Source: Hydrogenovibrio sp. SC-1
Lineage (GTDB): Bacteria > Pseudomonadota > Gammaproteobacteria > Thiomicrospirales > Thiomicrospiraceae
DNA: 64,000 bases
Assembly (NCBI RefSeq): GCF_002848135.1
Contig: NZ_PKGB01000007.1
Location: 62,001-126,000, forward strand
Direction: 5' to 3'
A program made the translations under genes and the position numbers. Under the pieces are notes generated by a model that made no database searches, was not told the DNA's origin, and worked only from the letters and a program-made list of their open reading frames with translations. Below are positions 1 through 64,000 of the stretch, piece by piece (positions within the stretch are counted from its first letter, which is position 1; the number at the start of each line of letters is the position of its first letter).

Positions 1-364
1 GGCAGAACAGTATGATTTTTCAATCAAAGAGGCGTATGATTTTAAGGTAAGCGATCAGAAAATTGACCTAAGCCAGATGGTTGAACACCTACTATTCGAT
101 CAGCAAGCAGGGATCAGTCAGTCAAGGATGGTCAGCCAATTTATCAATATGCAGGTCAATTTAGTCGCTCATTTGGCCAAACAAAATCCAGATTTACCGG
201 TAGTCGTCTCCGGTGGAGTTTTTCAAAATAAAGTGTTACTACAACAACTTATAAAGTATTTTGAGAATCAATCTCAAAAGTTCTATTTTCAACAAAATAC
301 GCCACTGAATGACGGTGGCATCGCACTGGGTCAGGCCTGGTGGTTTTTGCATCAAACGCGCTAG
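1..364 (+). CDS. hypF: HypF carbamoyltransferase, C-terminal end (cut by window edge)
   Basis: This is the last ~121 codons of a HypF-type protein, open in frame from base 2 to the TAG at 362-364. HypF uses carbamoyl phosphate to make the thiocarbamate on HypE that becomes the CN ligands of the NiFe-hydrogenase active site. The visible part is the end of the Kae1/YrdC-like carbamoyltransferase region, with the typical block VVSGGVFQNKVLL followed by PLNDGGIALGQAW. The ATG at 77 is internal and is not the gene start. The codons for QAW near the end carry a 9/10 copy of the window's repeated decamer (331-340). The gene implies that a NiFe hydrogenase is encoded elsewhere in the genome, but none is visible here. 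The start lies outside the window. Confidence 0.88.
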   Translation, partial: AEQYDFSIKEAYDFKVSDQKIDLSQMVEHLLFDQQAGISQSRMVSQFINMQVNLVAHLAKQNPDLPVVVSGGVFQNKVLLQQLIKYFENQSQKFYFQQNTPLNDGGIALGQAWWFLHQTR

Positions 365-395
365 AACACCTTAACCAATGGTAAAGGAGGTTGTT

Positions 396-2588
396 ATGTC
401 CGTACCGCATCATCACCATTCACAACAAACGGTTTGTCATTCCAAGGAAAGCTGTCAACAATCAGTGACAACGTCATCCGAAATGAATGTGGTTTTTACC
501 TGTCCGATGCATCCTGAAATTCGCCAGAATGAGCCGGGAACGTGTCCTATTTGCGGCATGGCGTTAGAAGCTAAAACTTACCGTGACGATACCGAAAACC
601 CTGAGTTGACCGATTTTCGACATCGATTTTGGATCGGGTTGATCTTAACCTTGCCGATGTTTCTATTAGAAATGGGCAATCATTTTATTGATTTTCACCC
701 CTTCATCAGTGCCGTTTTGTTCAATTGGATTCAACTGATCTTGGCAACGCCTGTAGTGTTATGGGCAGGGGAACCTTTTTTGGAACGTGGCTGGGCATCA
801 TTGAAATCGGGCCATCTCAATATGTTTACACTGATTGCAATAGGGACGGGGGTTGCTTGGATTTACAGTGTGGTGGCAACTTTACTGCCGGGATTTTTTC
901 CTGAAACGCTCTTGAAGGATGGCGTGGTCCCTGTATATTTTGAGGCGTCAGCGGTGATTATTGTGCTGGTGTTATTAGGCCAGATCTTAGAGTTAAAAGC
1001 TCGTGCGCAAACGAGCAGCGCTATTAGAGCACTGCTGGATCTGGCACCTAAAACCGCCCATCGACTTAATGGGCAAGATGAAGAAACGGTCGGTTTAGAT
1101 CAAATACAGCTAGGGGATTTACTACGAGTTCGCCCTGGAGATAAGGTGCCATTAGATGGGGTGGTGACAGAAGGTAGCAGTACGGTTGATGAATCCATGA
1201 TCACCGGTGAGTCGATGCCTGTTAAAAAATCGCAGGATATGAAAGTGATCGGTGGCACCCTGAATCAAAACGGCAGTTTTATTATGAAAGCCGAGCGCAT
1301 CGGTCGGGAGACGGTGCTATCGCAAATTGTGCATTCTGTTGAAGAAGCGCAACGTAGCCGAGCGCCCATTCAACAGCTGGCTGACAAGGTTGCTGGTTGG
1401 TTTGTGCCAACGGTGATTTTGGTTTCGGTTTTGACCTTTAAGGCTTGGCTGGTTTGGGGGCCTGATCCGGCATTGAGTTATGCTTTGATCGCTGCGGTGA
1501 GTGTGCTGATTATCGCTTGTCCTTGTGCACTTGGCTTGGCAACCCCTATGTCGATTATGGTAGGCGTCGGCAAAGGTGCGCAAGTTGGCGTATTGATTAA
1601 AAATGCCGAAGCTTTGGAGCGTTTGGAAAAGGTCGATACTTTGGTGATTGATAAAACGGGTACCTTAACCGAAGGCAAGCCGACGGTAACTCACATTGAG
1701 ACGGTGGGCGATTTTTCTGAAGAACAGTTATTGGCGCTCGCTGCATCACTTGAACAGGGGAGTGAACACCCGCTGGGCTATGCAATTGTCATGGCGGCCA
1801 AGCAAAAAGGACTGGATTTAAGCGCTGCAGAACATTTTGAGGCACCAACGGGGCTGGGTGTCATTGGACGTATTCATGGTCAAGAGGTTGTTTTAGGGAG
1901 TGCGCAACTAATGAAACAACAGTCGGTTGATGTATCATCCGTGTCTAAGAAAGCTCAGGGATTGAGAGCGGAAGGCGCCATCGTGATTTATATGGCGGTG
2001 GATCGGAAACTGGCTGGGATTTTAGCGATTGCTGACCCAATTAAGGAAACGACGCCCAGTGCCATCAACGCTTTGCACAGCTTGGGTATTCGCATTATTT
2101 TATTGACAGGGGATAATCGTCATACCGCTGAAGCGGTTGCCAAAACCCTACATATCGAAGAAGTGGAAGCCGAAATCTTGCCCGATGATAAGGGGCGCAT
2201 TGTCAAGCAATTACAGCAGCAAGGGCGTGTGGTTGCGATGGCTGGAGATGGCACGAATGATGCCCCTGCCTTGGCGGCAGCTGATGTTGGTATTGCGATG
2301 AGTACCGGGACAGATGTGGCGATGGAAAGTGCTGGCATCACCTTGCTAAAAGGCGATTTGACCAGCATTGTGCGCGCACGAAAATTGTCCGTGGCCACCA
2401 TGCGCAATATCCGCCAAAACTTGTTTTTTGCCTTTATCTATAATGCGATTGGTGTTTCGGTGGCGACCGGAATCCTATATCCGTTTTTTGGCATACTATT
2501 GTCGCCCATTATTGCCGCCGCCGCCATGTCACTATCGTCAGTCAGTGTTATCGGCAATGCACTCCGGCTGCGTTTAAAGTCGCTCTAA
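396..2588 (+). CDS. copA: Copper-translocating P1B-type ATPase
   Basis: 730-residue inner-membrane ATPase that exports Cu(I). Start 396 is chosen because AAGGAGG (384-390) sits five bases upstream; an in-frame ATG at 378 has no such site. The N-terminus carries HHHH (5-8), scattered Cys, and a short CPMHPE...CPICGM metal-binding motif (Cys36, Cys50, Cys53) in place of a full HMA domain. The catalytic parts are intact: TGES (270-273), the transmembrane CPC site (375-377) inside [10 protein letters not shown], the phosphorylated Asp419 in DKTGT, SEHP (His458) and GDGTND (about 617-622). The CPC motif marks the P1B-1 Cu+/Ag+ class. It follows hypF by about 30 bases and may share its transcript. 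Silver or mixed Cu/Ag specificity cannot be excluded. A periplasmic copper chaperone gene lies at 12.5-13.0 kb. Confidence 0.93.
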
Positions 2589-2704
2589 AAGTGTTATAAA
2601 TGGAGCTAGCCATTGTAGATATGAGGATACCAAGCTAATCTAGTAGAGGTTATCGATCTGTGAGATTGTTTCCGGCATCTGTTATCAAGAAAATCAAATA
2701 ACAG

Positions 2705-2713
2705 TGTTATACT
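2705..2713 (+). promoter_or_regulatory. Candidate extended -10 promoter element
   Basis: TGTTATACT reads as an extended -10 (TGn plus TATACT), about 44 bases ahead of the DUF4389 start at 2757. There is no good -35, which is tolerable for extended -10 promoters. An AAAGGAG ribosome site follows before the ATG. Confidence 0.35.
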
Positions 2714-2756
2714 TTCAGTCTAGAGCGAGGTTGAAATAATCCCAAAGGAGTGTGGC

Positions 2757-3116
2757 ATGAGTGATGATTCTTCAAAGCCTTATAAAGATCGCAGTGTTTG
2801 GATGCGCGGGTTGTATATGCTGATTTTTATGTTTTTCTTGGGTATCGCAAAATTTGTGACTTTTGTGGTTGTTTTAGTACAGTTTGTAAATGTTGTTTTT
2901 ACGTCTGATACTAACCAAAAATTACTGACATTCGGCGATAGTTTGAGCCAATATCAATACCAAATATTATTGTTTTTGACGTATAACACTGAACAGCAGC
3001 CTTATCCGATGGGGGATTGGCCAAAGCCAAATGCGCCTACGACGCCAACCGTTTCAGAAACGATTGACCTTGCAGGAAATGAGCCGGAAACGCCAATTGA
3101 AAAACGTGAGAGTTAA
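2757..3116 (+). CDS. DUF4389 family membrane protein
   Basis: 119 residues with a hydrophobic stretch at about residues 19-46, then a soluble tail. The order of features fits DUF4389: an aromatic/hydrophobic helix ending in a VVLVQFVNVV segment, a FGDSLSQYQYQI block, and a PYPMGDWP motif corresponding to the family's usual PFPFsdWP. The tail after residue 95 is Pro/Thr/Glu rich and probably disordered. The function of the family is not established. It stands alone between copA and the convergent acetolactate synthase gene. AAAGGAG lies upstream of the ATG. Confidence 0.75.
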   Translation: MSDDSSKPYKDRSVWMRGLYMLIFMFFLGIAKFVTFVVVLVQFVNVVFTSDTNQKLLTFGDSLSQYQYQILLFLTYNTEQQPYPMGDWPKPNAPTTPTVSETIDLAGNEPETPIEKRES

Positions 3117-3135
3117 GGTTTAAAAAAATAGATTC

Positions 3136-4800
3136 TCATGGGGCCTTATGGATTTCTTGATAGCGTTGTTGGCTTTGCTCTTTAATTAGGGTGTTCAAAA
3201 TATAGTCGTTTTCGGAATAATCCATTGGAACCTCTATGAGGTGAACACCGCCACATTCAAAGGCGTGTTCAATGGTGGGAATAAGGTTGTCCGTACTCTG
3301 AATTCGGTGACCGTGAGCACCATAGCTTTGTGCATAAAGCACAAAGTCGGGGTTGCCAAAATCAAGTCCGAACTCATCCAGCTGCATATTAGCTTGTTTC
3401 CACTTAATCATGCCATAGGCATCATCTCGTAAAACCAGTACCACCAAATCCAATTTGAGACGAACAGCAGTTTCCATTTCTTGAGAATTCATCATAAAGC
3501 CGCCATCGCCACAAATAGCCATGACTTTTGACTCAGGGAAGACCAGTTTAGCAGCAATAGCAGAGGGCAGTCCTGCGCCCATCGTTGCAAGTGCGTTATC
3601 GAGTAACACGGTATTTTGTTGGTAGGCTAGATAATTACGAGCAAACCAAATCTTATAGACACCATTATCTAAGCAGATAATGCCCTCTTCTGGCATAACT
3701 CGACGGATATCTTTGACCAGTCGTTGCGGATAAACTGGAAACCGGTCATCTTCTGAGCCTTCTTGCAAATTCTCATCAATATAAATTTTAGCAGCTAAAA
3801 AAGGCTTGAAATCCCAATGTGCTTGACGTGTGATGGCTTCCTTGAGTTGATAAAGACTATTGCCAATATCACCGATGACATCAGCCTGCGGAAAGTAGAC
3901 CGGATCAACTTGGGCATTGGTGTAGTTAATATGCAGCACTTTGAAGCCATTTTCGGTCATAAAGAATGGCGGTTTTTCGACCACATCATGACCCACATTG
4001 ATAATTAAATCGGTATCACGGATGGCATTGTGCAAAAAGTCGCCATCGGATAATGCGGCGCAGCCAAGGTATAGGTGATGACGCTCATCAACCACCCCTT
4101 TACCCAATTGGGTGGTGAAAAAAGGAATGGCCGTTTTGTCGATAAATTGTCGGATCATCCGCCCTGCGGTTTTACGGTTTGCACCTGCGCCAATTAAAAT
4201 CAGTGGGCGTTTGGCTTGTTCAATCATTTGAATGGCATTGCGAATGGCTTTGGCTTCGGCAATGGGGCGTCGATGTTCACCCTGTTCGATGACATGACCC
4301 AATGAAGTTTCACGAGCAACATCTTCGGGGAGTTCTAAGTGGGTAGCACCGGGTCGTTCGGTTTTGGCCATACGAAAGGCTTCGCGAACTCGCGCGGCGA
4401 CATTATGACCACTGCTAATTTGATAAGTGTACTTGGTGATGGGACGCATCATATCCACCACATCCACAATTTGAAATTGGCCTTGCTTACTGGTTTTAAC
4501 AGGCTTCTGTCCTGTAATCATCAGCATGGGCATGGCCCCCAGGTTTGCGTAGGCTGCAGCGGTGACTAAATTGGCAGCCCCTGGCCCGAGCGTTGATAAG
4601 CACACGCCGACATTGCCCGTTAATCGACCATAAGTGGCCGCCATAAATCCGGCGGCTTGCTCGTGGCGAGTGAGCACAAGTTGGATGTTGGAGTTTTTAA
4701 TTGAATTCAACAGGTCGAGATTTTCTTCGCCTGGAATCCCAAAAATCATTTTAACGCCTTCGGCTTCTAAGGCTTTGATAAATAGGTCAGATGCTTTCAT
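3136..4800 (-). CDS. alsS: Acetolactate synthase-like ThDP enzyme (catabolic AlsS type)
   Basis: 554-residue thiamine-diphosphate enzyme, predicted to join two pyruvates to acetolactate. The N-terminal domain has GIPGEENLDLL and the catalytic Glu47 in LTRHEQAAGFMA. The C-terminal domain has the ThDP/Mg motif starting GDGGFMMNSQEMETA and running to DDAYGMI. The C-terminal text (DFGNPDFVLYAQSYGAHG, then EVPMDYSEND) resembles Bacillus-type AlsS more than the FAD-dependent IlvB enzyme. No regulatory small subunit (ilvN) and no ilv genes are adjacent, which also favours a stand-alone catabolic role. GGAG lies upstream of the ATG. Other ThDP enzymes of this fold cannot be fully excluded. Confidence 0.8.
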   Translation of the reverse strand: MKASDLFIKALEAEGVKMIFGIPGEENLDLLNSIKNSNIQLVLTRHEQAAGFMAATYGRLTGNVGVCLSTLGPGAANLVTAAAYANLGAMPMLMITGQKPVKTSKQGQFQIVDVVDMMRPITKYTYQISSGHNVAARVREAFRMAKTERPGATHLELPEDVARETSLGHVIEQGEHRRPIAEAKAIRNAIQMIEQAKRPLILIGAGANRKTAGRMIRQFIDKTAIPFFTTQLGKGVVDERHHLYLGCAALSDGDFLHNAIRDTDLIINVGHDVVEKPPFFMTENGFKVLHINYTNAQVDPVYFPQADVIGDIGNSLYQLKEAITRQAHWDFKPFLAAKIYIDENLQEGSEDDRFPVYPQRLVKDIRRVMPEEGIICLDNGVYKIWFARNYLAYQQNTVLLDNALATMGAGLPSAIAAKLVFPESKVMAICGDGGFMMNSQEMETAVRLKLDLVVLVLRDDAYGMIKWKQANMQLDEFGLDFGNPDFVLYAQSYGAHGHRIQSTDNLIPTIEHAFECGGVHLIEVPMDYSENDYILNTLIKEQSQQRYQEIHKAP

Positions 4801-4973
4801 GCCAATTCTCCATAAAAATGATCGGGCTCGTCGTGCCCTTTGGGTATGATCGTTTTTTGCCGATTATTGTTTCTTTACTTTACTGTATTCTGGCAAAGTA
4901 TTCTTAAAAAAATAGCCGTGTTTTAGGGGGAATATGCTCCAAAAATCGTTCATTATTGTCTGGCTGATTGCGG

Positions 4974-4979
4974 TATACT
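4974..4979 (+). promoter_or_regulatory. Candidate -10 of the sdh operon
   Basis: TATACT lies 36 bases ahead of the sdhC start, in the divergent space between the acetolactate synthase gene and sdhC. No convincing -35 is seen at the right distance, so this is weak. Confidence 0.25.
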
Positions 4980-5014
4980 CAAGCAGAAATGTCGCATTAT
5001 TCTAGGAGTCTCCC

Positions 5015-5407
5015 ATGTATCATCATCCTGGCAATAAACCTGTTTATTTGAATTTACGGGCTTTCCGATTTCCTCTCAATGCTATCTTGTCTATTTTGCA
5101 TCGTATCAGTGGTGTTTTCGTTCTTATGAGTCTGATTCTTGGATTAGTGTGGTTGAATTTGTTACTGCTTCAACCAGAATCTTATCAACAAACTAGGGCT
5201 TGGTTGAGTCATCCTCTTGGCAAAATTGTGGCGACTGCTGGATTATTGGGCTTGAGTTTTCACTGGTTAACAGGTTTACGGCATTTGTTAATGGAGCATG
5301 ATGTTGCGCAATTGATGACGCGATTGGATCGTTCGAGATTGTCAGGACAAGGGGTATTGGTCATTTTTGTCATTTGGTCGGTTTGGGTGATTTGGAGGCT
5401 GTGGTAA
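5015..5407 (+). CDS. sdhC: Succinate dehydrogenase cytochrome b556 subunit
   Basis: 130-residue membrane anchor of complex II. It has the family's opening KPVYLNLRAFRFPLNAILSI and LHRISG, three hydrophobic helices, and HWLTGLRHLLME, whose first His (residue 83) matches the haem ligand of E. coli SdhC. The stop shares one base with the next start (TAATG at 5405-5409), indicating translational coupling to sdhD. It is the first gene of sdhCDAB-sdhE. Confidence 0.93.
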   Translation: MYHHPGNKPVYLNLRAFRFPLNAILSILHRISGVFVLMSLILGLVWLNLLLLQPESYQQTRAWLSHPLGKIVATAGLLGLSFHWLTGLRHLLMEHDVAQLMTRLDRSRLSGQGVLVIFVIWSVWVIWRLW

Positions 5408-5745
5408 TGTCGGGCATTTTAACGGGCTTAAAAGCGCATTTATGGCAGCGTATCAGTGCTTTCTATTTATTAATTTACTTTCCATTAGCGGCTTGGTATT
5501 TAAGTCAGCAATCGTTTGCCACTTTGGCAGCGTTCAAGCAGGCAGTTTTCGCTGTCGAATTTTGGGTAATGACCCTGTTAGCGTTATTGCTGCTGTTAGT
5601 TCACGCTTGGGTGGGGATGCGAGATGTCTTGATGGATTACTTACCTCGTAAAGCGGTTTTAGCTGGGTTGAGTGTTTTGGGATTGGGTCTAATGGTTATT
5701 TTGTTGAACTTGTTATATTTAACCCTTTATTTGATGAAAAACTAG
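5407..5745 (+). CDS. sdhD: Succinate dehydrogenase membrane anchor subunit
   Basis: 112 residues. The start at 5407 is chosen because it overlaps the sdhC stop; an earlier in-frame ATG at 5374 lies well inside sdhC. Three hydrophobic helices are seen. The block HAWVGMRDVLMDY is the SdhD signature for haem and quinone binding. The N-terminal GLKAHLWQRISAFYL also fits. Together with SdhC it binds haem b and reduces ubiquinone. Confidence 0.92.
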   Translation: MSGILTGLKAHLWQRISAFYLLIYFPLAAWYLSQQSFATLAAFKQAVFAVEFWVMTLLALLLLLVHAWVGMRDVLMDYLPRKAVLAGLSVLGLGLMVILLNLLYLTLYLMKN

Positions 5746-5759
5746 AGGTTAAACCAAAT

Positions 5760-7547
5760 ATGGTTGCGTTTGAAAATATCGATAGCTTTCATTTTGATGT
5801 TGTCATCGTCGGTGCAGGTGGGGCTGGATTACGTGCTGCGTTACAGTTGTCTCAATCGTCTCAACGAGTGGCGGTGGTGTCAAAAGTGTTTCCTACACGT
5901 TCCCATACAGTAGCCGCACAAGGTGGCATTAATGCGGCCTTGGGTAATAACACGGAAGACAACTGGCATTGGCACATGTATGACACCATTAAGGGCAGCG
6001 ATTACTTAGGCGATCAAGATGCGATTGAGTTTATGTGCCGAGAGGCCTCAGAGATTGTGCGTGAGTTAGAGCATTTTGGCGTGCCTTTTTCCCGTACCGA
6101 TCAAGGCAAAATATATCAACGTCCTTTTGGTGGACAAAGCCGAAATTTTGGGGAAAGTCAGGCATCACGAACCTGTGCGGCGGCGGATCGTACTGGGCAT
6201 GCCATTTTACAAACCCTCTATCAGCAAAATATCCAAGCTGGCACGACCTTTTTTAATGAATATTTTGCCATCGATTTGGTAAAAGATGACCCGCAGCGCA
6301 TTGCGGGTATGGTGGTGATGAATATGCAAACGGGTGAATATCAATTGATTCGAGCCCACGCAGTGATGATCGCCACAGGTGGGGCCTGCCAGCTTTTTAA
6401 AACCAATACCAATGCCAAAATTAATACTGGGGATGGCTTGGCTATGGTCGCAAGAGCTGGTCTGCCACTGCAAGATATGGAATTTTGGCAATTTCATCCA
6501 ACAGGCGTTGCCAATAAAGGCATGCTATTATCCGAAGCGGCGCGTGGTGAAGGCGGAGTGTTAAGAAATGCACAGGGTGAAGCCTTTATGGTGAACTATG
6601 CGCCACACGTTAAGGATTTAGCGTCCCGTGATGTCGTGGCACGAGCGATAGCGATTGAGGTTAAAGAAGGTCGAGGATGCGGACCCAATAAAGATCATGT
6701 GTTATTGGATTTAACGCATTTGGATGCAGAGATCATTAAAAAACGCTTACCAGGGATTCGGGATCTTGCCTTAACCTTTGCCGGATTGGATATGTGTACC
6801 GATCCCATTCCAGTTTATCCGACTGCACATTATATGATGGGTGGGATTCCGACCAACTTTAAAGGTCAGGTTTTGACATTGAATGAGCAGGGGGAATCCA
6901 TCCCTGTGACAGGGTTGTATGCAGTCGGAGAATGTGCCTGCGTTTCGGTGCATGGTGCAAATCGGTTGGGGGGGAATTCGTTATTGGATATCGTGGTGTT
7001 TGGGCGAGCGGCAGCGCAAGAGATAGACCGTGTTTTACAAAATCAGAAACCCAGTGACTTTTTTGATCAACCGTTGGATTTAAGCCGGATTGCCGCCCGT
7101 TTACAAAAATGGGAAAATCAATCGAGTAACGACGTTAAAGACCCGACAGGGGTGATTAAGTCAGATCTACAAGCCGCCATGCAAGAGGGCTGTGGGGTGT
7201 TTCGAAATGCTGAAACCATGCAGGCTTTAATAGCCAAACTGGAACCGATTGAGCACCGCATTCATCAGGCGGTGCTGTCAGATCATAGCCGAGCGTTTAA
7301 TTTGGATCGTATTGAAGCGTTGGAGTTGGAAAACTTGATGACATTGGCCTACGCTACGGCACACAGTGCAGTGTTGCGAGAAGAGAGCCGAGGCGCTCAC
7401 TCTAGGATTGATTTTACCGAACGAAATGATGTCGACTGGCTAAAACACAGCCTATATTTTATTGAAAACCATCAAGTGCGTTATAAACCTGTGACTTTAA
7501 CCGCCTTGACGGTAGAGGGTTTTAAACCCAAAGCTCGTGTTTATTAA
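5760..7547 (+). CDS. sdhA: Succinate dehydrogenase flavoprotein subunit
   Basis: 595 residues, close to the usual ~590. The N-terminal FAD fold shows VVIVGAGGAGLRAAL. FPTRSHTVAAQGGINAALG contains the His that binds FAD covalently. PVYPTAHYMMGGI and HGANRLGGNSLLD give active-site and flavin contacts, and SRGAHSR occurs near the C-terminus. It oxidises succinate to fumarate on the cytoplasmic face. Fourteen bases separate it from sdhD. The proteobacterial SdhA-type sequence, with two membrane anchor genes, argues for succinate dehydrogenase rather than fumarate reductase. Confidence 0.96.
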   Translation: MVAFENIDSFHFDVVIVGAGGAGLRAALQLSQSSQRVAVVSKVFPTRSHTVAAQGGINAALGNNTEDNWHWHMYDTIKGSDYLGDQDAIEFMCREASEIVRELEHFGVPFSRTDQGKIYQRPFGGQSRNFGESQASRTCAAADRTGHAILQTLYQQNIQAGTTFFNEYFAIDLVKDDPQRIAGMVVMNMQTGEYQLIRAHAVMIATGGACQLFKTNTNAKINTGDGLAMVARAGLPLQDMEFWQFHPTGVANKGMLLSEAARGEGGVLRNAQGEAFMVNYAPHVKDLASRDVVARAIAIEVKEGRGCGPNKDHVLLDLTHLDAEIIKKRLPGIRDLALTFAGLDMCTDPIPVYPTAHYMMGGIPTNFKGQVLTLNEQGESIPVTGLYAVGECACVSVHGANRLGGNSLLDIVVFGRAAAQEIDRVLQNQKPSDFFDQPLDLSRIAARLQKWENQSSNDVKDPTGVIKSDLQAAMQEGCGVFRNAETMQALIAKLEPIEHRIHQAVLSDHSRAFNLDRIEALELENLMTLAYATAHSAVLREESRGAHSRIDFTERNDVDWLKHSLYFIENHQVRYKPVTLTALTVEGFKPKARVY

Positions 7548-7579
7548 GCCATGATTAATTGTTTTCTGAGGAGCTGATT

Positions 7580-8296
7580 ATGCGTTTTTCTATTTATCGA
7601 TACAATCCTGAAGCGGACGAACAACCTTATTGTCAGGATTATGAATTAGACGATGCGTTAATTGGTGATGAAATGATGTTGCTGGGCGCATTGGAGAAAT
7701 TGCGAGAACAAGATCCCAGCTTAACCTTTAGAAGTTCTTGTGGCGAAGGGGTTTGTGGGTCGGATGGTATGAATGTGAATGGCGAAAACAGGCTTAGCTG
7801 TATCACACGGGTGTCCGAATTAACACAACCCGTGACGATTCGACCTTTGCCAGGCTTGCCAGTGATTCGGGATTTGGTGATTGATATGACATTGTTTTAT
7901 GAACATTATCATGCGGTAGAGCCATATCTAAAACCAACCCCAGCGGGTGTTTCGATTGATTTAGATCACGAGCTGTTACAAAGCCCAGCAGAGCGGGAAA
8001 AGTTGGATGGCAGCTATGAATGTATTTTATGTGGTTGCTGTAGTACCAGTTGTCCGTCATTTTGGTGGAATCCTGACAAGTTTCATGGTCCAGCAGCATT
8101 ATTGGCGGCTAGGCGTTTTGTGGTGGATAGTCGAGATATTACCACTCGGGAGCGTCTTGAAAACCTGGATGATCCTTATAAAACCTTCCGATGTCGTAAT
8201 ATCCAAAACTGTACGGCCAGTTGCCCGAAAGGGTTGAACCCCAGTCAGGCCATTCAAGAACTCAAGTCTTTAATGCTCAAAAAGCAAGTGGATTAA
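7580..8296 (+). CDS. sdhB: Succinate dehydrogenase iron-sulfur subunit
   Basis: 238 residues from the ATG at 7580, which follows GAGGAG; an upstream in-frame ATG at 7559 is less likely. The plant-type ferredoxin domain holds SSCGEGVCGSDG and a later Cys for the 2Fe-2S cluster. YECILCGCCSTSCPSFWW and FRCRNIQNCTASCPKG supply the 4Fe-4S and 3Fe-4S clusters. It transfers electrons from SdhA to the quinone site. It ends two bases before the likely GTG start of sdhE. Confidence 0.95.
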   Translation: MRFSIYRYNPEADEQPYCQDYELDDALIGDEMMLLGALEKLREQDPSLTFRSSCGEGVCGSDGMNVNGENRLSCITRVSELTQPVTIRPLPGLPVIRDLVIDMTLFYEHYHAVEPYLKPTPAGVSIDLDHELLQSPAEREKLDGSYECILCGCCSTSCPSFWWNPDKFHGPAALLAARRFVVDSRDITTRERLENLDDPYKTFRCRNIQNCTASCPKGLNPSQAIQELKSLMLKKQVD

Positions 8297-8298
8297 CC

Positions 8299-8574
8299 GT
8301 GTCAAAGACGCTACATCCCTTGCATTTCAAAGCCATGCAACTGAATTGTCGACGCGGGTTGGCTGAAGTGGAAGTCTTATTGATGGCATATTGGCAACAA
8401 CTTGCCAATAAACCGACAGACGATAGGAGTCTGCTTCAGGAATGTCAGTTATTTGAACGGTTGTTATTGGAAAATGATCAGCAGCTATTTGAATGGTTGC
8501 TGTCGCCAACGCAAGCACCAACCGACTATCGTGGCTTAATCGCGCGCATTCGTGCTCATTATCTTGAAAAATAA
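8299..8574 (+). CDS. sdhE: SdhE family FAD assembly factor
   Basis: 91 residues if translation starts at the GTG at 8299, two bases after sdhB. An ATG at 8335 would give 79. The SdhE/YgfY signature RRGLAEVE (the RGxxE motif) is present near residue 20, then an acidic helical body containing [18 protein letters not shown], as in E. coli SdhE. SdhE helps attach FAD covalently to SdhA, and its place as last gene of the sdh operon supports this. The stop codon runs directly into a copy of CCAGGCCTGG. Confidence 0.82.
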
Positions 8575-8584
8575 CCAGGCCTGG
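8575..8584. repeat. CCAGGCCTGG palindromic decamer, intergenic copy
   Basis: Exact copy, directly abutting the sdhE stop codon. With its flanks it reads as the 12-base palindrome ACCAGGCCTGGT. It has no long stem and no following T-run, so it is not an obvious terminator. Confidence 0.9.
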
Positions 8585-8636
8585 TCGAAATGGCACTTGT
8601 TTTGCTTTAAGCCTGCCATTACAAGGAGAAGCCATT

Positions 8637-9791
8637 ATGTTCGGACTGTTTCAAAATAACGCACTCAAACAAAAAATTACGCAGTTAAAACAGCAATTAG
8701 ATGAAAAAGAGAGTCAAGTAAACGCATTGCAAAATGATGTTCAGGCATTAAGAGCGCAGCTATCTTCAACCCAGGCTGAATTGCAAACGAACCAATCTCA
8801 AACAGATCAAACTCGGTTTTCCGATAGTGCCCAGTCGCTGTTTCATGCGTTGGATCACTATGCAAAAGGGGTGGTGATGTTTCAAGGAACCATGTCACAA
8901 CTGGGCGAACGTTTAAAAACGGGCCATGAAGATGTGATGGGGTCGATTAGCGTTAGCCAGTCGGCACAATCCGATTTATCCATTATTACTCAGGGCATAA
9001 ACCATCTAAGCGAAGTGGCACTCAGCGCGTCTAACCTAGTGGCAGCGTTGGAGAATCGAGCTGAAGAAATTGGCGGTATCGTTTCGCTGATTGAAGGCAT
9101 TTCCGAGCAAACTAATTTATTGGCGTTGAATGCGGCCATTGAAGCAGCCAGAGCAGGTGAGTCTGGACGCGGTTTTGCCGTAGTGGCCGACGAAGTTCGC
9201 GTCTTGAGTTCGAAAACGGCCAAGGCGACTTCGGATATTTCAAAGTTGGTTTCGGTGATTCAGCATGAAGTGAAAGACTCTCAAGAAAATATTTTGGCGT
9301 TGTCGAATGAAGCGCGTTCGCTTTGTAGTCAAGGTGACCAAGCCAATGAAAGCATTTCTAAACTCATTAATACCAATAGCCGAATGGAAGAGGTTATTTC
9401 TACCAGTGCATTGCGTAGCTTTGTGAGTTCCGCAAAAGTGGATCACATGGTTTTTAAAATGGAAATTTATAAAGTCTTTATGGGCGTGTCTCATATGAAA
9501 GCGAATGACTTGTCGGATCACCATAATTGCCGCTTAGGAAAATGGTATTACCAAGGTGAAGGCGTGCATTGTTATTCAAAATTGCCGGGTTATAAGGAAC
9601 TTGAAACGGTGCATCAGGAAGTTCATAGTCAAGGTCGGCAAGCTCTAGAGTATTATGAAGCTGAGGATTATGACAAGGGTGTTGCTTGTTTACAGCAGAT
9701 GGAACATGCCAGCGATGAAGTGCAAAATGCACTTGAAAAAATTGCCCTGTCAGCTGAAGAAAATCCAACACTTTTGTGCAATGTAAAATAA
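8637..9791 (+). CDS. Soluble chemoreceptor with C-terminal zinc-binding (CZB) domain
   Basis: 384 residues with no membrane segment, so probably cytoplasmic. Residues ~5-60 form a coiled coil rich in Gln/Leu. The middle carries the conserved methyl-accepting signalling tip, with [19 protein letters not shown] and [12 protein letters not shown], which binds CheA/CheW. The C-terminal ~120 residues match the CZB chemoreceptor zinc-binding domain: a His in [26 protein letters not shown] with the characteristic Cys, and later His residues in HQEVH. CZB domains bind zinc with three His and one Cys and are linked to zinc- or oxidant-dependent control. The signalling region is short. It could signal to a chemotaxis array or to a Wsp-like pathway. 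Confidence 0.85.
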
Positions 9792-9834
9792 TCTTCCGTC
9801 AGCGCGATGGCTTGCGTGCAAGCCAACCATTCCC

Positions 9835-10692
9835 TTAAGGTGTAAATTGGTGGGTAATCTCCTGAATACGAGCACGCCAATAGGGTTTATTGCCCTCGGG
9901 CAGTTGCCAAGCGACTTCGCCAGACAAGGGAATCAGCATGCCGTTTCGCCATTGATAATCCCAAAATCGGCCCTGCCAGGGTGTGGCAACTTGTTGACCG
10001 TTTATTTCTCGATAACGATTGGCTGCGCTAACGGTTTCAATTAGATCGTTTTCATTAAAGCTATAAACCAATGTGACTTCCGTCTCGCCTTGTTTTAAGG
10101 TGGCTTGAGCTTGATGCGCATCAATTGCCTGCCAATGAACGCCTTCACTGGGCAGTAATGCCGTTGGATACCAAGCCGCTTCAGCTAGATACCGCATTAA
10201 TTCGCCTTGATTCAATTCTGGGGTTGAGGGGGCTGACATAACGGTTATGCCGCCCCATAGTTTAGCCGTTAAAAGGCCTTTTCCAGTGATATAGCCATCA
10301 CGAACAAAGAAGTTTATTCCAGGCAAAAACCGAATGCGAGCATCCCATAAAAAGCCAGGGTTCTGAACTGAAATCCATTGCTCCGATTGGAAAGGTTTCC
10401 AGTTGTCGACAGCTTCGCCCATATTGAATTGGCCATCATGGCTAAGTTTGACTGAGGTCACTATCGGTTGTCGCGGTTTGAGGACTTTATTGAAATACCG
10501 TTTAACGGGTGCGGGTAATGCTTCGAGTTGCTTCGGATCAAATTGATCATGGTCAAAATCGGTATTGGAGAGTGAGAGCTGATCAAGCAAACGTTGATGT
10601 TGAAATTGCCACTGATAAGGTGCCCAGAAGTAAGCAAATATCCATAACAAGCATAAAAAGACAAGTAACAAACTAGTGATTTTAAGTGTCAT
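9835..10692 (-). CDS. Membrane-anchored protein of unknown function (DUF6544/DUF6920-like)
   Basis: 285 residues. One N-terminal hydrophobic segment (about 5-25) is followed by a mostly beta-strand-like soluble part. Residues ~57-75 contain LEALPAPVKRYFNKVL, which resembles the LPxPVxRYL block of the DUF6544/DUF6920 group; many Trp residues follow (WDARIRFLPG, WGGITVM, WYPTALLPSEGVHW). Topology suggests an anchored periplasmic domain. I do not recognise a function. It stands alone between a chemoreceptor and hsp20, transcribed leftwards. The family name is from memory of the motif. Confidence 0.6.
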   Translation of the reverse strand: MTLKITSLLLVFLCLLWIFAYFWAPYQWQFQHQRLLDQLSLSNTDFDHDQFDPKQLEALPAPVKRYFNKVLKPRQPIVTSVKLSHDGQFNMGEAVDNWKPFQSEQWISVQNPGFLWDARIRFLPGINFFVRDGYITGKGLLTAKLWGGITVMSAPSTPELNQGELMRYLAEAAWYPTALLPSEGVHWQAIDAHQAQATLKQGETEVTLVYSFNENDLIETVSAANRYREINGQQVATPWQGRFWDYQWRNGMLIPLSGEVAWQLPEGNKPYWRARIQEITHQFTP

Positions 10693-10822
10693 ATCGGGGT
10701 GCCTTTATAAGATATGCCATGCTAGCTTAAATCGTCATGAGATGAATTTCAAATTGAATCGCTTGCTGATATAAAAAAGCCACCGCAAGGGTGGCTTAAT
10801 TCACAGGAGAGGTAAGATGATG

Positions 10823-11248
10823 TTATTTCACCTGTATCATTTTGCTGGGTGTACGCTCTTTTTTAGGAAGCACTACTTCTAAAACCCCATTTTCGCAACT
10901 GGCATCCACATTTTCAGCATCGACATCTTCTGGCAAGGTGAAGCTGCGTTCAAATTTTCCATAGCTACTTTCAATGCGATGATAGTTGTCTTCTGAGACC
11001 TCTTCTTTGGTCTTGCGTTCGCCAGAGATAGTCAAACGGTTTTCTTTGACTTCAACATGAATATCTTCCTTGTTGACGCCGGGTAAATCCACTTCTATGT
11101 GATAGGCATAATCGCCTTCGCGAGTGTTGACAGTCGGTGTAAAAGCAGCCACATTGGCCGTGGTCGATTTTGGAGATATTTGTGCTAAACGGTTTTCGAT
11201 GTCCCTGAGTTCTTTAAAGGGTTCTAAGCTTCTTAAAAATAAACTCAT
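10823..11248 (-). CDS. Hsp20/alpha-crystallin small heat-shock protein
   Basis: 141 residues from the ATG at 11248, chosen because GGAGGG lies seven bases upstream; another ATG at 11263 overlaps that ribosome site. The alpha-crystallin domain (about 45-135) has YHIEVDLPGVNKEDI, RIESSYGKFERSFTLP and ENGVLEVVLPK, and the tail ends KMIQVK, offering an I-x-V-like motif for oligomer contacts. It holds unfolding proteins in an ATP-independent way. A sigma-32-like promoter lies upstream. Confidence 0.92.
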   Translation of the reverse strand: MSLFLRSLEPFKELRDIENRLAQISPKSTTANVAAFTPTVNTREGDYAYHIEVDLPGVNKEDIHVEVKENRLTISGERKTKEEVSEDNYHRIESSYGKFERSFTLPEDVDAENVDASCENGVLEVVLPKKERTPSKMIQVK

Positions 11249-11294
11249 TTTAAATCCCTCCATGGGTTGGTTTACTAACGGGTTTAACAGTTTA

Positions 11295-11323
11295 ATTTTG
11301 AGGCGTGATTTGAAAAATTCAAG
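11295..11323 (-). promoter_or_regulatory. Candidate heat-shock (sigma-32) promoter of hsp20
   Basis: Reading leftwards, CTTGAA (11323-11318) is a perfect sigma-32 -35. After 14 bases comes CCTCAAAAT (11303-11295), a partial match to the CCCCATnT -10. It is correctly placed about 50 bases ahead of the hsp20 start. Confidence 0.5.
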
Positions 11324-11348
11324 GGAGGGGGGAAGAAATTTTATATTT

Positions 11349-11368
11349 TTTCACCAGGCCTGGTGAAA
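11349..11368. terminator. 20-base perfect palindrome with CCAGGCCTGG core
   Basis: Ten-base arms TTTCACCAGG/CCTGGTGAAA centred on an exact decamer copy (11354-11363). It lies between the carbonic anhydrase gene and hsp20, both read leftwards, and could end the former transcript. There is no loop other than what strain opens at the centre, and the flanks are A/T rich. Confidence 0.5.
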
Positions 11369-11383
11369 TTTTGAAAATTTCCC

Positions 11384-11403
11384 TGCCCAGTACTGACTGG
11401 GCA
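11384..11403 (-). terminator. Hairpin downstream of the carbonic anhydrase gene
   Basis: Arms TGCCCAGT and ACTGGGCA with a four-base loop, starting 18 bases past the carbonic anhydrase stop. Downstream on the minus strand the sequence is AGGGAAATTTTC, a poor T-run. It may work together with the next palindrome. Confidence 0.45.
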
Positions 11404-11421
11404 AAGGAAAAGGATGTCAGC

Positions 11422-12261
11422 TTATTGTGCTGCAGTGGTATCTTGAATCAATACGTGTTTGTCGATTGCATTAACTGGACGGTTATTACCATCAAAGTAC
11501 TCTTTAAGTGCAGTAATTTGAGCGTCAGTAACATCAATCGCAGAGGTCATTACGTGCCACTTAACATTTTCGCTACAAGGTGGAGTCGTTAAAGACCCCG
11601 TGTAACGGTAAGTTGCTCTTGAGCCAGCAGCCGGAAGCAGGTCGTTAAAGTCAATGGCACTGGTTAGATTCACTTCAGAATATTCATGCCCTTTTGTTTC
11701 AGCAAACTGGGTGATTAATGAAGCATAGCCAGCATTTTCAGTTGATGCACCGCCATTTAGTAAGATCCCAACAACCGCTAAAGAATCATCATCCGCTTGG
11801 TGAACAATATGGAATTCGGCATCAGCCAATTTGCCATCCACTTCGTGCTCACTGGGTGAATGGAAATGCACTTGTAAAACCTTATAGGTTTTTCCATCAA
11901 CCGTGATTGAACTGGTTGCTGTATCAGACGCGTTCACTTGGACCGTGTGACCATTATTGATAACCGTATCAGTATTATTTGTATAGTTAAAAGTGATATT
12001 GGTTAGGGCTTGTTGATCCGCAGCCGTTAAGTTGATAGGCGATTGCGTGGTTCCTGTACCACAGGTTGGGTATAAAGTCCCGTCATGACCAATTAAATCT
12101 CCCCAGTAAGTTGGCCCGTTCCAGCCTTCGTAACTCCATGTTGAAGTATGTGTTGCATGACCATCAGCTGCAGCGTCAGTGGTGCTTGAGCTTGAAGTAC
12201 CACCACATGCGGTCAAACCAAACATGGCAACAAATAAAGGGGATAAATACATTTTTTTCAT
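11422..12261 (-). CDS. Alpha-class carbonic anhydrase, predicted lipoprotein
   Basis: 279 residues. The N-terminus is a lipoprotein signal with lipobox LTAC (Cys19), then a Ser/Thr-rich linker. The alpha-CA fold shows QSPINLT, the zinc ligands in VLQVHFHSPSEHEVDG and AEFHIVHQ, and YTGSLTTPPCSE. It interconverts CO2 and bicarbonate. Anchoring at Cys19 would place it on the periplasmic face of a membrane. Exported alpha-type carbonic anhydrases are known in Hydrogenovibrio/Thiomicrospira, so this fits carbon supply in an autotroph. It is monocistronic, with about 260 bases upstream that hold no gene. Confidence 0.92.
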   Translation of the reverse strand: MKKMYLSPLFVAMFGLTACGGTSSSSTTDAAADGHATHTSTWSYEGWNGPTYWGDLIGHDGTLYPTCGTGTTQSPINLTAADQQALTNITFNYTNNTDTVINNGHTVQVNASDTATSSITVDGKTYKVLQVHFHSPSEHEVDGKLADAEFHIVHQADDDSLAVVGILLNGGASTENAGYASLITQFAETKGHEYSEVNLTSAIDFNDLLPAAGSRATYRYTGSLTTPPCSENVKWHVMTSAIDVTDAQITALKEYFDGNNRPVNAIDKHVLIQDTTAAQ

Positions 12262-12521
12262 AGATCTCTCGCTATTTAATGATTGATGTTTTTGAAATGA
12301 TGTTATTTATATATTTGGTCTAGCGCCAATAATATAAGTCGATTCATTATGCGTAACGAAGGATAATTATCAAACAAAAAAAATTTATCAGGGGTATCAA
12401 TAATCACTAATTACGTGTGGAATTATATCCTTGGAAAAATAAGGGAATGGTGTTGAGAGGGCGTTTCCATAGGAACCGCTACACCGACTAGAAAGGTATG
12501 TAACGGTTTGCATTGGGTGTT

Positions 12522-13010
12522 TTAGTGATGATGTTCGTGGTCGTGACTATGGTTCATTTCATCCATTTTCATCATAGAGCGGCTTTTGGCGCTAATGGTT
12601 TTGGTTGAGCCATCTTCAAATTTTAACTCGATTTGAATGTGCTGGCCTTCTTGGATAGGCGCATTTAGCCCAATTAACATAATGTGAAATCCGCCCGGTT
12701 GCAATTTGACTTCTTGATCTGCAGGAAGGTCGATTTGTGAGACCTGACGCATTTTCATGACACCATTATCATTGATATGGGTGTGCAATTCGGTTGTTTG
12801 GTTAATGGTCGTTTTTGCTGAAACCAGTGCGTGATCATCATTAGATTCGTTTTCCAATTCCATAAAGGCAGCGGTCGCTAGTGCATTTGGCGGTGCGATT
12901 CTGACATAAGCATCATCCACTTCAATGGCATCAGCCGCGGTTTGGGCATGTGCGGAAAAGTGAGCGAGTAAGAGTAGGCTAGAGCACAGCCAAATGGAAA
13001 GTTTTTTCAT
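12522..13010 (-). CDS. Periplasmic copper chaperone, PCuAC family
   Basis: 162 residues with a signal peptide ending at about AHA (20-22). The PCuAC Cu(I) site is visible: THINDNGVMKMRQV gives His and Met ligands, and LQPGGFHIMLIGL gives the later HxM. The tail MKMDEMNHSHDHEHHH is a His/Met-rich extension seen in several homologues that can bind Cu(II). Such proteins hand copper to the CuA centre of cytochrome oxidase, often with Sco. No Sco gene is adjacent here. The copper ATPase gene is 10 kb away. Confidence 0.9.
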   Translation of the reverse strand: MKKLSIWLCSSLLLLAHFSAHAQTAADAIEVDDAYVRIAPPNALATAAFMELENESNDDHALVSAKTTINQTTELHTHINDNGVMKMRQVSQIDLPADQEVKLQPGGFHIMLIGLNAPIQEGQHIQIELKFEDGSTKTISAKSRSMMKMDEMNHSHDHEHHH

Positions 13011-13132
13011 AATGTGTTCCTTATGTAAGCAAGAAGGTTGGATGGAAATTCACCCGTAAAGATTTTGCTCGATTTTTAGGAATTAATCAATCTCTGAATG
13101 CTTGAGAAATGACGGCGTATGTTCGGTTTGCA

Positions 13133-14875
13133 TTATGCAGTCTTCAGCGTTGTGGCATTGTTTTTCAAATAACGGGCTTGTTTTTTGGGTTTGATTTTAT
13201 CAATTTCGATTAGGATCAAGCTATCGATGCAATCATTAAAGTCAGGATCAACGCTAAAATCAATAAAACGACAACCACCCGGTTCGCAGAGATCGGCGTA
13301 TTGTTTAAATAAGGTTGGCACTTTGACGCCTTCTTCAGACAAGAGAATATTTAGCTTTTTGTAGCTGGTGTTGTAATCCTCATCAAAATCTTGCTCGGCA
13401 ATGGCTTTGATTTCTGGGCTGGGAATAAACGGGCGTTTGCCGATGGCCAAATCCTGTTTTGAGCCCATTTGCGTTTGGAAAAAGGCAACAATCAGTTCTT
13501 TTGCTCGGGTAGGGAAGGCATCCGATAAGCTGACAGGGCCAAACAGGTATGTCGTTTCGGGATGACGATTGACATAAGCCCCAATGCCATACCAGAGATA
13601 GTCTAAGCTACGTTTTCCCCAATAACGGGGTTGCACAAAACTTCTGCCAAGTTCTAACGCATTGTTTAGATAAGGCGTCATTTCGGGTTTTAAAGTGAAA
13701 AGGGTACTGGTATACAGTCCAGAAAGCCCTTTTTCTTCGACAATCTTACGACAGTCACCCAACCGATAAGCACCTACAATTTCTAAATCTTCTTCATCCC
13801 ACAACACCAGATGGCGATAACTGGCGTCATACTTATCTAAATCAAACGCATCGCCTGTGCCTTCTTCAACCGTGCGAAAAGTCAATTCTCGTAGACGGCC
13901 AATCTCTTGCATCACTGCGGAATCGGCTTCATAATCGAATAGGAATATTTTTTTGCCATCTGCTGTTTCACCGAGTAATTCGCCATTTTTTAGGTCCTTC
14001 TTCAGAGCGGTTCGATTAACAGGGTGCGCTAGGGTATTTTCGGTTTTAAAGACAAAATTTTCAGCCGCCACCTGAGGATCATTGAGACGATAAATGTGTT
14101 TGCGGAAATATTTGGCCATTTTAGGATAGGGCCAATTGCAGTCTGCTAACGATTTCCACGGCACCAGTGCGCCGACATGAAACGCAACTTGCTGATTTTT
14201 TTTATTAAACATCTCTTGAACGAGCATCAAGGTGCCTAGTGGTTTATACAGAGTGGAGAGTCCATAAAATAATATAGAGTTACGTGCATCAATATAGATA
14301 GGCAAAATGGGAGACTGTGTTTTTTTAGCCAGTTTTAAAAACCCATGTTTCCATTGGCTATCTCGCACGCCATTGGGTCGAATACGCGATACCTCGCCAG
14401 CCGGAAAAATAATGACGGCTTCTTCGTTTTCCAATGCGGCAATCATCGCTTTAAAATGCGCTTTGTGATTGGCTTTGGAAGACATATTGTCAACACTTAA
14501 AAAGAGCGATTGAAATGGTTCAACATGGCTTAACAATTCATTGGCGACAATGCGCACATCTGGTCGAATGCTTCTGATCATCTTAAGGAGAGCCAGTCCA
14601 TCTAAAGAACCGATGGGGTGGTTAGCAACCATAATGACTCTGCCTTCAGAAGGGATAGCATCTAAAGCACGATGGTTAACCTGGTAACTAAAGTTGAAGT
14701 GATTCAGACACTTATCTAAAAACGCAAAACCACGAAGATGTTGATTTTCTTCAATGAATTGATTGATTTCCTTTTCGTATGTGAGTTTTTGTAAGAATTG
14801 AATTAACTTCTTACCCCCCGGCTTGGAGGGGAAATCGGGGTATTTTTCAAGAATAGTCTTTTGAATATCTAACAT
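13133..14875 (-). CDS. OlsF-like bifunctional acyltransferase (ornithine lipid type)
   Basis: 580 residues from the ATG at 14875; an upstream in-frame start at 14983 would add 36 residues unlike the family. The N-terminal half is a PlsC/LPLAT domain with NHPIGSLDG (the HX4D motif) and FPAGEVSR. The C-terminal half is a GNAT-like N-acyltransferase of the OlsB/hemolysin type, with FRTVEEGTGDAFDLDKYD and LELGRSFVQPRYWGK. This order and length match OlsF of Serratia, which makes ornithine lipids by acylating ornithine and then lyso-ornithine lipid. That activity is inference from the fusion. Many annotations call such proteins putative hemolysins. It lies 24 bases beyond the SNF2 gene stop region, on the same strand. 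Confidence 0.78.
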   Translation of the reverse strand: MLDIQKTILEKYPDFPSKPGGKKLIQFLQKLTYEKEINQFIEENQHLRGFAFLDKCLNHFNFSYQVNHRALDAIPSEGRVIMVANHPIGSLDGLALLKMIRSIRPDVRIVANELLSHVEPFQSLFLSVDNMSSKANHKAHFKAMIAALENEEAVIIFPAGEVSRIRPNGVRDSQWKHGFLKLAKKTQSPILPIYIDARNSILFYGLSTLYKPLGTLMLVQEMFNKKNQQVAFHVGALVPWKSLADCNWPYPKMAKYFRKHIYRLNDPQVAAENFVFKTENTLAHPVNRTALKKDLKNGELLGETADGKKIFLFDYEADSAVMQEIGRLRELTFRTVEEGTGDAFDLDKYDASYRHLVLWDEEDLEIVGAYRLGDCRKIVEEKGLSGLYTSTLFTLKPEMTPYLNNALELGRSFVQPRYWGKRSLDYLWYGIGAYVNRHPETTYLFGPVSLSDAFPTRAKELIVAFFQTQMGSKQDLAIGKRPFIPSPEIKAIAEQDFDEDYNTSYKKLNILLSEEGVKVPTLFKQYADLCEPGGCRFIDFSVDPDFNDCIDSLILIEIDKIKPKKQARYLKNNATTLKTA

Positions 14876-15007
14876 AACAGTCAATCCATCATAACAAGTG
14901 CGCTTATTATGACGACTGAAGTTGACTAGCAGATGACAGCCGGATGAGCAGAATATGACAAGTTTGTCACCAAAAAATGACAAGCGCCAGACAGCAAACG
15001 TATCTGG

Positions 15008-18000
15008 TTAAATGGGGGTGAGCAGGTTCAGTAGGTCTTGAGCTTGCAGGTGGATCTGTCCAGCCTCATCGCTTTGGTTTTGCTGATAGAGTTGATCTTG
15101 CAAGGCTTGCTTATTGGCTTGCATTTGTAAAATCTTTTGCTCAATCGTATTGGCAACCACTAATTTATAGACAAACACTTCCTTATTTTGACCGATTCGA
15201 TAGGCGCGATCCGTTGCTTGGTTTTCAACCGCCGGATTCCACCAAGGGTCATAATGAATTACCGTATCGGCTTCGGTTAAATTGAGCCCAACCCCACCGG
15301 CTTTAAGGCTAATTAAAAAGATAGAGACGTCACCGTCTTTAAAGCGATTTATCGCTTCTTCACGTTTGTGGGTTTGGCCTGTGAGCAGGCTATATTCGAT
15401 TTTGTGCTTGTTCAGTTCGGAAGCAATGCGTTTTAGCATCTCAGCAAATTGTGAAAAGATAATGACACGGTGTTGGCCTTCTAATAACTCAGTGAGCAGA
15501 TCCATCAGTAATTCAAGTTTGGCAGAGTGTTTAACCTGTTTGGCCGCGTCAATTTTAACTAGGCCTGGGTCACAGCACACTTGACGCAGTTTGAGTAAAG
15601 CATCTAGCAAAGTAATTTGCGATTGTGCCAACCCCTTTTCCGCAACCGCTTGGCGAACCTTGTCTTCCATGGTTAAGCGGATGGTTTCATATAGGTTGGC
15701 TTGGTCTTGTTCAAATTCGACCGTTTTAATAATCTCGGTTTTATCAGGCAGCTCCTTGACGACCTGATGTTTGGTGCGTCTGAGTAAGAAAGGCGCCACC
15801 TTTTGGTTCAGCTGTGACTGTATTCCTGGTGTCCGGTCAATTTCAATGGGCTTTTGATAGTGCGCTTTAAACTGTTTGAGGTTGCCTAAAAACCCTGGCA
15901 TTAAAAAGTTAAAAATCGACCAAAGTTCGCCTAAATGATTTTCTACAGGCGTGCCTGTTAAGCACAGGCGATGGCGGCTTTTGAGCGACTGTAAGCCGAG
16001 ATAAAGCTTGGTGCGGGGGTTTTTGATTTTCTGCGCTTCATCAAGGATGAGGTACTCAAATTCAAATTCACTGAGGAGGTCTTCATCTCGCTGAACTAGT
16101 GGATAACTCGTCAAAACAATATCGGCTGATTTAATCTGTTCAAATTGACTAAACCGTTCTGAGCCATGCAAGGCTAAGAGGTTTAAATCGGGGGTGAATT
16201 GCTGTGCTTCTCGTTTCCAATTACCAATCAATGATGTGGGCACAATCAGCAAAATCGGCTGATTTAAATGACCGTTTTCTTTTAAAGTTAAACACCAGCT
16301 CAATGTTTGTACGGTTTTGCCCAGCCCCATATCATCGGCGAGAATGCCATTAAAACCATGTTGGTGTAAAAAATGAAGCCAATCCAAGCCAAATTGTTGA
16401 TAAGGGCGAAGGGTCGCTTTCAGTCCTTTGGGGGGCTTCGTGGCGGTGATGCCTTTAAAATCGTTCAGTTTTTGTGCCAGTGCCAGGCTGTCCTGAGCGC
16501 CAATCCATTCTAAGGACGTATCGGCTAATCCTGCAACCAAGTGGGCATCAAAAGGGGTTAAGTGCAGCTTGTCGGTTACGGGCCGGCCTTGATAAAGTTG
16601 GATAAGGCTATTGAATAGCGGGGAGAGTTGTGACTTTTCAAATTGCAAAACAGTTTGGTCATTGCTGATAAAGTGCAGCTGGTCAGGCATATCATCACTG
16701 CTTTGATAGCTTGTGAGTAGCTTTTGTAGAATAGGTGCCATTGGCATGACTTGGTCGCCGAGGGTCATATTAAAGCTGAGTTCAAACCAATCTGAGTGGG
16801 TTTTGGAATGCACTTGAATATGATCAATTTTAACGATGTCGACTTGATGGTCGTCAAAGCCAGAGAGAAGCCAGCCTTGCGCTTCTAAATCTGGCAAGGC
16901 TTGTTGTAAGGCAATATAGTTATCTAATCCTTCAGCCTTATCGGTGCTGCCCGCTTTGAGTTGAAAGAGTGTCGCTTGAGATGGTGGATCAACTTGCTCT
17001 GGTGCCATCGCCGAGAGCCACGGCAACAGCTGGCTTAAGGCCGCATCCTCCAAGGTTAAATTGCGATGCACTATGACTTTCTTTCCTTGATGACGTTCTT
17101 GAATAATGGCTTGACGCGGTTCAGGGTTGAGATAAAAATCGCCATATTTGAAGACAAAGTGAAAAACAGGATTCGGTAGCGGTTGAATCATTTCTAGGTA
17201 AGGCGTTGGCAAAGTATGGATTTCTCGCGTTTCCAAACCGGGAATTTTGGGCAGTGACACTGTTTTGCTGGTCTGTGGAAGGAGCATTTGTTCCTGTTCA
17301 ATGCGCTCCATTAATTGTCCCAGTTGCTGAGTATTGGCAAACGGCATCTTTAAAAGTTGTTCCAGCGTTTGAGTGGAAACCGGGCAATCGACTGCCTGCG
17401 CACGATGTTGCTTAATATCAATTAAAATAGGGGGTTCACTGAGTATTAAAAAATGCTGATCGGGTATCGAAACCGTTAATTTCGCTTGTTGTTCTTTATC
17501 GGAGGTATAACCGAGTTCAAGCGGATAGCTGTCTGGGTGCCATCTCAAGGGTTGGGGTTGGTTTTGGAAATAGCTTTCCCCTTTTTCAATCATCATTTTG
17601 GCCAGTAAAAAACCCGCAGAACCTTGAAGTCGGATATGGCTGGGGTTCCAAAAATGTTCGGCACACAGTCGCATTAATTCTGCGATAGCACGATATTCCA
17701 TCGGCATCACGCCACGATCAATGCGGTTAATAAAAGTTTCAGAACGGTAAGGCTTGGGTTTGGCTAACTTTCCTTTGGGCGTATAGTGATGACGCAGAAT
17801 TTCAATTTGGTTTCCACGAAGATGCGTGGGACTATAAAAACCTTCTTCGCCGTTAAAAAGGTGAAAACTAAACCATTCTTCGCGTTGATCTGGCAAGGTG
17901 CTAACCGCATTTAATGACTGCCACCAACTGTCAAATTGATTATGCGTCTTGGTTTGACTTTGGTCTTGTATATACTGAAAAATGACGGCGACAGCATGTT

Positions 18001-18268
18001 TGCAATTGATGTGAACGGGGCAGGTGCATTCACTGCGAATATGTGCGGTTTCTTCGTCTTCTATAATGGAAATGTCGGTTTGATAAATTTGTCCTCGACT
18101 GCCAATCACTTCTGCTTTTAATTGCAGCTGTCGATAACCCGCTTCTGGCGTTGACTGGCTGGCCTGATAGCGATTGGCCTTTCCTTCACGAAATAAGGCT
18201 TTCCCACGCGTAAGGCTTCCGGCATCAAAGGCATCGGTGATTTGGTGGAACGTGAGTTTAATCGACAT
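15008..18268 (-). CDS. SNF2-family helicase with N-terminal SWIM zinc finger
   Basis: 1086 residues. Residues ~75-95 hold a SWIM finger (SECTCPVHINCKHAVAV, CxCxnCxH). A long middle region of unknown fold follows. The C-terminal ~470 residues are a full SNF2 motor: LADDMGLGKTVQTL (Walker A), LDEAQKIKN (Walker B), CLTGTPVENHLGEL, then the helicase C domain with HYDPWWNPAVENQATDRAYRIGQ. Bacterial SNF2 proteins are DNA translocases, some acting on RNA polymerase or in repair. The substrate here is unknown. No defence genes surround it, so I do not assign it to a phage-defence system. Confidence 0.9.
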   Translation of the reverse strand: MSIKLTFHQITDAFDAGSLTRGKALFREGKANRYQASQSTPEAGYRQLQLKAEVIGSRGQIYQTDISIIEDEETAHIRSECTCPVHINCKHAVAVIFQYIQDQSQTKTHNQFDSWWQSLNAVSTLPDQREEWFSFHLFNGEEGFYSPTHLRGNQIEILRHHYTPKGKLAKPKPYRSETFINRIDRGVMPMEYRAIAELMRLCAEHFWNPSHIRLQGSAGFLLAKMMIEKGESYFQNQPQPLRWHPDSYPLELGYTSDKEQQAKLTVSIPDQHFLILSEPPILIDIKQHRAQAVDCPVSTQTLEQLLKMPFANTQQLGQLMERIEQEQMLLPQTSKTVSLPKIPGLETREIHTLPTPYLEMIQPLPNPVFHFVFKYGDFYLNPEPRQAIIQERHQGKKVIVHRNLTLEDAALSQLLPWLSAMAPEQVDPPSQATLFQLKAGSTDKAEGLDNYIALQQALPDLEAQGWLLSGFDDHQVDIVKIDHIQVHSKTHSDWFELSFNMTLGDQVMPMAPILQKLLTSYQSSDDMPDQLHFISNDQTVLQFEKSQLSPLFNSLIQLYQGRPVTDKLHLTPFDAHLVAGLADTSLEWIGAQDSLALAQKLNDFKGITATKPPKGLKATLRPYQQFGLDWLHFLHQHGFNGILADDMGLGKTVQTLSWCLTLKENGHLNQPILLIVPTSLIGNWKREAQQFTPDLNLLALHGSERFSQFEQIKSADIVLTSYPLVQRDEDLLSEFEFEYLILDEAQKIKNPRTKLYLGLQSLKSRHRLCLTGTPVENHLGELWSIFNFLMPGFLGNLKQFKAHYQKPIEIDRTPGIQSQLNQKVAPFLLRRTKHQVVKELPDKTEIIKTVEFEQDQANLYETIRLTMEDKVRQAVAEKGLAQSQITLLDALLKLRQVCCDPGLVKIDAAKQVKHSAKLELLMDLLTELLEGQHRVIIFSQFAEMLKRIASELNKHKIEYSLLTGQTHKREEAINRFKDGDVSIFLISLKAGGVGLNLTEADTVIHYDPWWNPAVENQATDRAYRIGQNKEVFVYKLVVANTIEQKILQMQANKQALQDQLYQQNQSDEAGQIHLQAQDLLNLLTPI

Positions 18269-18329
18269 AGGGTACAGTTTTTATTCGCTAGAAATTTAAC
18301 TAAAGCTTGTGATTATAGCTAAAAAACGC

Positions 18330-18339
18330 CCAGGCCTGG
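18330..18339. repeat. CCAGGCCTGG copy inside a terminator-like hairpin
   Basis: Exact decamer copy. Read leftwards it is GACCAGGCCTGGGCGTTTTTT, a short stem followed by six T, so it can end transcripts from the TetR gene before the SNF2 gene. Confidence 0.85.
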
Positions 18340-18470
18340 TCAAATTTCCTTGTTGAATGCGATCTGATTTTTCAAGATATTGGGTTGCAGAAAAAGCGAG
18401 GGTAAGCACGCTTGTCAGGCAGTATTGGGCAGTTTTGTGATAATTTCTGTCAAGGTCAATCCTCTGTAAA

Positions 18471-19046
18471 TTAATCGTTTTCTCTTATGATAGATTGTGC
18501 GCTTTTTTCGCATGCGGATAGTAAATTCTGGCGAGTCTGTTTGTCATTCAGTGAGTTAGCAACGGCGACGCCGCCAATCATCATTGCGGTTAGAGAAAGC
18601 ACTTTTTCACTATTAGGCGATTCAGACATTAGTTGCGCGATATAAATTAAAAGCCGCCTAAAAGCCTTGGTATAAGCATTACGAACTTCATCATTCTGAT
18701 GTGCTACATCGGATGTCAAAAAAGCTAGAGGGCATGGGACTTGCTCATCATTGAGGTGCGTTTCGCTAAGGTAGTTTTTGACTAGAACCTGTAAAAGGGC
18801 TTTTTCATTCAACACTTCATTAGGCATTTTAGCTCTGACACTTAGCGTTGCAGCTGAAGTAATGGCTTCAGCATAAAGCACCTCCTTGGAAGGAAAGTGG
18901 CTATAAAAGCTTCCGCGAGTTAATTGTGCCATTTTCATAATTTCATCTATCGACACATTATCGAATCCCTTAGTTGTAAAAAGCTGAGCAGCACTTTCGA
19001 CAATCCTTTGGCGTGTTTGTGGTTTTTTATTGGCCGGCCATCCCAT
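18471..19046 (-). CDS. TetR family transcriptional regulator
   Basis: 191 residues from the ATG at 19046, preceded by GAGAGGA. The N-terminal HTH domain is typical: RQRIVESAAQLFTTKGFDNV, then IDEIMKMAQLTRGSFYSHFPSKEVLY. The ligand domain ends with a segment like the TetR_C_6/YcdC types. It is divergent from the MAPEG gene, and an 8+8 inverted repeat sits between them, so it probably represses both. The ligand is unknown. Confidence 0.88.
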   Translation of the reverse strand: MGWPANKKPQTRQRIVESAAQLFTTKGFDNVSIDEIMKMAQLTRGSFYSHFPSKEVLYAEAITSAATLSVRAKMPNEVLNEKALLQVLVKNYLSETHLNDEQVPCPLAFLTSDVAHQNDEVRNAYTKAFRRLLIYIAQLMSESPNSEKVLSLTAMMIGGVAVANSLNDKQTRQNLLSACEKSAQSIIREND

Positions 19047-19093
19047 GTTATTTCCTCTCAATGTTGTTTTTCCATCTTATCTTACAAGACGTG

Positions 19094-19117
19094 ACAATAT
19101 GATCTTGAACATATTGT
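19094..19117. promoter_or_regulatory. Inverted repeat, likely TetR operator
   Basis: Arms ACAATATG (19094-19101) and CATATTGT (19110-19117) are perfect inverse copies around an 8-base spacer. The right arm overlaps a possible promoter for the MAPEG gene: TTGAAC (19105-19110), 16 bases, TAGACT (19127-19132). Size and position fit a TetR dimer or double-dimer site. Confidence 0.65.
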
Positions 19118-19169
19118 GGATTGAAATAGACTTCATTGGTGTGTTTTTAATTTAAAAGGATAACCTAAG

Positions 19170-19640
19170 ATGTCTGCCGTATTTACCCAATTATTTTCCC
19201 AAAAAATTGCACAACCACTGATTTTCTTTCCGCTTTTACTGCTTGTGTTCCTCACTTTTTATGTGGGTGTCAGAATGCTTTTTTTAAGGGTGAAAGCGGT
19301 TAAACAGGATGGTTTAGTTCCTCAATATTTTCAGTTTAATCGGGGCGCAAAGCTTCCGCCATATTTAATTCAGTGTGAGCAACACTACCAAAATTTATTT
19401 GAGCTGCCGGTGTTGTTCTATTTATTGGTTATAACGCTTTTTGTCACTCAGCAAGTAACCGTTTGGCAGTTGTTTTTGTCTTGTGTATTTGTTGTTACGC
19501 GTTTTTGGCATGCTTGGGAGCACTTGGGAAGTAATTTTCTGATAAGAAGGCGTAATGCTTTTCTGATTGGGAGTTTAGTGTTGATTGTTGGATGGGTCAG
19601 TTTTGCGTTGGCTATGATTCAAAATTTTATTGTGCTTTAA
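19170..19640 (+). CDS. MAPEG family membrane protein
   Basis: 156 residues with about four hydrophobic helices. The MAPEG block is recognisable: an RG..LPPYLIQCEQHYQNLFELPVLFYLL segment with the Asn-Leu-Phe-Glu-x-Pro core, and FWHAWEHLGSN near the third helix. Eukaryotic members are glutathione transferases or eicosanoid enzymes; bacterial members are mostly uncharacterised. Divergent from the TetR gene and preceded by its putative operator, so expression is probably inducible, perhaps by a lipophilic compound (inference). Confidence 0.82.
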   Translation: MSAVFTQLFSQKIAQPLIFFPLLLLVFLTFYVGVRMLFLRVKAVKQDGLVPQYFQFNRGAKLPPYLIQCEQHYQNLFELPVLFYLLVITLFVTQQVTVWQLFLSCVFVVTRFWHAWEHLGSNFLIRRRNAFLIGSLVLIVGWVSFALAMIQNFIVL

Positions 19641-19671
19641 GCAGGCTTACTCAATGAAAAAAATTCGAGGT

Positions 19672-19710
19672 TTGTTAAATGCACTCCGATGATCTGAGTG
19701 CATTTAACAA
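19672..19710. terminator. Bidirectional terminator between MAPEG and pgm
   Basis: Perfect 15-base arms (19672-19686 and 19696-19710), beginning TTGTTAAATGCACTC, around a 9-base loop, between two convergent genes. On the minus strand a run of T follows after eight bases. It serves both genes. Confidence 0.75.
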
Positions 19711-19747
19711 CTTGGTGAGCTTTGACAATATCAAGTTAATGTTGTGA

Positions 19748-21391
19748 TTAACCTGCTAAAGCTGCTGAGACAATGGCTTGGGCTTCCTTTAAAATTTGGT
19801 CTAAATGAACTTGGCCTTTAAAGCTCTCAGCGTAGATTTTGTAGATATCTTCTGTGCCAGAAGGCCGGGCGGCAAACCAACCGTTTTCGGTGGTAATTTT
19901 TAAACCGCCAATTGCCGCACCATTGCCGGGTGCATGGGTGAGTTTATCCAAAATCGGTTCGCCAGCTAAGGCATCTGCTTTAACCATTTCAGGAGATAGA
20001 TTTTTCAAAATAGCCTTTTGCTCGCGATTGGCAGGTGCATCAATACGGCTGTAAACAGGATTGCCAAATTGTTCGGTCAGTGCTTGATACAGTTGTCCTG
20101 GATCTTTGCCGGTGACGGCGGTGATTTCGGCTGCAAGCAAGTTCATAATAATGCCATCTTTATCGGTGCTCCAGGTGGTGCCGTCCATCCGTAAGAATGA
20201 AGCACCCGCGGATTCTTCTCCACCAAAGGCAAAGTCACCGGAAACGAGTCCATCGACAAACCATTTAAAGCCAACCGGCACTTCCGATAGGTTCTTGCCC
20301 AGGGCAGTAACGACCCGATTAATCATGGAACTAGAGACTAAGGTTTTGCCTATTTTGACTGACTCTGCCCACTGTGGGCGATGGGTGCAAAGGTATTGAA
20401 TGGCAACCGCTAGATAGTGATTTGGATTCATTAAGCCAACCGATTGGGTGACTATGCCGTGGCGATCGACATCTGGATCATTACCAAAGGCGAGATCAAA
20501 TCGGTTCTTGAGTGAAATTAATCCCGCCATGGCGTAAGGCGATGAACAGTCCATGCGAATTTTGCCATCTTTATCGACGTGCATAAAGCGGAAGGTCGCA
20601 TCCACATCTGGATTTATAATCTCTAAATCTAGCCCATAATAATCAGCAATTGGTCGCCAGTAATCAACTGCTGCACCGCCCATAGGATCAATCGCCAGTT
20701 TGAGTCCAGCCTCTTTAATGGCTTTCATGTTAACGACGTTTTCCAGGTCTTTGACGTAGGGCATGATTAAGTCATTAGCGGAAACAAACTCTGAGGCTAA
20801 AGCCTCTGCCAGTGGCATACGGTTAATGGCGTTCATGTCATTTATTAAAATGTCATTTGCGCGATCTTGAATGACTGATGTCGCATCGGTATCGGCTGGC
20901 CCGCCATTGGGGGGATTGTATTTAAAGCCCCCATCTTGCGGCGGATTGTGCGAAGGGGTGATAATGACACCATCGGCTAAGTCTTGAGTGCGATTTTGGT
21001 TGTAGGTCAAAATGGCATGAGAAACTACTGGCGTTGGTGTGTAACGACCGTTGCCCTGAATGATGACATTGAGGCTATTGCCCGCAAACACTTCTATAGC
21101 GGTAGCATGTGCCGCTTCTGATAAGGCATGAGTATCCATCCCAATGAAAATGGGGCCACTGATGCCCTGTTGGTCACGATATTCAACGATGGCTTGGGCA
21201 ATGGCAGCAATATGGTTTTCGTTAAAGGCGGTTTGACTGGCACATCCTCTGTGTCCTGATGTCCCAAAACTAACCGCTTGATCCGGATTACCGGCATCGG
21301 GAATTAGGTTGTAGTAATCAGTCATTAATTTGGGGATGTTTTCGAGGAGAGAGGTGGGGGCTAGTTTGCCAGCCAGTTCAGACAGTGCCAT
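19748..21391 (-). CDS. pgm: Phosphoglucomutase (alpha-D-glucose phosphate-specific)
   Basis: 547 residues from the ATG at 21391, with AAAGGAAAA upstream; E. coli Pgm has 546. It interconverts glucose 1- and 6-phosphate. Seen motifs: FGTSGHRG near the N-terminus, the phosphoserine loop [17 protein letters not shown], the metal loop [24 protein letters not shown] for sugar specificity, and [13 protein letters not shown] for phosphate binding at the end. It is monocistronic, and a role in glycogen or surface polysaccharide supply is likely. Confidence 0.94.
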
Positions 21392-21524
21392 GTAGATTTT
21401 CCTTTGAGCCAAATAGGTTCATCATAAACCAAACGTCATGGATTCTAAATGGCATAAAGTGAAAAATTTGTATTTCGGGTTCTGAGAATTGAGAGAAAAG
21501 GGGGCGCAAACGAAACTCTTAGGA

Positions 21525-21908
21525 TTATTCAAGTTTTTTGGCGATCTCTTCGAGTTGGGTAAACACCACTTCATCGACTTTTCCGGCATCAATCGCGCCA
21601 CGAATCACTTCCATAATGATGTTAAGGTCTTTAAATTTATTTTCGTTTAATAGGAAGTTTTGTAAACTGCTGTTAAGGCTTTCAATGTCATGGTGATGTT
21701 GGCGGTCTAGCCAGTAGGCCGGTAGGCAAAAACACCGCTCAATATGACGTGCTAATTTATCACCAATATTGCGGGTTGGGTTTTTGCCCATGAGTCGGCT
21801 CACTTGAGTTTGTGCACGACCTATCCGTTCAGAAAACGATGCCATGTTGCCACAATATTCACTCAAAAGCTGTGCGTTAAACCGTCGGATATCATAAATA
21901 CTTTTCAT
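21525..21908 (-). CDS. Small HTH protein (Xre/phage-repressor-like)
   Basis: 127 residues from the ATG at 21908, preceded by GTGGGG; an earlier in-frame start at 21965 is less likely. Residues ~20-60 (MASFSERIGRAQTQVSRLMGKNPTRNIGDKLARHIE) look like a lambda-repressor-type helix-turn-helix, followed by PAYWLDR, common in Cro/CI-like regulators. The second half is helical with no known domain. No other phage gene is near, so it is probably a domesticated regulator. Target unknown. Confidence 0.62.
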   Translation of the reverse strand: MKSIYDIRRFNAQLLSEYCGNMASFSERIGRAQTQVSRLMGKNPTRNIGDKLARHIERCFCLPAYWLDRQHHHDIESLNSSLQNFLLNENKFKDLNIIMEVIRGAIDAGKVDEVVFTQLEEIAKKLE

Positions 21909-22088
21909 CCCCACATTTTGTGCTTTTTTTTGACAAAAATATATAGCCAATTTGCTACAAAGCAATGACTTTTTATAGATTTTTGATTAAAAACAATTTC
22001 TTTTTTAGGGTTTTTGCTAGCTTGTATAAAAGGTAAAGCCCTTGTACAATGTCAGGCCAAATCTTGTCTATGCGAAGCCAAACAGATC

Positions 22089-22388
22089 ATGACTCATAAA
22101 CTTTCTAAGCGAATTTTGTTTAGCCAATGGCGCTTGCTTTTGCTTTCTGCATTGTTGGTGTTAGTTCAGTTCGCAACGGTAGTTCATAGTGAGATTCACC
22201 CGTTCCATGAGCACAGTGAACTGTGTGATGTCTTTTATGGCGTAGAGCATCAATCCAGTGATGTTGCATTAGCTTTTTCCATCGTTTTGCCAAAAAGACT
22301 CACTGGGTTTTGGCAGATTGCTCCCTTCACCTCCTTTGTTCAAAAACCAGAAACGGTTTATTCAAGTCGCGCGCCACCAATAGCCTAA
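22089..22388 (+). CDS. Small exported His-containing protein (zinc-uptake-associated type)
   Basis: 99 residues from the ATG at 22089; an earlier in-frame start at 22014 is unlikely because the signal-like helix begins soon after 22089. A hydrophobic helix (about 14-32) is followed by HSEIHPFHEHSELCDVFYGVEH, rich in His with one Cys. This layout matches short proteins often found beside TonB receptors or zinc importers and sometimes labelled zinc chaperones. It lies 108 bases ahead of a TonB-dependent receptor gene and probably works with it in metal binding. Zinc itself is inference. No Zur box was recognised upstream. Confidence 0.55.
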   Translation: MTHKLSKRILFSQWRLLLLSALLVLVQFATVVHSEIHPFHEHSELCDVFYGVEHQSSDVALAFSIVLPKRLTGFWQIAPFTSFVQKPETVYSSRAPPIA

Positions 22389-22496
22389 TTGTCTTATTTA
22401 ACTTTTTTGTTGTGTCAAAACGTTTTGAGTTGATGACTGTACACGTCATGAGCCGCGTCTAAGCACTGCCGTTAAAATTACAATTAGGAACAAATC

Positions 22497-24635
22497 ATGT
22501 CATTAAAAAAAATATCGTTGGCGATTTCGATTGCCAGTGGATCTGTGTCTGCATATGCGCAAGCCGACAACTTAACACCACAACCCGTTAAAAAAACCGT
22601 CTTGTCCGCCGTGACTGTTTCAGCTTCTCCAGTTCATCAACATGAAATTTTTGAGGTGCCATCGCAAATTAATACGGTGGTGGGCACGGATAAAATGGCT
22701 GCGGAAAGTGGTTCTTTAGGACAAATGTTGGAACATCTTCCTGGGGTTAATAATCAATCTGCTGGCACACAGTCTGGAAAACCAGTCGTCAGAGGAATGA
22801 CGGGTAATCGCGTTAAAATTTTATCGAATGGGCAATCTACCGATTATCAAGCCTATGGGACAAGGCACTTACCGAATGTTGATCCTTATCTTGCTGAACG
22901 CATTGAAGTCATTCGTGGCCCGCAAAGTGTTTTATATGGGGCTGAAGCGATGGGTGGTATTGTCAATGTGATTCAAGCAGAATTGCCTTATGGTGAAAGC
23001 TTATCAGGTGAAGCTGCGGCAGAATATAACAGCAATAACCGAGAAACCATGTGGGGGGCAAAAGTGGGGGTGGGCGCAAAAGACTTTGCCATACAGGCAG
23101 GCCTATCAACACGCTCGTCGGATCATTTTACCGTGCCAAATACTTCGATAGCGACCGGGACGATTGCTGAAGACAGTCGTCCGCTATTCGTGGGTGATGT
23201 ACCCTTTACCAATTTTGAAAACACAGCAGCCAATGTTGGCATTGGTTATCAGCAAGATTGGGGAGCGGTGGCATTACGACATACACAATGGCTGTCAAAG
23301 CAGAATTATTTAGGCATTGATGATAACCGAGAGGCACTACCGGCTGGGCAACAGTTGCAAAATGATGAAACTCAGTTAAAAGTGGAATGGTTCTTAGAAA
23401 ATGATTGGGTGGTGAAGCCCAGTTATACGCATACGCGGAATGCGCGTGAAGCCTCACATGATTTGCCGTATGAAAGCATGGCAGAGGATAAAGGAACGCC
23501 TCACTATTTAGATTTATTGGTCAAGCGAGATGATGTGAAGTTGGCTTTAGAACACCCTAAAATGGGCGATTTTAAAGGGGAACTCGGCTTCGATTTGAGT
23601 GACAAACAGCAGGACTTACGTTCTGGTGAACTGACGCCATCGGCTAAGGAGCGTAAGCGCGCTGTTTATCTGTTTGAAGAGGCGAAATACGATCAGTGGC
23701 TAGTTCAAGTGGGGGCGCGTTATGATCAGCAAACTGTATCAGCTCCCCTTGACGGGAATAATACTCAGTTTGTAGAACAGGGTATTTTTAATGGTGCCAA
23801 CAATCGTCGCAGCTTTGAGGTGTTTAGTGGCTCTTTGGGGTCAAGCTATCGACTTGATTCAGCATGGACTTTGGCCGCTAATGTGGCCACCGGTTTCCGT
23901 GCCCCCAGTATTTTTGAATTGTATGCGGGGGGAGAGCATGGTGGTGTTCAGGCCTATCAAGTGGGTAATCCTAATTTAAAAGCGGAAACGTCATTCAATA
24001 CCGATTTATCACTCAGGTGGCAAACCACAAAAAGCCAAATGATGGCCACAGTCTATCAAAACGGGGTCGATAACTATATATACTTGGCCAATACCGGTAA
24101 TACCGTCATTTCAGAGGCAGGAAATCGTATTCCGGAAATGAAATCAGAGCAAACCAATGCCGTGATTAACGGCTTTGAATTCAGCTTAAATCACCAATTC
24201 AACCAGGCCTGGTCATCTGATTTGGCTTTGGAGTGGATTCAAGGGCGTGATATTGAAAATCACCAAGCGTTACCTCTGATGCCAGCCAATAACGTTCGCA
24301 TCAAACTGTATTATCAACCTCAAGATTTGGCTGGTTTACATCATCAAAAATTCACGGTGGGGTTGAAATGGGTCGATAGCCAAAATGCTGCTGGCCTTTA
24401 CGAGCCATTTTCACAATTTGATGGCTTGCCATTTGGTACGGCGTCAACGGATGCTTATACTGTGTGGAACTTAGGCTATCAAGCACAAGTGACGCTAGAT
24501 AAACAGACCCTCTCTCTTGCGGCATCGGTGGATAATGTCTTTGATACTGCTTATGTTGATTTCCTAAATACTTATAAAGGCTATACCCTCAATACGGGTA
24601 GAAATTTTCAGCTAAAAGCACGCTTAGAGTTTTAA
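22497..24635 (+). CDS. TonB-dependent outer-membrane receptor, probably for metal
   Basis: 712 residues: signal peptide (~1-22), a TonB-box-like stretch near AVTVSA, a plug domain (about 50-165) with LEHLPGVN, VRGMTGNRVKIL and IEVIRGPQSVLYGAEAMGGIVNV, then a barrel with ATGFRAPSIFELYAGG and a C-terminal strand ending KARLEF. It moves a ligand across the outer membrane using TonB energy. The upstream His-rich small protein suggests zinc or copper (ZnuD-like), but no ligand residues prove this. Codons at 24203-24212 carry a copy of the decamer (QAW). Confidence 0.85.
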   Translation: MSLKKISLAISIASGSVSAYAQADNLTPQPVKKTVLSAVTVSASPVHQHEIFEVPSQINTVVGTDKMAAESGSLGQMLEHLPGVNNQSAGTQSGKPVVRGMTGNRVKILSNGQSTDYQAYGTRHLPNVDPYLAERIEVIRGPQSVLYGAEAMGGIVNVIQAELPYGESLSGEAAAEYNSNNRETMWGAKVGVGAKDFAIQAGLSTRSSDHFTVPNTSIATGTIAEDSRPLFVGDVPFTNFENTAANVGIGYQQDWGAVALRHTQWLSKQNYLGIDDNREALPAGQQLQNDETQLKVEWFLENDWVVKPSYTHTRNAREASHDLPYESMAEDKGTPHYLDLLVKRDDVKLALEHPKMGDFKGELGFDLSDKQQDLRSGELTPSAKERKRAVYLFEEAKYDQWLVQVGARYDQQTVSAPLDGNNTQFVEQGIFNGANNRRSFEVFSGSLGSSYRLDSAWTLAANVATGFRAPSIFELYAGGEHGGVQAYQVGNPNLKAETSFNTDLSLRWQTTKSQMMATVYQNGVDNYIYLANTGNTVISEAGNRIPEMKSEQTNAVINGFEFSLNHQFNQAWSSDLALEWIQGRDIENHQALPLMPANNVRIKLYYQPQDLAGLHHQKFTVGLKWVDSQNAAGLYEPFSQFDGLPFGTASTDAYTVWNLGYQAQVTLDKQTLSLAASVDNVFDTAYVDFLNTYKGYTLNTGRNFQLKARLEF
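24203..24212. repeat. CCAGGCCTGG copy inside the TonB receptor gene
   Basis: Exact copy, read in frame as part of Asn-Gln-Ala-Trp. Confidence 0.9.
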
Positions 24636-24651
24636 ATACGTTTAATCATTG

Positions 24652-24677
24652 AAAAACCACCAGGCCTGGTGGTTTTT
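24652..24677. terminator. Bidirectional terminator with CCAGGCCTGG core
   Basis: 26-base perfect palindrome: A5 then CCACCAGG, mirrored to CCTGGTGG then T5, with the exact decamer at 24660-24669. It sits between the convergent TonB receptor and cbpA genes, 16 bases from each stop, and has a T-run on both strands. Confidence 0.85.
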
Positions 24678-24692
24678 AAGAGCGTTGAGCAG

Positions 24693-25646
24693 TTAAAAGT
24701 GGCTTCTGGGATCGAATGGGAGCTCAGACGCCATTTTTTCATAGAAGGCTTTTGCGTCGTCTGACGTTGCCGGTGGCGTGTGAATTTGTATGACGATATA
24801 TTGATCGCCCGCTTTATCACCTTTGCCAAGACCGCGCCCTTTAATGCGTAATTTACTACCAGATTGAGTACCGGCGGGAATGGCCATATTCACTTTGCCT
24901 TTTAACGTCGGGATTTCAACCTTGGTGCCAAGCGCCGCCTCCCATGGTGTAAGTGGCAAATTTAAAATCACATCGGCGTCATCCACTCTATAGAGAGGGT
25001 GATTCTGTAAGTCAACTTCTAGTAGCAAATCGCCATTGGGGCCACCCCCTAATCCTGCTGAACCTTGACCTGCTAAGCGAATACGAGAGCCTTGTTTAAC
25101 GCCCGCTGGAATTTTCACTTTTAGGTTTTTAGGGTGATGCGCCATTTGGCCAAATTGATTGGTACTGGGCATTTGAATGGTCAGTGATTTTTGGGCGCCT
25201 TGCACCGCTTCTTCAAGCGAAATTAAAACCTTAACGATTTGGTCGTTACCTTTTTGGGCCTGCGATTGCTGAAAACCGCCAAATCCGCCTTGGGCTTGAC
25301 CAAAGCCACCCCCTCCAAATAGTGAAGAGAAGAAGTCACTAAAGTCGCCAGCTTGTCCACCTCCGAAACCTCCATGGCCTTGTCCACCAAAAATATCATC
25401 AAATCCTGGTGGTGGTTGGAAGTTTTGGCCATTGTGATAGTTGGGGCCGAGTTGGTCAAACAGTTGACGTTTTTCTTTATCGCCAAGCACCTCATAGGCT
25501 TCGCTGATTTCTTTAAATTTGGTTTCATCTCCAGAGGGTTTGTCTGGGTGATATTTCCCAGCCAGTTTGCGGTAGGCCTTTTTAATGTCGGCTTCCGAAG
25601 CTGAGCGATCGACACCTAAAATTTCGTAGTAATCTTTGTATTCCAT
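24693..25646 (-). CDS. cbpA: CbpA-like DnaJ-family co-chaperone
   Basis: 317 residues. J domain (1-~68) has [20 protein letters not shown] and HPD at 33-35, needed to stimulate DnaK. A Gly/Phe-rich linker follows ([20 protein letters not shown]). There is no DnaJ zinc-finger domain. The C-terminal substrate-binding domains have [10 protein letters not shown]..., [20 protein letters not shown] and [20 protein letters not shown]. This order defines CbpA rather than DnaJ. No cbpM gene is adjacent. Confidence 0.9.
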
Positions 25647-25785
25647 GATTGCGCCCTTTTGCGAATGCTTTAATGTTGGCTTTAATGGGGACTAATTCCC
25701 TCTTTTCAAGGCATTGACGGATTTTTAACATCCAATGCGTATTTTGTAATAGAATTTCTAAAAGATTATTTTGAGAGTTTAACGT

Positions 25786-26157
25786 ATGGTTTACTTGCCA
25801 GATCAACGAGACAGACGAAAATCGGCCAGGTTGAAACGCCCATTTAGTTTTCATCTCAATGGTGATGTCCTTAAGGGACGAGATGTTTCTGAAGTGGGAA
25901 TCAGTGTTTATTGCCCGAACGCAGGTAAGAGTGGTTTATTTTACTTTCGGAGTGGTCAAAAATTAAAAGATTGCTATATACAAATTGAAGGCCACACGTT
26001 TCATTTTACGCGTTTACGGGTTGCCCGGCTTGAGGAAGACGAGGAGTTGTTGTTATATGGTATCGAAATCGATCACATGCTTGAACCTGAAAAACAGCGA
26101 TTCCACGCCTTTTATACCAATTTATATGAGCAAAGTTCAAAGGCTGAAACTTTGTAA
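25786..26157 (+). CDS. PilZ domain protein (putative c-di-GMP receptor)
   Basis: 123 residues with a single PilZ-like domain. The two c-di-GMP contacts are plausible: the arginine motif in QRDRRKSARLKRPF (RxxxR) and DVSEVGISV (D/NxSxxG). The last ~25 residues form a helix (LEPEKQRFHAFYTNLYEQ) common in PilZ proteins. It would sense c-di-GMP produced by cyclases such as the one at 28.6 kb. It is short and stands alone ahead of the TRAP binding-protein gene. Confidence 0.75.
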   Translation: MVYLPDQRDRRKSARLKRPFSFHLNGDVLKGRDVSEVGISVYCPNAGKSGLFYFRSGQKLKDCYIQIEGHTFHFTRLRVARLEEDEELLLYGIEIDHMLEPEKQRFHAFYTNLYEQSSKAETL

Positions 26158-26192
26158 ATGTACGAAACCATTTTGAAGGATTGAAGGATAGA

Positions 26193-27305
26193 ATGAAAAG
26201 AAGAGAGTTTATAGGTGCCGTTGCGGGTGCCACGGCAGCCACGGCGATGACGGCCTGTGGTCAAAAAGAATCAGAATCTCAAGCAACAGAGAAAAGTGCT
26301 TCAAAGCCATTTGAAACAGTGCATTGGAAAATGGTGACCACTTGGCCTAAAAACTTCCCAGGCCTGGGAACGGGTGCGAATCGTGTTGCTGAATTGATTA
26401 ATGAGCTATCAGGTGGCCGTATTGAAGTCAAAGTGTTCGGCGCTGGCGAGTTAGTTGGTGCTTTTGAAGTGTTTGATGCCGTGTCGCGTGGCAATGCGCA
26501 ACTGGGTCATGCTGGCGCCTATTACTGGAAAGGCAAAATTCCGTCTGCAGTGTTTTTCTCATCTGTTCCGTTTGGGTTGACGCCGGATGAAATGAACGGT
26601 TGGCTCTATTCGGGCGGCGGCATGGCGCTTTGGGAAGAAGCCTATAAACCGTTTGGATTGATTCCAAATCCCGTGGGAAATTCTGGAACGCAGATGGGCG
26701 GTTGGTTTAATAAAGAAATCAATAGCCTGGCCGATATAAAAGGTCTAAAGATGCGAATTCCAGGCCTTGGCGGTGAAGTTTTGAAACGTGCTGGCGGCGT
26801 GCCCGTGACCTTGCCGGGTGGTGAGCTATTCCCATCCATGCAATCAGGTGCATTGGATGCCACTGAATGGGTTGGGCCTTATAATGATTTGGCTTTTGGG
26901 TTCCATAAGGTTGCCAAATATTATTATACGCCTGGGTGGCATGAGCCTGGCACTACCATGGAATGTATGATTAATGAGAAAGCATTTAATGCGCTGCCAG
27001 CAGATTTACAAAGTATTGTGCGTAATGCGATGAAAGTGGCCAATTTAGAAATGTTGGCTGAATATACGGCTAAAAATCAACAGGCATTACAAACCTTAGT
27101 GGAAAAACATCAGGTGCAATTGCGTCATTTCCCTGATATAGTGTTGAAAAAGCTAAAAGATCTGTCTGAAGAAGTCGTTGAAGAAGAGGCGGCCAAAGAT
27201 CCCTTAGCAACCAAAGTGTGGGCTTCTCAGCGAGCATTTAAAACCCAAGTGAGTCAATGGACCAACTTGTCGGAACTGGCATTTTTAAAGGCTCGCAATT
27301 TGTAG
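26193..27305 (+). CDS. dctP: TRAP transporter substrate-binding protein, Tat-exported
   Basis: 370 residues from the ATG at 26193 (AAGGATAG upstream). The N-terminus MKRREFIG is a twin-arginine signal; ATAMTAC at residues 16-22 may be a lipobox, giving a Tat lipoprotein. The body is a DctP/TakP-type fold with WPKNFPGLGTGANRVAELI, IKGLKMRIPGLGGEVLK (the Arg that binds the carboxylate) and GALDATEWVGPYNDLAFG. TakP-like members bind 2-oxoacids such as pyruvate; lactate or other carboxylates are possible. No membrane subunits are adjacent. The dctQ/dctM genes at 42.3-44.3 kb are the obvious partners. Confidence 0.85.
   Translation: MKRREFIGAVAGATAATAMTACGQKESESQATEKSASKPFETVHWKMVTTWPKNFPGLGTGANRVAELINELSGGRIEVKVFGAGELVGAFEVFDAVSRGNAQLGHAGAYYWKGKIPSAVFFSSVPFGLTPDEMNGWLYSGGGMALWEEAYKPFGLIPNPVGNSGTQMGGWFNKEINSLADIKGLKMRIPGLGGEVLKRAGGVPVTLPGGELFPSMQSGALDATEWVGPYNDLAFGFHKVAKYYYTPGWHEPGTTMECMINEKAFNALPADLQSIVRNAMKVANLEMLAEYTAKNQQALQTLVEKHQVQLRHFPDIVLKKLKDLSEEVVEEEAAKDPLATKVWASQRAFKTQVSQWTNLSELAFLKARNL
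26358..26367. repeat. CCAGGCCTGG copy inside the TRAP binding-protein gene
   Basis: Exact copy encoding part of Phe-Pro-Gly-Leu-Gly. A 9/10 copy (CCAGGCCTTG) occurs 400 bases later at 26760-26769, again encoding Pro-Gly-Leu-Gly. Confidence 0.9.
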
Positions 27306-27351
27306 AGACCTCAATAGGGCCTCATAGCTACCATCAATTTGAAGGTGAGTT

Positions 27352-28578
27352 ATGTCAAAAGTAGTGTTGATGCACGGCCAGAAATTTTTTTGGTTTGGAT
27401 TGCTTTTGTTAGTGATGTGGGTCTCTGTGCTCGTTACGCAAAATCCTTCAGTAAAAATAGGGGTTTTACATAGTCAGACTGGGTTCATGGCAGTGAGTGA
27501 GCGTCCAGTCATCAATGCAACTTTAATGGCGATTGATGAAATCAATGCCAAGGGAGGCGTCTTAAATCGTCCAATCGAAGCGATTGTGCTGGATGGAGCC
27601 TCTGAACCGCAACGGTTCGCCTATCAAGCAGAATCTTTGATCCAACAATATGCCGTCTCCGCTCTCTTTGGTTGTTGGACAACTTCTTCCCGCCAAGCCG
27701 TTCGCCCTGTCATCGAACAAAATCATCATGCCCTATTCTATCCCGTTCAATATGAAGGTAATGAAAGCTCTCCAAATATCATTTATTCGGCTGAAGTTCC
27801 TAACCAGCAGGTGATTCCGGCCTTGAGTTGGATCAACCAATATCTTGGCAAACGACTGGTTTTGGTTGGGTCAGATTACCTGTATCCGCGCGCTGTCAAT
27901 AAATTAATTCGTGCTCAGGCACAGCTGCTAGACATGACCGTGTTAGCAGAAGTCTATTATCCGCTAGACTATAATGAATCCCCTGATATAAATGCTTTAC
28001 TGGCCTTGAAACCGGATGTCATTGTGAACACCTTAAATGGGCAAGTCAATGCGAAATTTTTTAGTGCGCTCAATGAGAAGCAGTCAGTCGATTTAGAAAG
28101 CTTTGTTCCAGTAATGTCGTTTAGTTTGTCAGATACGGAAACCCAATATTATTGGCAGGAACAAGGTATTTCATTCGCAGGGCATTACAGTAGCTGGGGT
28201 TATCATCCTTCAATTGATTTACCTGAAAATAAAGCCTTTATTTCTCGTTATCAAGCACGTTATGGTGCAGATGCAACCGTCAATTCTCCAATGGTGAATG
28301 CATATAACAATGTCTATTTGTGGAAAATGGCGGTTGAAAGAGCTCAATCTTTTGAGCCAGAAATAATGCTGAAACAGGTCGCCAAAGTGGGGTACTTTGG
28401 CCCAGCGGGTAAGGTTTTTGTTGATAGCCAAAATCACCACACTTGGAAATCTGATTTTATTGCACAATATGATCAGAGGGGGCATTCCGCTGTGGTATGG
28501 CAAAGTGGACTAATACAACCCAAGCCGTATTATAAACTGATGAAAGCGCCAGGTGACAACCGAGGGCAAAATGAGTAG
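27352..28578 (+). CDS. Urea/amide-type periplasmic binding protein, probably a sensor subunit
   Basis: 408 residues. A long hydrophobic N-terminal helix (about 12-30) has no clear cleavage site, so the protein may stay anchored. The rest is a Peripla_BP_5-type fold like UrtA/FmdD/AmiC: VKIGVLHSQTGFMAVSE, AIDEINAKGGVLNRPIEA, ALFGCWTTSSRQAVRPV and FYPVQYEGNESSPNI. The last two blocks are typical of urea and short-chain amide binders. No ABC permease or ATPase gene follows. Instead the stop overlaps the start of a diguanylate cyclase gene by eight bases (ATGAGTAG), so a sensing role coupled to the cyclase is the best guess. Confidence 0.82.
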   Translation: MSKVVLMHGQKFFWFGLLLLVMWVSVLVTQNPSVKIGVLHSQTGFMAVSERPVINATLMAIDEINAKGGVLNRPIEAIVLDGASEPQRFAYQAESLIQQYAVSALFGCWTTSSRQAVRPVIEQNHHALFYPVQYEGNESSPNIIYSAEVPNQQVIPALSWINQYLGKRLVLVGSDYLYPRAVNKLIRAQAQLLDMTVLAEVYYPLDYNESPDINALLALKPDVIVNTLNGQVNAKFFSALNEKQSVDLESFVPVMSFSLSDTETQYYWQEQGISFAGHYSSWGYHPSIDLPENKAFISRYQARYGADATVNSPMVNAYNNVYLWKMAVERAQSFEPEIMLKQVAKVGYFGPAGKVFVDSQNHHTWKSDFIAQYDQRGHSAVVWQSGLIQPKPYYKLMKAPGDNRGQNE

Positions 28579-31270
28579 CGCTTTTTCCTGGCTGGTGGAT
28601 AAGCCGATAACAGGCATCCGCTATGTGTTTCAGCTTTTTCAACGCCACATGGTATTGCCTTTGGGCGCTTGGTTTGTGGTGGTGGCAGTGGTGCCATTGT
28701 TATTGGTGTTATGGCTAAGTCATCTACAGAACGAATCAATTATAGAAGCAGAATCCAAGTTGCAATTCAAAATGGAGTTGCAATATCGTATGGAGCGCTT
28801 GCAACAGTGGCTACAAGTTAAGAAAGGCGCAATGGTCGGGCATGCTCAAAACCCAACTTTGCAGACGGCTTTCTCAGACTCTTTGGCGATTTGGCAACAA
28901 ACGTCCAGCTTTCAGCAAGTAACGGCGCAATTAGATTTAAGCCAGCAAAAATACCTTAAATTTTTGGAAGAATCGGGCGGCTTTTATGATTTATTTTTTA
29001 TTTCACCCACCGGCCGAATTTTTTATACCTTGGAGCAGGAAGCCGACTTAGGCGAGGATTTAACACAACTTCCATTGCGAGACTCCCCTTTGGGAAAGGC
29101 TTGGAATATGTCACGCTATTTACTTGATATTCAGATGTCAAACATCGACTATTATCCGCCATCGGATCGGTTAGGGTTTTTCTTAGTGATGCCGATGATT
29201 CATCATGGTCGGTTAATCGGCTACTTTGCAGGACAGCTTGAAACCGGCGATTTGGTAACCATATTTGAACAGAAGCCTGCAAGTGTCGTTCCGGGTAAAT
29301 TTTGGGTGGGTGCAGTGCATGGGCGGATGTATGTTGATATTTTAGCGTCACTTGAAATGGCCCGTGGGCGTCAAATGGTGGCGTTGCCAGTTCAGTCCTT
29401 AACCAGTCAACCGATCTTACGTGCGATGCATTCCGAGTCAGGGGCAGGTAAAGCTATTGGAATAGATGGAGGAGACGTTTTTGCCGCTTGGTCGTATTTA
29501 CCCGATTTTGGTTGGGGTATGGTCTATCAAAAGCCACTGGATCAAGTTTATAAAACTTTGGATCAGCAGAATGTACTCTTCGTCATTGTGATTGTATTAA
29601 CGTTGATTTTTGTCAGTATTTTGTCTTTGCTGTTTTATGGTTATCTCTATGAGCCGATTGAAGCATTGATGACTGGTATGAAACGGTTTTCAACGTATAA
29701 AACCTTAAAGCCGGATCAATTGGCGGCTTCTAAACGTTACCAAGTCGCTATTAAGGGAAATAATGAATTTGCTCAGTTGGGTCGCGTTTTTAATGATATG
29801 TCACTCCAATTGGTTAAAACGCTGCGAGAGCAAGCCAAAAAAAATGCTCTTTTGGCTGAGCAACAAGCTGAAATTAAAGCCTATTCAGAAAAACTGGCGG
29901 AAAAAGTAGCGGAAAAAACGCAACATCTCGCTGCGACCCAGAATGAGATGCGGTTTATTTTGCATTATGCGCCAATGATGATTATGAATAAAGATTTGCA
30001 TGGGCGCTATACGATGGTGAATCGACAAGCAGCGGATTTATTGGGAAAATCAGCTTTGAGCTTGGAAGGATTAGATGATTTGGATATTTTTCCACCTACC
30101 ACAGCTCAGGTGATTCGTAAGCACGACAGTTTGGTACTCTCTGGTCGCGACCCCAAGCAATTTGAAGAATCTTATTATGGTCGTGATTTTCTCGTATTAC
30201 GTTTTCTATTGGAAAGCCCGGAATCGGGTATTTATGGGATTTGCAGTATGGGGGTCGATGTCACCGAACAAAAAGCCATTGAAAAAAAATTACAGGAAAC
30301 CAGTGAATTACGGCAAAGAGTCGCGTGGCAGCTACAGCAATCTTATGACATCCAGGACCAGTTTATCGCGAGTTTAATCATTGATGAGTCTGGCAAACTG
30401 GCTGAAACTAGCCAGGCCTGGTTAACCTTATTTGGTTTTGACAGAGCAGCTGTGCAAACAAAACCTTTGGAGCGGATATTGCAGTGTGGATGTGCTGATC
30501 CAGGTCAGTGTAAAGCTGAGGAGCAATGGCGTCAGTTGAAGAGAGTCATTCAAGAGGTTTTTGAGAGAGGTGAAACCTCTGTTGAAAGAGTTGAGTGGCT
30601 GGATTTAGAACAGCATACACGCTATTTTGAAGTCACCGTGACCCCTATTTGGGACGATAAAAATGAAATTCATCAAGTACAAACATTTTGGCAGGATCGT
30701 ACCAATGAAGAAAAAATTACGCGTTTAGCCATTACCGATGCTTTAACAGGGTTGTATAACCGTCATCAGTATAACGAGTTATCACAAACTTTGCTAAAAG
30801 ATGTGGCGCAACACAATAACGTGGAACGACTCGGTTTTGTGTTACTTGATGTCGACTTTTTTAAACAATATAACGATTCCTGTGGGCATCTTGCAGGGGA
30901 TGAAGCGTTACAGCAAATCGGTCAATGTTGCTTGGCTTTAAGTGAACAGACGGATCATCCTTTCTTCCGATTAGGCGGGGAGGAATTTGCGGCGTTTGTT
31001 GTGAATACCACTGAATCAGATTTAAAGGCCTTTGCGGAGCAGGTAAGGCAAAGCATTTTGGCCTTAGCCATTGAACATCCCAAAAATGCTGCCAGCCGTT
31101 ATTTATCAATATCGGTGGGCATTACTTTAGGAAAACTGCAATCGCTTGCCAGTATCGACCTGCTGTATCAGCAAGCAGATTTAGCGCTTTATCATGCCAA
31201 AGAATCAGGACGTAATCAGGTTGTATTATTCAGTAACCTGTCTGGAGAAGCCGATGTTGACGCACTATAA
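28571..31270 (+). CDS. Membrane diguanylate cyclase with periplasmic sensor and PAS domains
   Basis: 899 residues from the ATG at 28571, with CGAGGG upstream. Order: transmembrane helix (~28-50), a periplasmic dCache-like region (to ~335), second helix (~337-360), HAMP-like and coiled-coil part, a PAS domain (~460-570, FILHYAPMMIMNKDLHGRYTM...), a second PAS-like part with CGCADPGQC, and a GGDEF domain. The active site is intact (RLGGEEFAAF, GGEEF at 802-806). The RxxD inhibitory site is not seen before it. It is translationally coupled to the binding protein upstream and overlaps the next gene, so ligand binding outside may set c-di-GMP output. Confidence 0.88.
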   Translation: MSSAFSWLVDKPITGIRYVFQLFQRHMVLPLGAWFVVVAVVPLLLVLWLSHLQNESIIEAESKLQFKMELQYRMERLQQWLQVKKGAMVGHAQNPTLQTAFSDSLAIWQQTSSFQQVTAQLDLSQQKYLKFLEESGGFYDLFFISPTGRIFYTLEQEADLGEDLTQLPLRDSPLGKAWNMSRYLLDIQMSNIDYYPPSDRLGFFLVMPMIHHGRLIGYFAGQLETGDLVTIFEQKPASVVPGKFWVGAVHGRMYVDILASLEMARGRQMVALPVQSLTSQPILRAMHSESGAGKAIGIDGGDVFAAWSYLPDFGWGMVYQKPLDQVYKTLDQQNVLFVIVIVLTLIFVSILSLLFYGYLYEPIEALMTGMKRFSTYKTLKPDQLAASKRYQVAIKGNNEFAQLGRVFNDMSLQLVKTLREQAKKNALLAEQQAEIKAYSEKLAEKVAEKTQHLAATQNEMRFILHYAPMMIMNKDLHGRYTMVNRQAADLLGKSALSLEGLDDLDIFPPTTAQVIRKHDSLVLSGRDPKQFEESYYGRDFLVLRFLLESPESGIYGICSMGVDVTEQKAIEKKLQETSELRQRVAWQLQQSYDIQDQFIASLIIDESGKLAETSQAWLTLFGFDRAAVQTKPLERILQCGCADPGQCKAEEQWRQLKRVIQEVFERGETSVERVEWLDLEQHTRYFEVTVTPIWDDKNEIHQVQTFWQDRTNEEKITRLAITDALTGLYNRHQYNELSQTLLKDVAQHNNVERLGFVLLDVDFFKQYNDSCGHLAGDEALQQIGQCCLALSEQTDHPFFRLGGEEFAAFVVNTTESDLKAFAEQVRQSILALAIEHPKNAASRYLSISVGITLGKLQSLASIDLLYQQADLALYHAKESGRNQVVLFSNLSGEADVDAL
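30412..30421. repeat. CCAGGCCTGG copy inside the diguanylate cyclase gene
   Basis: Exact copy, read in frame within Ser-Gln-Ala-Trp-Leu. Confidence 0.9.
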
Positions 31271-33674
31271 AAACATTTTTATTATGATTTTCATCACCCT
31301 GTGGGTGCCTCTGGTCTTCAATTATTTTGGTTATGTGTTTATCGAGGGTCAGTGGATTCAGTTTGCGTTGCATTCATTAGTGGAAGTGATGGGGGCGGTA
31401 TTGGCGATCGTTATGGCTGTTATTATGTCGGAGGCACTGTCCTATCGACAGTTGAAGCCAATTTTCCATTGGGTGGTAAGGGCGTTTTTAGCATTAGCCA
31501 TCTTAGATCTTGTGCATGCGGCAATGAATGTAGAAACTTTATTTGTATGGTTTCATTCCATATCGGGATTTTTCGCTAGTTTATTACTGATGATTGGCGT
31601 CTTTGCACAAGGCATAAGCTGGAAAATTCCTGTACCACGAAAAATCTCCGTATTGGTTGTAATGGCGGTATTTGCCTTTTTGTCAATCCAATTTGATCAG
31701 TTGGTGCCCGCCATGACCGATAGTCAAGGCGAATTTACCCTGTTTGCAATGATGATTAATGTGTTGGCCGGATTGATGTTTGTGGTGTCTGGAGTGTATT
31801 TCATTGCGCAATATTTTAAACATGATGCAACGGAATACTTAATGATTGCTGGCTTTGCCTTTTTGATGGTGGCCTCTGATTTATCGTTTGCGATTTCCAG
31901 TCTTTGGGATTTCTCCTGGTGGGGGTGGCATTTATTACGGTTGTTGGCGTTTATTAGCTTAAGTTGGTTCTTTTATGAGTTGCTTAGAACGAAAGTTGAA
32001 GCCCAACAACAATCTCGGCAAACACTCGAAACGCAGCTGCATTCTACACGCCAAGAGCTTTTTCAAGTCTCACAATATGCTCAATTGCTCTGTAAAACCA
32101 GTTTGGTTTCTAAGTCGGATTTGGATGGCATCATTACCGAGGTGAATGACCAGTTTTTAGATTCAACTGGGTATCGGCGAGATGAATTGATAGGGCAGCC
32201 GCATTCGATTTTGAAAGGCGGTTATACCAGTCAGGAAACCTATGAAGCGCTATGGCGAACCATTCAGTCTGGAAAATTGTGGACAGGTCAATTGCAAAAT
32301 CGTAAAAAAAATGGCGATCTTTTTATGATTAAAATCGCGATTTTGCCTATCAAGAACGAAGCCGGCGAGGTGGTTGAGTATCTGGCGGCACGGCAGGATA
32401 TTACCGACGCGATTGAGCGAGAAGAGCGATTGACACAGTATCGAACGATGGATGACTTGACAGGCTTTAAGACGCGCTATCAATTAATTCAAGACTTAGA
32501 AGGCCAGCAGATTGAAAAAATTGCACTGTTAAATATTGACGATTCCAAAGAGATCAATGATTTTTTTGGAATGGCGGTTGGCAATGAACTTATTCGGCAG
32601 GTCGGGCACTATTTAGCGAAGGTTAAAGATCCTGCGTTACGGATTTATCGGATGCATGGTGATGAATTTGCTCTGACTTCTGTGATGAAGCAGCCGGTAG
32701 AGGGGTTTGAAGCGAAGATTGGTCAATGGGTAGATGAACTTTCTGATGTGCCGTTTGATGTGGCCGGACACACGATTCATATTTCGCTAAAAGCAGGGAT
32801 TGCAGAAGGCTTAGATAGTGCGCTGACGGCAGCGGATATGGCTTTGAAAGTTGCAAAAAAGACCAGCCGTTCTGTTGTAACTCAAAACGAAACCTATTTA
32901 TTCAGTCATCAATATAAGGAAAATGCGATTTGGATGCAAAGCCTAAAACAGGCATTAGCTGATAAGGGTATCTTGCTGGTATATCAACCGATATATGATC
33001 TGCAAAATCAAGGAAATATGGGCTACGAATGTTTGGTTCGGTTGGAGAAAGATGGCGCAATGGTTGAACCCGCTTATTTTTTGGAGGTCGCTAAAAAAAG
33101 CCGGTTGTATTCTCAGTTAAGCCAGCGAATTATGAGTTTGGCATTCAAAGCGTTTCATGATCGAACGGATATGTTCAGTATTAATATTTGTGCCGAAGAT
33201 ATGGTGAATGAGCAGATCCTGAATCATCTTCGGAATCTATGTAACAGCTATTGTTGTGCAGATCGGTTGTTACTTGAGTTTACTGAGCAGGAGGCGCATA
33301 AAAATCTAGATGCAGCCATTGAGTTTGTGAAAGAGGTCAAAGCGCTTGGCATTCAAGTAGCGATTGATGATTTGGAAAATGGGGTGACGGACTTTGAAGC
33401 GCTTTTAAAGTTACAGCCGGATTGTATTAAAATAGATGGTAAGCTGATTGCGCATTTAAAGGATGATGTTCTGACCAGCCATGGCAAGGATGCAGAGCTG
33501 GTTATTAATACCCTGGTGGGCTTTGCGCATCAACGCAGTATTAAAGTGGTTGCAGAGAGGGTGGAAAGCCAGTCGCAATTTTTAAAATTAAAAGCGTTAA
33601 AAGTTGATTGTGTGCAAGGATTCTTTACTGGAAAACCCGCTATAATCATGACAGAACCATTGAAAAAGACTTAA
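31254..33674 (+). CDS. Multi-helix sensor protein with PAS and degenerate GGDEF-EAL domains
   Basis: 806 residues from the ATG at 31254, preceded by GGAGAAG and overlapping the cyclase gene by 17 bases. About seven hydrophobic helices (residues ~5-235) form a MASE-like membrane sensor. A PAS domain with DSTGYRRDELIGQPHS and a PAC tail follow. The GGDEF motif is HGDEF (near 467) and the domain is otherwise weak. The EAL domain is also altered: ECL (from 592) for EAL, and DDLENGVTDF where active enzymes have DDFGxGYSS. It is probably a c-di-GMP binder or a partner of the cyclase rather than an active enzyme. Confidence 0.82.
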   Translation: MLTHYKNIFIMIFITLWVPLVFNYFGYVFIEGQWIQFALHSLVEVMGAVLAIVMAVIMSEALSYRQLKPIFHWVVRAFLALAILDLVHAAMNVETLFVWFHSISGFFASLLLMIGVFAQGISWKIPVPRKISVLVVMAVFAFLSIQFDQLVPAMTDSQGEFTLFAMMINVLAGLMFVVSGVYFIAQYFKHDATEYLMIAGFAFLMVASDLSFAISSLWDFSWWGWHLLRLLAFISLSWFFYELLRTKVEAQQQSRQTLETQLHSTRQELFQVSQYAQLLCKTSLVSKSDLDGIITEVNDQFLDSTGYRRDELIGQPHSILKGGYTSQETYEALWRTIQSGKLWTGQLQNRKKNGDLFMIKIAILPIKNEAGEVVEYLAARQDITDAIEREERLTQYRTMDDLTGFKTRYQLIQDLEGQQIEKIALLNIDDSKEINDFFGMAVGNELIRQVGHYLAKVKDPALRIYRMHGDEFALTSVMKQPVEGFEAKIGQWVDELSDVPFDVAGHTIHISLKAGIAEGLDSALTAADMALKVAKKTSRSVVTQNETYLFSHQYKENAIWMQSLKQALADKGILLVYQPIYDLQNQGNMGYECLVRLEKDGAMVEPAYFLEVAKKSRLYSQLSQRIMSLAFKAFHDRTDMFSINICAEDMVNEQILNHLRNLCNSYCCADRLLLEFTEQEAHKNLDAAIEFVKEVKALGIQVAIDDLENGVTDFEALLKLQPDCIKIDGKLIAHLKDDVLTSHGKDAELVINTLVGFAHQRSIKVVAERVESQSQFLKLKALKVDCVQGFFTGKPAIIMTEPLKKT

Positions 33675-33697
33675 AAATAACCAGGCATGGCTATTTT
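33674..33697 (+). terminator. Imperfect hairpin with a decamer variant
   Basis: AAAATA and TATTTT flank CCAGGCATGG (33681-33690), a one-base variant of the repeated decamer, right after the stop of the GGDEF-EAL gene. The stem has two mismatches. It probably ends the three-gene transcript. Confidence 0.5.
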
Positions 33698-33710
33698 GAA
33701 CAAATTTTAA

Positions 33711-33738
33711 TAGACGAAATAATATATTAGTATATAAT
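33711..33738 (+). promoter_or_regulatory. Candidate sigma-70 promoter of the cytochrome c gene
   Basis: TAGACG (33711-33716), a 16-base spacer and a perfect TATAAT (33733-33738), 32 bases ahead of the start. AGGAGA lies before the ATG. Confidence 0.6.
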
Positions 33739-33769
33739 CAATTACTGATGTTTAATTAGGAGAACAGAT

Positions 33770-34072
33770 ATGAAAAAAATCATCTTAACGGCTTTATTCT
33801 CAAGTGCTTTAATGGCGTCTCAAGCTTATGCTGGAAATGCACAAAACGGTCAAACTCTTTATGCACAGTGTATTGGCTGTCATGGTGCGACTGCTCAGGG
33901 AAGTGTGGGTCCTAAGTTAGCTGGACAAGCTGCAGAGACGTTGACTGAAAAGCTTCAAACCTATCGTAGTGGCGGTGATATCGGGCCTATGTCTTCAATG
34001 ATGAAGCCTCTAGCAGCCGGTTTATCGGATGCGGATATTGCGGATTTAGCGGCTTACATTTCAGGCTTATAA
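33770..34072 (+). CDS. Small periplasmic class I cytochrome c
   Basis: 100 residues: signal peptide ending QAYA (18-21), then a single haem site CIGCH (34-38) and Met-rich GPMSSMMKP supplying the sixth ligand, with DIADLAAYISGL as the C-terminal helix. It resembles c553/c5-type or half-c4 cytochromes, which shuttle electrons between periplasmic enzymes and terminal oxidases. It is a single gene with its own promoter-like and terminator sequences. Confidence 0.9.
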   Translation: MKKIILTALFSSALMASQAYAGNAQNGQTLYAQCIGCHGATAQGSVGPKLAGQAAETLTEKLQTYRSGGDIGPMSSMMKPLAAGLSDADIADLAAYISGL

Positions 34073-34094
34073 TATTCCTTGATATTCATCTTAG

Positions 34095-34116
34095 AAAAGG
34101 GCTTTTTAGCCCTTTT
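34095..34116 (+). terminator. Rho-independent terminator after the cytochrome c gene
   Basis: Stem AAAAGGGCT/AGCCCTTTT with a four-T loop and a further run of T, 22 bases past the stop. Confidence 0.9.
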
Positions 34117-34179
34117 TTTATTGCTGTTTGCTAAGAATCCAGATTAATATTATAGAACTTGAAAGTGAGGGGCGAGTGG

Positions 34180-35160
34180 ATGATGATAGAAAATTGGCTA
34201 AAGTCTGGCTTTGGATTCATGCTGATAATGGCATTAAATGGCTGTGCCACTATTCATTTAGGGCCTGATTACGGTGCACCTTTGCAAGAGCAAGTCCTGT
34301 CAGAGCCGGAGGATGCGAAAGGGAAAGTGCTACTGCTTTCCATTGATGGCACCATTTCAAATCAACCAGAATCAGGGGTCTTTCAACAAGCCCCTGGCTT
34401 GTTAGATTCTGTGGTTATGCAATTAGAAAAGGCAGCTCAAGATCCAGATATTAAGGCCTTGCTTATCCGGGTTAATTCGCCGGGTGGCGGTGTAACGGCA
34501 AGTGATTTGCTATACCATGAATTATTGCAGTTTAAGCAGCAAACGGGGAAAGCGATCTTTGTACAAATGCTCGATGTCGCCGCTTCAGGGGGCTATTATA
34601 TTTCCTTAGCGGCCGATCATATTCAAGCGTCACCGACCACTTTAACCGGTTCGGTTGGCGTGATTACGCTTTTGCCGAATGTGTTGGAACTATCAGAAAA
34701 AATTGGCATTAGGGTCAAAACCTATACCAGTGGTGCTAGCAAAGATATTGGCTCGCCATTTAGGCAACCGAAAGCTGGAGATGATCTCTATTTGCAATCG
34801 CTGGTTGATCAAATGGCGAAGCGGTTTTATGGATTGGTTCAGCAGCATCGGCAGTTGAATGCGGATCAAATGGATGACATTAAAACGGCAAAAGTCTTTT
34901 TGGGTCAACAAGCGCTGGCAGCAGGCCTGGTTGATTCGGTTGGTTATTTAACAGATGCGCCCAATAAAGCTTGTCAATTGGGCGGAGGTGAACGTTGTCA
35001 ATTAGTGAGTTATCGATTTAATAAAAATCAAAATGCCAATGCTTACAGCCCAACCCTTAACAGTCGAGCTGATGGTCTACAACTGACACTGATGAATAGC
35101 CAGTTATTAGGCAGTGTGTTAGATTTACAACCAGGCAATTATTATTTATATTTGCCTTAA
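34180..35160 (+). CDS. sppA: SppA-like S49 peptidase, predicted lipoprotein
   Basis: 326 residues from the ATG at 34180 (GAGGGG upstream). The signal has lipobox LNGC (Cys22). The S49 fold is clear: LLIRVNSPGGGVTASDLLY, the nucleophile Ser in DVAASGGYYISLAADHI, TTLTGSVGVI, and the likely general-base Lys in TSGASKDIGSP. Length matches the short single-domain SppA rather than the 67 kDa double form. It may trim signal peptides left in membranes. A lipid anchor, instead of a transmembrane helix, is less usual. The codons at 34921-34930 hold a 9/10 decamer copy. Confidence 0.82.
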   Translation: MMIENWLKSGFGFMLIMALNGCATIHLGPDYGAPLQEQVLSEPEDAKGKVLLLSIDGTISNQPESGVFQQAPGLLDSVVMQLEKAAQDPDIKALLIRVNSPGGGVTASDLLYHELLQFKQQTGKAIFVQMLDVAASGGYYISLAADHIQASPTTLTGSVGVITLLPNVLELSEKIGIRVKTYTSGASKDIGSPFRQPKAGDDLYLQSLVDQMAKRFYGLVQQHRQLNADQMDDIKTAKVFLGQQALAAGLVDSVGYLTDAPNKACQLGGGERCQLVSYRFNKNQNANAYSPTLNSRADGLQLTLMNSQLLGSVLDLQPGNYYLYLP

Positions 35161-35169
35161 TGGGTTGTA

Positions 35170-37719
35170 TTAAAAATCATCCCACTCATCCTCTTTGTCA
35201 GCATGACTGGTCGGTGCCGGTTTTGTTGGCAAAGAAGCAGATGGCTTCGGTTGAGCGATGGCCTTGGGTTGTGTTGCTTTTGGCGCAGCCAGTCTAGCCG
35301 TGCTTTGACCTGAATTCTTGACAGTGAAGAACGCCATATCTTCTTGTAATATCCGTGCTTGATCACTCAAGCTTTCAGCCGCTGCAGAGGTTTCTTCTAC
35401 GAGTGCCGCATTTTGTTGTGTCACTTCGTCAATTTGGGTAATGGCAGTATTAGCTTGTTGAATCCCAGCCATTTGTTGAGCAGAAGCATCAGCAATTTGC
35501 TCAATCATATTGGTCACATTATCAACCGATGCGCTAATGGTGGTTAACATTTCACCAGACTCAGTGGCTAATTTTGTGCCGTCGTCAATGCGTGTCACGC
35601 TTTCATTGATAAGGTTGGTGATGTCTTTTGCAGCCTCGGCTGCTTTTTGTGCTAAAGAACGAACTTCACCCGCTACAACCGCAAAACCTCGGCCATGATC
35701 CCCAGCTCTCGCTGCTTCCACCGCAGCATTCAGCGCCAATAGATTGGTCTGAAAAGCAATGCCATCAATTAATGAAACGATGTCTGAAATCTTATGACTG
35801 GACTCCTGAATCGCATTCATGGCTTCAATGGTCTTTTGCATGACCTGAACGCCTTCATTTGATTTCTGCTGAACCTCATGCGCGACAGAAGTCGCTTCCT
35901 TAGCATGTTCGGTATTATTGGTGACGGCAGAACTCATTTCTTCCATGGTGGCAGAGGTTTCTTCAGCTGCGGCAGCATTTTCCTGAACCCGTTGACTTAG
36001 GTTAATGGAACCTTGAGACACTTCCTCTGCTGCACCACTTACCACTGAGGTGGCGTTGAGTGCTTTGGTGACTACTTCACTGAGTCGCTGGTTTGATTGA
36101 TTAATCGAATTTTTCAAGCGCAATAACTGGCCGTGGTATTCATTGGTGATACTATGGGTTAAATCACCTGATGCAATGGCTTCAATATTAAAGACGGTAT
36201 CTTCAATCGCATTTTCCAATGCATCCATTGAGTGATTTATGCTTTGCTTGAGGCTGAGTAACTCTCCTCTGGCATCCGCTTCCACACGTTTATTAAATTC
36301 ACCTTCTTGCATCGCATTCATCACCACGACGATATCCGAAATACTGTCATTTAATGCTTCCATGGTTGAACGGACATTGTTCATCATGGTTAAGAAGTCC
36401 CCTTTCAGATCGGCATTAACTGCAACATTAAATTGACCATTATTCATGGCTTCCATTACGCGTCCCAGTTCTGTCATAGTGGTATTGATGGAATCGGCGG
36501 AGTTATTAATGCCTTGTTTGAGTGTATTTAAATCACCTGCAAGATCAAGGGTGACTCTTTGATCAAAGTTTCCATCTGCAATAGCTGATATAACCTTATT
36601 GGCTTCTATAATCGCGTTTTGCATATCAGAGAGTAACGCATTAATTGATTGCCCCATGTGCCCCAATTCATCTTCGCGTTTATCGTCTGCACGAACAGAG
36701 AAGTCACCCGAATCGGTGATTCTTTCCAAAGTGGTTTGGATATTTTGAATGCCCGTTGCAATGGCTTTGGGAATAAAGATCGCAATTAGCGTGGCAACCA
36801 ACGTAATAATAATTGAAATGACGATTAAGGCTGTAATAATGCTGTCATTCATGGATTGAACTTCTGGCCCGATGCGATCCTGATCTTTTTTAATAGAAAT
36901 TTTAATATTTTCTGCAAGCTGCGCAACTTGAGGGCCGATGACATCCAGATTGTTTTTAACGATATTATCAATATCGATGGATACTTTATTAAGTGCGTTT
37001 ACACCAGAAATATAGGTCTCAATATACGTATAAACTTGCTGAATAGCTTTCCTGCGAGCCGGGTTTTTTATTGACTCTTCAAGATTCTTAAGTTGGTTTT
37101 GCAGTGTTCTAAATTCAGCTACCGCTCTGTCCATGTAAGACTTTTGGGTGTCATCCATAAATTTAATCGCATAAATTCGTCCGAGTAAAAGGGTTCGGAC
37201 GCTAGCAGATGCAGCATAGGTTACGGCATGTTCTTTGTCTTCATGAGCACTTCGTTGAATTCCAGAAATCAATAATTCGATTAATCGACCATTCTTATTA
37301 AGGTTGTTTTCAATGATGTCCAAACGTTGTTTGGCAAGTGTTTGGAGTGCTTCAAAATAGCCATTATAGGCTTGGAGCTTCTGATCCAGTTCCGTTACCA
37401 TTTTTGCACGTTCGGGTTTTTGGATCTCAACTTTGGCAGTTTTAATATAGTCGTTAACCGTGTTGTAATAATGGTTAAACTGTTCGACTTCCTTAGCACC
37501 TGGATTGGACATAAAGGTTTTGGCACTCATCCGAACCATGAGCATATTACTTTGCACCTGTCCAGCCAATACTGTATCTCTAGCCATTTCACGATAGTCT
37601 TTAAAACCATTGGCGGAGTCTGTGGTTTGAGAAATACTGAAAATCGACATGCCGATGACCAGTAATGTAATGAAAATAAAGCTCGCCAGCAATTTTGCGC
37701 GGATCGTTTTAAGCATCAA
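35170..37719 (-). CDS. Chemoreceptor with tandem HAMP repeats and C-terminal docking peptide
   Basis: 849 residues. Helix 1 (~8-30), a helical periplasmic sensor (to ~290), helix 2 (~292-315), a HAMP domain, then at least three more HAMP-like repeats seen as VISAIADGNF, VMEAMNNGQF, VMNAMQEGEF and IEAIASGDL, each followed by a linker ending LK.(G/S)IN. The signalling tip has [19 protein letters not shown] and [14 protein letters not shown]. The last residues DEWDDF fit the xWxxF peptide that tethers CheR/CheB for adaptation. AAGGAAC precedes the ATG. Stop is 10 bases from the SppA stop, convergent. The ligand is unknown. Confidence 0.92.
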   Translation of the reverse strand: MMLKTIRAKLLASFIFITLLVIGMSIFSISQTTDSANGFKDYREMARDTVLAGQVQSNMLMVRMSAKTFMSNPGAKEVEQFNHYYNTVNDYIKTAKVEIQKPERAKMVTELDQKLQAYNGYFEALQTLAKQRLDIIENNLNKNGRLIELLISGIQRSAHEDKEHAVTYAASASVRTLLLGRIYAIKFMDDTQKSYMDRAVAEFRTLQNQLKNLEESIKNPARRKAIQQVYTYIETYISGVNALNKVSIDIDNIVKNNLDVIGPQVAQLAENIKISIKKDQDRIGPEVQSMNDSIITALIVISIIITLVATLIAIFIPKAIATGIQNIQTTLERITDSGDFSVRADDKREDELGHMGQSINALLSDMQNAIIEANKVISAIADGNFDQRVTLDLAGDLNTLKQGINNSADSINTTMTELGRVMEAMNNGQFNVAVNADLKGDFLTMMNNVRSTMEALNDSISDIVVVMNAMQEGEFNKRVEADARGELLSLKQSINHSMDALENAIEDTVFNIEAIASGDLTHSITNEYHGQLLRLKNSINQSNQRLSEVVTKALNATSVVSGAAEEVSQGSINLSQRVQENAAAAEETSATMEEMSSAVTNNTEHAKEATSVAHEVQQKSNEGVQVMQKTIEAMNAIQESSHKISDIVSLIDGIAFQTNLLALNAAVEAARAGDHGRGFAVVAGEVRSLAQKAAEAAKDITNLINESVTRIDDGTKLATESGEMLTTISASVDNVTNMIEQIADASAQQMAGIQQANTAITQIDEVTQQNAALVEETSAAAESLSDQARILQEDMAFFTVKNSGQSTARLAAPKATQPKAIAQPKPSASLPTKPAPTSHADKEDEWDDF

Positions 37720-38070
37720 GGCGTTCCTTTGGATAAGTTTATAGGTTTAAACAAGTGCTAAATGAAGGTGACATAATGGATAGAGTTTAATCGTTGATAA
37801 TAATAAACAGAAATTATAATCCAAAAGTGTGCAAAAGGCATTTGGTTTTGGCCTTCTTTGCATCTTATCTAGCCGCTTGTTAGGTTGTTCTATCAGTGTT
37901 TACTTACACTTTTCTATTCAAGGATGATGTTGTAGTTGTTTGTTAAGCTATATCATTTTGGTTCAGCAAAGAGAAACGATATTAATGTGTTTTGTATGAG
38001 ATCACAATACTTAGTTGAATTAAATTGTTGAATTGAGATGATAAAATTATTTATGGGGGATGTTTGAAGG
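37720..38070. other. Gene-free stretch between the chemoreceptor and deaD genes
   Basis: About 350 A/T-rich bases. On the minus strand TATAAT (37818-37813) lies about 95 bases ahead of the chemoreceptor start but lacks a good -35. No sigma-28-like site was recognised. No open frame with a ribosome site was found. A hairpin follows at 38071. The rest is unexplained. Confidence 0.5.
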
Positions 38071-38098
38071 AACCAGGTTCTGAGATCAGAACCTGGTT
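38071..38098. terminator. Perfect 13-base-arm hairpin downstream of deaD
   Basis: Arms AACCAGGTTCTGA and TCAGAACCTGGTT around two bases, 16 bases past the deaD stop. A T-run is lacking on the minus strand, so it may work as an mRNA 3' stabiliser. The outer parts CCAGG and CCTGG echo the two halves of the repeated decamer. Confidence 0.65.
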
Positions 38099-38113
38099 AA
38101 AGAGTCAGGTGGA

Positions 38114-39841
38114 TTATTTCTTACGGGGTTTTAAACGACGTTTGGCAACTTGTACGCCTTCTTTGACGGGGGCGATTTTAAGCTGTTGTCCACAAACCCA
38201 TGCGCCTTTTAATTCATTCACAAGGGCTTTCGGCATATCAACAGGAAGATCAACGGTACTGAAGTTGTCTTCAATATTGAGTTTTTGAATAAACTCGCCA
38301 TCTAAGCCTGCTTCATTGGCTATGCAACCAATGATATTGCCGGGCTTGACGCCATGTTGACGGCCGACTTCAATTCTAAAGCGTGCCATGCCATCATTCG
38401 GTGGGGTTTGACGACGGCTTCGAGGCCCGCCTCTTTCAGCACGGTCACCGTTATTACGGGCGCCGCGACCTCTTCCTCTTGAATCCCTTTGGTCACGGTC
38501 ATCAAAAGATTTTTGCTTGATGGGCTTCTCATCTAAGAAAAACGGCACATCCCCTTGCAGTAATTTGGCCAGGCCTGCTGCGATTTCTATGGCAGGAATA
38601 TTGTTGTCAGATTCGATTGATTCGACCATTTTTTGGAAGAAATCTAGGTCGGATCCCTGTGCAGCATCAATGATTTTATCTTTGAAACGGGTAATTCGAG
38701 TACTATTGATTTCTTGCGCGGTCGGCAATTCCATTTGCGGAATGGCTTTTTTGGTAGTCGCTTCAATCGAGCGAAGTAAACGGCGTTCTCTTGGTGCAAC
38801 GAACAAGATCGCGGTTCCACTACGACCGGCACGGCCGGTTCGGCCAATACGGTGAACGTAGGATTCATTGTCATAAGGAATGTCGTAGTTAATGACGTGA
38901 CTGATGCGGTCAACATCCAGTCCACGAGCGACCACGTCTGTGGCAATCAAAATGTCAAGTTTACCTTTTTTCAAGTGGTCAACAATACGTTCACGCTGAT
39001 TTTGAGCGATGTCGCCATTTAAGGCTGCGGCGGCATAGCCTCTGGCTTCCAGTTTTTCTGCCAGTTCAACGGTGGCGGTTTTGGTGCGGACAAAGATGAT
39101 CATGCCATCAAATTCTTCGGCTTCCAAGATTCGGGTTAGTGCATCCAGTTTGTGTAATCCGCTGACCAGCCAGAATTTTTGATCAATTAAAGAGGCGGTC
39201 GCCGCTTTTTGCTTGATAATCACTTCGGTTGGATTTTGCAAATAGGTATTGGCAATGCGATGTACTTCTTTGGGCATGGTGGCTGAAAATAATGCAATCT
39301 GACGTGTCTTAGGGGTGTGTTTTAAAATCCACTCTACATCATCAATAAAGCCCATGCGCAGCATTTCATCAGCTTCGTCCAATACCATGCTAGTTAAGCT
39401 ATCCAGCTTTAAGGTGCCTTTTTTAATATGGTCCATGACACGGCCAGGCGTACCGACCACAACGTGAACGCCGCGTTTGAGCGCGCGAATTTGTGTGCCA
39501 TATTCAGAACCACCATATACGGGTAATACGTGTAACCCTTTAATATTGCGTGAAAAGGTTTGGAAGGCTTCAGCTACCTGAATGGCTAATTCACGAGTAG
39601 GAGCCAAAACCAATACTTGTGGGTCTTTTTGGCGAATATCAATTTTGGATAAAATCGGTAAGGCAAAGGCGGCGGTTTTACCGGTACCCGTTTGAGCCAT
39701 CCCTAAGATGTCTCCACCTTCTAATAAAACCGGAATGGCTTTTTCTTGGATAGGCGATGGGGTTTCGTAACCAATTTCTTCAAGTGTTTTTAAGATGGGT
39801 GTAGCTAGACCTAGATCGGAAAATTTGATCTCTGTATTCAT
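38114..39841 (-). CDS. deaD: DEAD-box RNA helicase, DeaD/CsdA type
   Basis: 575 residues from the ATG at 39841 (AAGGAT upstream); the start further up is unlike the family. Helicase motifs in order: Q motif SPIQEKAIPVL, AQTGTGKTAA, PTRELA, GTPGRV, DEAD, SAT, RGLD and HRIGRTGRAGR. A dimerisation/linker region follows, then an Arg/Gly-rich stretch (RDSRGRGRGARNNG) and a DbpA-type RNA-binding domain (RFRIEVGRQHGVKPGNIIGC). It unwinds RNA in ribosome assembly and decay, chiefly in the cold. About 200 bases without a gene lie between its start and the upstream terminator, so a long 5' leader is possible. Confidence 0.93.
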   Translation of the reverse strand: MNTEIKFSDLGLATPILKTLEEIGYETPSPIQEKAIPVLLEGGDILGMAQTGTGKTAAFALPILSKIDIRQKDPQVLVLAPTRELAIQVAEAFQTFSRNIKGLHVLPVYGGSEYGTQIRALKRGVHVVVGTPGRVMDHIKKGTLKLDSLTSMVLDEADEMLRMGFIDDVEWILKHTPKTRQIALFSATMPKEVHRIANTYLQNPTEVIIKQKAATASLIDQKFWLVSGLHKLDALTRILEAEEFDGMIIFVRTKTATVELAEKLEARGYAAAALNGDIAQNQRERIVDHLKKGKLDILIATDVVARGLDVDRISHVINYDIPYDNESYVHRIGRTGRAGRSGTAILFVAPRERRLLRSIEATTKKAIPQMELPTAQEINSTRITRFKDKIIDAAQGSDLDFFQKMVESIESDNNIPAIEIAAGLAKLLQGDVPFFLDEKPIKQKSFDDRDQRDSRGRGRGARNNGDRAERGGPRSRRQTPPNDGMARFRIEVGRQHGVKPGNIIGCIANEAGLDGEFIQKLNIEDNFSTVDLPVDMPKALVNELKGAWVCGQQLKIAPVKEGVQVAKRRLKPRKK

Positions 39842-40046
39842 GGAAAATCCTTTGTAAACATAAGTAGCGACGGTACGGTTGGAGCACACACGTCAAAAAT
39901 AATGCCACCCTGTTACAACGCAAATGATGAAATTCGCAGTAAAGCTTTCCCAAATAAACTGAATGTCAGACCAAGGCAGGCATTTTAAGATTGCGCATTG
40001 TACAGTATTTGAGTGACGATAATTGATTTTGTTAATAAAAAACTGT

Positions 40047-40072
40047 AAAAACCACCAGGCCTGGTGGTTTTT
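40047..40072. terminator. Terminator with CCAGGCCTGG core overlapping a stop codon
   Basis: 26-base perfect palindrome, A5-CCACCAGG mirrored to CCTGGTGG-T5, with the decamer at 40055-40064. Its right end overlaps the stop codon of the GGDEF-EAL gene. It is the same design, base for base, as the one at 24652. Confidence 0.85.
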
Positions 40073-42170
40073 AGGCGTTGAGAGCCCGTCTAACGCGAGG
40101 GAGTAGTTTTTGTTCAAAGTCGCTGGCAGGCATGGGGCGGCTGTAATAATAGCCTTGTTGAATGATGTTATGCGCTTGGTGTTTTAGGAACTGAGCTTGT
40201 TCAGCGGTTTCAACCCCTTCAGCTACGACTTTCAATTTTTTACTTTCAGCCAGTTGAATAATGGTTTTAACCAAAGCTTCGTCTTCTTCTTGTCCTGGGA
40301 CATTTTGTATAAAGCATTTATCAATTTTCAGTTCGTGAATGGGGAGTTTTTGTAAATAGCTTAATGACGAGTAGCCGGTGCCGAAATCATCAATCGAAAT
40401 TTCAAACCCAAGGCTAATGAGGTGCTGAATGCGTTGAAGTGCGACAGGGGCGTTTTTAATGAGTACGCCTTCGGTAAGCTCTAACGTAATCATGCTTGGG
40501 TCTACCTGAGTAAACTTAATCAAGCCGATGACCATTTCAATAAATCCTTGCTCATGGAACTGAACGGGGCTGACATTGATGGAAACGCGAATGGGGTCAA
40601 AGTGAGTGTTCCAGGCTTTAGCTTGTATAAACGCTTTGTGAAGTATCCACAAACCAATTTTAATGATTTGGCGGCCTTCTTCGGCAATAGGAATAAACTT
40701 ATCGGGAGGAACGGGTCCTAGAACTGGGTGAACCCAACGAATCAGTGTTTCCGCAGAGACAATTTGCTGAGCTTCATTGACCTGAGCTTGAAAATAGAGC
40801 TGAAACTCTTCGTCTAATTCTGAGTGGTTAAGGGCTTCAATGAGTTCTAATCGTCGACGGGCTTTTTGAATCAACGTATCTTCAAAAATATAGGGCTGAT
40901 TTCCACCTTGTTTTTGCGCTTGTAGCATGGCCATATTGGCATAGCGTATCAGTTGTTCACTGTCAAAGTTGACGGGGTTATTGGGTGAAAAAGGGCAAAT
41001 GCCAATGCTAGCAGAGGTATGTATTGAGTGTTTCTGGAGTTTATATCGGTCACTAATGATTTCAATTAGGGTTTCAGAATAGTCTTGAATCTGATGTTTG
41101 GCATTGACCTCATCTTGACAATGACTGGGGTAGATAATGCCAAAGCTGCCACCATTGAGCCTTGATAATAAAGCGTTTTCGGGAAGTTGGGTTTGACATT
41201 TTTTCGCGACTTTAATCAGCAATTCGTCGCCAACTTGGCGGCCAAAGGTGTCATCAATCATTTTAAATTCATCAAGATTGATGAAAAGAAGCGCATAGTG
41301 GGGTTGCTCAGTGTTGGGTGTGGTGAGTAGTTGGTCCAGCGTTTCTTGCAAGTAGCTTTGATTGGGCAGCCCGGTTAGTTGGTCGTAGTAGCTGAGTTGT
41401 TGAATTTGGTGTTTGGCCGATTGTAATTCACTTTTGTCTTGTAGAACCCCGACAAAGTGTTCAATATTTTTGGCGCCATCTAAAATCATCGATAAACTGA
41501 GGATGGCTGGCGTGGCTGTCTCTGTGGCATAAAGTTGAATTTCTCCCGTCCAAAACTGCTGTTCAAGTAGGGTTTTGATGACATGATCAAATGGTAAGGC
41601 AAAACTCACTTGCTGTTTGAGCCAATCAATATAGTTGAGGTTTGCCAAATCTGCTTGGCTGAGCCCGGTTAGCTGACAGAAATGGCTATTGGGTTGGGTG
41701 ATTTTGCCTTGCGGATTAGTAATAAATTGGCCGGAGCCACTGGCTTCCATTAATTGAGAGTGGGCTTTGGTTCTCAGGTTTAAACTTTGGTTGCTCATAA
41801 TGAGTAACTGGTGCGCTTGACCATCCAGTTCAATCCAGTCCGCCTGCAGGCGCATGGGTAATGCGGACGGGGATGTTGGCGTTTTTAGCCAAACCGAATC
41901 TTGGTGCGCAGCTTGACCGAGGGATAAGGATTTTAACCAGGCCTGGAGATTGAAGCATTGGCCTTGATGTTTTTGAGTAAACAAACAAAGGTGTTGAAAT
42001 AGCTTTGCTGTTTGCTGGAGTCCGGGATATAAGGATTGTAATGAGGAATTCATTACCGTCGGCTCAGATTGCTCGTTTAAAATCATCACCCCTTCTTCAA
42101 AGCGGTTAATGATTTTGAGTGCTTGCTGTGTCGCGTGGCTCAATTTGGGCGTATTGTGATTTACATTCAT
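40071..42170 (-). CDS. PAS-GGDEF-EAL protein, probable c-di-GMP phosphodiesterase
   Basis: 699 residues, no transmembrane helix. A PAS-like region (~140-260, GQFITNPQGKITQPN) precedes GGDEF. The cyclase motif is broken (RLNGGSFGIIY, GGSFG for GGDEF). The EAL domain keeps its key residues: AETLIRW (Glu kept), SINVSPVQF (Asn), ELTEGVLI (Glu), IDDFGTGYSSL, ELKIDKCFI (Lys), VAEGVET and QGYYYSRPM. It should therefore cleave c-di-GMP, with the GGDEF part perhaps binding GTP as a regulator. The first ~130 residues resemble a second, weaker PAS. Confidence 0.87.
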   Translation of the reverse strand: MNVNHNTPKLSHATQQALKIINRFEEGVMILNEQSEPTVMNSSLQSLYPGLQQTAKLFQHLCLFTQKHQGQCFNLQAWLKSLSLGQAAHQDSVWLKTPTSPSALPMRLQADWIELDGQAHQLLIMSNQSLNLRTKAHSQLMEASGSGQFITNPQGKITQPNSHFCQLTGLSQADLANLNYIDWLKQQVSFALPFDHVIKTLLEQQFWTGEIQLYATETATPAILSLSMILDGAKNIEHFVGVLQDKSELQSAKHQIQQLSYYDQLTGLPNQSYLQETLDQLLTTPNTEQPHYALLFINLDEFKMIDDTFGRQVGDELLIKVAKKCQTQLPENALLSRLNGGSFGIIYPSHCQDEVNAKHQIQDYSETLIEIISDRYKLQKHSIHTSASIGICPFSPNNPVNFDSEQLIRYANMAMLQAQKQGGNQPYIFEDTLIQKARRRLELIEALNHSELDEEFQLYFQAQVNEAQQIVSAETLIRWVHPVLGPVPPDKFIPIAEEGRQIIKIGLWILHKAFIQAKAWNTHFDPIRVSINVSPVQFHEQGFIEMVIGLIKFTQVDPSMITLELTEGVLIKNAPVALQRIQHLISLGFEISIDDFGTGYSSLSYLQKLPIHELKIDKCFIQNVPGQEEDEALVKTIIQLAESKKLKVVAEGVETAEQAQFLKHQAHNIIQQGYYYSRPMPASDFEQKLLPRVRRALNA
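41937..41946. repeat. CCAGGCCTGG copy inside the GGDEF-EAL gene
   Basis: Exact copy read on the minus strand within Leu-Gln-Ala-Trp-Leu. Confidence 0.9.
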
Positions 42171-42252
42171 GCCGTATGGGTTTGAAAGATTAGCAATAAT
42201 TTCTACATATTAGCTGAATCTTAAAGGGTTTGCAGGGCTTTTATAAAAAAAG

Positions 42253-43617
42253 TTAAAGGACGCTGGGTAGCCAGGTGGCCAGCGTTGGCCAAATCGCTAA
42301 GACAACCATAACAGTTAATTGGATGAGTATAAAAGGGGTGACACCTTTGTATAGGGTAGCAGTTGAAACGGACGGCGGCGCAACCCCTTTTAAATAGAAG
42401 AGGGCAAAGCCAAACGGCGGAGTGAGAAAGGCGGTTTGTAGGTTAATGGCAATCATAATCCCTAACCAGATGGGGTCAACCCCCATCATCAATAACACTG
42501 GCGCAACCACTGGCACGATAATATAGGTGATTTCAATAAAATCGAGGAAGAAGCCCATTATAAACATCACGACCATCACCAATAGTACGGCGGTAAAAAT
42601 GCCACCCGGTAGGTCGGTTAAAAATTGGTGAATGAGCTCGTCGCCACCCAACCCTCGGAAAGTAAGTGAAAAGAAAGCGGCACCGATAAAAATCAAGAAG
42701 ATCATACTGGTGAGTTTTAGGGTGTCTTGCATGACAGTTTGCAGTAAGGCTAAGTTGAGACGCTTACGTAAAGCCGATAGCAATAAGGCCCCCAAGGCTC
42801 CAAGAGACGCCGCTTCGGTGGGTGTAGCAAATCCACCAAGAATGGAGCCTAGTACTAATAAAATTAATGCCAAAGGGGGGATTAAACTCTCTAATACTCG
42901 GATCGCTAAGCTGCTGGTATTCGGTTTTTCAGGCGAGGCGGGTACGGTCTCGGGTTTGAAAAAGGCCATAGCGAGTACATAGCTCATATAGCCAACAACC
43001 AACAACATTCCTGGAAAGAGTGCGCCTATAAAGAGATCACCGACCGATAGCGTTTCAGGCGAAAAGATGCCCTGATTAAGCTGTGCTTGTTGATAGGCAG
43101 AAGACAAAACATCGCCCAAGAGTATGAGAATAATGGAAGGGGGAATGATTTGGCCCAAGGTGCCGGAGGCACAAATGGTCCCGGTTGCGAGTTTTGGGCA
43201 GTACCCTTGTTTAAGCATGGTTGGCAGGGCCAATAATCCCATCGTCACAACGGTGGCACCGACAATGCCCGTACTGGCGGCGAGTAGTGTGCCGACTAAG
43301 ATAACTGATATGCCCAAGCCGCCACGGAAGCCTCGCATCACCTCATCCATAGTGGTGAGGAGCTGTTCGGCCAGTTTGGATTTCTCTAAGAGAATGCCCA
43401 TAAAGACAAATAACGGGACGGCCATCAAGGTGGCATTGGTCATAATGGAGAATAGGCGATTGGGAATACTGTTAAGAAAGGCCATATCGAATGCGCCAAA
43501 CTGTGCGGCAACCAGCGCAAACAGCAAAGAGGTGCCCGCTAAAGTCAGCGCAACGGGAAAGCCCATTAGCAATGCTATGAATACACAACCAAATAATAGG
43601 AGTGACAGCCATTCCAT
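42253..43617 (-). CDS. dctM: TRAP transporter large membrane subunit
   Basis: 454 residues with about twelve hydrophobic helices, typical of DctM. Seen blocks: LLFGCVFIALLMGFPVALTLAG at the start, ASTGIVGATVVTMGLLALPTML, GTICASGTLGQIIPPSIILILLG and LQTAFLTPPFGFALFYLKG. It carries substrate with sodium after delivery by the binding protein. Its start shares one base with the dctQ stop. The binding protein is not adjacent; one is encoded at 26.2-27.3 kb. Confidence 0.93.
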   Translation of the reverse strand: MEWLSLLLFGCVFIALLMGFPVALTLAGTSLLFALVAAQFGAFDMAFLNSIPNRLFSIMTNATLMAVPLFVFMGILLEKSKLAEQLLTTMDEVMRGFRGGLGISVILVGTLLAASTGIVGATVVTMGLLALPTMLKQGYCPKLATGTICASGTLGQIIPPSIILILLGDVLSSAYQQAQLNQGIFSPETLSVGDLFIGALFPGMLLVVGYMSYVLAMAFFKPETVPASPEKPNTSSLAIRVLESLIPPLALILLVLGSILGGFATPTEAASLGALGALLLSALRKRLNLALLQTVMQDTLKLTSMIFLIFIGAAFFSLTFRGLGGDELIHQFLTDLPGGIFTAVLLVMVVMFIMGFFLDFIEITYIIVPVVAPVLLMMGVDPIWLGIMIAINLQTAFLTPPFGFALFYLKGVAPPSVSTATLYKGVTPFILIQLTVMVVLAIWPTLATWLPSVL

Positions 43618-44255
43618 TAAAACTTTTCCTCGTGTTGAGGGCGGTTCTCAGCCAGGAATCGGATCAATTTTGGGTCTTGTGGATAAAGGAGTTGGCAGCT
43701 AGTTTGTGCAATGACTGACAGCACTTGCAACACCATCAATAGTGCCATAATGATCATAAAACTTTTGAGTAAATATAAATAGGGTAAGCCGCCCGCTTCT
43801 GCAGAGCTTTCTTGAATTGCCCAGCTATCACTGACATAGTCCCAACCAATCCAGAGGATAAAGATCAAAGCAGGAAGGGCAAAGACCAAACTGCCCATCA
43901 AATCGATTATGGCTTGATTGCGGGGTGTAAAACGACTGTAAAATACATCTACTCGAACATGCGCATCTTGCTGGAGGGTATAGCCCATCCCCATCATAAA
44001 GAAAATGGCATGGGTATAGAGAATACTTTCTTGTAAAGCAATGGAACCCGATTCAAAGCCGTAACGCAAGATAACGATGCTTGCGGATAACACCACGAGC
44101 AGTAATGCCAGCCACGCGAAGGCCTTGCCAATGCCCTGCTGAAATTGGTTCTGCAAAATAACAAATTTCAGCAAATAGTCTGCGGTGCTAAGTGAGTTTG
44201 AGGGCTGGCGCTGGCTTTGCAAAACGGAAAAGGATCCTAATTTTAGGGTTGTCAA
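43617..44255 (-). CDS. dctQ: TRAP transporter small membrane subunit
   Basis: Up to 212 residues with four hydrophobic helices, overlapping dctM (TAATG). The DctQ pattern LRYGFESGSIALQESILYTHAIFFMMGMGYTLQQDAHVRVDVF is clear. The start is uncertain: the frame opens with TTG at 44255 and no ATG occurs in frame before the first helix. A TTG at 44222 or one near 44170 would also leave the helices whole. The ATG at 44263 is in another frame and stops after three codons. A sequencing or real start variant is possible. Confidence 0.85.
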   Translation of the reverse strand: MTTLKLGSFSVLQSQRQPSNSLSTADYLLKFVILQNQFQQGIGKAFAWLALLLVVLSASIVILRYGFESGSIALQESILYTHAIFFMMGMGYTLQQDAHVRVDVFYSRFTPRNQAIIDLMGSLVFALPALIFILWIGWDYVSDSWAIQESSAEAGGLPYLYLLKSFMIIMALLMVLQVLSVIAQTSCQLLYPQDPKLIRFLAENRPQHEEKF

Positions 44256-44282
44256 ATAGGCATTATTTTACCCTAAGAATGA

Positions 44283-44292
44283 CCAGGCCTGG
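44283..44292. repeat. CCAGGCCTGG copy between pirin and dctQ
   Basis: Exact copy. The plus strand continues GTGTTTTT, so the T-run faces away from the leftward genes. It lies about 12 bases past the pirin stop. Confidence 0.85.
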
Positions 44293-44304
44293 GTGTTTTT
44301 GACG

Positions 44305-45141
44305 TTAAAAACGGTTGTTTCGGAAATCGTCAAAAGCTTGCTTGAGTTCTGCTTGGGTATTCATTACAAATGGGCCGCTACGCGCAATGGGTTCTTGAAT
44401 CGGGTTGCCAGCAATGAGCAAAAAGCGACTGTTTTCCATTGCAGATACGTGCAGTTCAGTCCCTTTTGATAACACGGCAAGCTGCTTGGGTTTAAGGGGT
44501 CGGTTTTGCTCACCGATGGTGAGACGGCCGTCAATGACAAAAATAAACCCCTGGCTATCTTCACTCTTGAACGGCTGCGTAAACGTTTGATTGGCGTCAA
44601 GCTCAACATCAAAATACAACGGGTCTATATAATGATTCTTGACTGGCCCAGTGGTGCCATTGGGTGTCGTGCCGGTAATAACGCGAATTTGGCTGTGAGG
44701 GTGTTGTTCTACTGGCATGGCTTCAGGCGCAAAATCTTGGTATTGTGGATCTTGCATTTTGGCATGGCTAGGTAAGTTTATCCACAACTGGAATCCTTGT
44801 AAAAGACCATTTTCTTGTTCGGGCATTTCAGAGTGAATAACGCCGCTTCCTGCCGTCATCCACTGAACCCCACCGGGGAGTACAACGCCTTCATTGCCTT
44901 GGTTGTCCTTGTGCCGCATACGACCATTTAATAAATAAGTCACAGTTTCAAAGCCGCGATGCGGATGCGGCGGGAAGCCAGCAATATAGTCATCGGGATT
45001 GTCGGATTCAAAAAAATCAAGCATTAAAAAGGGATCAAGTTCTTTTAATTCAGGCGTGCCAATGTAACGTGTCAGTTTGACACCTGCGCCATCTGCGGTC
45101 GGCATCCCCTGAGTGATATGAGTGATTTCTTTGATGGTCAT
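44305..45141 (-). CDS. Pirin family protein
   Basis: 278 residues forming two cupin domains. Metal-binding residues of the N-terminal cupin are visible in FPPHPHRGFETVTYLLNG and SGVIHSEMP. The C-terminal cupin ends with GNPIQEPIARSGPFVMNT and AFDDFRNNRF. Bacterial pirins act as quercetinase-like enzymes or, in Serratia, bind pyruvate dehydrogenase; the role here is unknown. It is divergent from a LysR regulator gene, an arrangement that usually means control by that regulator. Confidence 0.9.
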   Translation of the reverse strand: MTIKEITHITQGMPTADGAGVKLTRYIGTPELKELDPFLMLDFFESDNPDDYIAGFPPHPHRGFETVTYLLNGRMRHKDNQGNEGVVLPGGVQWMTAGSGVIHSEMPEQENGLLQGFQLWINLPSHAKMQDPQYQDFAPEAMPVEQHPHSQIRVITGTTPNGTTGPVKNHYIDPLYFDVELDANQTFTQPFKSEDSQGFIFVIDGRLTIGEQNRPLKPKQLAVLSKGTELHVSAMENSRFLLIAGNPIQEPIARSGPFVMNTQAELKQAFDDFRNNRF

Positions 45142-45214
45142 TTTGTTGCCTTTTAATGGTTAGTCGGTTAACACACATCATAATGCTTGTGTTGTGCTTA
45201 AAAAACCGCCAAAA

Positions 45215-45241
45215 TCTAAAAAGATTGTTCTGATTTTTAGA
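45215..45241. promoter_or_regulatory. Inverted repeat in the pirin/LysR divergent region
   Basis: Arms TCTAAAAA (45215-45222) and TTTTTAGA (45234-45241) are perfect inverse copies with an 11-base spacer. It lies 30 bases ahead of the LysR start and 74 ahead of pirin. Spacing suits a LysR-type recognition site, but A/T richness lowers the weight. Confidence 0.5.
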
Positions 45242-45270
45242 AAAATAATACTTCCTTAAGGAGCTTAAAG

Positions 45271-46182
45271 ATGGGGCAGCTTGAAGATATGCAAGTGTTT
45301 GTGCGGGTGGTCGAGGCCGGCGGAATAGGCAAGGCGGCTGAGCAACTTCATTTGGCAAAATCAGCAGTGAGTCGACGTTTGGCGGACTTAGAAAGTCGGC
45401 TATCAACGCAGTTGATTAATCGCACAACACGTCAGTCGAGCCTAACCGAAGCGGGGCAATTGTATTATCAACAATCGTTGGACGTGTTGGATCGTGTGAC
45501 GGAAATGAATCAATCGCTAACGAATGGTAATAACGACTTAACGGGGACCTTGCGATTAGCGGTTCCATTGTCTTTTGGTTTAGAGCACTTATCTCCGCTA
45601 TTTGACCGTTTCGCTAAACGGCATCCTGATTTGACATTGCAATTAGACTTTTCAGATCGAGAAGTGGATATGGTGGAAGAAGGGTTTGATTTAGCGTTTC
45701 GTATTACTGAATTAAAAGATTCCAGCTTGCAGGCACGAAAAATAGCGCCTATTCAGTTTGTACTGTGTGCCAGTCCTGAGTATTTAGCACAATATGGCGC
45801 CCCCAAATCACTGGAGAATCTTCATCAGCATAAATTGTTGCAATATGGCGTGCAGGGAGCCAGTAGTTGGCGTTTCATTTCTCCGCAGGGGGAAAGCATC
45901 AACTGGAGCTTTAGCAGTCGTTTAATAGCCAATAACGGTAACTTCTTGTTGAAGATGGCCATATCGGGTCATGGTATTGTATTGTTGCCTACTTTTATTG
46001 CTTGGCAAGCTTTAGCTCAAGGGCAAGTTAAACCGGTTTTATTGGACTATAAGATTCCAATGAAATATGCCTGTGCCCTTTACCCTCAAAACCGGTTTCT
46101 TTCCAAGAAAGCTCGGGTCTTGATTGATTTTTTGGTTGAACAGCTTAAAGATAATGCTTATTGGGATCAACCGTTTGAATGA
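45271..46182 (+). CDS. LysR family transcriptional regulator
   Basis: 303 residues, start preceded by TAAGGAG. The HTH is standard: FVRVVEAGGIGKAAEQLHLAKSAVSRRLADLE. The effector domain resembles the CrgA/DhaR-like subgroup: LRLAVPLSFGLEHLSPLF, DREVDMVEEGFDLAFRI, and a C-terminal LLPTFIAWQAL block. Probably controls the divergent pirin gene and itself. The effector is unknown. Confidence 0.9.
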   Translation: MGQLEDMQVFVRVVEAGGIGKAAEQLHLAKSAVSRRLADLESRLSTQLINRTTRQSSLTEAGQLYYQQSLDVLDRVTEMNQSLTNGNNDLTGTLRLAVPLSFGLEHLSPLFDRFAKRHPDLTLQLDFSDREVDMVEEGFDLAFRITELKDSSLQARKIAPIQFVLCASPEYLAQYGAPKSLENLHQHKLLQYGVQGASSWRFISPQGESINWSFSSRLIANNGNFLLKMAISGHGIVLLPTFIAWQALAQGQVKPVLLDYKIPMKYACALYPQNRFLSKKARVLIDFLVEQLKDNAYWDQPFE

Positions 46183-46309
46183 GTGCTGTCACTATGATTC
46201 ATACTGCTGATATATTCTTTTTTGTTTCATATTTTCGAGTGAAATTGGTTGATAATAACGCTCAAACGAATTTTGGTGTTGACCGCTTAGAACACATGGG
46301 TGAATCATA

Positions 46310-47416
46310 ATGAGAAAAGTAGATATGAAATTTGCTTTGAAATGGGGGGTATTCGGCATTGGAGTGCTTTGGCTTTCCTTCGGCACAGCGGCACCAAAAA
46401 CACATTTTCCGGTTCCGGTTATCGCCTATGAGGTTATTGAAACCGCTTCCCCAGTGAAGCAAACGTTATTGGGGTCTTTAGAGGCAAAATCGTCGATTGA
46501 TGTGGTGGCGAAAGCAACCGATGTGATTACTGCAATTTATTTCAAAGAAGGGGAATGGGTTCGTAAAAGTGCTTTATTGGTTGAGCAAAATGCAGAAGAA
46601 GAATTGGCGCTGCTTGAAGAGTCAAAAGAATTAGAGGCCGAAGCCAAGCGTCAGTACGATAGAGTTAAGGGAATCGAAGGTAAAGGGAGTGTGACCGTTT
46701 CTTTGATCGATGAGCGCTACCGATTATGGAAAACGGCAGCCGCCAAACGTAAGGTCATTCAGGCGCAGGTGGCTGATAGACGAATATATGCCCCTTTTTC
46801 TGGACAGTTGGGCTTTCGTCAACTTAGCGAGGGGGCGTTCGTTACAGCGGGCACCAAAATTGTGAGTTTGGACGACACCAGCCAAATGATTCTGGATTTA
46901 TTGGTGCCCGAACGTTATTTGAGTGGGATTCATCTTGAACAGCCGATTGAAGTGCGAACCGAAGCTTATCGCGCTGAGGTCTTTACAGGGCACGTTTCTG
47001 CTATTTCGCCGCGAGTTGATCCGGTGATGCGAATGGTGCAAGTCAGAGCGATGGTGGATAATCCAAAGGCGAAGTTGAAAACCAATATGATGGTTGAGGC
47101 ACAATTGGTTTTAAAGGCACAAGCCAGCTTAAAGATACCGAATAGCGCTATTGAAATGCTGGGAGATCGTCAATTTGTCTATCGTTTGCAACCCAATGGA
47201 ACAGAATCTTATGGGTTAGAGAAAGTTGAGATTGAAACAGGACAGAAGGGTCATAACTTAACCGAGATATTACAAGGCTTAGCCGCAGGCGATAAAATCG
47301 TTAGCCAGGGGCTGATGGGGATTTCGCTCAAACGCCCAGTCGTTATAAAAGCGATGCAGACTGGGCAGGATCAGGCAAGCTTATTGCAAAAGTCGCTTAA
47401 GGGAACCCTACGCTAA
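46310..47416 (+). CDS. RND efflux periplasmic adaptor (MFP)
   Basis: 368 residues (or 363 from the second ATG at 46325). An N-terminal signal/anchor helix is followed by barrel-sandwich halves around a short coiled-coil hairpin (SKELEAEAKRQYDRVKGIEGKG), with RRIYAPFSGQLGFRQLSEGAFV as the lipoyl-like motif. Later come the beta-barrel SPRVDPVMRMVQVRAMV and VPNSAI-type block. It bridges the inner-membrane pump and an outer-membrane channel. Its stop overlaps the RND gene start. No TolC-type gene is adjacent. Confidence 0.9.
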   Translation: MRKVDMKFALKWGVFGIGVLWLSFGTAAPKTHFPVPVIAYEVIETASPVKQTLLGSLEAKSSIDVVAKATDVITAIYFKEGEWVRKSALLVEQNAEEELALLEESKELEAEAKRQYDRVKGIEGKGSVTVSLIDERYRLWKTAAAKRKVIQAQVADRRIYAPFSGQLGFRQLSEGAFVTAGTKIVSLDDTSQMILDLLVPERYLSGIHLEQPIEVRTEAYRAEVFTGHVSAISPRVDPVMRMVQVRAMVDNPKAKLKTNMMVEAQLVLKAQASLKIPNSAIEMLGDRQFVYRLQPNGTESYGLEKVEIETGQKGHNLTEILQGLAAGDKIVSQGLMGISLKRPVVIKAMQTGQDQASLLQKSLKGTLR

Positions 47417-50400
47417 TGTGGTTGTCTGATACAGCCGTAAAACGTCCTGTTTTGGCTGCAGTAGTGTCGTTATTACTGTTGGCATTTGGGCTGATGGCTT
47501 TTGATCGAATGAGCCTTCGGGAATATCCTAATGTCGATCCGCCAATTGTTTCCATTGATACCAATTATCTTGGTGCTTCTGCAGAAGTGGTGGAAAAGCG
47601 GATTACTAAAGTCATTGAAGATCGTATCGCTGGGATTTCCGGTATCGACTATATGTCATCGACATCCACTGATGGCCGTTCTCGAATAAAAGTGGAATTT
47701 AGTATCAATCGCGATATTGATGCGGCGGCAAATGATATTCGGGATCGGGTGTCGCGCATTGTTGATAATTTGCCTGAGCAAGCCGATGCACCTGAGGTCG
47801 AAAAGGTGGAAGGCGATGAAAGCCCGATTATGTGGTTTAACCTTGCCAGCGACCGCTTGACCATCCCTGAATTAACCGATTTTGCTGAGCGTCATATCGT
47901 GGATCGATTTTCCGTGTTGGATGGTGTGGCGCGGGTGCGAGTCGGTGGCGGGCAGTCGTTTGCACTGCGAATCTGGTTAAATCCCCAAAAGATGGCGTTA
48001 TATCAAATAACAGCGTCTGATATTGAAACGCAAATTCGTGCGTCCAATATCGAATTGCCCGTTGGGGCATTGCAGGGGCGTCATGTCATGTTGACGCTCA
48101 AAGCGGACAAACCTCTAAGGACGGTAGACGACTTTAAAGGCCTGGTTATTAAGCAAGATCGTCAAATTGGTCAGCTAACCCTAGGAGATATTGCAACGGT
48201 GGAAATGGGCGCCATAGAGCGTCGACGGTTGTTTCGGGGTAATGGAGATGCAATGGTCGGTATTGGCATTGTTAAACAGTCGAATGCCAATACGCTGAGT
48301 GTGGCTGAATTTGCACGGCAACGCAAAGCATTGGTCAACCGAGATTTGCCTGAGGGGCTTTCACTGGAAGACAGCTATGATGCTTCTGTTTTTGTACAAC
48401 AAGCGGTAGACGAAGTATTTAAAACGCTTTTTATTGCACTGGGACTTGTCGTCTTGGTGATGTTAGTTTTCTTAAAGAATATTCGCGCTGCATTGGTGCC
48501 AGCCGTGACCCTGCCGGTATCCTTGATGGCGACTTTTTGGGTGTTGTGGATGCTCGGTTTTTCAGTGAATCTATTGACCTTGTTGGCACTGGTTTTGGCG
48601 ATTGGTTTGGTGGTGGACGATGCCATTGTCGTCTTAGAAAATACACAGCGATATTTAGATAAAGGGTTTGAGCCGATTGCAGCTGCCTACTTAGGGACTC
48701 GTCAGGTCGGGTTTGCTGTGGTGGCGACCACTTTGGTATTAGTGTCGGTATTTGTGCCAATTGGGTTTTTGGAGGGTAATATTGGTCGGCTGTTTTCCGA
48801 GTTTTCGATTACGCTTGCGGTGGCTGTGATCTTTTCCAGTTGGGTCGCTTTGACATTATCCCCTGCACTGGCCTCTAAGCTATTAAAACCGGTTAGATCT
48901 CTTTCAAGCCATGCCATTCGGATGCCACCTCAAATTAGGGTCAAGCCAACCAAGCGTCAATCTCATTTCTTTCAACAACTATTGATAGCCAATCTTCGCC
49001 AGCCACTGTGGGTTTTATTGTTATTTTCCATCGTGTTATCGAGTTTGATTTATCTGGGACAAAAACTGCCTCAGGAGTATGTGCCCAAAGAAGATCGAGG
49101 TGTCTTCTTTATTATGGTGAAAGGCCCAGAAGGGGCTACTTTTGACTATATGCAAAGCTATCTGACCGAAATGGAATCTCGTTTAATGCCGTTGGTTGAA
49201 AAAGGCGAAGTGAAGCGATTATTGGTGCGAACGCCGCGCTCTTTTGGAACCAGTGAGGTGTTTAATTCAGGTTTTGTGATCGTTGTATTGGAGGACTGGG
49301 CGAAGCGGCGAAATGGCTTTGAGATTATGCAGGAAGTTCGTCAGTCTTTGGCCGATTTATCTGGCGTAAAGGCGATTCCAGTGATGCGCTCCAGTATTGG
49401 AGGACGTATTCAAAGTCCAGTGCAGTTTGTGATTGGAGGCGGTAGCTATCAGGAGCTCGAGTCTTGGCAACGATTAATGAATGAAGCGATTGAAAAAACT
49501 AACCCTGGATTGACCAATTTAGATTGGGATTATGAGCCTACCAAACCGCAATTGCGATTGAAAGTGGATTATGCGCGTGCTCGAGCACTAGGTGTTTCGC
49601 ATCAAGATGTGACGGCAACACTGCAAGTATTATTGGGTTCAAAGCGAGTCACGACTTTTGAACAACAAGGCGAAGAGTACGATGTGCTATTGAAGGCTGC
49701 CCCCAAGTGGTTCCAGTCTCCTTCAGATTTAGAGCAAATTTATTTTAGCGTTGCCGGACAGGATGGGATGGTTCCCTTATCAGAACTGGTGACCTTGTCT
49801 CATCAAGCCAGCGCCTCTAGTTTAAATCGTTACAATCGTGTCAGAGCGATTACGTTATCAGCTAAGTTGGATGATGACTTGGCGTTGGGGGAGGCATTAG
49901 CCTATCTGAATGACCTAACGCGTGACACCCTACCTGAGCATGCGATGATCGACTACAAAGGGCAGTCTAAGGACTTTCAAACCGCTTCTTATTCGGTCTT
50001 TTTCGTGTTTTTATTTGGGTTAGTGGTTGTCTATTTGGTGTTAGCCGCACAGTTTGAGAGCTTTATTCAGCCTTTGGTGATTATGTTGACGGTGCCGATG
50101 GCTTTTGCAGGCGGGGTATTTGCACTCCATTATTATGGGTTGAGCTTAAATATTTACAGTCAAATTGCCTTAGTGCTACTATTGGGCTTAGCCACCAAAA
50201 ACGGTATTTTGATTGTTGAGTTTACTAATCAACTACGAGATACTGGGTTGGCAATGGGAGCAGCTTTGGTTAAGGCCACGCAGTTGAGATTAAGGCCTAT
50301 TTTAATGACAACCCTGACCACTATGGTGGGGGCAGTACCTTTGATATTGTCATCGGGTGCTGGGGCTGAAACCCGCGAGATTTTAGGTATTGTTTTGCTT

Positions 50401-50529
50401 TGGGGAGTGGGTTTTTCTACCTTGATTAGTTTGTTGTTGGTGCCCGTTGCTTATGCATTCATAGCAAGAAAAGCAGGAACACCTTTAACAACTGAGCGAC
50501 AATTATTGAGTGCGTTGGATAAAGAATAG
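47416..50529 (+). CDS. RND multidrug-type efflux permease (AcrB/HAE1 family)
   Basis: 1037 residues with the twelve-helix, two-porter-loop plan. The proton-relay Asp pair is in AIGLVVDDAIVVLENTQRY (helix 4). Other AcrB blocks: REYPNVDPPIVSIDTNYLGAS, NLPEQADAPEVEKVEGDESP, FVPIGFLEGNIGRLFSEF, LATKNGILIVEFTNQLRD and PLILSSGAGAETREILG. These place it in the drug-efflux HAE1 group rather than heavy-metal HME. Substrates are unknown. A short hairpin follows it. Confidence 0.93.
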   Translation: MWLSDTAVKRPVLAAVVSLLLLAFGLMAFDRMSLREYPNVDPPIVSIDTNYLGASAEVVEKRITKVIEDRIAGISGIDYMSSTSTDGRSRIKVEFSINRDIDAAANDIRDRVSRIVDNLPEQADAPEVEKVEGDESPIMWFNLASDRLTIPELTDFAERHIVDRFSVLDGVARVRVGGGQSFALRIWLNPQKMALYQITASDIETQIRASNIELPVGALQGRHVMLTLKADKPLRTVDDFKGLVIKQDRQIGQLTLGDIATVEMGAIERRRLFRGNGDAMVGIGIVKQSNANTLSVAEFARQRKALVNRDLPEGLSLEDSYDASVFVQQAVDEVFKTLFIALGLVVLVMLVFLKNIRAALVPAVTLPVSLMATFWVLWMLGFSVNLLTLLALVLAIGLVVDDAIVVLENTQRYLDKGFEPIAAAYLGTRQVGFAVVATTLVLVSVFVPIGFLEGNIGRLFSEFSITLAVAVIFSSWVALTLSPALASKLLKPVRSLSSHAIRMPPQIRVKPTKRQSHFFQQLLIANLRQPLWVLLLFSIVLSSLIYLGQKLPQEYVPKEDRGVFFIMVKGPEGATFDYMQSYLTEMESRLMPLVEKGEVKRLLVRTPRSFGTSEVFNSGFVIVVLEDWAKRRNGFEIMQEVRQSLADLSGVKAIPVMRSSIGGRIQSPVQFVIGGGSYQELESWQRLMNEAIEKTNPGLTNLDWDYEPTKPQLRLKVDYARARALGVSHQDVTATLQVLLGSKRVTTFEQQGEEYDVLLKAAPKWFQSPSDLEQIYFSVAGQDGMVPLSELVTLSHQASASSLNRYNRVRAITLSAKLDDDLALGEALAYLNDLTRDTLPEHAMIDYKGQSKDFQTASYSVFFVFLFGLVVVYLVLAAQFESFIQPLVIMLTVPMAFAGGVFALHYYGLSLNIYSQIALVLLLGLATKNGILIVEFTNQLRDTGLAMGAALVKATQLRLRPILMTTLTTMVGAVPLILSSGAGAETREILGIVLLWGVGFSTLISLLLVPVAYAFIARKAGTPLTTERQLLSALDKE

Positions 50530-50556
50530 GCATCCATCATTAAACGCCTAAAATTA

Positions 50557-50575
50557 GATGCTATTGAGTAGCATC
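50557..50575. terminator. Short hairpin after the RND gene
   Basis: Arms GATGCTA and TAGCATC with a five-base loop, 28 bases past the stop, no T-run. Weak candidate terminator. Confidence 0.35.
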
Positions 50576-50594
50576 GATAAACTTGGGAGCATTA

Positions 50595-51839
50595 ATGTAT
50601 CAACTCAATTTAAGAGAAGCGACTTTTACCCTTTCAGAAGCTTTGGATTTTGTCGGAATTGACGATACACTGCATGGTAAGCGTGTCGCTTATATGGCTT
50701 CAAAGGTTGGAGAGGCTCTTCGCTGGACACCTGATTTGATTGATCACATTATTTTTATTGGAATGCTTCACGATTGCGGAGTGTCTTCATCGAAAGTACA
50801 TGGGCATTTGATTAATGAATTTGACTGGACGCATGCGCAAGGGCATGCCGAAAGAGGCTACCTCCTTTTAAAGAAGGTTGCCCATTATGAAGCTTGTGCG
50901 TTACCGGTTCGGTATCATCATACGCATTGGGATGCGCTCCCCGATGATTTGGATGAGTCAATCGCTATCTATGCCAATTTAATATACCTTGTGGATAGAG
51001 TCGATGCGTTACAGGCCACTTCAAAAGCGCCATTAATTGAAAAACGGATCCATATTTTTGGAACGCTCAGGCGGTTACAGGGCGTCAATTTTTCACCAGA
51101 GCTGGTTGAAGCTTTTTGTCAGGTGGCAGAAGACGATGCCTTTTGGTATTTTTTAGAAGAGTTTGCTTTAAGAAGTTATTTTCACAGTTGGATTGCCAAT
51201 GCGCCAACTACTGAATTCAGCTTTGAGCAGGCAAAGCAACTGTCCTATCTGTTTGCGGCGGCAGTCGATGCTAAAAGTCCTTATACGGCAGCCCATTCAA
51301 TTGGGGTGGCCGAGGTAAGCCGTGTACTATCCAGTCAATTAGGGTTGAGTGAATCAGAGCAGAATGATTTGGAGTTAGCCGGATTGTTCCATGATTTAGG
51401 GAAATTAAAGGTGCCTGACGAAATTTTAAATAAACCGGCGGCGATGGATGTGGGGGAACGCATTCAAATGAATCGGCATGGGTTTGATTCCAATATCATT
51501 TTGCAACAAATTTCGGGGTTCCAACATATTGCGTTGCTTGCCTCTCAGCACCATGAAACCTTAGATGGCAGCGGCTATCCTTATCACTTATCGGCAGAAC
51601 AAATTTCGCTGTCAGCCCGTATTTTGGCGGTTGCGGATATTTTTCAGGCATTGGTGCAAAACCGGCCATACCGGAAAGCATTGTCGGCAAAAGAAGCGTT
51701 AGCCATTATGAAGCAAATGGTTGAAAATCATAAAATCGACTCGGACGTTGTTGCTGTTTTGGATGAACATTTAGAGGACTGCTTTGAAGCCGCTTTGACC
51801 GGATATGATGTTAATAATGTGATTGCCATTTCCAATTAA
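50595..51839 (+). CDS. HD-GYP phosphohydrolase with a second, degenerate HD domain
   Basis: 414 residues from the ATG at 50595 (GGGAG upstream). The N-terminal ~190 residues resemble a HD domain (IGMLHDCGVSSSKVHGHL) with later His residues in VRYHHTHW. The C-terminal half is a full HD-GYP: GLFHDLGKLKVPDEILNKPA (~266) and QHHETLDGSGYP (~319), then ADIFQALVQNRPYRKAL. HD-GYP enzymes break c-di-GMP fully to GMP. No receiver domain is present. It lies just after the RND pump genes, perhaps only by chance. Confidence 0.88.
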   Translation: MYQLNLREATFTLSEALDFVGIDDTLHGKRVAYMASKVGEALRWTPDLIDHIIFIGMLHDCGVSSSKVHGHLINEFDWTHAQGHAERGYLLLKKVAHYEACALPVRYHHTHWDALPDDLDESIAIYANLIYLVDRVDALQATSKAPLIEKRIHIFGTLRRLQGVNFSPELVEAFCQVAEDDAFWYFLEEFALRSYFHSWIANAPTTEFSFEQAKQLSYLFAAAVDAKSPYTAAHSIGVAEVSRVLSSQLGLSESEQNDLELAGLFHDLGKLKVPDEILNKPAAMDVGERIQMNRHGFDSNIILQQISGFQHIALLASQHHETLDGSGYPYHLSAEQISLSARILAVADIFQALVQNRPYRKALSAKEALAIMKQMVENHKIDSDVVAVLDEHLEDCFEAALTGYDVNNVIAISN

Positions 51840-51881
51840 GCTGATTTTTGTTCAGTTTGTTAGAGTGTTTTTTAAGGAAAG

Positions 51882-52568
51882 TCAATCAGGGATAATCTCT
51901 GAAAAATGTTCAAAATACGGAAATTTGCCAGGATCGATTTTATCCATTTTAGGGCTGACATGAATCGCAGCCAAAGGATAAGCGATGCCAAAGGCCTGTG
52001 CAGAGGTGAGCGCTTGTAAATTATCATCAATCAATAGCGTTTTTGTCGGATCAAATGGATATTGATCTTGAATCGCTTGCCACAAGGCAGCCTCTTCTTT
52101 AGGAATGCCAAAGTCATGAGAAGAAATCATCTGATCAAAATAGTTCCCAATTTCGGTCATTTCCAATTTAATCGCCAAGCTATCAGGGTGGGCATTGGTT
52201 ACCATAATCACCTGTTTGTTAAGCTGTTGCAGGCGTTTTAAAAAAGTGATGACATCCGGATGGGCTTGAATGAGGTGTTTGAGTTCTTGCTTGAGTTGAG
52301 CAATGGGAAGTTGTAGCTGATCTGTCCAATAGTCCAAACAATACCAATTTAAAGTGCCTTGTTGCGAGTGAATTTTTTCAGTAATAAACTGCTGTGCTTG
52401 CTCTAATGATAATTTGTTTTGTTTGGCATAGACACTCGGAACGAACTCCATCCAAAAATGATAGTCAAAATGCAAGTCGAGTAGCGTACCATCCATATCG
52501 AGCAAAACGGTATCAATCTTATGCCAAGGGATATTGTGGGCAGTCATCTGGGGCAAATTATCTCGCAT
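51882..52568 (-). CDS. yrfG: GMP/IMP nucleotidase, HAD family
   Basis: 228 residues (221 if the second ATG at 52547 is used). HAD motifs: VLLDMDGTLLDLHFDYHFW (nucleophile Asp), VTNAHPDS, and LLIDDNLQAL. The opening and LNWYCLDYWTDQLQL match E. coli YrfG closely. It dephosphorylates GMP and IMP. It is divergent from nudE 30 bases away, the same pairing as in E. coli (yrfG-nudE), which supports both calls. Confidence 0.85.
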   Translation of the reverse strand: MRDNLPQMTAHNIPWHKIDTVLLDMDGTLLDLHFDYHFWMEFVPSVYAKQNKLSLEQAQQFITEKIHSQQGTLNWYCLDYWTDQLQLPIAQLKQELKHLIQAHPDVITFLKRLQQLNKQVIMVTNAHPDSLAIKLEMTEIGNYFDQMISSHDFGIPKEEAALWQAIQDQYPFDPTKTLLIDDNLQALTSAQAFGIAYPLAAIHVSPKMDKIDPGKFPYFEHFSEIIPD

Positions 52569-52598
52569 TCTTAGGCCTAATTCCGTATGATTTAAACT

Positions 52599-53144
52599 AT
52601 GAAAAAAAATCCTACTATCCTCTCAAAAACCGCACTGGCGAAAACAAAGCTCTTTCAGGTGGAAGGGCTCGAACTCTTATTTGAGAATCAAACCCAAGTT
52701 CAGTTTGAGCGGTTGGTGAGCTCCCAGCATGGGGCTGTGCTTATTGTACCGATTATCGATGACAGTTTGGTTTTGATTCGCGAATATGCAGCGGGGGTAG
52801 AACGTTATGAACTGGGGTTTCCAAAAGGAAAAATTGACCCAGGTGAAACTTGGCGAGAGGCAGCGCTGCGTGAAAGCCAAGAAGAAGTGGGGTTTTTACC
52901 AGGCCTGGTCACTTTACTGGATTCGGTGACTTTGGCGGCCAGTTATATGTCTCATCAAACCCATATCATTTTAGCCGAGGATTTGTGCCCCAGTGAGGCA
53001 GAAGGTGATGAGCCAGAGCCTTTAGAAGTCATTTATTGGCCATTATCTGATTGGCACCGGTTGATTCAACAACCGGAGTTTAGCGAAGGTCGAGCCTATG
53101 CTGCGTTAATGTTAGTGTTAAAGCGATTAGGGCGATTAGATTAG
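52599..53144 (+). CDS. nudE: ADP compounds hydrolase, Nudix family
   Basis: 181 residues. The Nudix box is complete: GKIDPGETWREAALRESQEE then VGF. It is preceded by LGFPK as in NudE. E. coli NudE hydrolyses ADP-ribose, Ap3A and NADH. The decamer copy at 52899-52908 falls right after the box, encoding Leu-Pro-Gly-Leu-Val. No clear ribosome site is seen ahead of the ATG. Confidence 0.88.
   Translation: MKKNPTILSKTALAKTKLFQVEGLELLFENQTQVQFERLVSSQHGAVLIVPIIDDSLVLIREYAAGVERYELGFPKGKIDPGETWREAALRESQEEVGFLPGLVTLLDSVTLAASYMSHQTHIILAEDLCPSEAEGDEPEPLEVIYWPLSDWHRLIQQPEFSEGRAYAALMLVLKRLGRLD
52899..52908. repeat. CCAGGCCTGG copy inside nudE
   Basis: Exact copy, in frame within Leu-Pro-Gly-Leu-Val. Confidence 0.9.
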
Positions 53145-53154
53145 TTAAAAATGC

Positions 53155-53168
53155 CCCCTAATTAGGGG
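53155..53168. terminator. Palindrome between nudE and a convergent lipoprotein gene
   Basis: CCCCTAATTAGGGG, which overlaps the stop codon of the minus-strand gene at 53162 and lies 10 bases past the nudE stop. Stem of five to seven base pairs. On the minus strand ATTTTTAAC follows, a short T-run. Confidence 0.5.
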
Positions 53169-54388
53169 ATGGTGGTTGTGGCCGTCGTTTCAATACATAG
53201 CATTTTACTATCCGTGTTAATCTCAAAATAGCCACTGGTGCAGTTTATTCCTTCTTTCATGTGACTATCATCGTTCATAACGGATAAGACATCCCGGTTG
53301 AGTTTGGTGTCTTCAGCGAATTCTGCTTGATGATTGGCAGCAAAATAGCGCTTGGCAATTTGGGTGGTACGACTCACAATATGAACCAGTTCAGGGGTTA
53401 TGATATCAATAATGGCAGTTAGGTTGCCAGCGTGAGTACTCGATTGTTTATACGCCAGTTCAGTGATATGGTCAATAAGCGTCATAGCGGTGGCGCTGAA
53501 ATCTTTTGTCGTTAAAGCTGGGCGAACGGTTATCGGGATATTGGTGTAAGCTGTATCATTCAAAAATAGAGTGAATGCGGCTGGGTCAACGGCTTTATTA
53601 GCGGCCTCTGAAAGTTGTTCCATAATTTTATAGAGTTTATCTTCACTGTCACCATCTCCCTCACCCGAAGTTGCACTGGCAATTAATGTGGTGCCAGTTA
53701 AGTCACGAAATGATTGTGTGCTTTGTAGAATGCGCAGAATGGCATATGACGTCATTTGCATTCTTAGTCTGGATATATTGGCTGAAGAAAGCTCAGCATG
53801 GTCTTGATCGTAGAGGTCAGCTAAAGGGTCCACGGTCAAATCTGCTTCCGTTAGAACGGTGCCAAATTGATCTGAAAATTGATTGAGTATCGCCACCCAC
53901 TCGGCCCCAGTAACCCCCTTGTCATGAGTGGCAGTGGTGGCTGGGTTAATGACAGCCGTTTCGCTATTGGCTGTGACGGTCCCTTTTAACTCTAAGGCAT
54001 AATCCTTGCCATTATGCATTCCCGCTTTGACGGTTAAAATAGGCAAGTCTGTTGTCGGCGTATAGTCTTGAAAAGTGTATTGCCCTGGGTTATCGGTATC
54101 TTCGGTAGAATAAGGGTCTGTGCCTTGATCACAGCTGCCATTTTTATTGGTGTCAATACAAAATTGAGCTTCGCTAATGTAAGGGTCCACCGCCGTAATG
54201 GTTAAGGACTTGATTTCGGCTGTTGTGTCTCCGGTGGTGGTGCCAGTTTCTGAGGTGTCGGTTGCAGATGTTGTATCAGCAGTGTTGCTCGTTTCAGCTG
54301 GCCAAGTTTCCTTATCTGCTTCACAACCGAGTAACAATAGTGCGGTTAAGCTAATAAACAACAAAGCCCCCCTAGATAAACCCATCAA
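53162..54388 (-). CDS. Predicted lipoprotein of unknown function, calcium-loop-like motif
   Basis: 408 residues. Lipobox LLGC at residues 19-22, then a Thr/Ser/Asp-rich linker (~25-58) of low complexity. Residues ~70-110 hold VDPYISEAQFCIDTNKNGSCDQ, where DTNKNGSCD looks like a dockerin/EF-hand-type calcium loop. The rest is helical with no known domain, ending in a Cys-containing strand. I do not recognise a family. Two Cys pairs could make disulfides. It would sit on a membrane in the periplasm or outside. Confidence 0.7.
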   Translation of the reverse strand: MMGLSRGALLFISLTALLLLGCEADKETWPAETSNTADTTSATDTSETGTTTGDTTAEIKSLTITAVDPYISEAQFCIDTNKNGSCDQGTDPYSTEDTDNPGQYTFQDYTPTTDLPILTVKAGMHNGKDYALELKGTVTANSETAVINPATTATHDKGVTGAEWVAILNQFSDQFGTVLTEADLTVDPLADLYDQDHAELSSANISRLRMQMTSYAILRILQSTQSFRDLTGTTLIASATSGEGDGDSEDKLYKIMEQLSEAANKAVDPAAFTLFLNDTAYTNIPITVRPALTTKDFSATAMTLIDHITELAYKQSSTHAGNLTAIIDIITPELVHIVSRTTQIAKRYFAANHQAEFAEDTKLNRDVLSVMNDDSHMKEGINCTSGYFEINTDSKMLCIETTATTTIP

Positions 54389-54549
54389 TGATTCCCCTTC
54401 TGCCTGGATTTTGAGGTCATGGAAAACCTCATCGTAAATGATTACTTCCTTATGGTATCGGCTACAATGTAGAAATCATAACGATTTCTGTCAAGTTTTT
54501 TTATTGGTAACGTTGAATATTAAAGCGTATTAGGGGAGATAAAATTGAA

Positions 54550-54574
54550 AAGCGGCCAACCTTTTAGGCCGCTT
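54550..54574 (-). terminator. Rho-independent terminator after the ankyrin gene
   Basis: Arms AAGCGGCC/GGCCGCTT with a nine-base loop; on the minus strand TTTTCAATTTT follows. It lies 41 bases past the ankyrin gene stop. Confidence 0.8.
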
Positions 54575-54614
54575 AGACAGGAATGGATTCGTCCTTTCAC
54601 TATCCTGAAAGGGG

Positions 54615-55691
54615 TTAGGGATGAATTTTTTTAAGTAAGACGTTGTCTTTCTCTTGTCTGAGTCGGTCTTGCACTTTGATAAGCGCATTAATCATGGGTG
54701 TGTTCTGATCTTGAATGGCTTGCATTAACGGTGTCCAGTTATTGAAAGTTCCAATGTCAGGATCTGCTTCCGCATTCAATAATGTTACAAAAACCTCTGG
54801 GCGATTGTGTTTGACGGCAAGTAGTAATGGCGAACCGACTTTTTTAGCTCGCAGGTTTACGTTCGCGCCATGTTCAATCAAAAGTTGTGCAATATCGGCA
54901 TAATCTTGTTTTGGTTTGTTCGGATCATTGATCGTGTAGTGAAGTGCTGACAAACCATTGCGATCAGTTTTATTTGGATTAGCGCCAGCCTGGAGTAGCG
55001 CTTTCACCATGTCCGTACGGTGATTATAGCTTGCTTGCATCAAAGGTGTTCTGCCATCTGCTCTGGCTATATTGGGGCTCGCCTTGGCGGCCAATAAGGT
55101 GTTGAAAACACCGACTCGGTTATTGAGCACGGCTAAATACAAGGGGCTGACACCATCTTTTCGGGTTTGATTCAGGAAAGCCCCTTGTTGAATGAGTAGT
55201 TCAGCAATTTCCACATAATTTTGCTCGTTACTTCGAGGGTGATTCATGGTTAAGTGTAGAGCAGTCCAACCTTCAGGCGATGGCGTATTAGGGTTTGCAT
55301 CGGCTTCTAATAATTGCTTCACCATCTCTGTATTCTGTTTATCCACGGCCTTCATTAATGGTGTCCAACCCTGCTTATCAGCTTTATTAACTGAGGCGCC
55401 CTGTTGAATCAAAGCTTTTAGCAATTGTTGGCTATCATAGTCAACTGCCAAAAATACACCCGTATGACCAAAAGCATCTTGCACATCTAACGACTCTCCC
55501 CCTTGAATATACGCTAAAGCGGTTTGCGTATCCCCAGTCTTGATGGCACGAAAAAATTGCCGAGCTTCATCACTGATTTGAACGCTTGGCGGGGCTGCTT
55601 GGCTGGATTGATTTTTTTTAGAGGGTGTCTGGCTACAAGCAACCAGTGAAAAAACACAACAAGCAAGCGTGATGAATTTAAAAGCGTTCAT
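54615..55691 (-). CDS. Ankyrin-repeat lipoprotein with an internal duplication
   Basis: 358 residues from the ATG at 55691, which gives a clean lipobox LVAC (Cys19); an ATG at 55709 is possible. About eight ankyrin repeats follow residue ~45. They form a higher-order repeat of roughly 100 residues: GWTPLMKAV...WTALHLTMNHPRSNEQNY...VSPLYLAVLNNR and then DGRTPLMQAS...LSALHYTINDPNKPKQDY...GSPLLLAVKHNR, with a third start at NNWTPLMQAI. Ankyrin repeats bind proteins. Here the partner would be periplasmic or at the outer membrane. No toxin, catalase or other known partner gene is adjacent. Confidence 0.85.
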   Translation of the reverse strand: MNAFKFITLACCVFSLVACSQTPSKKNQSSQAAPPSVQISDEARQFFRAIKTGDTQTALAYIQGGESLDVQDAFGHTGVFLAVDYDSQQLLKALIQQGASVNKADKQGWTPLMKAVDKQNTEMVKQLLEADANPNTPSPEGWTALHLTMNHPRSNEQNYVEIAELLIQQGAFLNQTRKDGVSPLYLAVLNNRVGVFNTLLAAKASPNIARADGRTPLMQASYNHRTDMVKALLQAGANPNKTDRNGLSALHYTINDPNKPKQDYADIAQLLIEHGANVNLRAKKVGSPLLLAVKHNRPEVFVTLLNAEADPDIGTFNNWTPLMQAIQDQNTPMINALIKVQDRLRQEKDNVLLKKIHP

Positions 55692-55859
55692 AGTAACTTT
55701 CGGTTCCATAATTAAGTTTGAAAATGAATTTTTTTAGCGCTTGTCTAGAAAAGACGGCTGTTCAGAATGACGCATAAAAAAGCAAAGTATAGAACGATAA
55801 GCTGAATAGAGGCTTAAAACTTAGCTTCTTTGGTTTTGAATCTGTCCGTTCTGCCCGTA

Positions 55860-55883
55860 AAAATAGCCAGGCCTGGCTATTTT
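55860..55883. terminator. Terminator with CCAGGCCTGG core after the aminotransferase
   Basis: 24-base perfect palindrome AAAATAGCCAGG mirrored to CCTGGCTATTTT, decamer at 55867-55876, 16 bases past the stop of the leftward aminotransferase gene. Confidence 0.8.
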
Positions 55884-55898
55884 AGTGGCTACCGTCAG

Positions 55899-57083
55899 TT
55901 ACTTTTGTTGCATAAACTGGTCAATACGATTGAGGGCTTCGACCAAGTTTTCCATGCTGGTGGCGAAGGAAATTCGTAGATGTCCTGCTGCGCCAAAACC
56001 AGAGCCAGGAACGGCAGCGACATCAACTGTTTCTAAAATGGCCGTGGCAAGATCAGCATCATTATCAAATCCTTTTATTTTCATGGCGTCTTTGACATCC
56101 ATAAATGCATAGAAAGCTCCTGCTGCAGGCAAACATTTGAATCCTGGAATCGCATTCACACGTTCAACGACAAATTCATGGCGTTTTTTAAATTGAACAA
56201 GCATGGTTTGAATGCAGTCTTGCGGGCCATTCAAAGCTTCTACCGAGGCGGCTTGCGAAATAGAACAAGGGTTTGAGGTGCTTTGGGACTGCACCTTACG
56301 CATGGCGGTAATTAAGTCTTTGGGGCCTGCAGCATAACCAATACGCCACCCCGTCATGGAGTAGGCTTTTGATACGCCATTCATAACCACTGTGCGGTCT
56401 TTTAAATCGGGACAGACTTCAAGAATATTGGTAAAGGGCGTGTCGCTAAGCAAAATATGCTCATACATATCATCAGAGGCAATCACAATATTTGGGTGGG
56501 CGAGTAAAACTTCACCTAGCGCCCGTAATTCGTCTGCGGTATAAACCGCACCAGTTGGATTTGAAGGACTGTTAATCACCACCATTTTGGTTTTAGGCGT
56601 AATGGCTGCTTTAAGCTGTTCTGCGGTGATTTTGAACTGTTGCTCAATATCTGCTTCAATGATAATCGGTACACCACCGGCCAAGATCGCCATATCTGGG
56701 TAGGAAACCCAGTAGGGCGCGGGGATAATCACTTCGTCCCCATCATTTAATAGCCCTTGGCACAGGTTGAAAAAGCTCTGTTTGCCGCCTGAAGAAACCA
56801 AAATTTCATCATTTTGAAAGCTCAAGTGGTTATCCCGTTTGAATTTCTCAATAATGGCAGATTTTAATTCCGGTGTCCCATCGACGGCGGTATAGCGAGT
56901 TTGTCCGGAGTTAATCGCTGAAATGCCTGCTGCCTTGATATGGTCTGGAGTATCAAAGTCCGGTTCACCCGCGCCCAGACTGATAATATCTTTACCAGCG
57001 CGTTTGAGTTCAGCCGCTTTGGCAGAAATAACGAGGGTTAAGGAAGGTTGGACTCGGTTAACACGATTTGACAGTCTAGACAT
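55899..57083 (-). CDS. aspC: Class I aminotransferase, aspartate/prephenate type
   Basis: 394 residues. PLP-dependent fold type I: SLGAGEPDFDTPDHIKAA and YTAVDGTPELKSAI at the start, INSPSNPTGAVY, the PLP Lys in GVSKAYSMTGWRIGYAAGP, and VPGSGFGAAGHLRISFA. This matches the I-gamma aspartate aminotransferases (about 390-400 residues), some of which also use prephenate. The symbol follows common use and does not imply orthology with E. coli AspC, which is subgroup I-alpha. Divergent from uvrB. Confidence 0.88.
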   Translation of the reverse strand: MSRLSNRVNRVQPSLTLVISAKAAELKRAGKDIISLGAGEPDFDTPDHIKAAGISAINSGQTRYTAVDGTPELKSAIIEKFKRDNHLSFQNDEILVSSGGKQSFFNLCQGLLNDGDEVIIPAPYWVSYPDMAILAGGVPIIIEADIEQQFKITAEQLKAAITPKTKMVVINSPSNPTGAVYTADELRALGEVLLAHPNIVIASDDMYEHILLSDTPFTNILEVCPDLKDRTVVMNGVSKAYSMTGWRIGYAAGPKDLITAMRKVQSQSTSNPCSISQAASVEALNGPQDCIQTMLVQFKKRHEFVVERVNAIPGFKCLPAAGAFYAFMDVKDAMKIKGFDNDADLATAILETVDVAAVPGSGFGAAGHLRISFATSMENLVEALNRIDQFMQQK

Positions 57084-57332
57084 GGAAGTTGGATCTCATC
57101 AATAGTAAATGGCTGTCACCAACGTTAAGCCTAAGTCGCTTAAAAATAAAGCGCTTTAAGGTTTCGTTCAGTGACACGCTCAGGTAAAATATGACAATCA
57201 TTTTACAACCAAATGGATTTCTTTTTAAGAGAAAATTCAAGGCAATCTTATCAAGATGCCCTAGAACCCTTTTCAATCCGTTTTGGTCTGAAAGAAGTTC
57301 GACAAAAGATGAAAAGGATTATTCCCTCGGTT

Positions 57333-59381
57333 ATGGCAAAAGCATTTCAAATCGAATCTCAGTATCAACCTGCAGGTGACCAACCTAACGCCATTGCAGA
57401 ACTGGTTGAAGGTCTTGAAGATGGCGAAGCGTTTCAGACTTTGTTGGGCGTTACGGGGTCGGGAAAAACCTTTACCATGGCGAATGTCATTGCTCAGGTT
57501 CAGCGACCAACAATTATCTTAGCGCATAATAAAACCTTAGCCGCGCAGCTTTATGGCGAAATGAAAAGCTTTTTCCCGCACAATGCGGTTGAATATTTTG
57601 TTTCTTATTATGACTACTATCAGCCTGAAGCTTATGTCCCTGCATCGGATACCTATATTTCCAAAGACTCTTCGGTGAATGAGCAGATAGAGCAGTTACG
57701 TTTATCGGCTACCAAAGCATTATTGGAAAGGCCAGATGTGGTTTTGATTGCCACTGTGTCTGCGATTTATGGGTTAGGGGATCCGGATCAATATTTAAAA
57801 ATGATTTTGCAGCTGCGTTTAGGCGATAAGTTGACGCGTCAAATGATTTTAGAAAAGTTGGCCACCATGCAATATACCCGAAATGATTTGCAACTTTGGC
57901 GAGGGTGTTTTCGGGTGCGTGGGGATGTGATTGATGTGTTCCCAGCCGAGGCAGAAGAATATGCCGTACGCATTGAGTTATTTGATGACGAAGTCGATGC
58001 ACTGGCATGGTTTGATCCTCTAACCGGAGAAGTGCTAACACGACCGACTCGGGTAACCGTTTACCCTAAGTCACATTATGTAACCCCGAAAGAACGGGTG
58101 CTTGAAACTATAGAACAAATCAAGGTTGAGCTTAAACAGCGCTTAACTGAATTGCGAGATAATCATAAACTGGTTGAGGCGCAGCGTTTGGAAGAGCGGA
58201 CACGGCTCGATATCGAGATGATGACTGAACTGGGCTATTGCTCGGGGATTGAAAACTATTCTCGCTATTTGTCTGGACGTAATCAGGGCGAGGCCCCGCC
58301 AACCCTATTAGATTATCTGCCAGCAAATGCCTTGATGTTTATTGATGAGAGTCACGTTACCATTCCTCAAGTGGGTGGAATGTATAAGGGCGACCGTTCC
58401 CGAAAAGAGAATTTGGTGAATTTTGGCTTCCGGTTACCATCTGCGCTAGATAATCGTCCAATGCGTTTTGATGAATTTGAACGAATTTTGCCACAAACCA
58501 TTTTTGTGTCAGCGACCCCCTCGATCTATGAAGCAGAACACCAGTCTAAAGTGGTAGAGCAGGTGGTGCGCCCGACTGGTTTATTAGATCCTGAAATTGA
58601 AGTGCGTCCGGCTTTAACTCAGGTAGACGACTTACTCGGTGAAATCCGTTTAAGAGTGAATGTACAAGAGCGAGTTTTGGTCACAACCTTAACCAAGCGG
58701 ATGGCAGAAAATTTAACGGAATACTTGGAAGAGCATCAAGTTAGAGTACGCTATTTGCATTCGGATATTGATACGGTTGAGCGGATAGAGATTATTCGCG
58801 ATTTGCGACTTGGCGAATTTGATGTGTTGGTGGGGATTAACTTATTGCGAGAAGGTTTGGATATTCCAGAAGTGTCATTGGTTGCCATATTAGATGCCGA
58901 TAAAGAAGGGTTTTTACGTTCTGAACGATCCTTAATTCAAACGATTGGTCGTGCTGCACGAAATGTGGCAGGTAAGGCGATTTTGTATGCTGATAAAGTC
59001 ACGGTTTCTATGCAAAAAGCCATTGATGAAACCGAACGCAGACGTGCAAAACAAATTGCACACAATCTGGAACAGGGCATTACGCCGCAAAAGTTAAACA
59101 AAAAAGTCACCGATATTCTGGATGATTCACCTTATGCCAGTAGGCCAGGTTCTTCTGCGGATCAGTTAAGAGCGGCTGAAGCGGAGGGTGACTATCAACA
59201 AGAGTCTGGTCAAGCTGCAAGAAAGCGGATGACCCCTGCTCAGCAGGCGACCCAAATAAAACAGCTCGAAAAACAAATGCTTAAAGCCGCTAAAGATTTA
59301 GACTTTGAAAAAGCAGCAGAACTGAGAGATCAATTGAAGTCGCTTAAATCTTCACTGGTTGGGATAGGGGATTTGCGTTAA
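57333..59381 (+). CDS. uvrB: Excinuclease ABC subunit B
   Basis: 682 residues from the ATG at 57333. This start makes the Walker A GVTGSGKT fall at 39-46, exactly as in E. coli UvrB; in-frame ATGs at 57309 and 57213 are alternatives, and 57309 would add eight residues. Seen: [17 protein letters not shown] (beta-hairpin), [49 protein letters not shown] and a UVR domain at the end ([16 protein letters not shown]). It checks damage and loads UvrC in nucleotide excision repair. No LexA box of the CTGT-N8-ACAG type was seen upstream. Confidence 0.94.
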
Positions 59382-59440
59382 GATAGCGCTGCCTTGTTAA
59401 GGTAACAAAATAGCAAGAATGAATTTCGAAGGTTAGGTGA

Positions 59441-60271
59441 ATGGCAACAATAGGTGAAATGATAAAAATTGGCCAGCAAGCGGTAGTGAGGCTAATGGGG
59501 GTGAACTTGATCGCCCTTTTATCGCTGTCAGTTCAGGCAGCTCCAGCACCTACTCAGCAGCAAACCTTGCAAAAAGCAGAGGCTGCTTTACAGCAACAGG
59601 ACTATCAAACCACTATTGAGATATTAACGCCTTTACATCTGGCAGAACCTGCGAATTTAATTGTTGGTAATAATTTGGCAGTGGCTTATATCCGACAACA
59701 ACGTTATGAACAAGCCCAACAGGTGCTGGAAACGGTTCTTAATAAAATACCCAAAATTGCAACCTTGCGAAACAATTTACAACAAATCTATGCTTATCAG
59801 GCTCAGTTGGCTTATCAAAATGTTTTTAATGCCGATGAAATATCTCAGCCGAAGGGTGAGTGGATACTCTTTGCGAACTATGATATTGATCCGGCTGAAG
59901 TGGCGGCTTTAAAGCAGGTCAAGCGTGATATCGCTGAGGTGACGCAACAGCTTGAAACCTGGCGTTCGGCATGGTCTGAGCAAAATTTATCCGTCTACCT
60001 TGCCAGTTATCAATCCGATTATTATGATGAAGACTTTCAAAACCGCCAGGCTTGGGAAAAAAATCGGCAATTTAGTGTGAAGGGGCCGCGTTATATTCAG
60101 ATTCAACTTCAAGATATTTCAGTGGTTCCAATCGCCAAAGAGGTGATACAAGTTCAGTTTTGGCAAGCCTATGAATCGAATCGCTTTAAAGACAGAGTGC
60201 GCAAAAAATTACTTTGGCAAAAATCTCCGCAAGGTTGGAAAATTATGAAAGAAGCGGTGATTTATGAGTAG
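59441..60271 (+). CDS. Exported TPR protein with a C-terminal NTF2-like domain
   Basis: 276 residues. Signal peptide ends near SVQA (~32). Two or three TPR-like repeats follow (LQKAEAALQQQDYQTTIEILTPLHL, NNLAVAYIRQQRYEQAQQVLETVL). The last ~110 residues (VTQQLETWRSAWSEQNLSVYLASY ... WKIMKEAVIYE) look like the NTF2/SnoaL-like domain found at the ends of some L,D-transpeptidases (Cds6 type). Its stop overlaps the next start (ATGAGTAG), so it is likely a partner of that L,D-transpeptidase. Start could also be the ATG at 59459. Confidence 0.72.
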   Translation: MATIGEMIKIGQQAVVRLMGVNLIALLSLSVQAAPAPTQQQTLQKAEAALQQQDYQTTIEILTPLHLAEPANLIVGNNLAVAYIRQQRYEQAQQVLETVLNKIPKIATLRNNLQQIYAYQAQLAYQNVFNADEISQPKGEWILFANYDIDPAEVAALKQVKRDIAEVTQQLETWRSAWSEQNLSVYLASYQSDYYDEDFQNRQAWEKNRQFSVKGPRYIQIQLQDISVVPIAKEVIQVQFWQAYESNRFKDRVRKKLLWQKSPQGWKIMKEAVIYE

Positions 60272-61382
60272 CCATCTTCAGATGCCGATTTGGAAACTGT
60301 TAGCCTTTTGGCTTTGTTTTTTGCCGATGCCGTTATTGGCTGCTGACGTTTCGGATGCAGTTGAGACAGAAAAAAAATTGCTGACGGGTTTTCAAGCAAT
60401 TCAGACCTTTGCATTTGACCAAGGGTTGCAGGATTTTGAAAGTTTGGCACAACAAATTCCAAGTTATCAATTAGCAAAAATGTTGAAGGCTGATTTATAT
60501 GCCATTAAGGCTGGTCGAATGGACTTGTTACAGCGTTTCCATGCTCAAAACAAGGCGCAATCATTATTGATGGAAGCCAAGGTTCGTTGGCAAGGCCATG
60601 CGCACGCAGAATCCAAACGTGGAAACTGGGAAAACCTATTGGCGCAATATGTGTTAAAAACCAGTCAAGAGCCGCATTTATTAATTGTCGATAGTGAGGC
60701 GCATCGAATTTATGTTTACCAATCGACTGAAAATGGCTACCAAGAAGTCGCTAATTTTTATGTGACTTTGGGACAGAAAGGGACCGGAAAACGTTTTCGT
60801 GGTGATATGAAAACGCCAATCGGGATTTACCGAATTGAGAAGAATTTGGCCGATGAACGTTTGCCGGAGTTGTATGGGGTTGGTGCCTTAACGTTGGATT
60901 ATCCTAATAGTTGGGATCAGCGTAAAGGGCGTACGGGTTCCGGTATTTGGCTACATGGTACGCCAAGATCGACGTACAGTCGCGCGCCTTTAGCCAGTCG
61001 AGGTTGTGTGGTTTTAAATAATTCTGCGATGGAAGTGTTACTGCACCAATATCGATTGCCTCTCTCAACCCCTGTGATTATTACTCAAGGAGCTGATGTT
61101 GCGGCTTCGGTACAAGAAACAGGTACAAAATCCGCAGTCTTATCTCAAATTAATCAATGGTTAAGAACCCAACAAACCTATCATGTGGATTGGCAAAAAG
61201 TCAGTGTCTATCGCTACCCAGGAGAAGAAGAAGTTTATTATGTAGGCTTCCCAACTGAGGCGGGTCAATGGGTTGAGCAATACTGGCAGAAACAGTCAGA
61301 TCAACAAGCACCTTGGCATTTGGTCCATGAGTCCGTTCAGCCATCTCATCAAGCAATTCAATTATTGAGCGCATCGCTCTAA
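60264..61382 (+). CDS. L,D-transpeptidase (YkuD family)
   Basis: 372 residues with a signal peptide (to about LLAA, residue 27). The YkuD domain (~135-275) has LLIVDSEAHRIYVYQ, KTPIGIYRI, and the active-site set SGIWLHGTPRST...ASRGCVVLN with the nucleophile Cys. Such enzymes make 3-3 peptidoglycan crosslinks or attach lipoproteins. A C-terminal ~80-residue domain (WKV-like YRYPGEEEVYYVGFPTE) resembles the NTF2-like tail of related proteins. Pairs with the upstream TPR gene. It ends in front of the convergent M14 gene. Confidence 0.86.
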   Translation: MSSHLQMPIWKLLAFWLCFLPMPLLAADVSDAVETEKKLLTGFQAIQTFAFDQGLQDFESLAQQIPSYQLAKMLKADLYAIKAGRMDLLQRFHAQNKAQSLLMEAKVRWQGHAHAESKRGNWENLLAQYVLKTSQEPHLLIVDSEAHRIYVYQSTENGYQEVANFYVTLGQKGTGKRFRGDMKTPIGIYRIEKNLADERLPELYGVGALTLDYPNSWDQRKGRTGSGIWLHGTPRSTYSRAPLASRGCVVLNNSAMEVLLHQYRLPLSTPVIITQGADVAASVQETGTKSAVLSQINQWLRTQQTYHVDWQKVSVYRYPGEEEVYYVGFPTEAGQWVEQYWQKQSDQQAPWHLVHESVQPSHQAIQLLSASL

Positions 61383-61402
61383 TTATGGGAAGCCTCTAGA
61401 GC

Positions 61403-62281
61403 TTAATCCGATGCGCCAATCTTGGTTTCTACCCAGGTTTCAATGTCCTTGAGCATATGTTGAATTTCCTGAGTAGAAGGCATCGTCCCCGCTGATCTTA
61501 ACTCTAACGTTAATACCGGAATATTTAAGTATTCACCCGCATAGCGGCCTAAAGACCCCGGGTAAGTCCCAAGAGCACGGTGACGCAGGTGTCCGATTTT
61601 ATTGGGCAAGGCATGTTCTGGGCCATCATAATCGAGCAGTCCATAAGGTGCGTGCAGTGAAATAATCGCATCTGGTTGGAAACGTTCAATAAGTTGAACC
61701 AACCACTGGGTTTCCGGTTCGCTATTTGCATTATCACCCGGGAAGCGGCGTGGGTTTGCTCCGGTATGGGTTTGCCAGGTTTTTAGTGCCAGTTTTTGCC
61801 AATCCGGTGATGGGAAATTGCGATTTAAATCGACGGTATTGGCATTGGTACGGGTTGCTGGAGATTGAAACAGGCCATCCGGATTGGCTAAGGGTAAAAA
61901 TAGCCAGTGGTAATCGGTTGAGGTTGTGGGCTGCAATAGCGTTCTTAGCCAAATGTAGGTCAGGCTAATGGCGGCATATTCATCACCATGAATACCACCA
62001 ATAAATAAAATACGCCCTTTTGGCGGTAGCGTGTTGGGCTTGGGAACGACTTCCTTATAGGTGAGTGGCCGTTGTTCAACGCTTTGATGTTTAAAGCTGG
62101 CATGGAGCTGTAGAGCCAAACACTCTTGGTGTTTGACGGTGCGCAATTTCTTGGATAAGTCTTCACAAAACTGCTGGGTGATTTCAGAAATAGTAGGCTG
62201 CGGTGTTTGTGCATAACTACTAAAAGTCATTGTAAACGTCAGTAAAAAAAGCCAGGCCTGGTGGGTTTTTATCAGTTTCAC
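61403..62281 (-). CDS. M14 zinc carboxypeptidase, MpaA-like
   Basis: 292 residues, starting with GTG at 62281, two bases after the pilU stop. Signal peptide ends near SSYA (~24). M14 residues: GGIHGDEYAA (HxxE zinc ligands), TRTNANTVDLNRNFP (Arg), ISLHAPYGLLDY (His ligand) and TLELRSAG (catalytic Glu). It resembles MpaA, which trims gamma-D-Glu-mDAP from murein peptides, but MpaA is cytoplasmic and this one is exported. It could act on stem peptides. Likely same transcript as pilT-pilU. Confidence 0.82.
   Translation of the reverse strand: MKLIKTHQAWLFLLTFTMTFSSYAQTPQPTISEITQQFCEDLSKKLRTVKHQECLALQLHASFKHQSVEQRPLTYKEVVPKPNTLPPKGRILFIGGIHGDEYAAISLTYIWLRTLLQPTTSTDYHWLFLPLANPDGLFQSPATRTNANTVDLNRNFPSPDWQKLALKTWQTHTGANPRRFPGDNANSEPETQWLVQLIERFQPDAIISLHAPYGLLDYDGPEHALPNKIGHLRHRALGTYPGSLGRYAGEYLNIPVLTLELRSAGTMPSTQEIQHMLKDIETWVETKIGASD
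62252..62261. repeat. CCAGGCCTGG copy inside the M14 peptidase signal peptide
   Basis: Exact copy on the minus strand within His-Gln-Ala-Trp-Leu, just ten codons from the start. Confidence 0.9.
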
Positions 62282-62283
62282 GC

Positions 62284-63447
62284 TTAATCTTTCTCTGTTT
62301 CGGGTGTCGGTTGCATCGTTAGTTCTGCATCGTTAGCTTGTTCTGATACAAGATTATCTGGCAAAGGGCGTTGACTATTCAGTTTGATATTCAATCGAAG
62401 GTCATTTAAGGAGTCCGCATTGCGTAGAGCGTCTTCGTAACGAATAGCTCCGGCTTCGTAAAGTTCAAATAATGCTTGATCAAAAGTTTGCATCCCTTGA
62501 GATTGCGATGCTTTCATCAGCGTTTTCATCTCACTGACTTGACCATTGAAGATTAACTCTGACATCCGAGGGGTATTGATAAGCACTTCCACGGCGGCAA
62601 TCCGTCCACCCCCTTCTTTGGGAAGCAAACGTTGGGAAACAATGGCTTTGAGGTTGAGCGAAAGATCCATCAATAACTGTGCACGTCTTTCTTCTGGGAA
62701 AAAATTAATAATTCGGTCTAATGCTTGATTGGTGTTATTAGCATGGAGCGTAGATAGGCATAGATGGCCTGTTTCGGCAAAGGTAACTGCCTGCTCCATG
62801 GTTTCGGAAGAACGCACTTCTCCAATCAGGATGACATCTGGGGCTTGGCGTAGGGTATTTTTTAATGCCGTTTCATAGGAGTCAGTATCGACGCCCACCT
62901 CTCGTTGAGTGACTATGCAACTGTGGTGCTGGTGAACATATTCAATCGGGTCTTCAATGGTAATAATGTGACCTTGGGTGGAGCGATTGCGATGATCAAT
63001 TAAACTGGCCAATGAAGTCGATTTCCCCGATCCAGTGCCGCCCACGAATAAAATCAACCCATGTTTTTCTAGTATCAATTCTTTTAATTTTTGTGGTAGG
63101 TTCAGTTTCTCAAAATCGGGAATAGTGGCTTCAATACGACGAATAACACAGCCAGCCATGCCTTGTTGAATAAAGGCACTGACACGAAATCGGCTGACAT
63201 TGGGCAATTGATAGGCAAAATTGGATTCGTTATGTTCAGCAAACTGGCTTTGTTGACTCGGTGTCATCAGCCCTAAAATCAATTGTCGAGCAGCTTCTGC
63301 GCTTAAAGGATCCTTGGTTAAGGCTTGAAGCTGACCTTCTTTTTTAATTGAAACGGGCGCATTGGCCGTAATAAAAAGGTCTGATCCTTGTTGTTTCACA
63401 AAGGCATTCAATAGGGTATGGAGTTGCTGCTGTAACGCTGAAGACAT
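62284..63447 (-). CDS. pilU: Type IV pilus retraction ATPase PilU
   Basis: 387 residues. PilT/PilU hexameric ATPase with SDLFITANAPVSIKKEG, Walker A GGTGSGKSTSL, IEDPIEYVHQHHSCIVTQREVGVDT, the Walker B-like LIGEVRSSETM and the His box STLHANNTNQALDRI. It differs from PilT in lacking an AIRNLIRE motif (here RMSELIFNG) and in its longer acidic tail. It assists PilT in pilus retraction. Eleven bases after pilT. Confidence 0.93.
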   Translation of the reverse strand: MSSALQQQLHTLLNAFVKQQGSDLFITANAPVSIKKEGQLQALTKDPLSAEAARQLILGLMTPSQQSQFAEHNESNFAYQLPNVSRFRVSAFIQQGMAGCVIRRIEATIPDFEKLNLPQKLKELILEKHGLILFVGGTGSGKSTSLASLIDHRNRSTQGHIITIEDPIEYVHQHHSCIVTQREVGVDTDSYETALKNTLRQAPDVILIGEVRSSETMEQAVTFAETGHLCLSTLHANNTNQALDRIINFFPEERRAQLLMDLSLNLKAIVSQRLLPKEGGGRIAAVEVLINTPRMSELIFNGQVSEMKTLMKASQSQGMQTFDQALFELYEAGAIRYEDALRNADSLNDLRLNIKLNSQRPLPDNLVSEQANDAELTMQPTPETEKD

Positions 63448-63458
63448 ACCGACACCTC

Positions 63459-64000
63459 TTAAATAAAGTCCGCTTTATTAGCGGCTTTTTGGCGGGCAGC
63501 CTCTTTGGTGATAGTGCGATTATTGACCAATCGCATTAAATCTTGATCAAGGGTTTGCATGCCGATTTTATTGGATGTTTGAATGATTGAGGTCATCTGC
63601 GGCACCTTATCCTCGCGAATTAAATTGCGAATGGCAGACGTGCCCAACATGATTTCATGAGCCGCGACTCGACCGCCTCCTTGCTTTCTCAGTAGGGTCT
63701 GTGAAATCACGGCTTTCAGTGATTCCGATAACATCGAACGCACCATCGCCTTCTCAGCGGCAGGAAAAACATCAATAATACGATCAATGGTCTTGGCCGC
63801 TGAACTAGTGTGTAAGGTGCCGAATACGAGGTGACCCGTTTCAGCTGCGGTCAGAGCTAGGCTTATGGTTTCTAAATCGCGCATTTCGCCGACAAGAATG
63901 ACGTCAGGATCTTCCCGTAATGCTGAACGCAAGGCTGCACCAAAGCTGCGGGTATCACGGTTCACTTCTCGTTGATTGACCAGAGCGCGTTTGGATTGGT
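63459..64000 (-). CDS. pilT: Twitching motility ATPase PilT, C-terminal part (cut by window edge)
   Basis: About 180 codons visible, running off the right edge. The frame is open to base 64000, reading KRALVNQREVNRDT then RSFGAALRSALREDPDVILVGEMRD (Walker B) and TLHTSSAAKTIDRIIDVFP (His box). AIRNLIREDKVPQM is the PilT-specific motif. The GTG at 63965 is internal and is not the start. PilT drives pilus retraction. Confidence 0.93.
   Translation of the reverse strand, partial: QSKRALVNQREVNRDTRSFGAALRSALREDPDVILVGEMRDLETISLALTAAETGHLVFGTLHTSSAAKTIDRIIDVFPAAEKAMVRSMLSESLKAVISQTLLRKQGGGRVAAHEIMLGTSAIRNLIREDKVPQMTSIIQTSNKIGMQTLDQDLMRLVNNRTITKEAARQKAANKADFI

Follow-up and report, generated by a model that had tools for sequence, protein, structure and literature searches.

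Our analysis suggests, with a probability that we put at about 0.7, that three overlapping genes of Hydrogenovibrio sp. SC-1 encode a transmembrane receptor module that puts a diguanylate cyclase under the control of a tethered urea-binding protein, with an EAL protein opposing the cyclase and with an exchangeable sensory half. The module lies in a window of 64,000 nucleotides (the whole stretch of DNA that was analysed), to which all positions given without a locus or genome label refer.

In this model, the UrtA-type protein would be anchored through its N-terminal helix to the periplasmic side of the inner membrane and would bind urea in the periplasm. Urea would close the binding protein and so alter its seating on the dCache dimer of the cyclase, and the movement of the dCache domains would reach the GGDEF dimer by way of the second transmembrane (TM) helix and the PAS domains, changing the synthesis of c-di-GMP. 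The product of the third gene would be a phosphodiesterase in the membrane, which would reset the signal or counteract it, and the tethered binding protein together with the dCache domain would form an exchangeable cassette, to which other Pseudomonadota attach kinase, chemoreceptor, adenylate-cyclase and other outputs. The contact between binding protein and dCache domain is what we infer from the pairing of the genes and their parallel divergence. That the ligand activates the cyclase rather than inhibiting it is a weak guess.

Structure and conservation of the locus

The following features were assigned:

27352..28578, + strand: gene of a UrtA-type (Peripla_BP_5) binding protein, predicted to be a membrane-tethered urea sensor (408 aa; PF13433, E 3e-117)
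27355..27435, + strand: N-terminal helix of the binding protein (aa 2-28), probable membrane anchor (hydrophobic; continuous helix in the model)
28571..28578, + strand: overlap of binding-protein gene and cyclase gene (8 bp)
28571..31270, + strand: diguanylate cyclase gene, TM-dCache-TM-PAS-PAS-GGDEF with GGEEF motif (899 aa; Pfam)
28733..29551, + strand: dCache domain in the periplasm, where the binding protein is proposed to dock (model pLDDT 89)
30728..31219, + strand: GGDEF catalytic domain of the cyclase (PF00990, E 3e-35)
31254..31270, + strand: overlap of cyclase gene and GGDEF-EAL gene (17 bp)
31254..33674, + strand: gene of a multi-helix (MASE3-like)-PAS-HGDEF-EAL membrane protein, probable phosphodiesterase (806 aa; EAL, E 6e-52)
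32937..33638, + strand: EAL domain of the third protein (PF00563)

The cyclase gene was taken to start at the ATG at 28571, an alternative GTG at 28553 being possible, and the GGDEF-EAL gene starts at the ATG at 31254. An earlier note on this DNA had described three genes overlapping by 8 and 17 bases, with a periplasmic-sensor diguanylate cyclase in the middle, a multi-helix GGDEF-EAL protein at the end and no transporter genes. The overlaps agree with the open reading frame coordinates, the third protein with its Pfam domains and the cyclase with a dCache domain between two TM helices and an intact GGEEF motif. Neither ABC permease genes nor urtBCDE were found at the trio locus, and the only member of the family that is linked to a transporter in this genome is fmdD, which lies on another contig together with permeases, two ATPases and a formamidase.

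Conserved co-occurrence, which the same note had named as a check, was searched for and supports its proposal of a sensing module made of binding protein and cyclase without permease. A genome of the same genus (G003) contains the same trio in the same order, overlapping, with 75–77% identity and likewise after dctP, and in a genome of another genus of the family (G014) the three genes again overlap and keep this order, with identities of 53, 35 and 40%, and lie elsewhere in the genome. In two more genomes of the family (G012 and G018) a gene for a related binding protein overlaps a dCache-GGDEF gene. A same-genus locus that lacks the trio (L206) has an sppA-type gene within about 150 bp after dctP, whereas here the same gene lies beyond the trio, and dctP and the sppA-type gene are likewise close in L207 and L208, where the trio is absent, suggesting that the trio is present or absent as one unit.

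Just upstream of the trio lie a PilZ gene (25786-26157) and then a Tat-type DctP gene (26181-27305), both of which were considered as members of the module and rejected. All 23 family genomes have DctP, most of them lacking the trio, and this window also holds DctM and DctQ of a TRAP transporter (42253-44255, about 15 kb from the DctP gene), the former being the only DctM of the genome; DctP is thus a core transport gene and belongs to a separate TRAP transporter. PilZ was detected neither at the module locus of G003 nor with the module of G014, and diverged copies of it are located near dctP in relatives without the trio.

The binding protein and its pocket

Against PF13433 the binding protein scores 392 bits, above the gathering score of 27, and against the NCBIfam model for UrtA (TIGR03407) 366.9 bits, below the cut-off of 492.75. 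The best solved matches of its predicted structure (pLDDT 92) are 8tg1, 7s6e, 8hic and 7s6f (Z 47–49), all of them urea-binding proteins, and these four rank slightly above AmiC. Neither an AxA signal-peptidase site nor a lipobox was recognised at the N-terminus, and in the predicted structure the helix of residues 2-28 is continuous and leads directly into the domain at residue 34, suggesting that the protein is probably tethered to the membrane by this helix, as had been supposed before.

Nine residues line urea in the UrtA protein of Prochlorococcus (PMC10392092). The pocket of the window protein is formed by W109, T111, Y130, Q133, E135, Y176, Y178, N229 and S258 and reads WTYQEYYNS, compared to WSYQEYFNS in UrtA, i.e. 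seven residues are identical and two are replaced conservatively (S-to-T and F-to-Y). Mutation of F192 in UrtA has been reported to have little effect (PMC10392092); the replacement of UrtA S122 by T counts against urea. In 36 of the 43 receptor-paired proteins of the survey described below, the pocket is WSYQEYFNS or WSYQEYYNS. The amide-type FmdD of the same genome has WSYFEYWVS and AmiC has YSYPEYYVT, so that the two hydrogen-bond partners of urea, Q133 and N229, are kept in the window protein, with F and V in their places in FmdD and P and V in AmiC. As the pocket carries this urea signature, urea or a very close analogue is our best guess for the ligand. The earlier note had called the protein UrtA/FmdD-like and its ligand an amide or urea; the likeness to UrtA stands and that to FmdD does not, and the ligand is narrowed to urea, with a short amide as the rival.

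A urease is encoded in the source genome (G000), which fits urea as the ligand, and in G003. It is absent from G014, although that genome carries the module, which counts against urea, and a strict link between module and urease was rejected.

The cyclase and the GGDEF-EAL protein

Pfam recognises two PAS domains and a GGDEF domain in the cyclase, while the dCache_1 match stays below threshold (30.8 bits with a gathering score of 45). The model of the periplasmic region folds like DvhD (9rc2, Z 19.7), DctB (3by9, Z 17.9) and many dCache chemoreceptors, and the region between the two TM helices is predicted to form a tandem PAS-like fold (Z 15–20 to many solved dCache domains). The GG(D/E)EF and metal/GTP site motifs expected of an active diguanylate cyclase are present (RLGGEEF and LLDVDFFKQYNDSCGH), and no canonical RxxD inhibitory site was found in the cyclase sequence. 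The structure 5ere was considered as a template for the contact between binding protein and dCache domain and was rejected, as its N-terminal part does not appear in the list of matches to the binding-protein model; residues 353-593 of this solved chain match the cyclase dCache domain, which is a lead only.

The third protein contains an EAL domain, a PAS domain and a GGDEF domain of the HGDEF type according to Pfam, and a MASE3 match below threshold (27.4 bits, cut-off 31). The catalytic EAL residues (E, N, DD, K, E) are present in the motifs ECL, NIC, IDD, IKID and AERVE, pointing to a probable phosphodiesterase. The loop that follows DD is unusual (DDLENGVTDF), however, and its activity is therefore not certain.

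Sensors and transporters in the Pseudomonadota

In a survey of about 800 genomes of Pseudomonadota, the binding protein served as query for 369 gammaproteobacterial genomes and a profile built from 11 sensor proteins for 398 genomes of Pseudomonadota, and the gene neighbourhoods of the best matches and of a set of transporters (20 loci) were read. The Peripla_BP_5 proteins were of two sorts, UrtA/FmdD proteins adjoining permeases and membrane-tethered proteins beside a dCache receptor. In detail, the UrtA/FmdD transporters at the 20 loci have mostly cleavable signals, adjacent permease genes and no dCache domain, and 43 pairs of a tethered protein and a dCache receptor were found, with overlapping genes in 39 of them and permeases in none. 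The case named earlier as a refutation, i.e. relatives beside permeases without a cyclase, applies only to the UrtA/FmdD transporters, which form a separate clade.

Since sensors and transporters were labelled by their gene neighbours, the fair test lies in those high scorers of the profile that had not been used to build it. A receptor is adjacent in 32 of these 34 new proteins and a permease in none; one of the two exceptions lies at a contig edge and the other has a weak Cache-like match in its own chain. A clean gap between the scores of sensors and transporters was only partly true, as the dCache-paired L169 and two cytoplasmic kinase-linked proteins score among the transporters. A C-terminal W...W tail is present in 37 of the 43 sensors and in none of the 20 transporters; the window protein and its closest relative are without this sensor-specific tail, which speaks against the module.

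The phylogenetic tree unites the transporters in a single clade (SH-aLRT 96). Outside it, the sensors are divided among a main clade with about 40 members, a clade of three that includes the window protein, and two proteins from a sister genus. These are joined at a polytomy, so that the sensor tree is compatible with one origin or several; it also counts against the module that the grouping of the window protein with the main sensor clade is not firm. The distance matrices of binding proteins and dCache domains, uncorrected for species history, are correlated with r 0.72, a value reached by 0 of 2000 permutations. In addition, a binding-protein gene lies upstream of 9 of the 12 best dCache-subfamily matches in the 369 genomes.

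The outputs of the receptors include histidine kinase, hybrid kinase, chemoreceptor, diguanylate cyclase, GGDEF-EAL and adenylate cyclase. At L070:7553-9280 the sensor gene overlaps a gene for a dCache class III adenylate/guanylate cyclase. Two chemoreceptors paired with UrtA-type sensors (L132:1577-3079 and L133:7571-9142) have a four-helix-bundle sensor domain and not a dCache domain, suggesting that dCache is not the sole docking partner. Sensors of 593-595 aa at L143:2571-4358 and L150:8129-9910 combine in one chain the UrtA-type domain and, after it, a Cache-like domain with a weak Pfam match. In a Holosporales MAG (alphaproteobacterial; L009:10173-13397), a UrtA-type sensor gene overlaps that of a TM-dCache-TM-dCache protein, whose C-terminal region has a YPFD motif, several TM stretches and matches, none of them significant, to TM regions of acetylcholine receptors (E 0.6–6) and may, judged from these features, be an ion channel domain of the pentameric type.

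Alternative explanations

The same receptor mechanism could serve a short amide such as formamide or acetamide, or another small nitrogen compound. The family does include the amide binders AmiC and FmdD, the genome contains a formamidase/FmdDEF operon, and T111 and Y178 are unlike UrtA; given that Q133 and N229 are retained at positions where both amide binders differ, and that urea-binding proteins are the best structural matches, we regard such a ligand as possible but unlikely. The dCache domain might instead sense a ligand of its own, with the binding protein modulating it slightly or acting separately. Direct ligand binding is common among dCache domains, including those that match the fold, and three close members of the dCache subfamily were seen without an adjacent binding-protein gene, but most members are paired, translationally overlapping and diverging together with a binding protein, which makes this explanation improbable.

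That the binding protein is an orphan which feeds the unlinked FmdDEF transporter, and lies beside the cyclase by accident, would fit the presence of the FmdDEF permeases elsewhere in the genome. A probable permanent TM anchor in place of a cleavable signal, a pocket unlike that of FmdD and the maintenance of pair and overlap over large distances and with differing receptors leave very little room for it.

Relation to known receptors

Binding-protein-driven receptors have been described as a general mechanism (PMC9602780), and the gene layout found here, a binding-protein gene beside a transmembrane GGDEF/EAL gene without a permease, is that of receptors of the NspS-MbaA kind. In NspS-MbaA of Vibrio cholerae, the transmembrane GGDEF/EAL receptor is driven by a binding protein in the periplasm (PMC8967002). 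As a kind, a c-di-GMP receptor driven by a binding protein is therefore not new. The likeness lies in the action on such a receptor, whereas here the binding protein is of the type I UrtA class and membrane-tethered, and the cyclase is a protein distinct from the GGDEF-EAL protein. NspS binds polyamines and belongs to a different family of binding proteins.

Arginine sensing in Salmonella requires ArtI, which is described as a putative periplasmic binding protein for arginine, as well as the dCache domain of STM1987 (review PMC8846402). This pair also combines a binding protein with a dCache diguanylate cyclase; here, in contrast, the binding protein is dedicated, tethered and encoded by a gene that overlaps the cyclase gene. 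ArtI is the binding protein of an ABC transporter and is encoded apart from the cyclase STM1987. LuxP-LuxQ of Vibrio also combines a type I binding protein with a tandem-PAS, dCache-like periplasmic receptor; LuxP is of the ribose type and binds AI-2, and LuxQ is a kinase. AmiC of Pseudomonas belongs to the same superfamily and likewise senses instead of transporting; it is cytoplasmic, controls an RNA-binding antiterminator and differs by its amide pocket. UrtA itself (8tg1, 7s6e, 8hic, 7s6f) shares about 40% identity, the fold and, apart from the two replacements, the pocket, but it has a cleavable signal and feeds an ABC permease, whereas the window protein is anchored and lies beside a cyclase.

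No UrtA-type sensors in c-di-GMP or urea sensing were found in the open-access literature searched, in which the family had not been linked to c-di-GMP or to dCache receptors. As far as searched, the use of the UrtA family as a sensor, the permanent tether, the overlapping gene pair and the combination of one sensory pair with many outputs are new. We consider the odds about even that a urea receptor cassette of tethered binding protein and overlapping dCache receptor exists throughout the Pseudomonadota, wired to c-di-GMP, phosphorelay, chemotaxis, cAMP and possibly an ion channel. If so, extracellular urea would be a general bacterial signal beyond its role as a nitrogen source. Urea would also be a concrete, testable input for a c-di-GMP circuit, in a field where most inputs are unknown. 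As one sensory pair occurs in nature with different outputs, transmembrane signalling by a tethered binding protein could be tested directly, and the cassette would serve as a ready part for urea biosensors.

Other binding-protein signalling loci

The source genome contains a second binding-protein/c-di-GMP locus on contig C3 (L007:3199-7570), where the gene of a 696-aa fusion of DctP and Peripla_BP_6 is immediately followed by a dCache gene and then a GGDEF-EAL gene, the latter two overlapping in different frames, possibly due to a frameshift. On contig C28 (L006:5241-8567) it encodes an 1108-aa protein without a signal peptide, consisting of an AmiC-like binding domain followed by PAS, GGDEF, EAL and BLUF domains. 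The gammaproteobacterial survey yielded eight related fusions (L089-L096), which are cytoplasmic and have GGDEF, GGDEF-EAL or kinase as the fusion partner; their pocket is mostly LSLSEYWAH, which is not urea-like. Finally, in a related genome an orthologue of the DctP gene at 26181-27305 (L213, G013:C11:465168-466277; with L194) is located divergently beside a dCache-like chemoreceptor.
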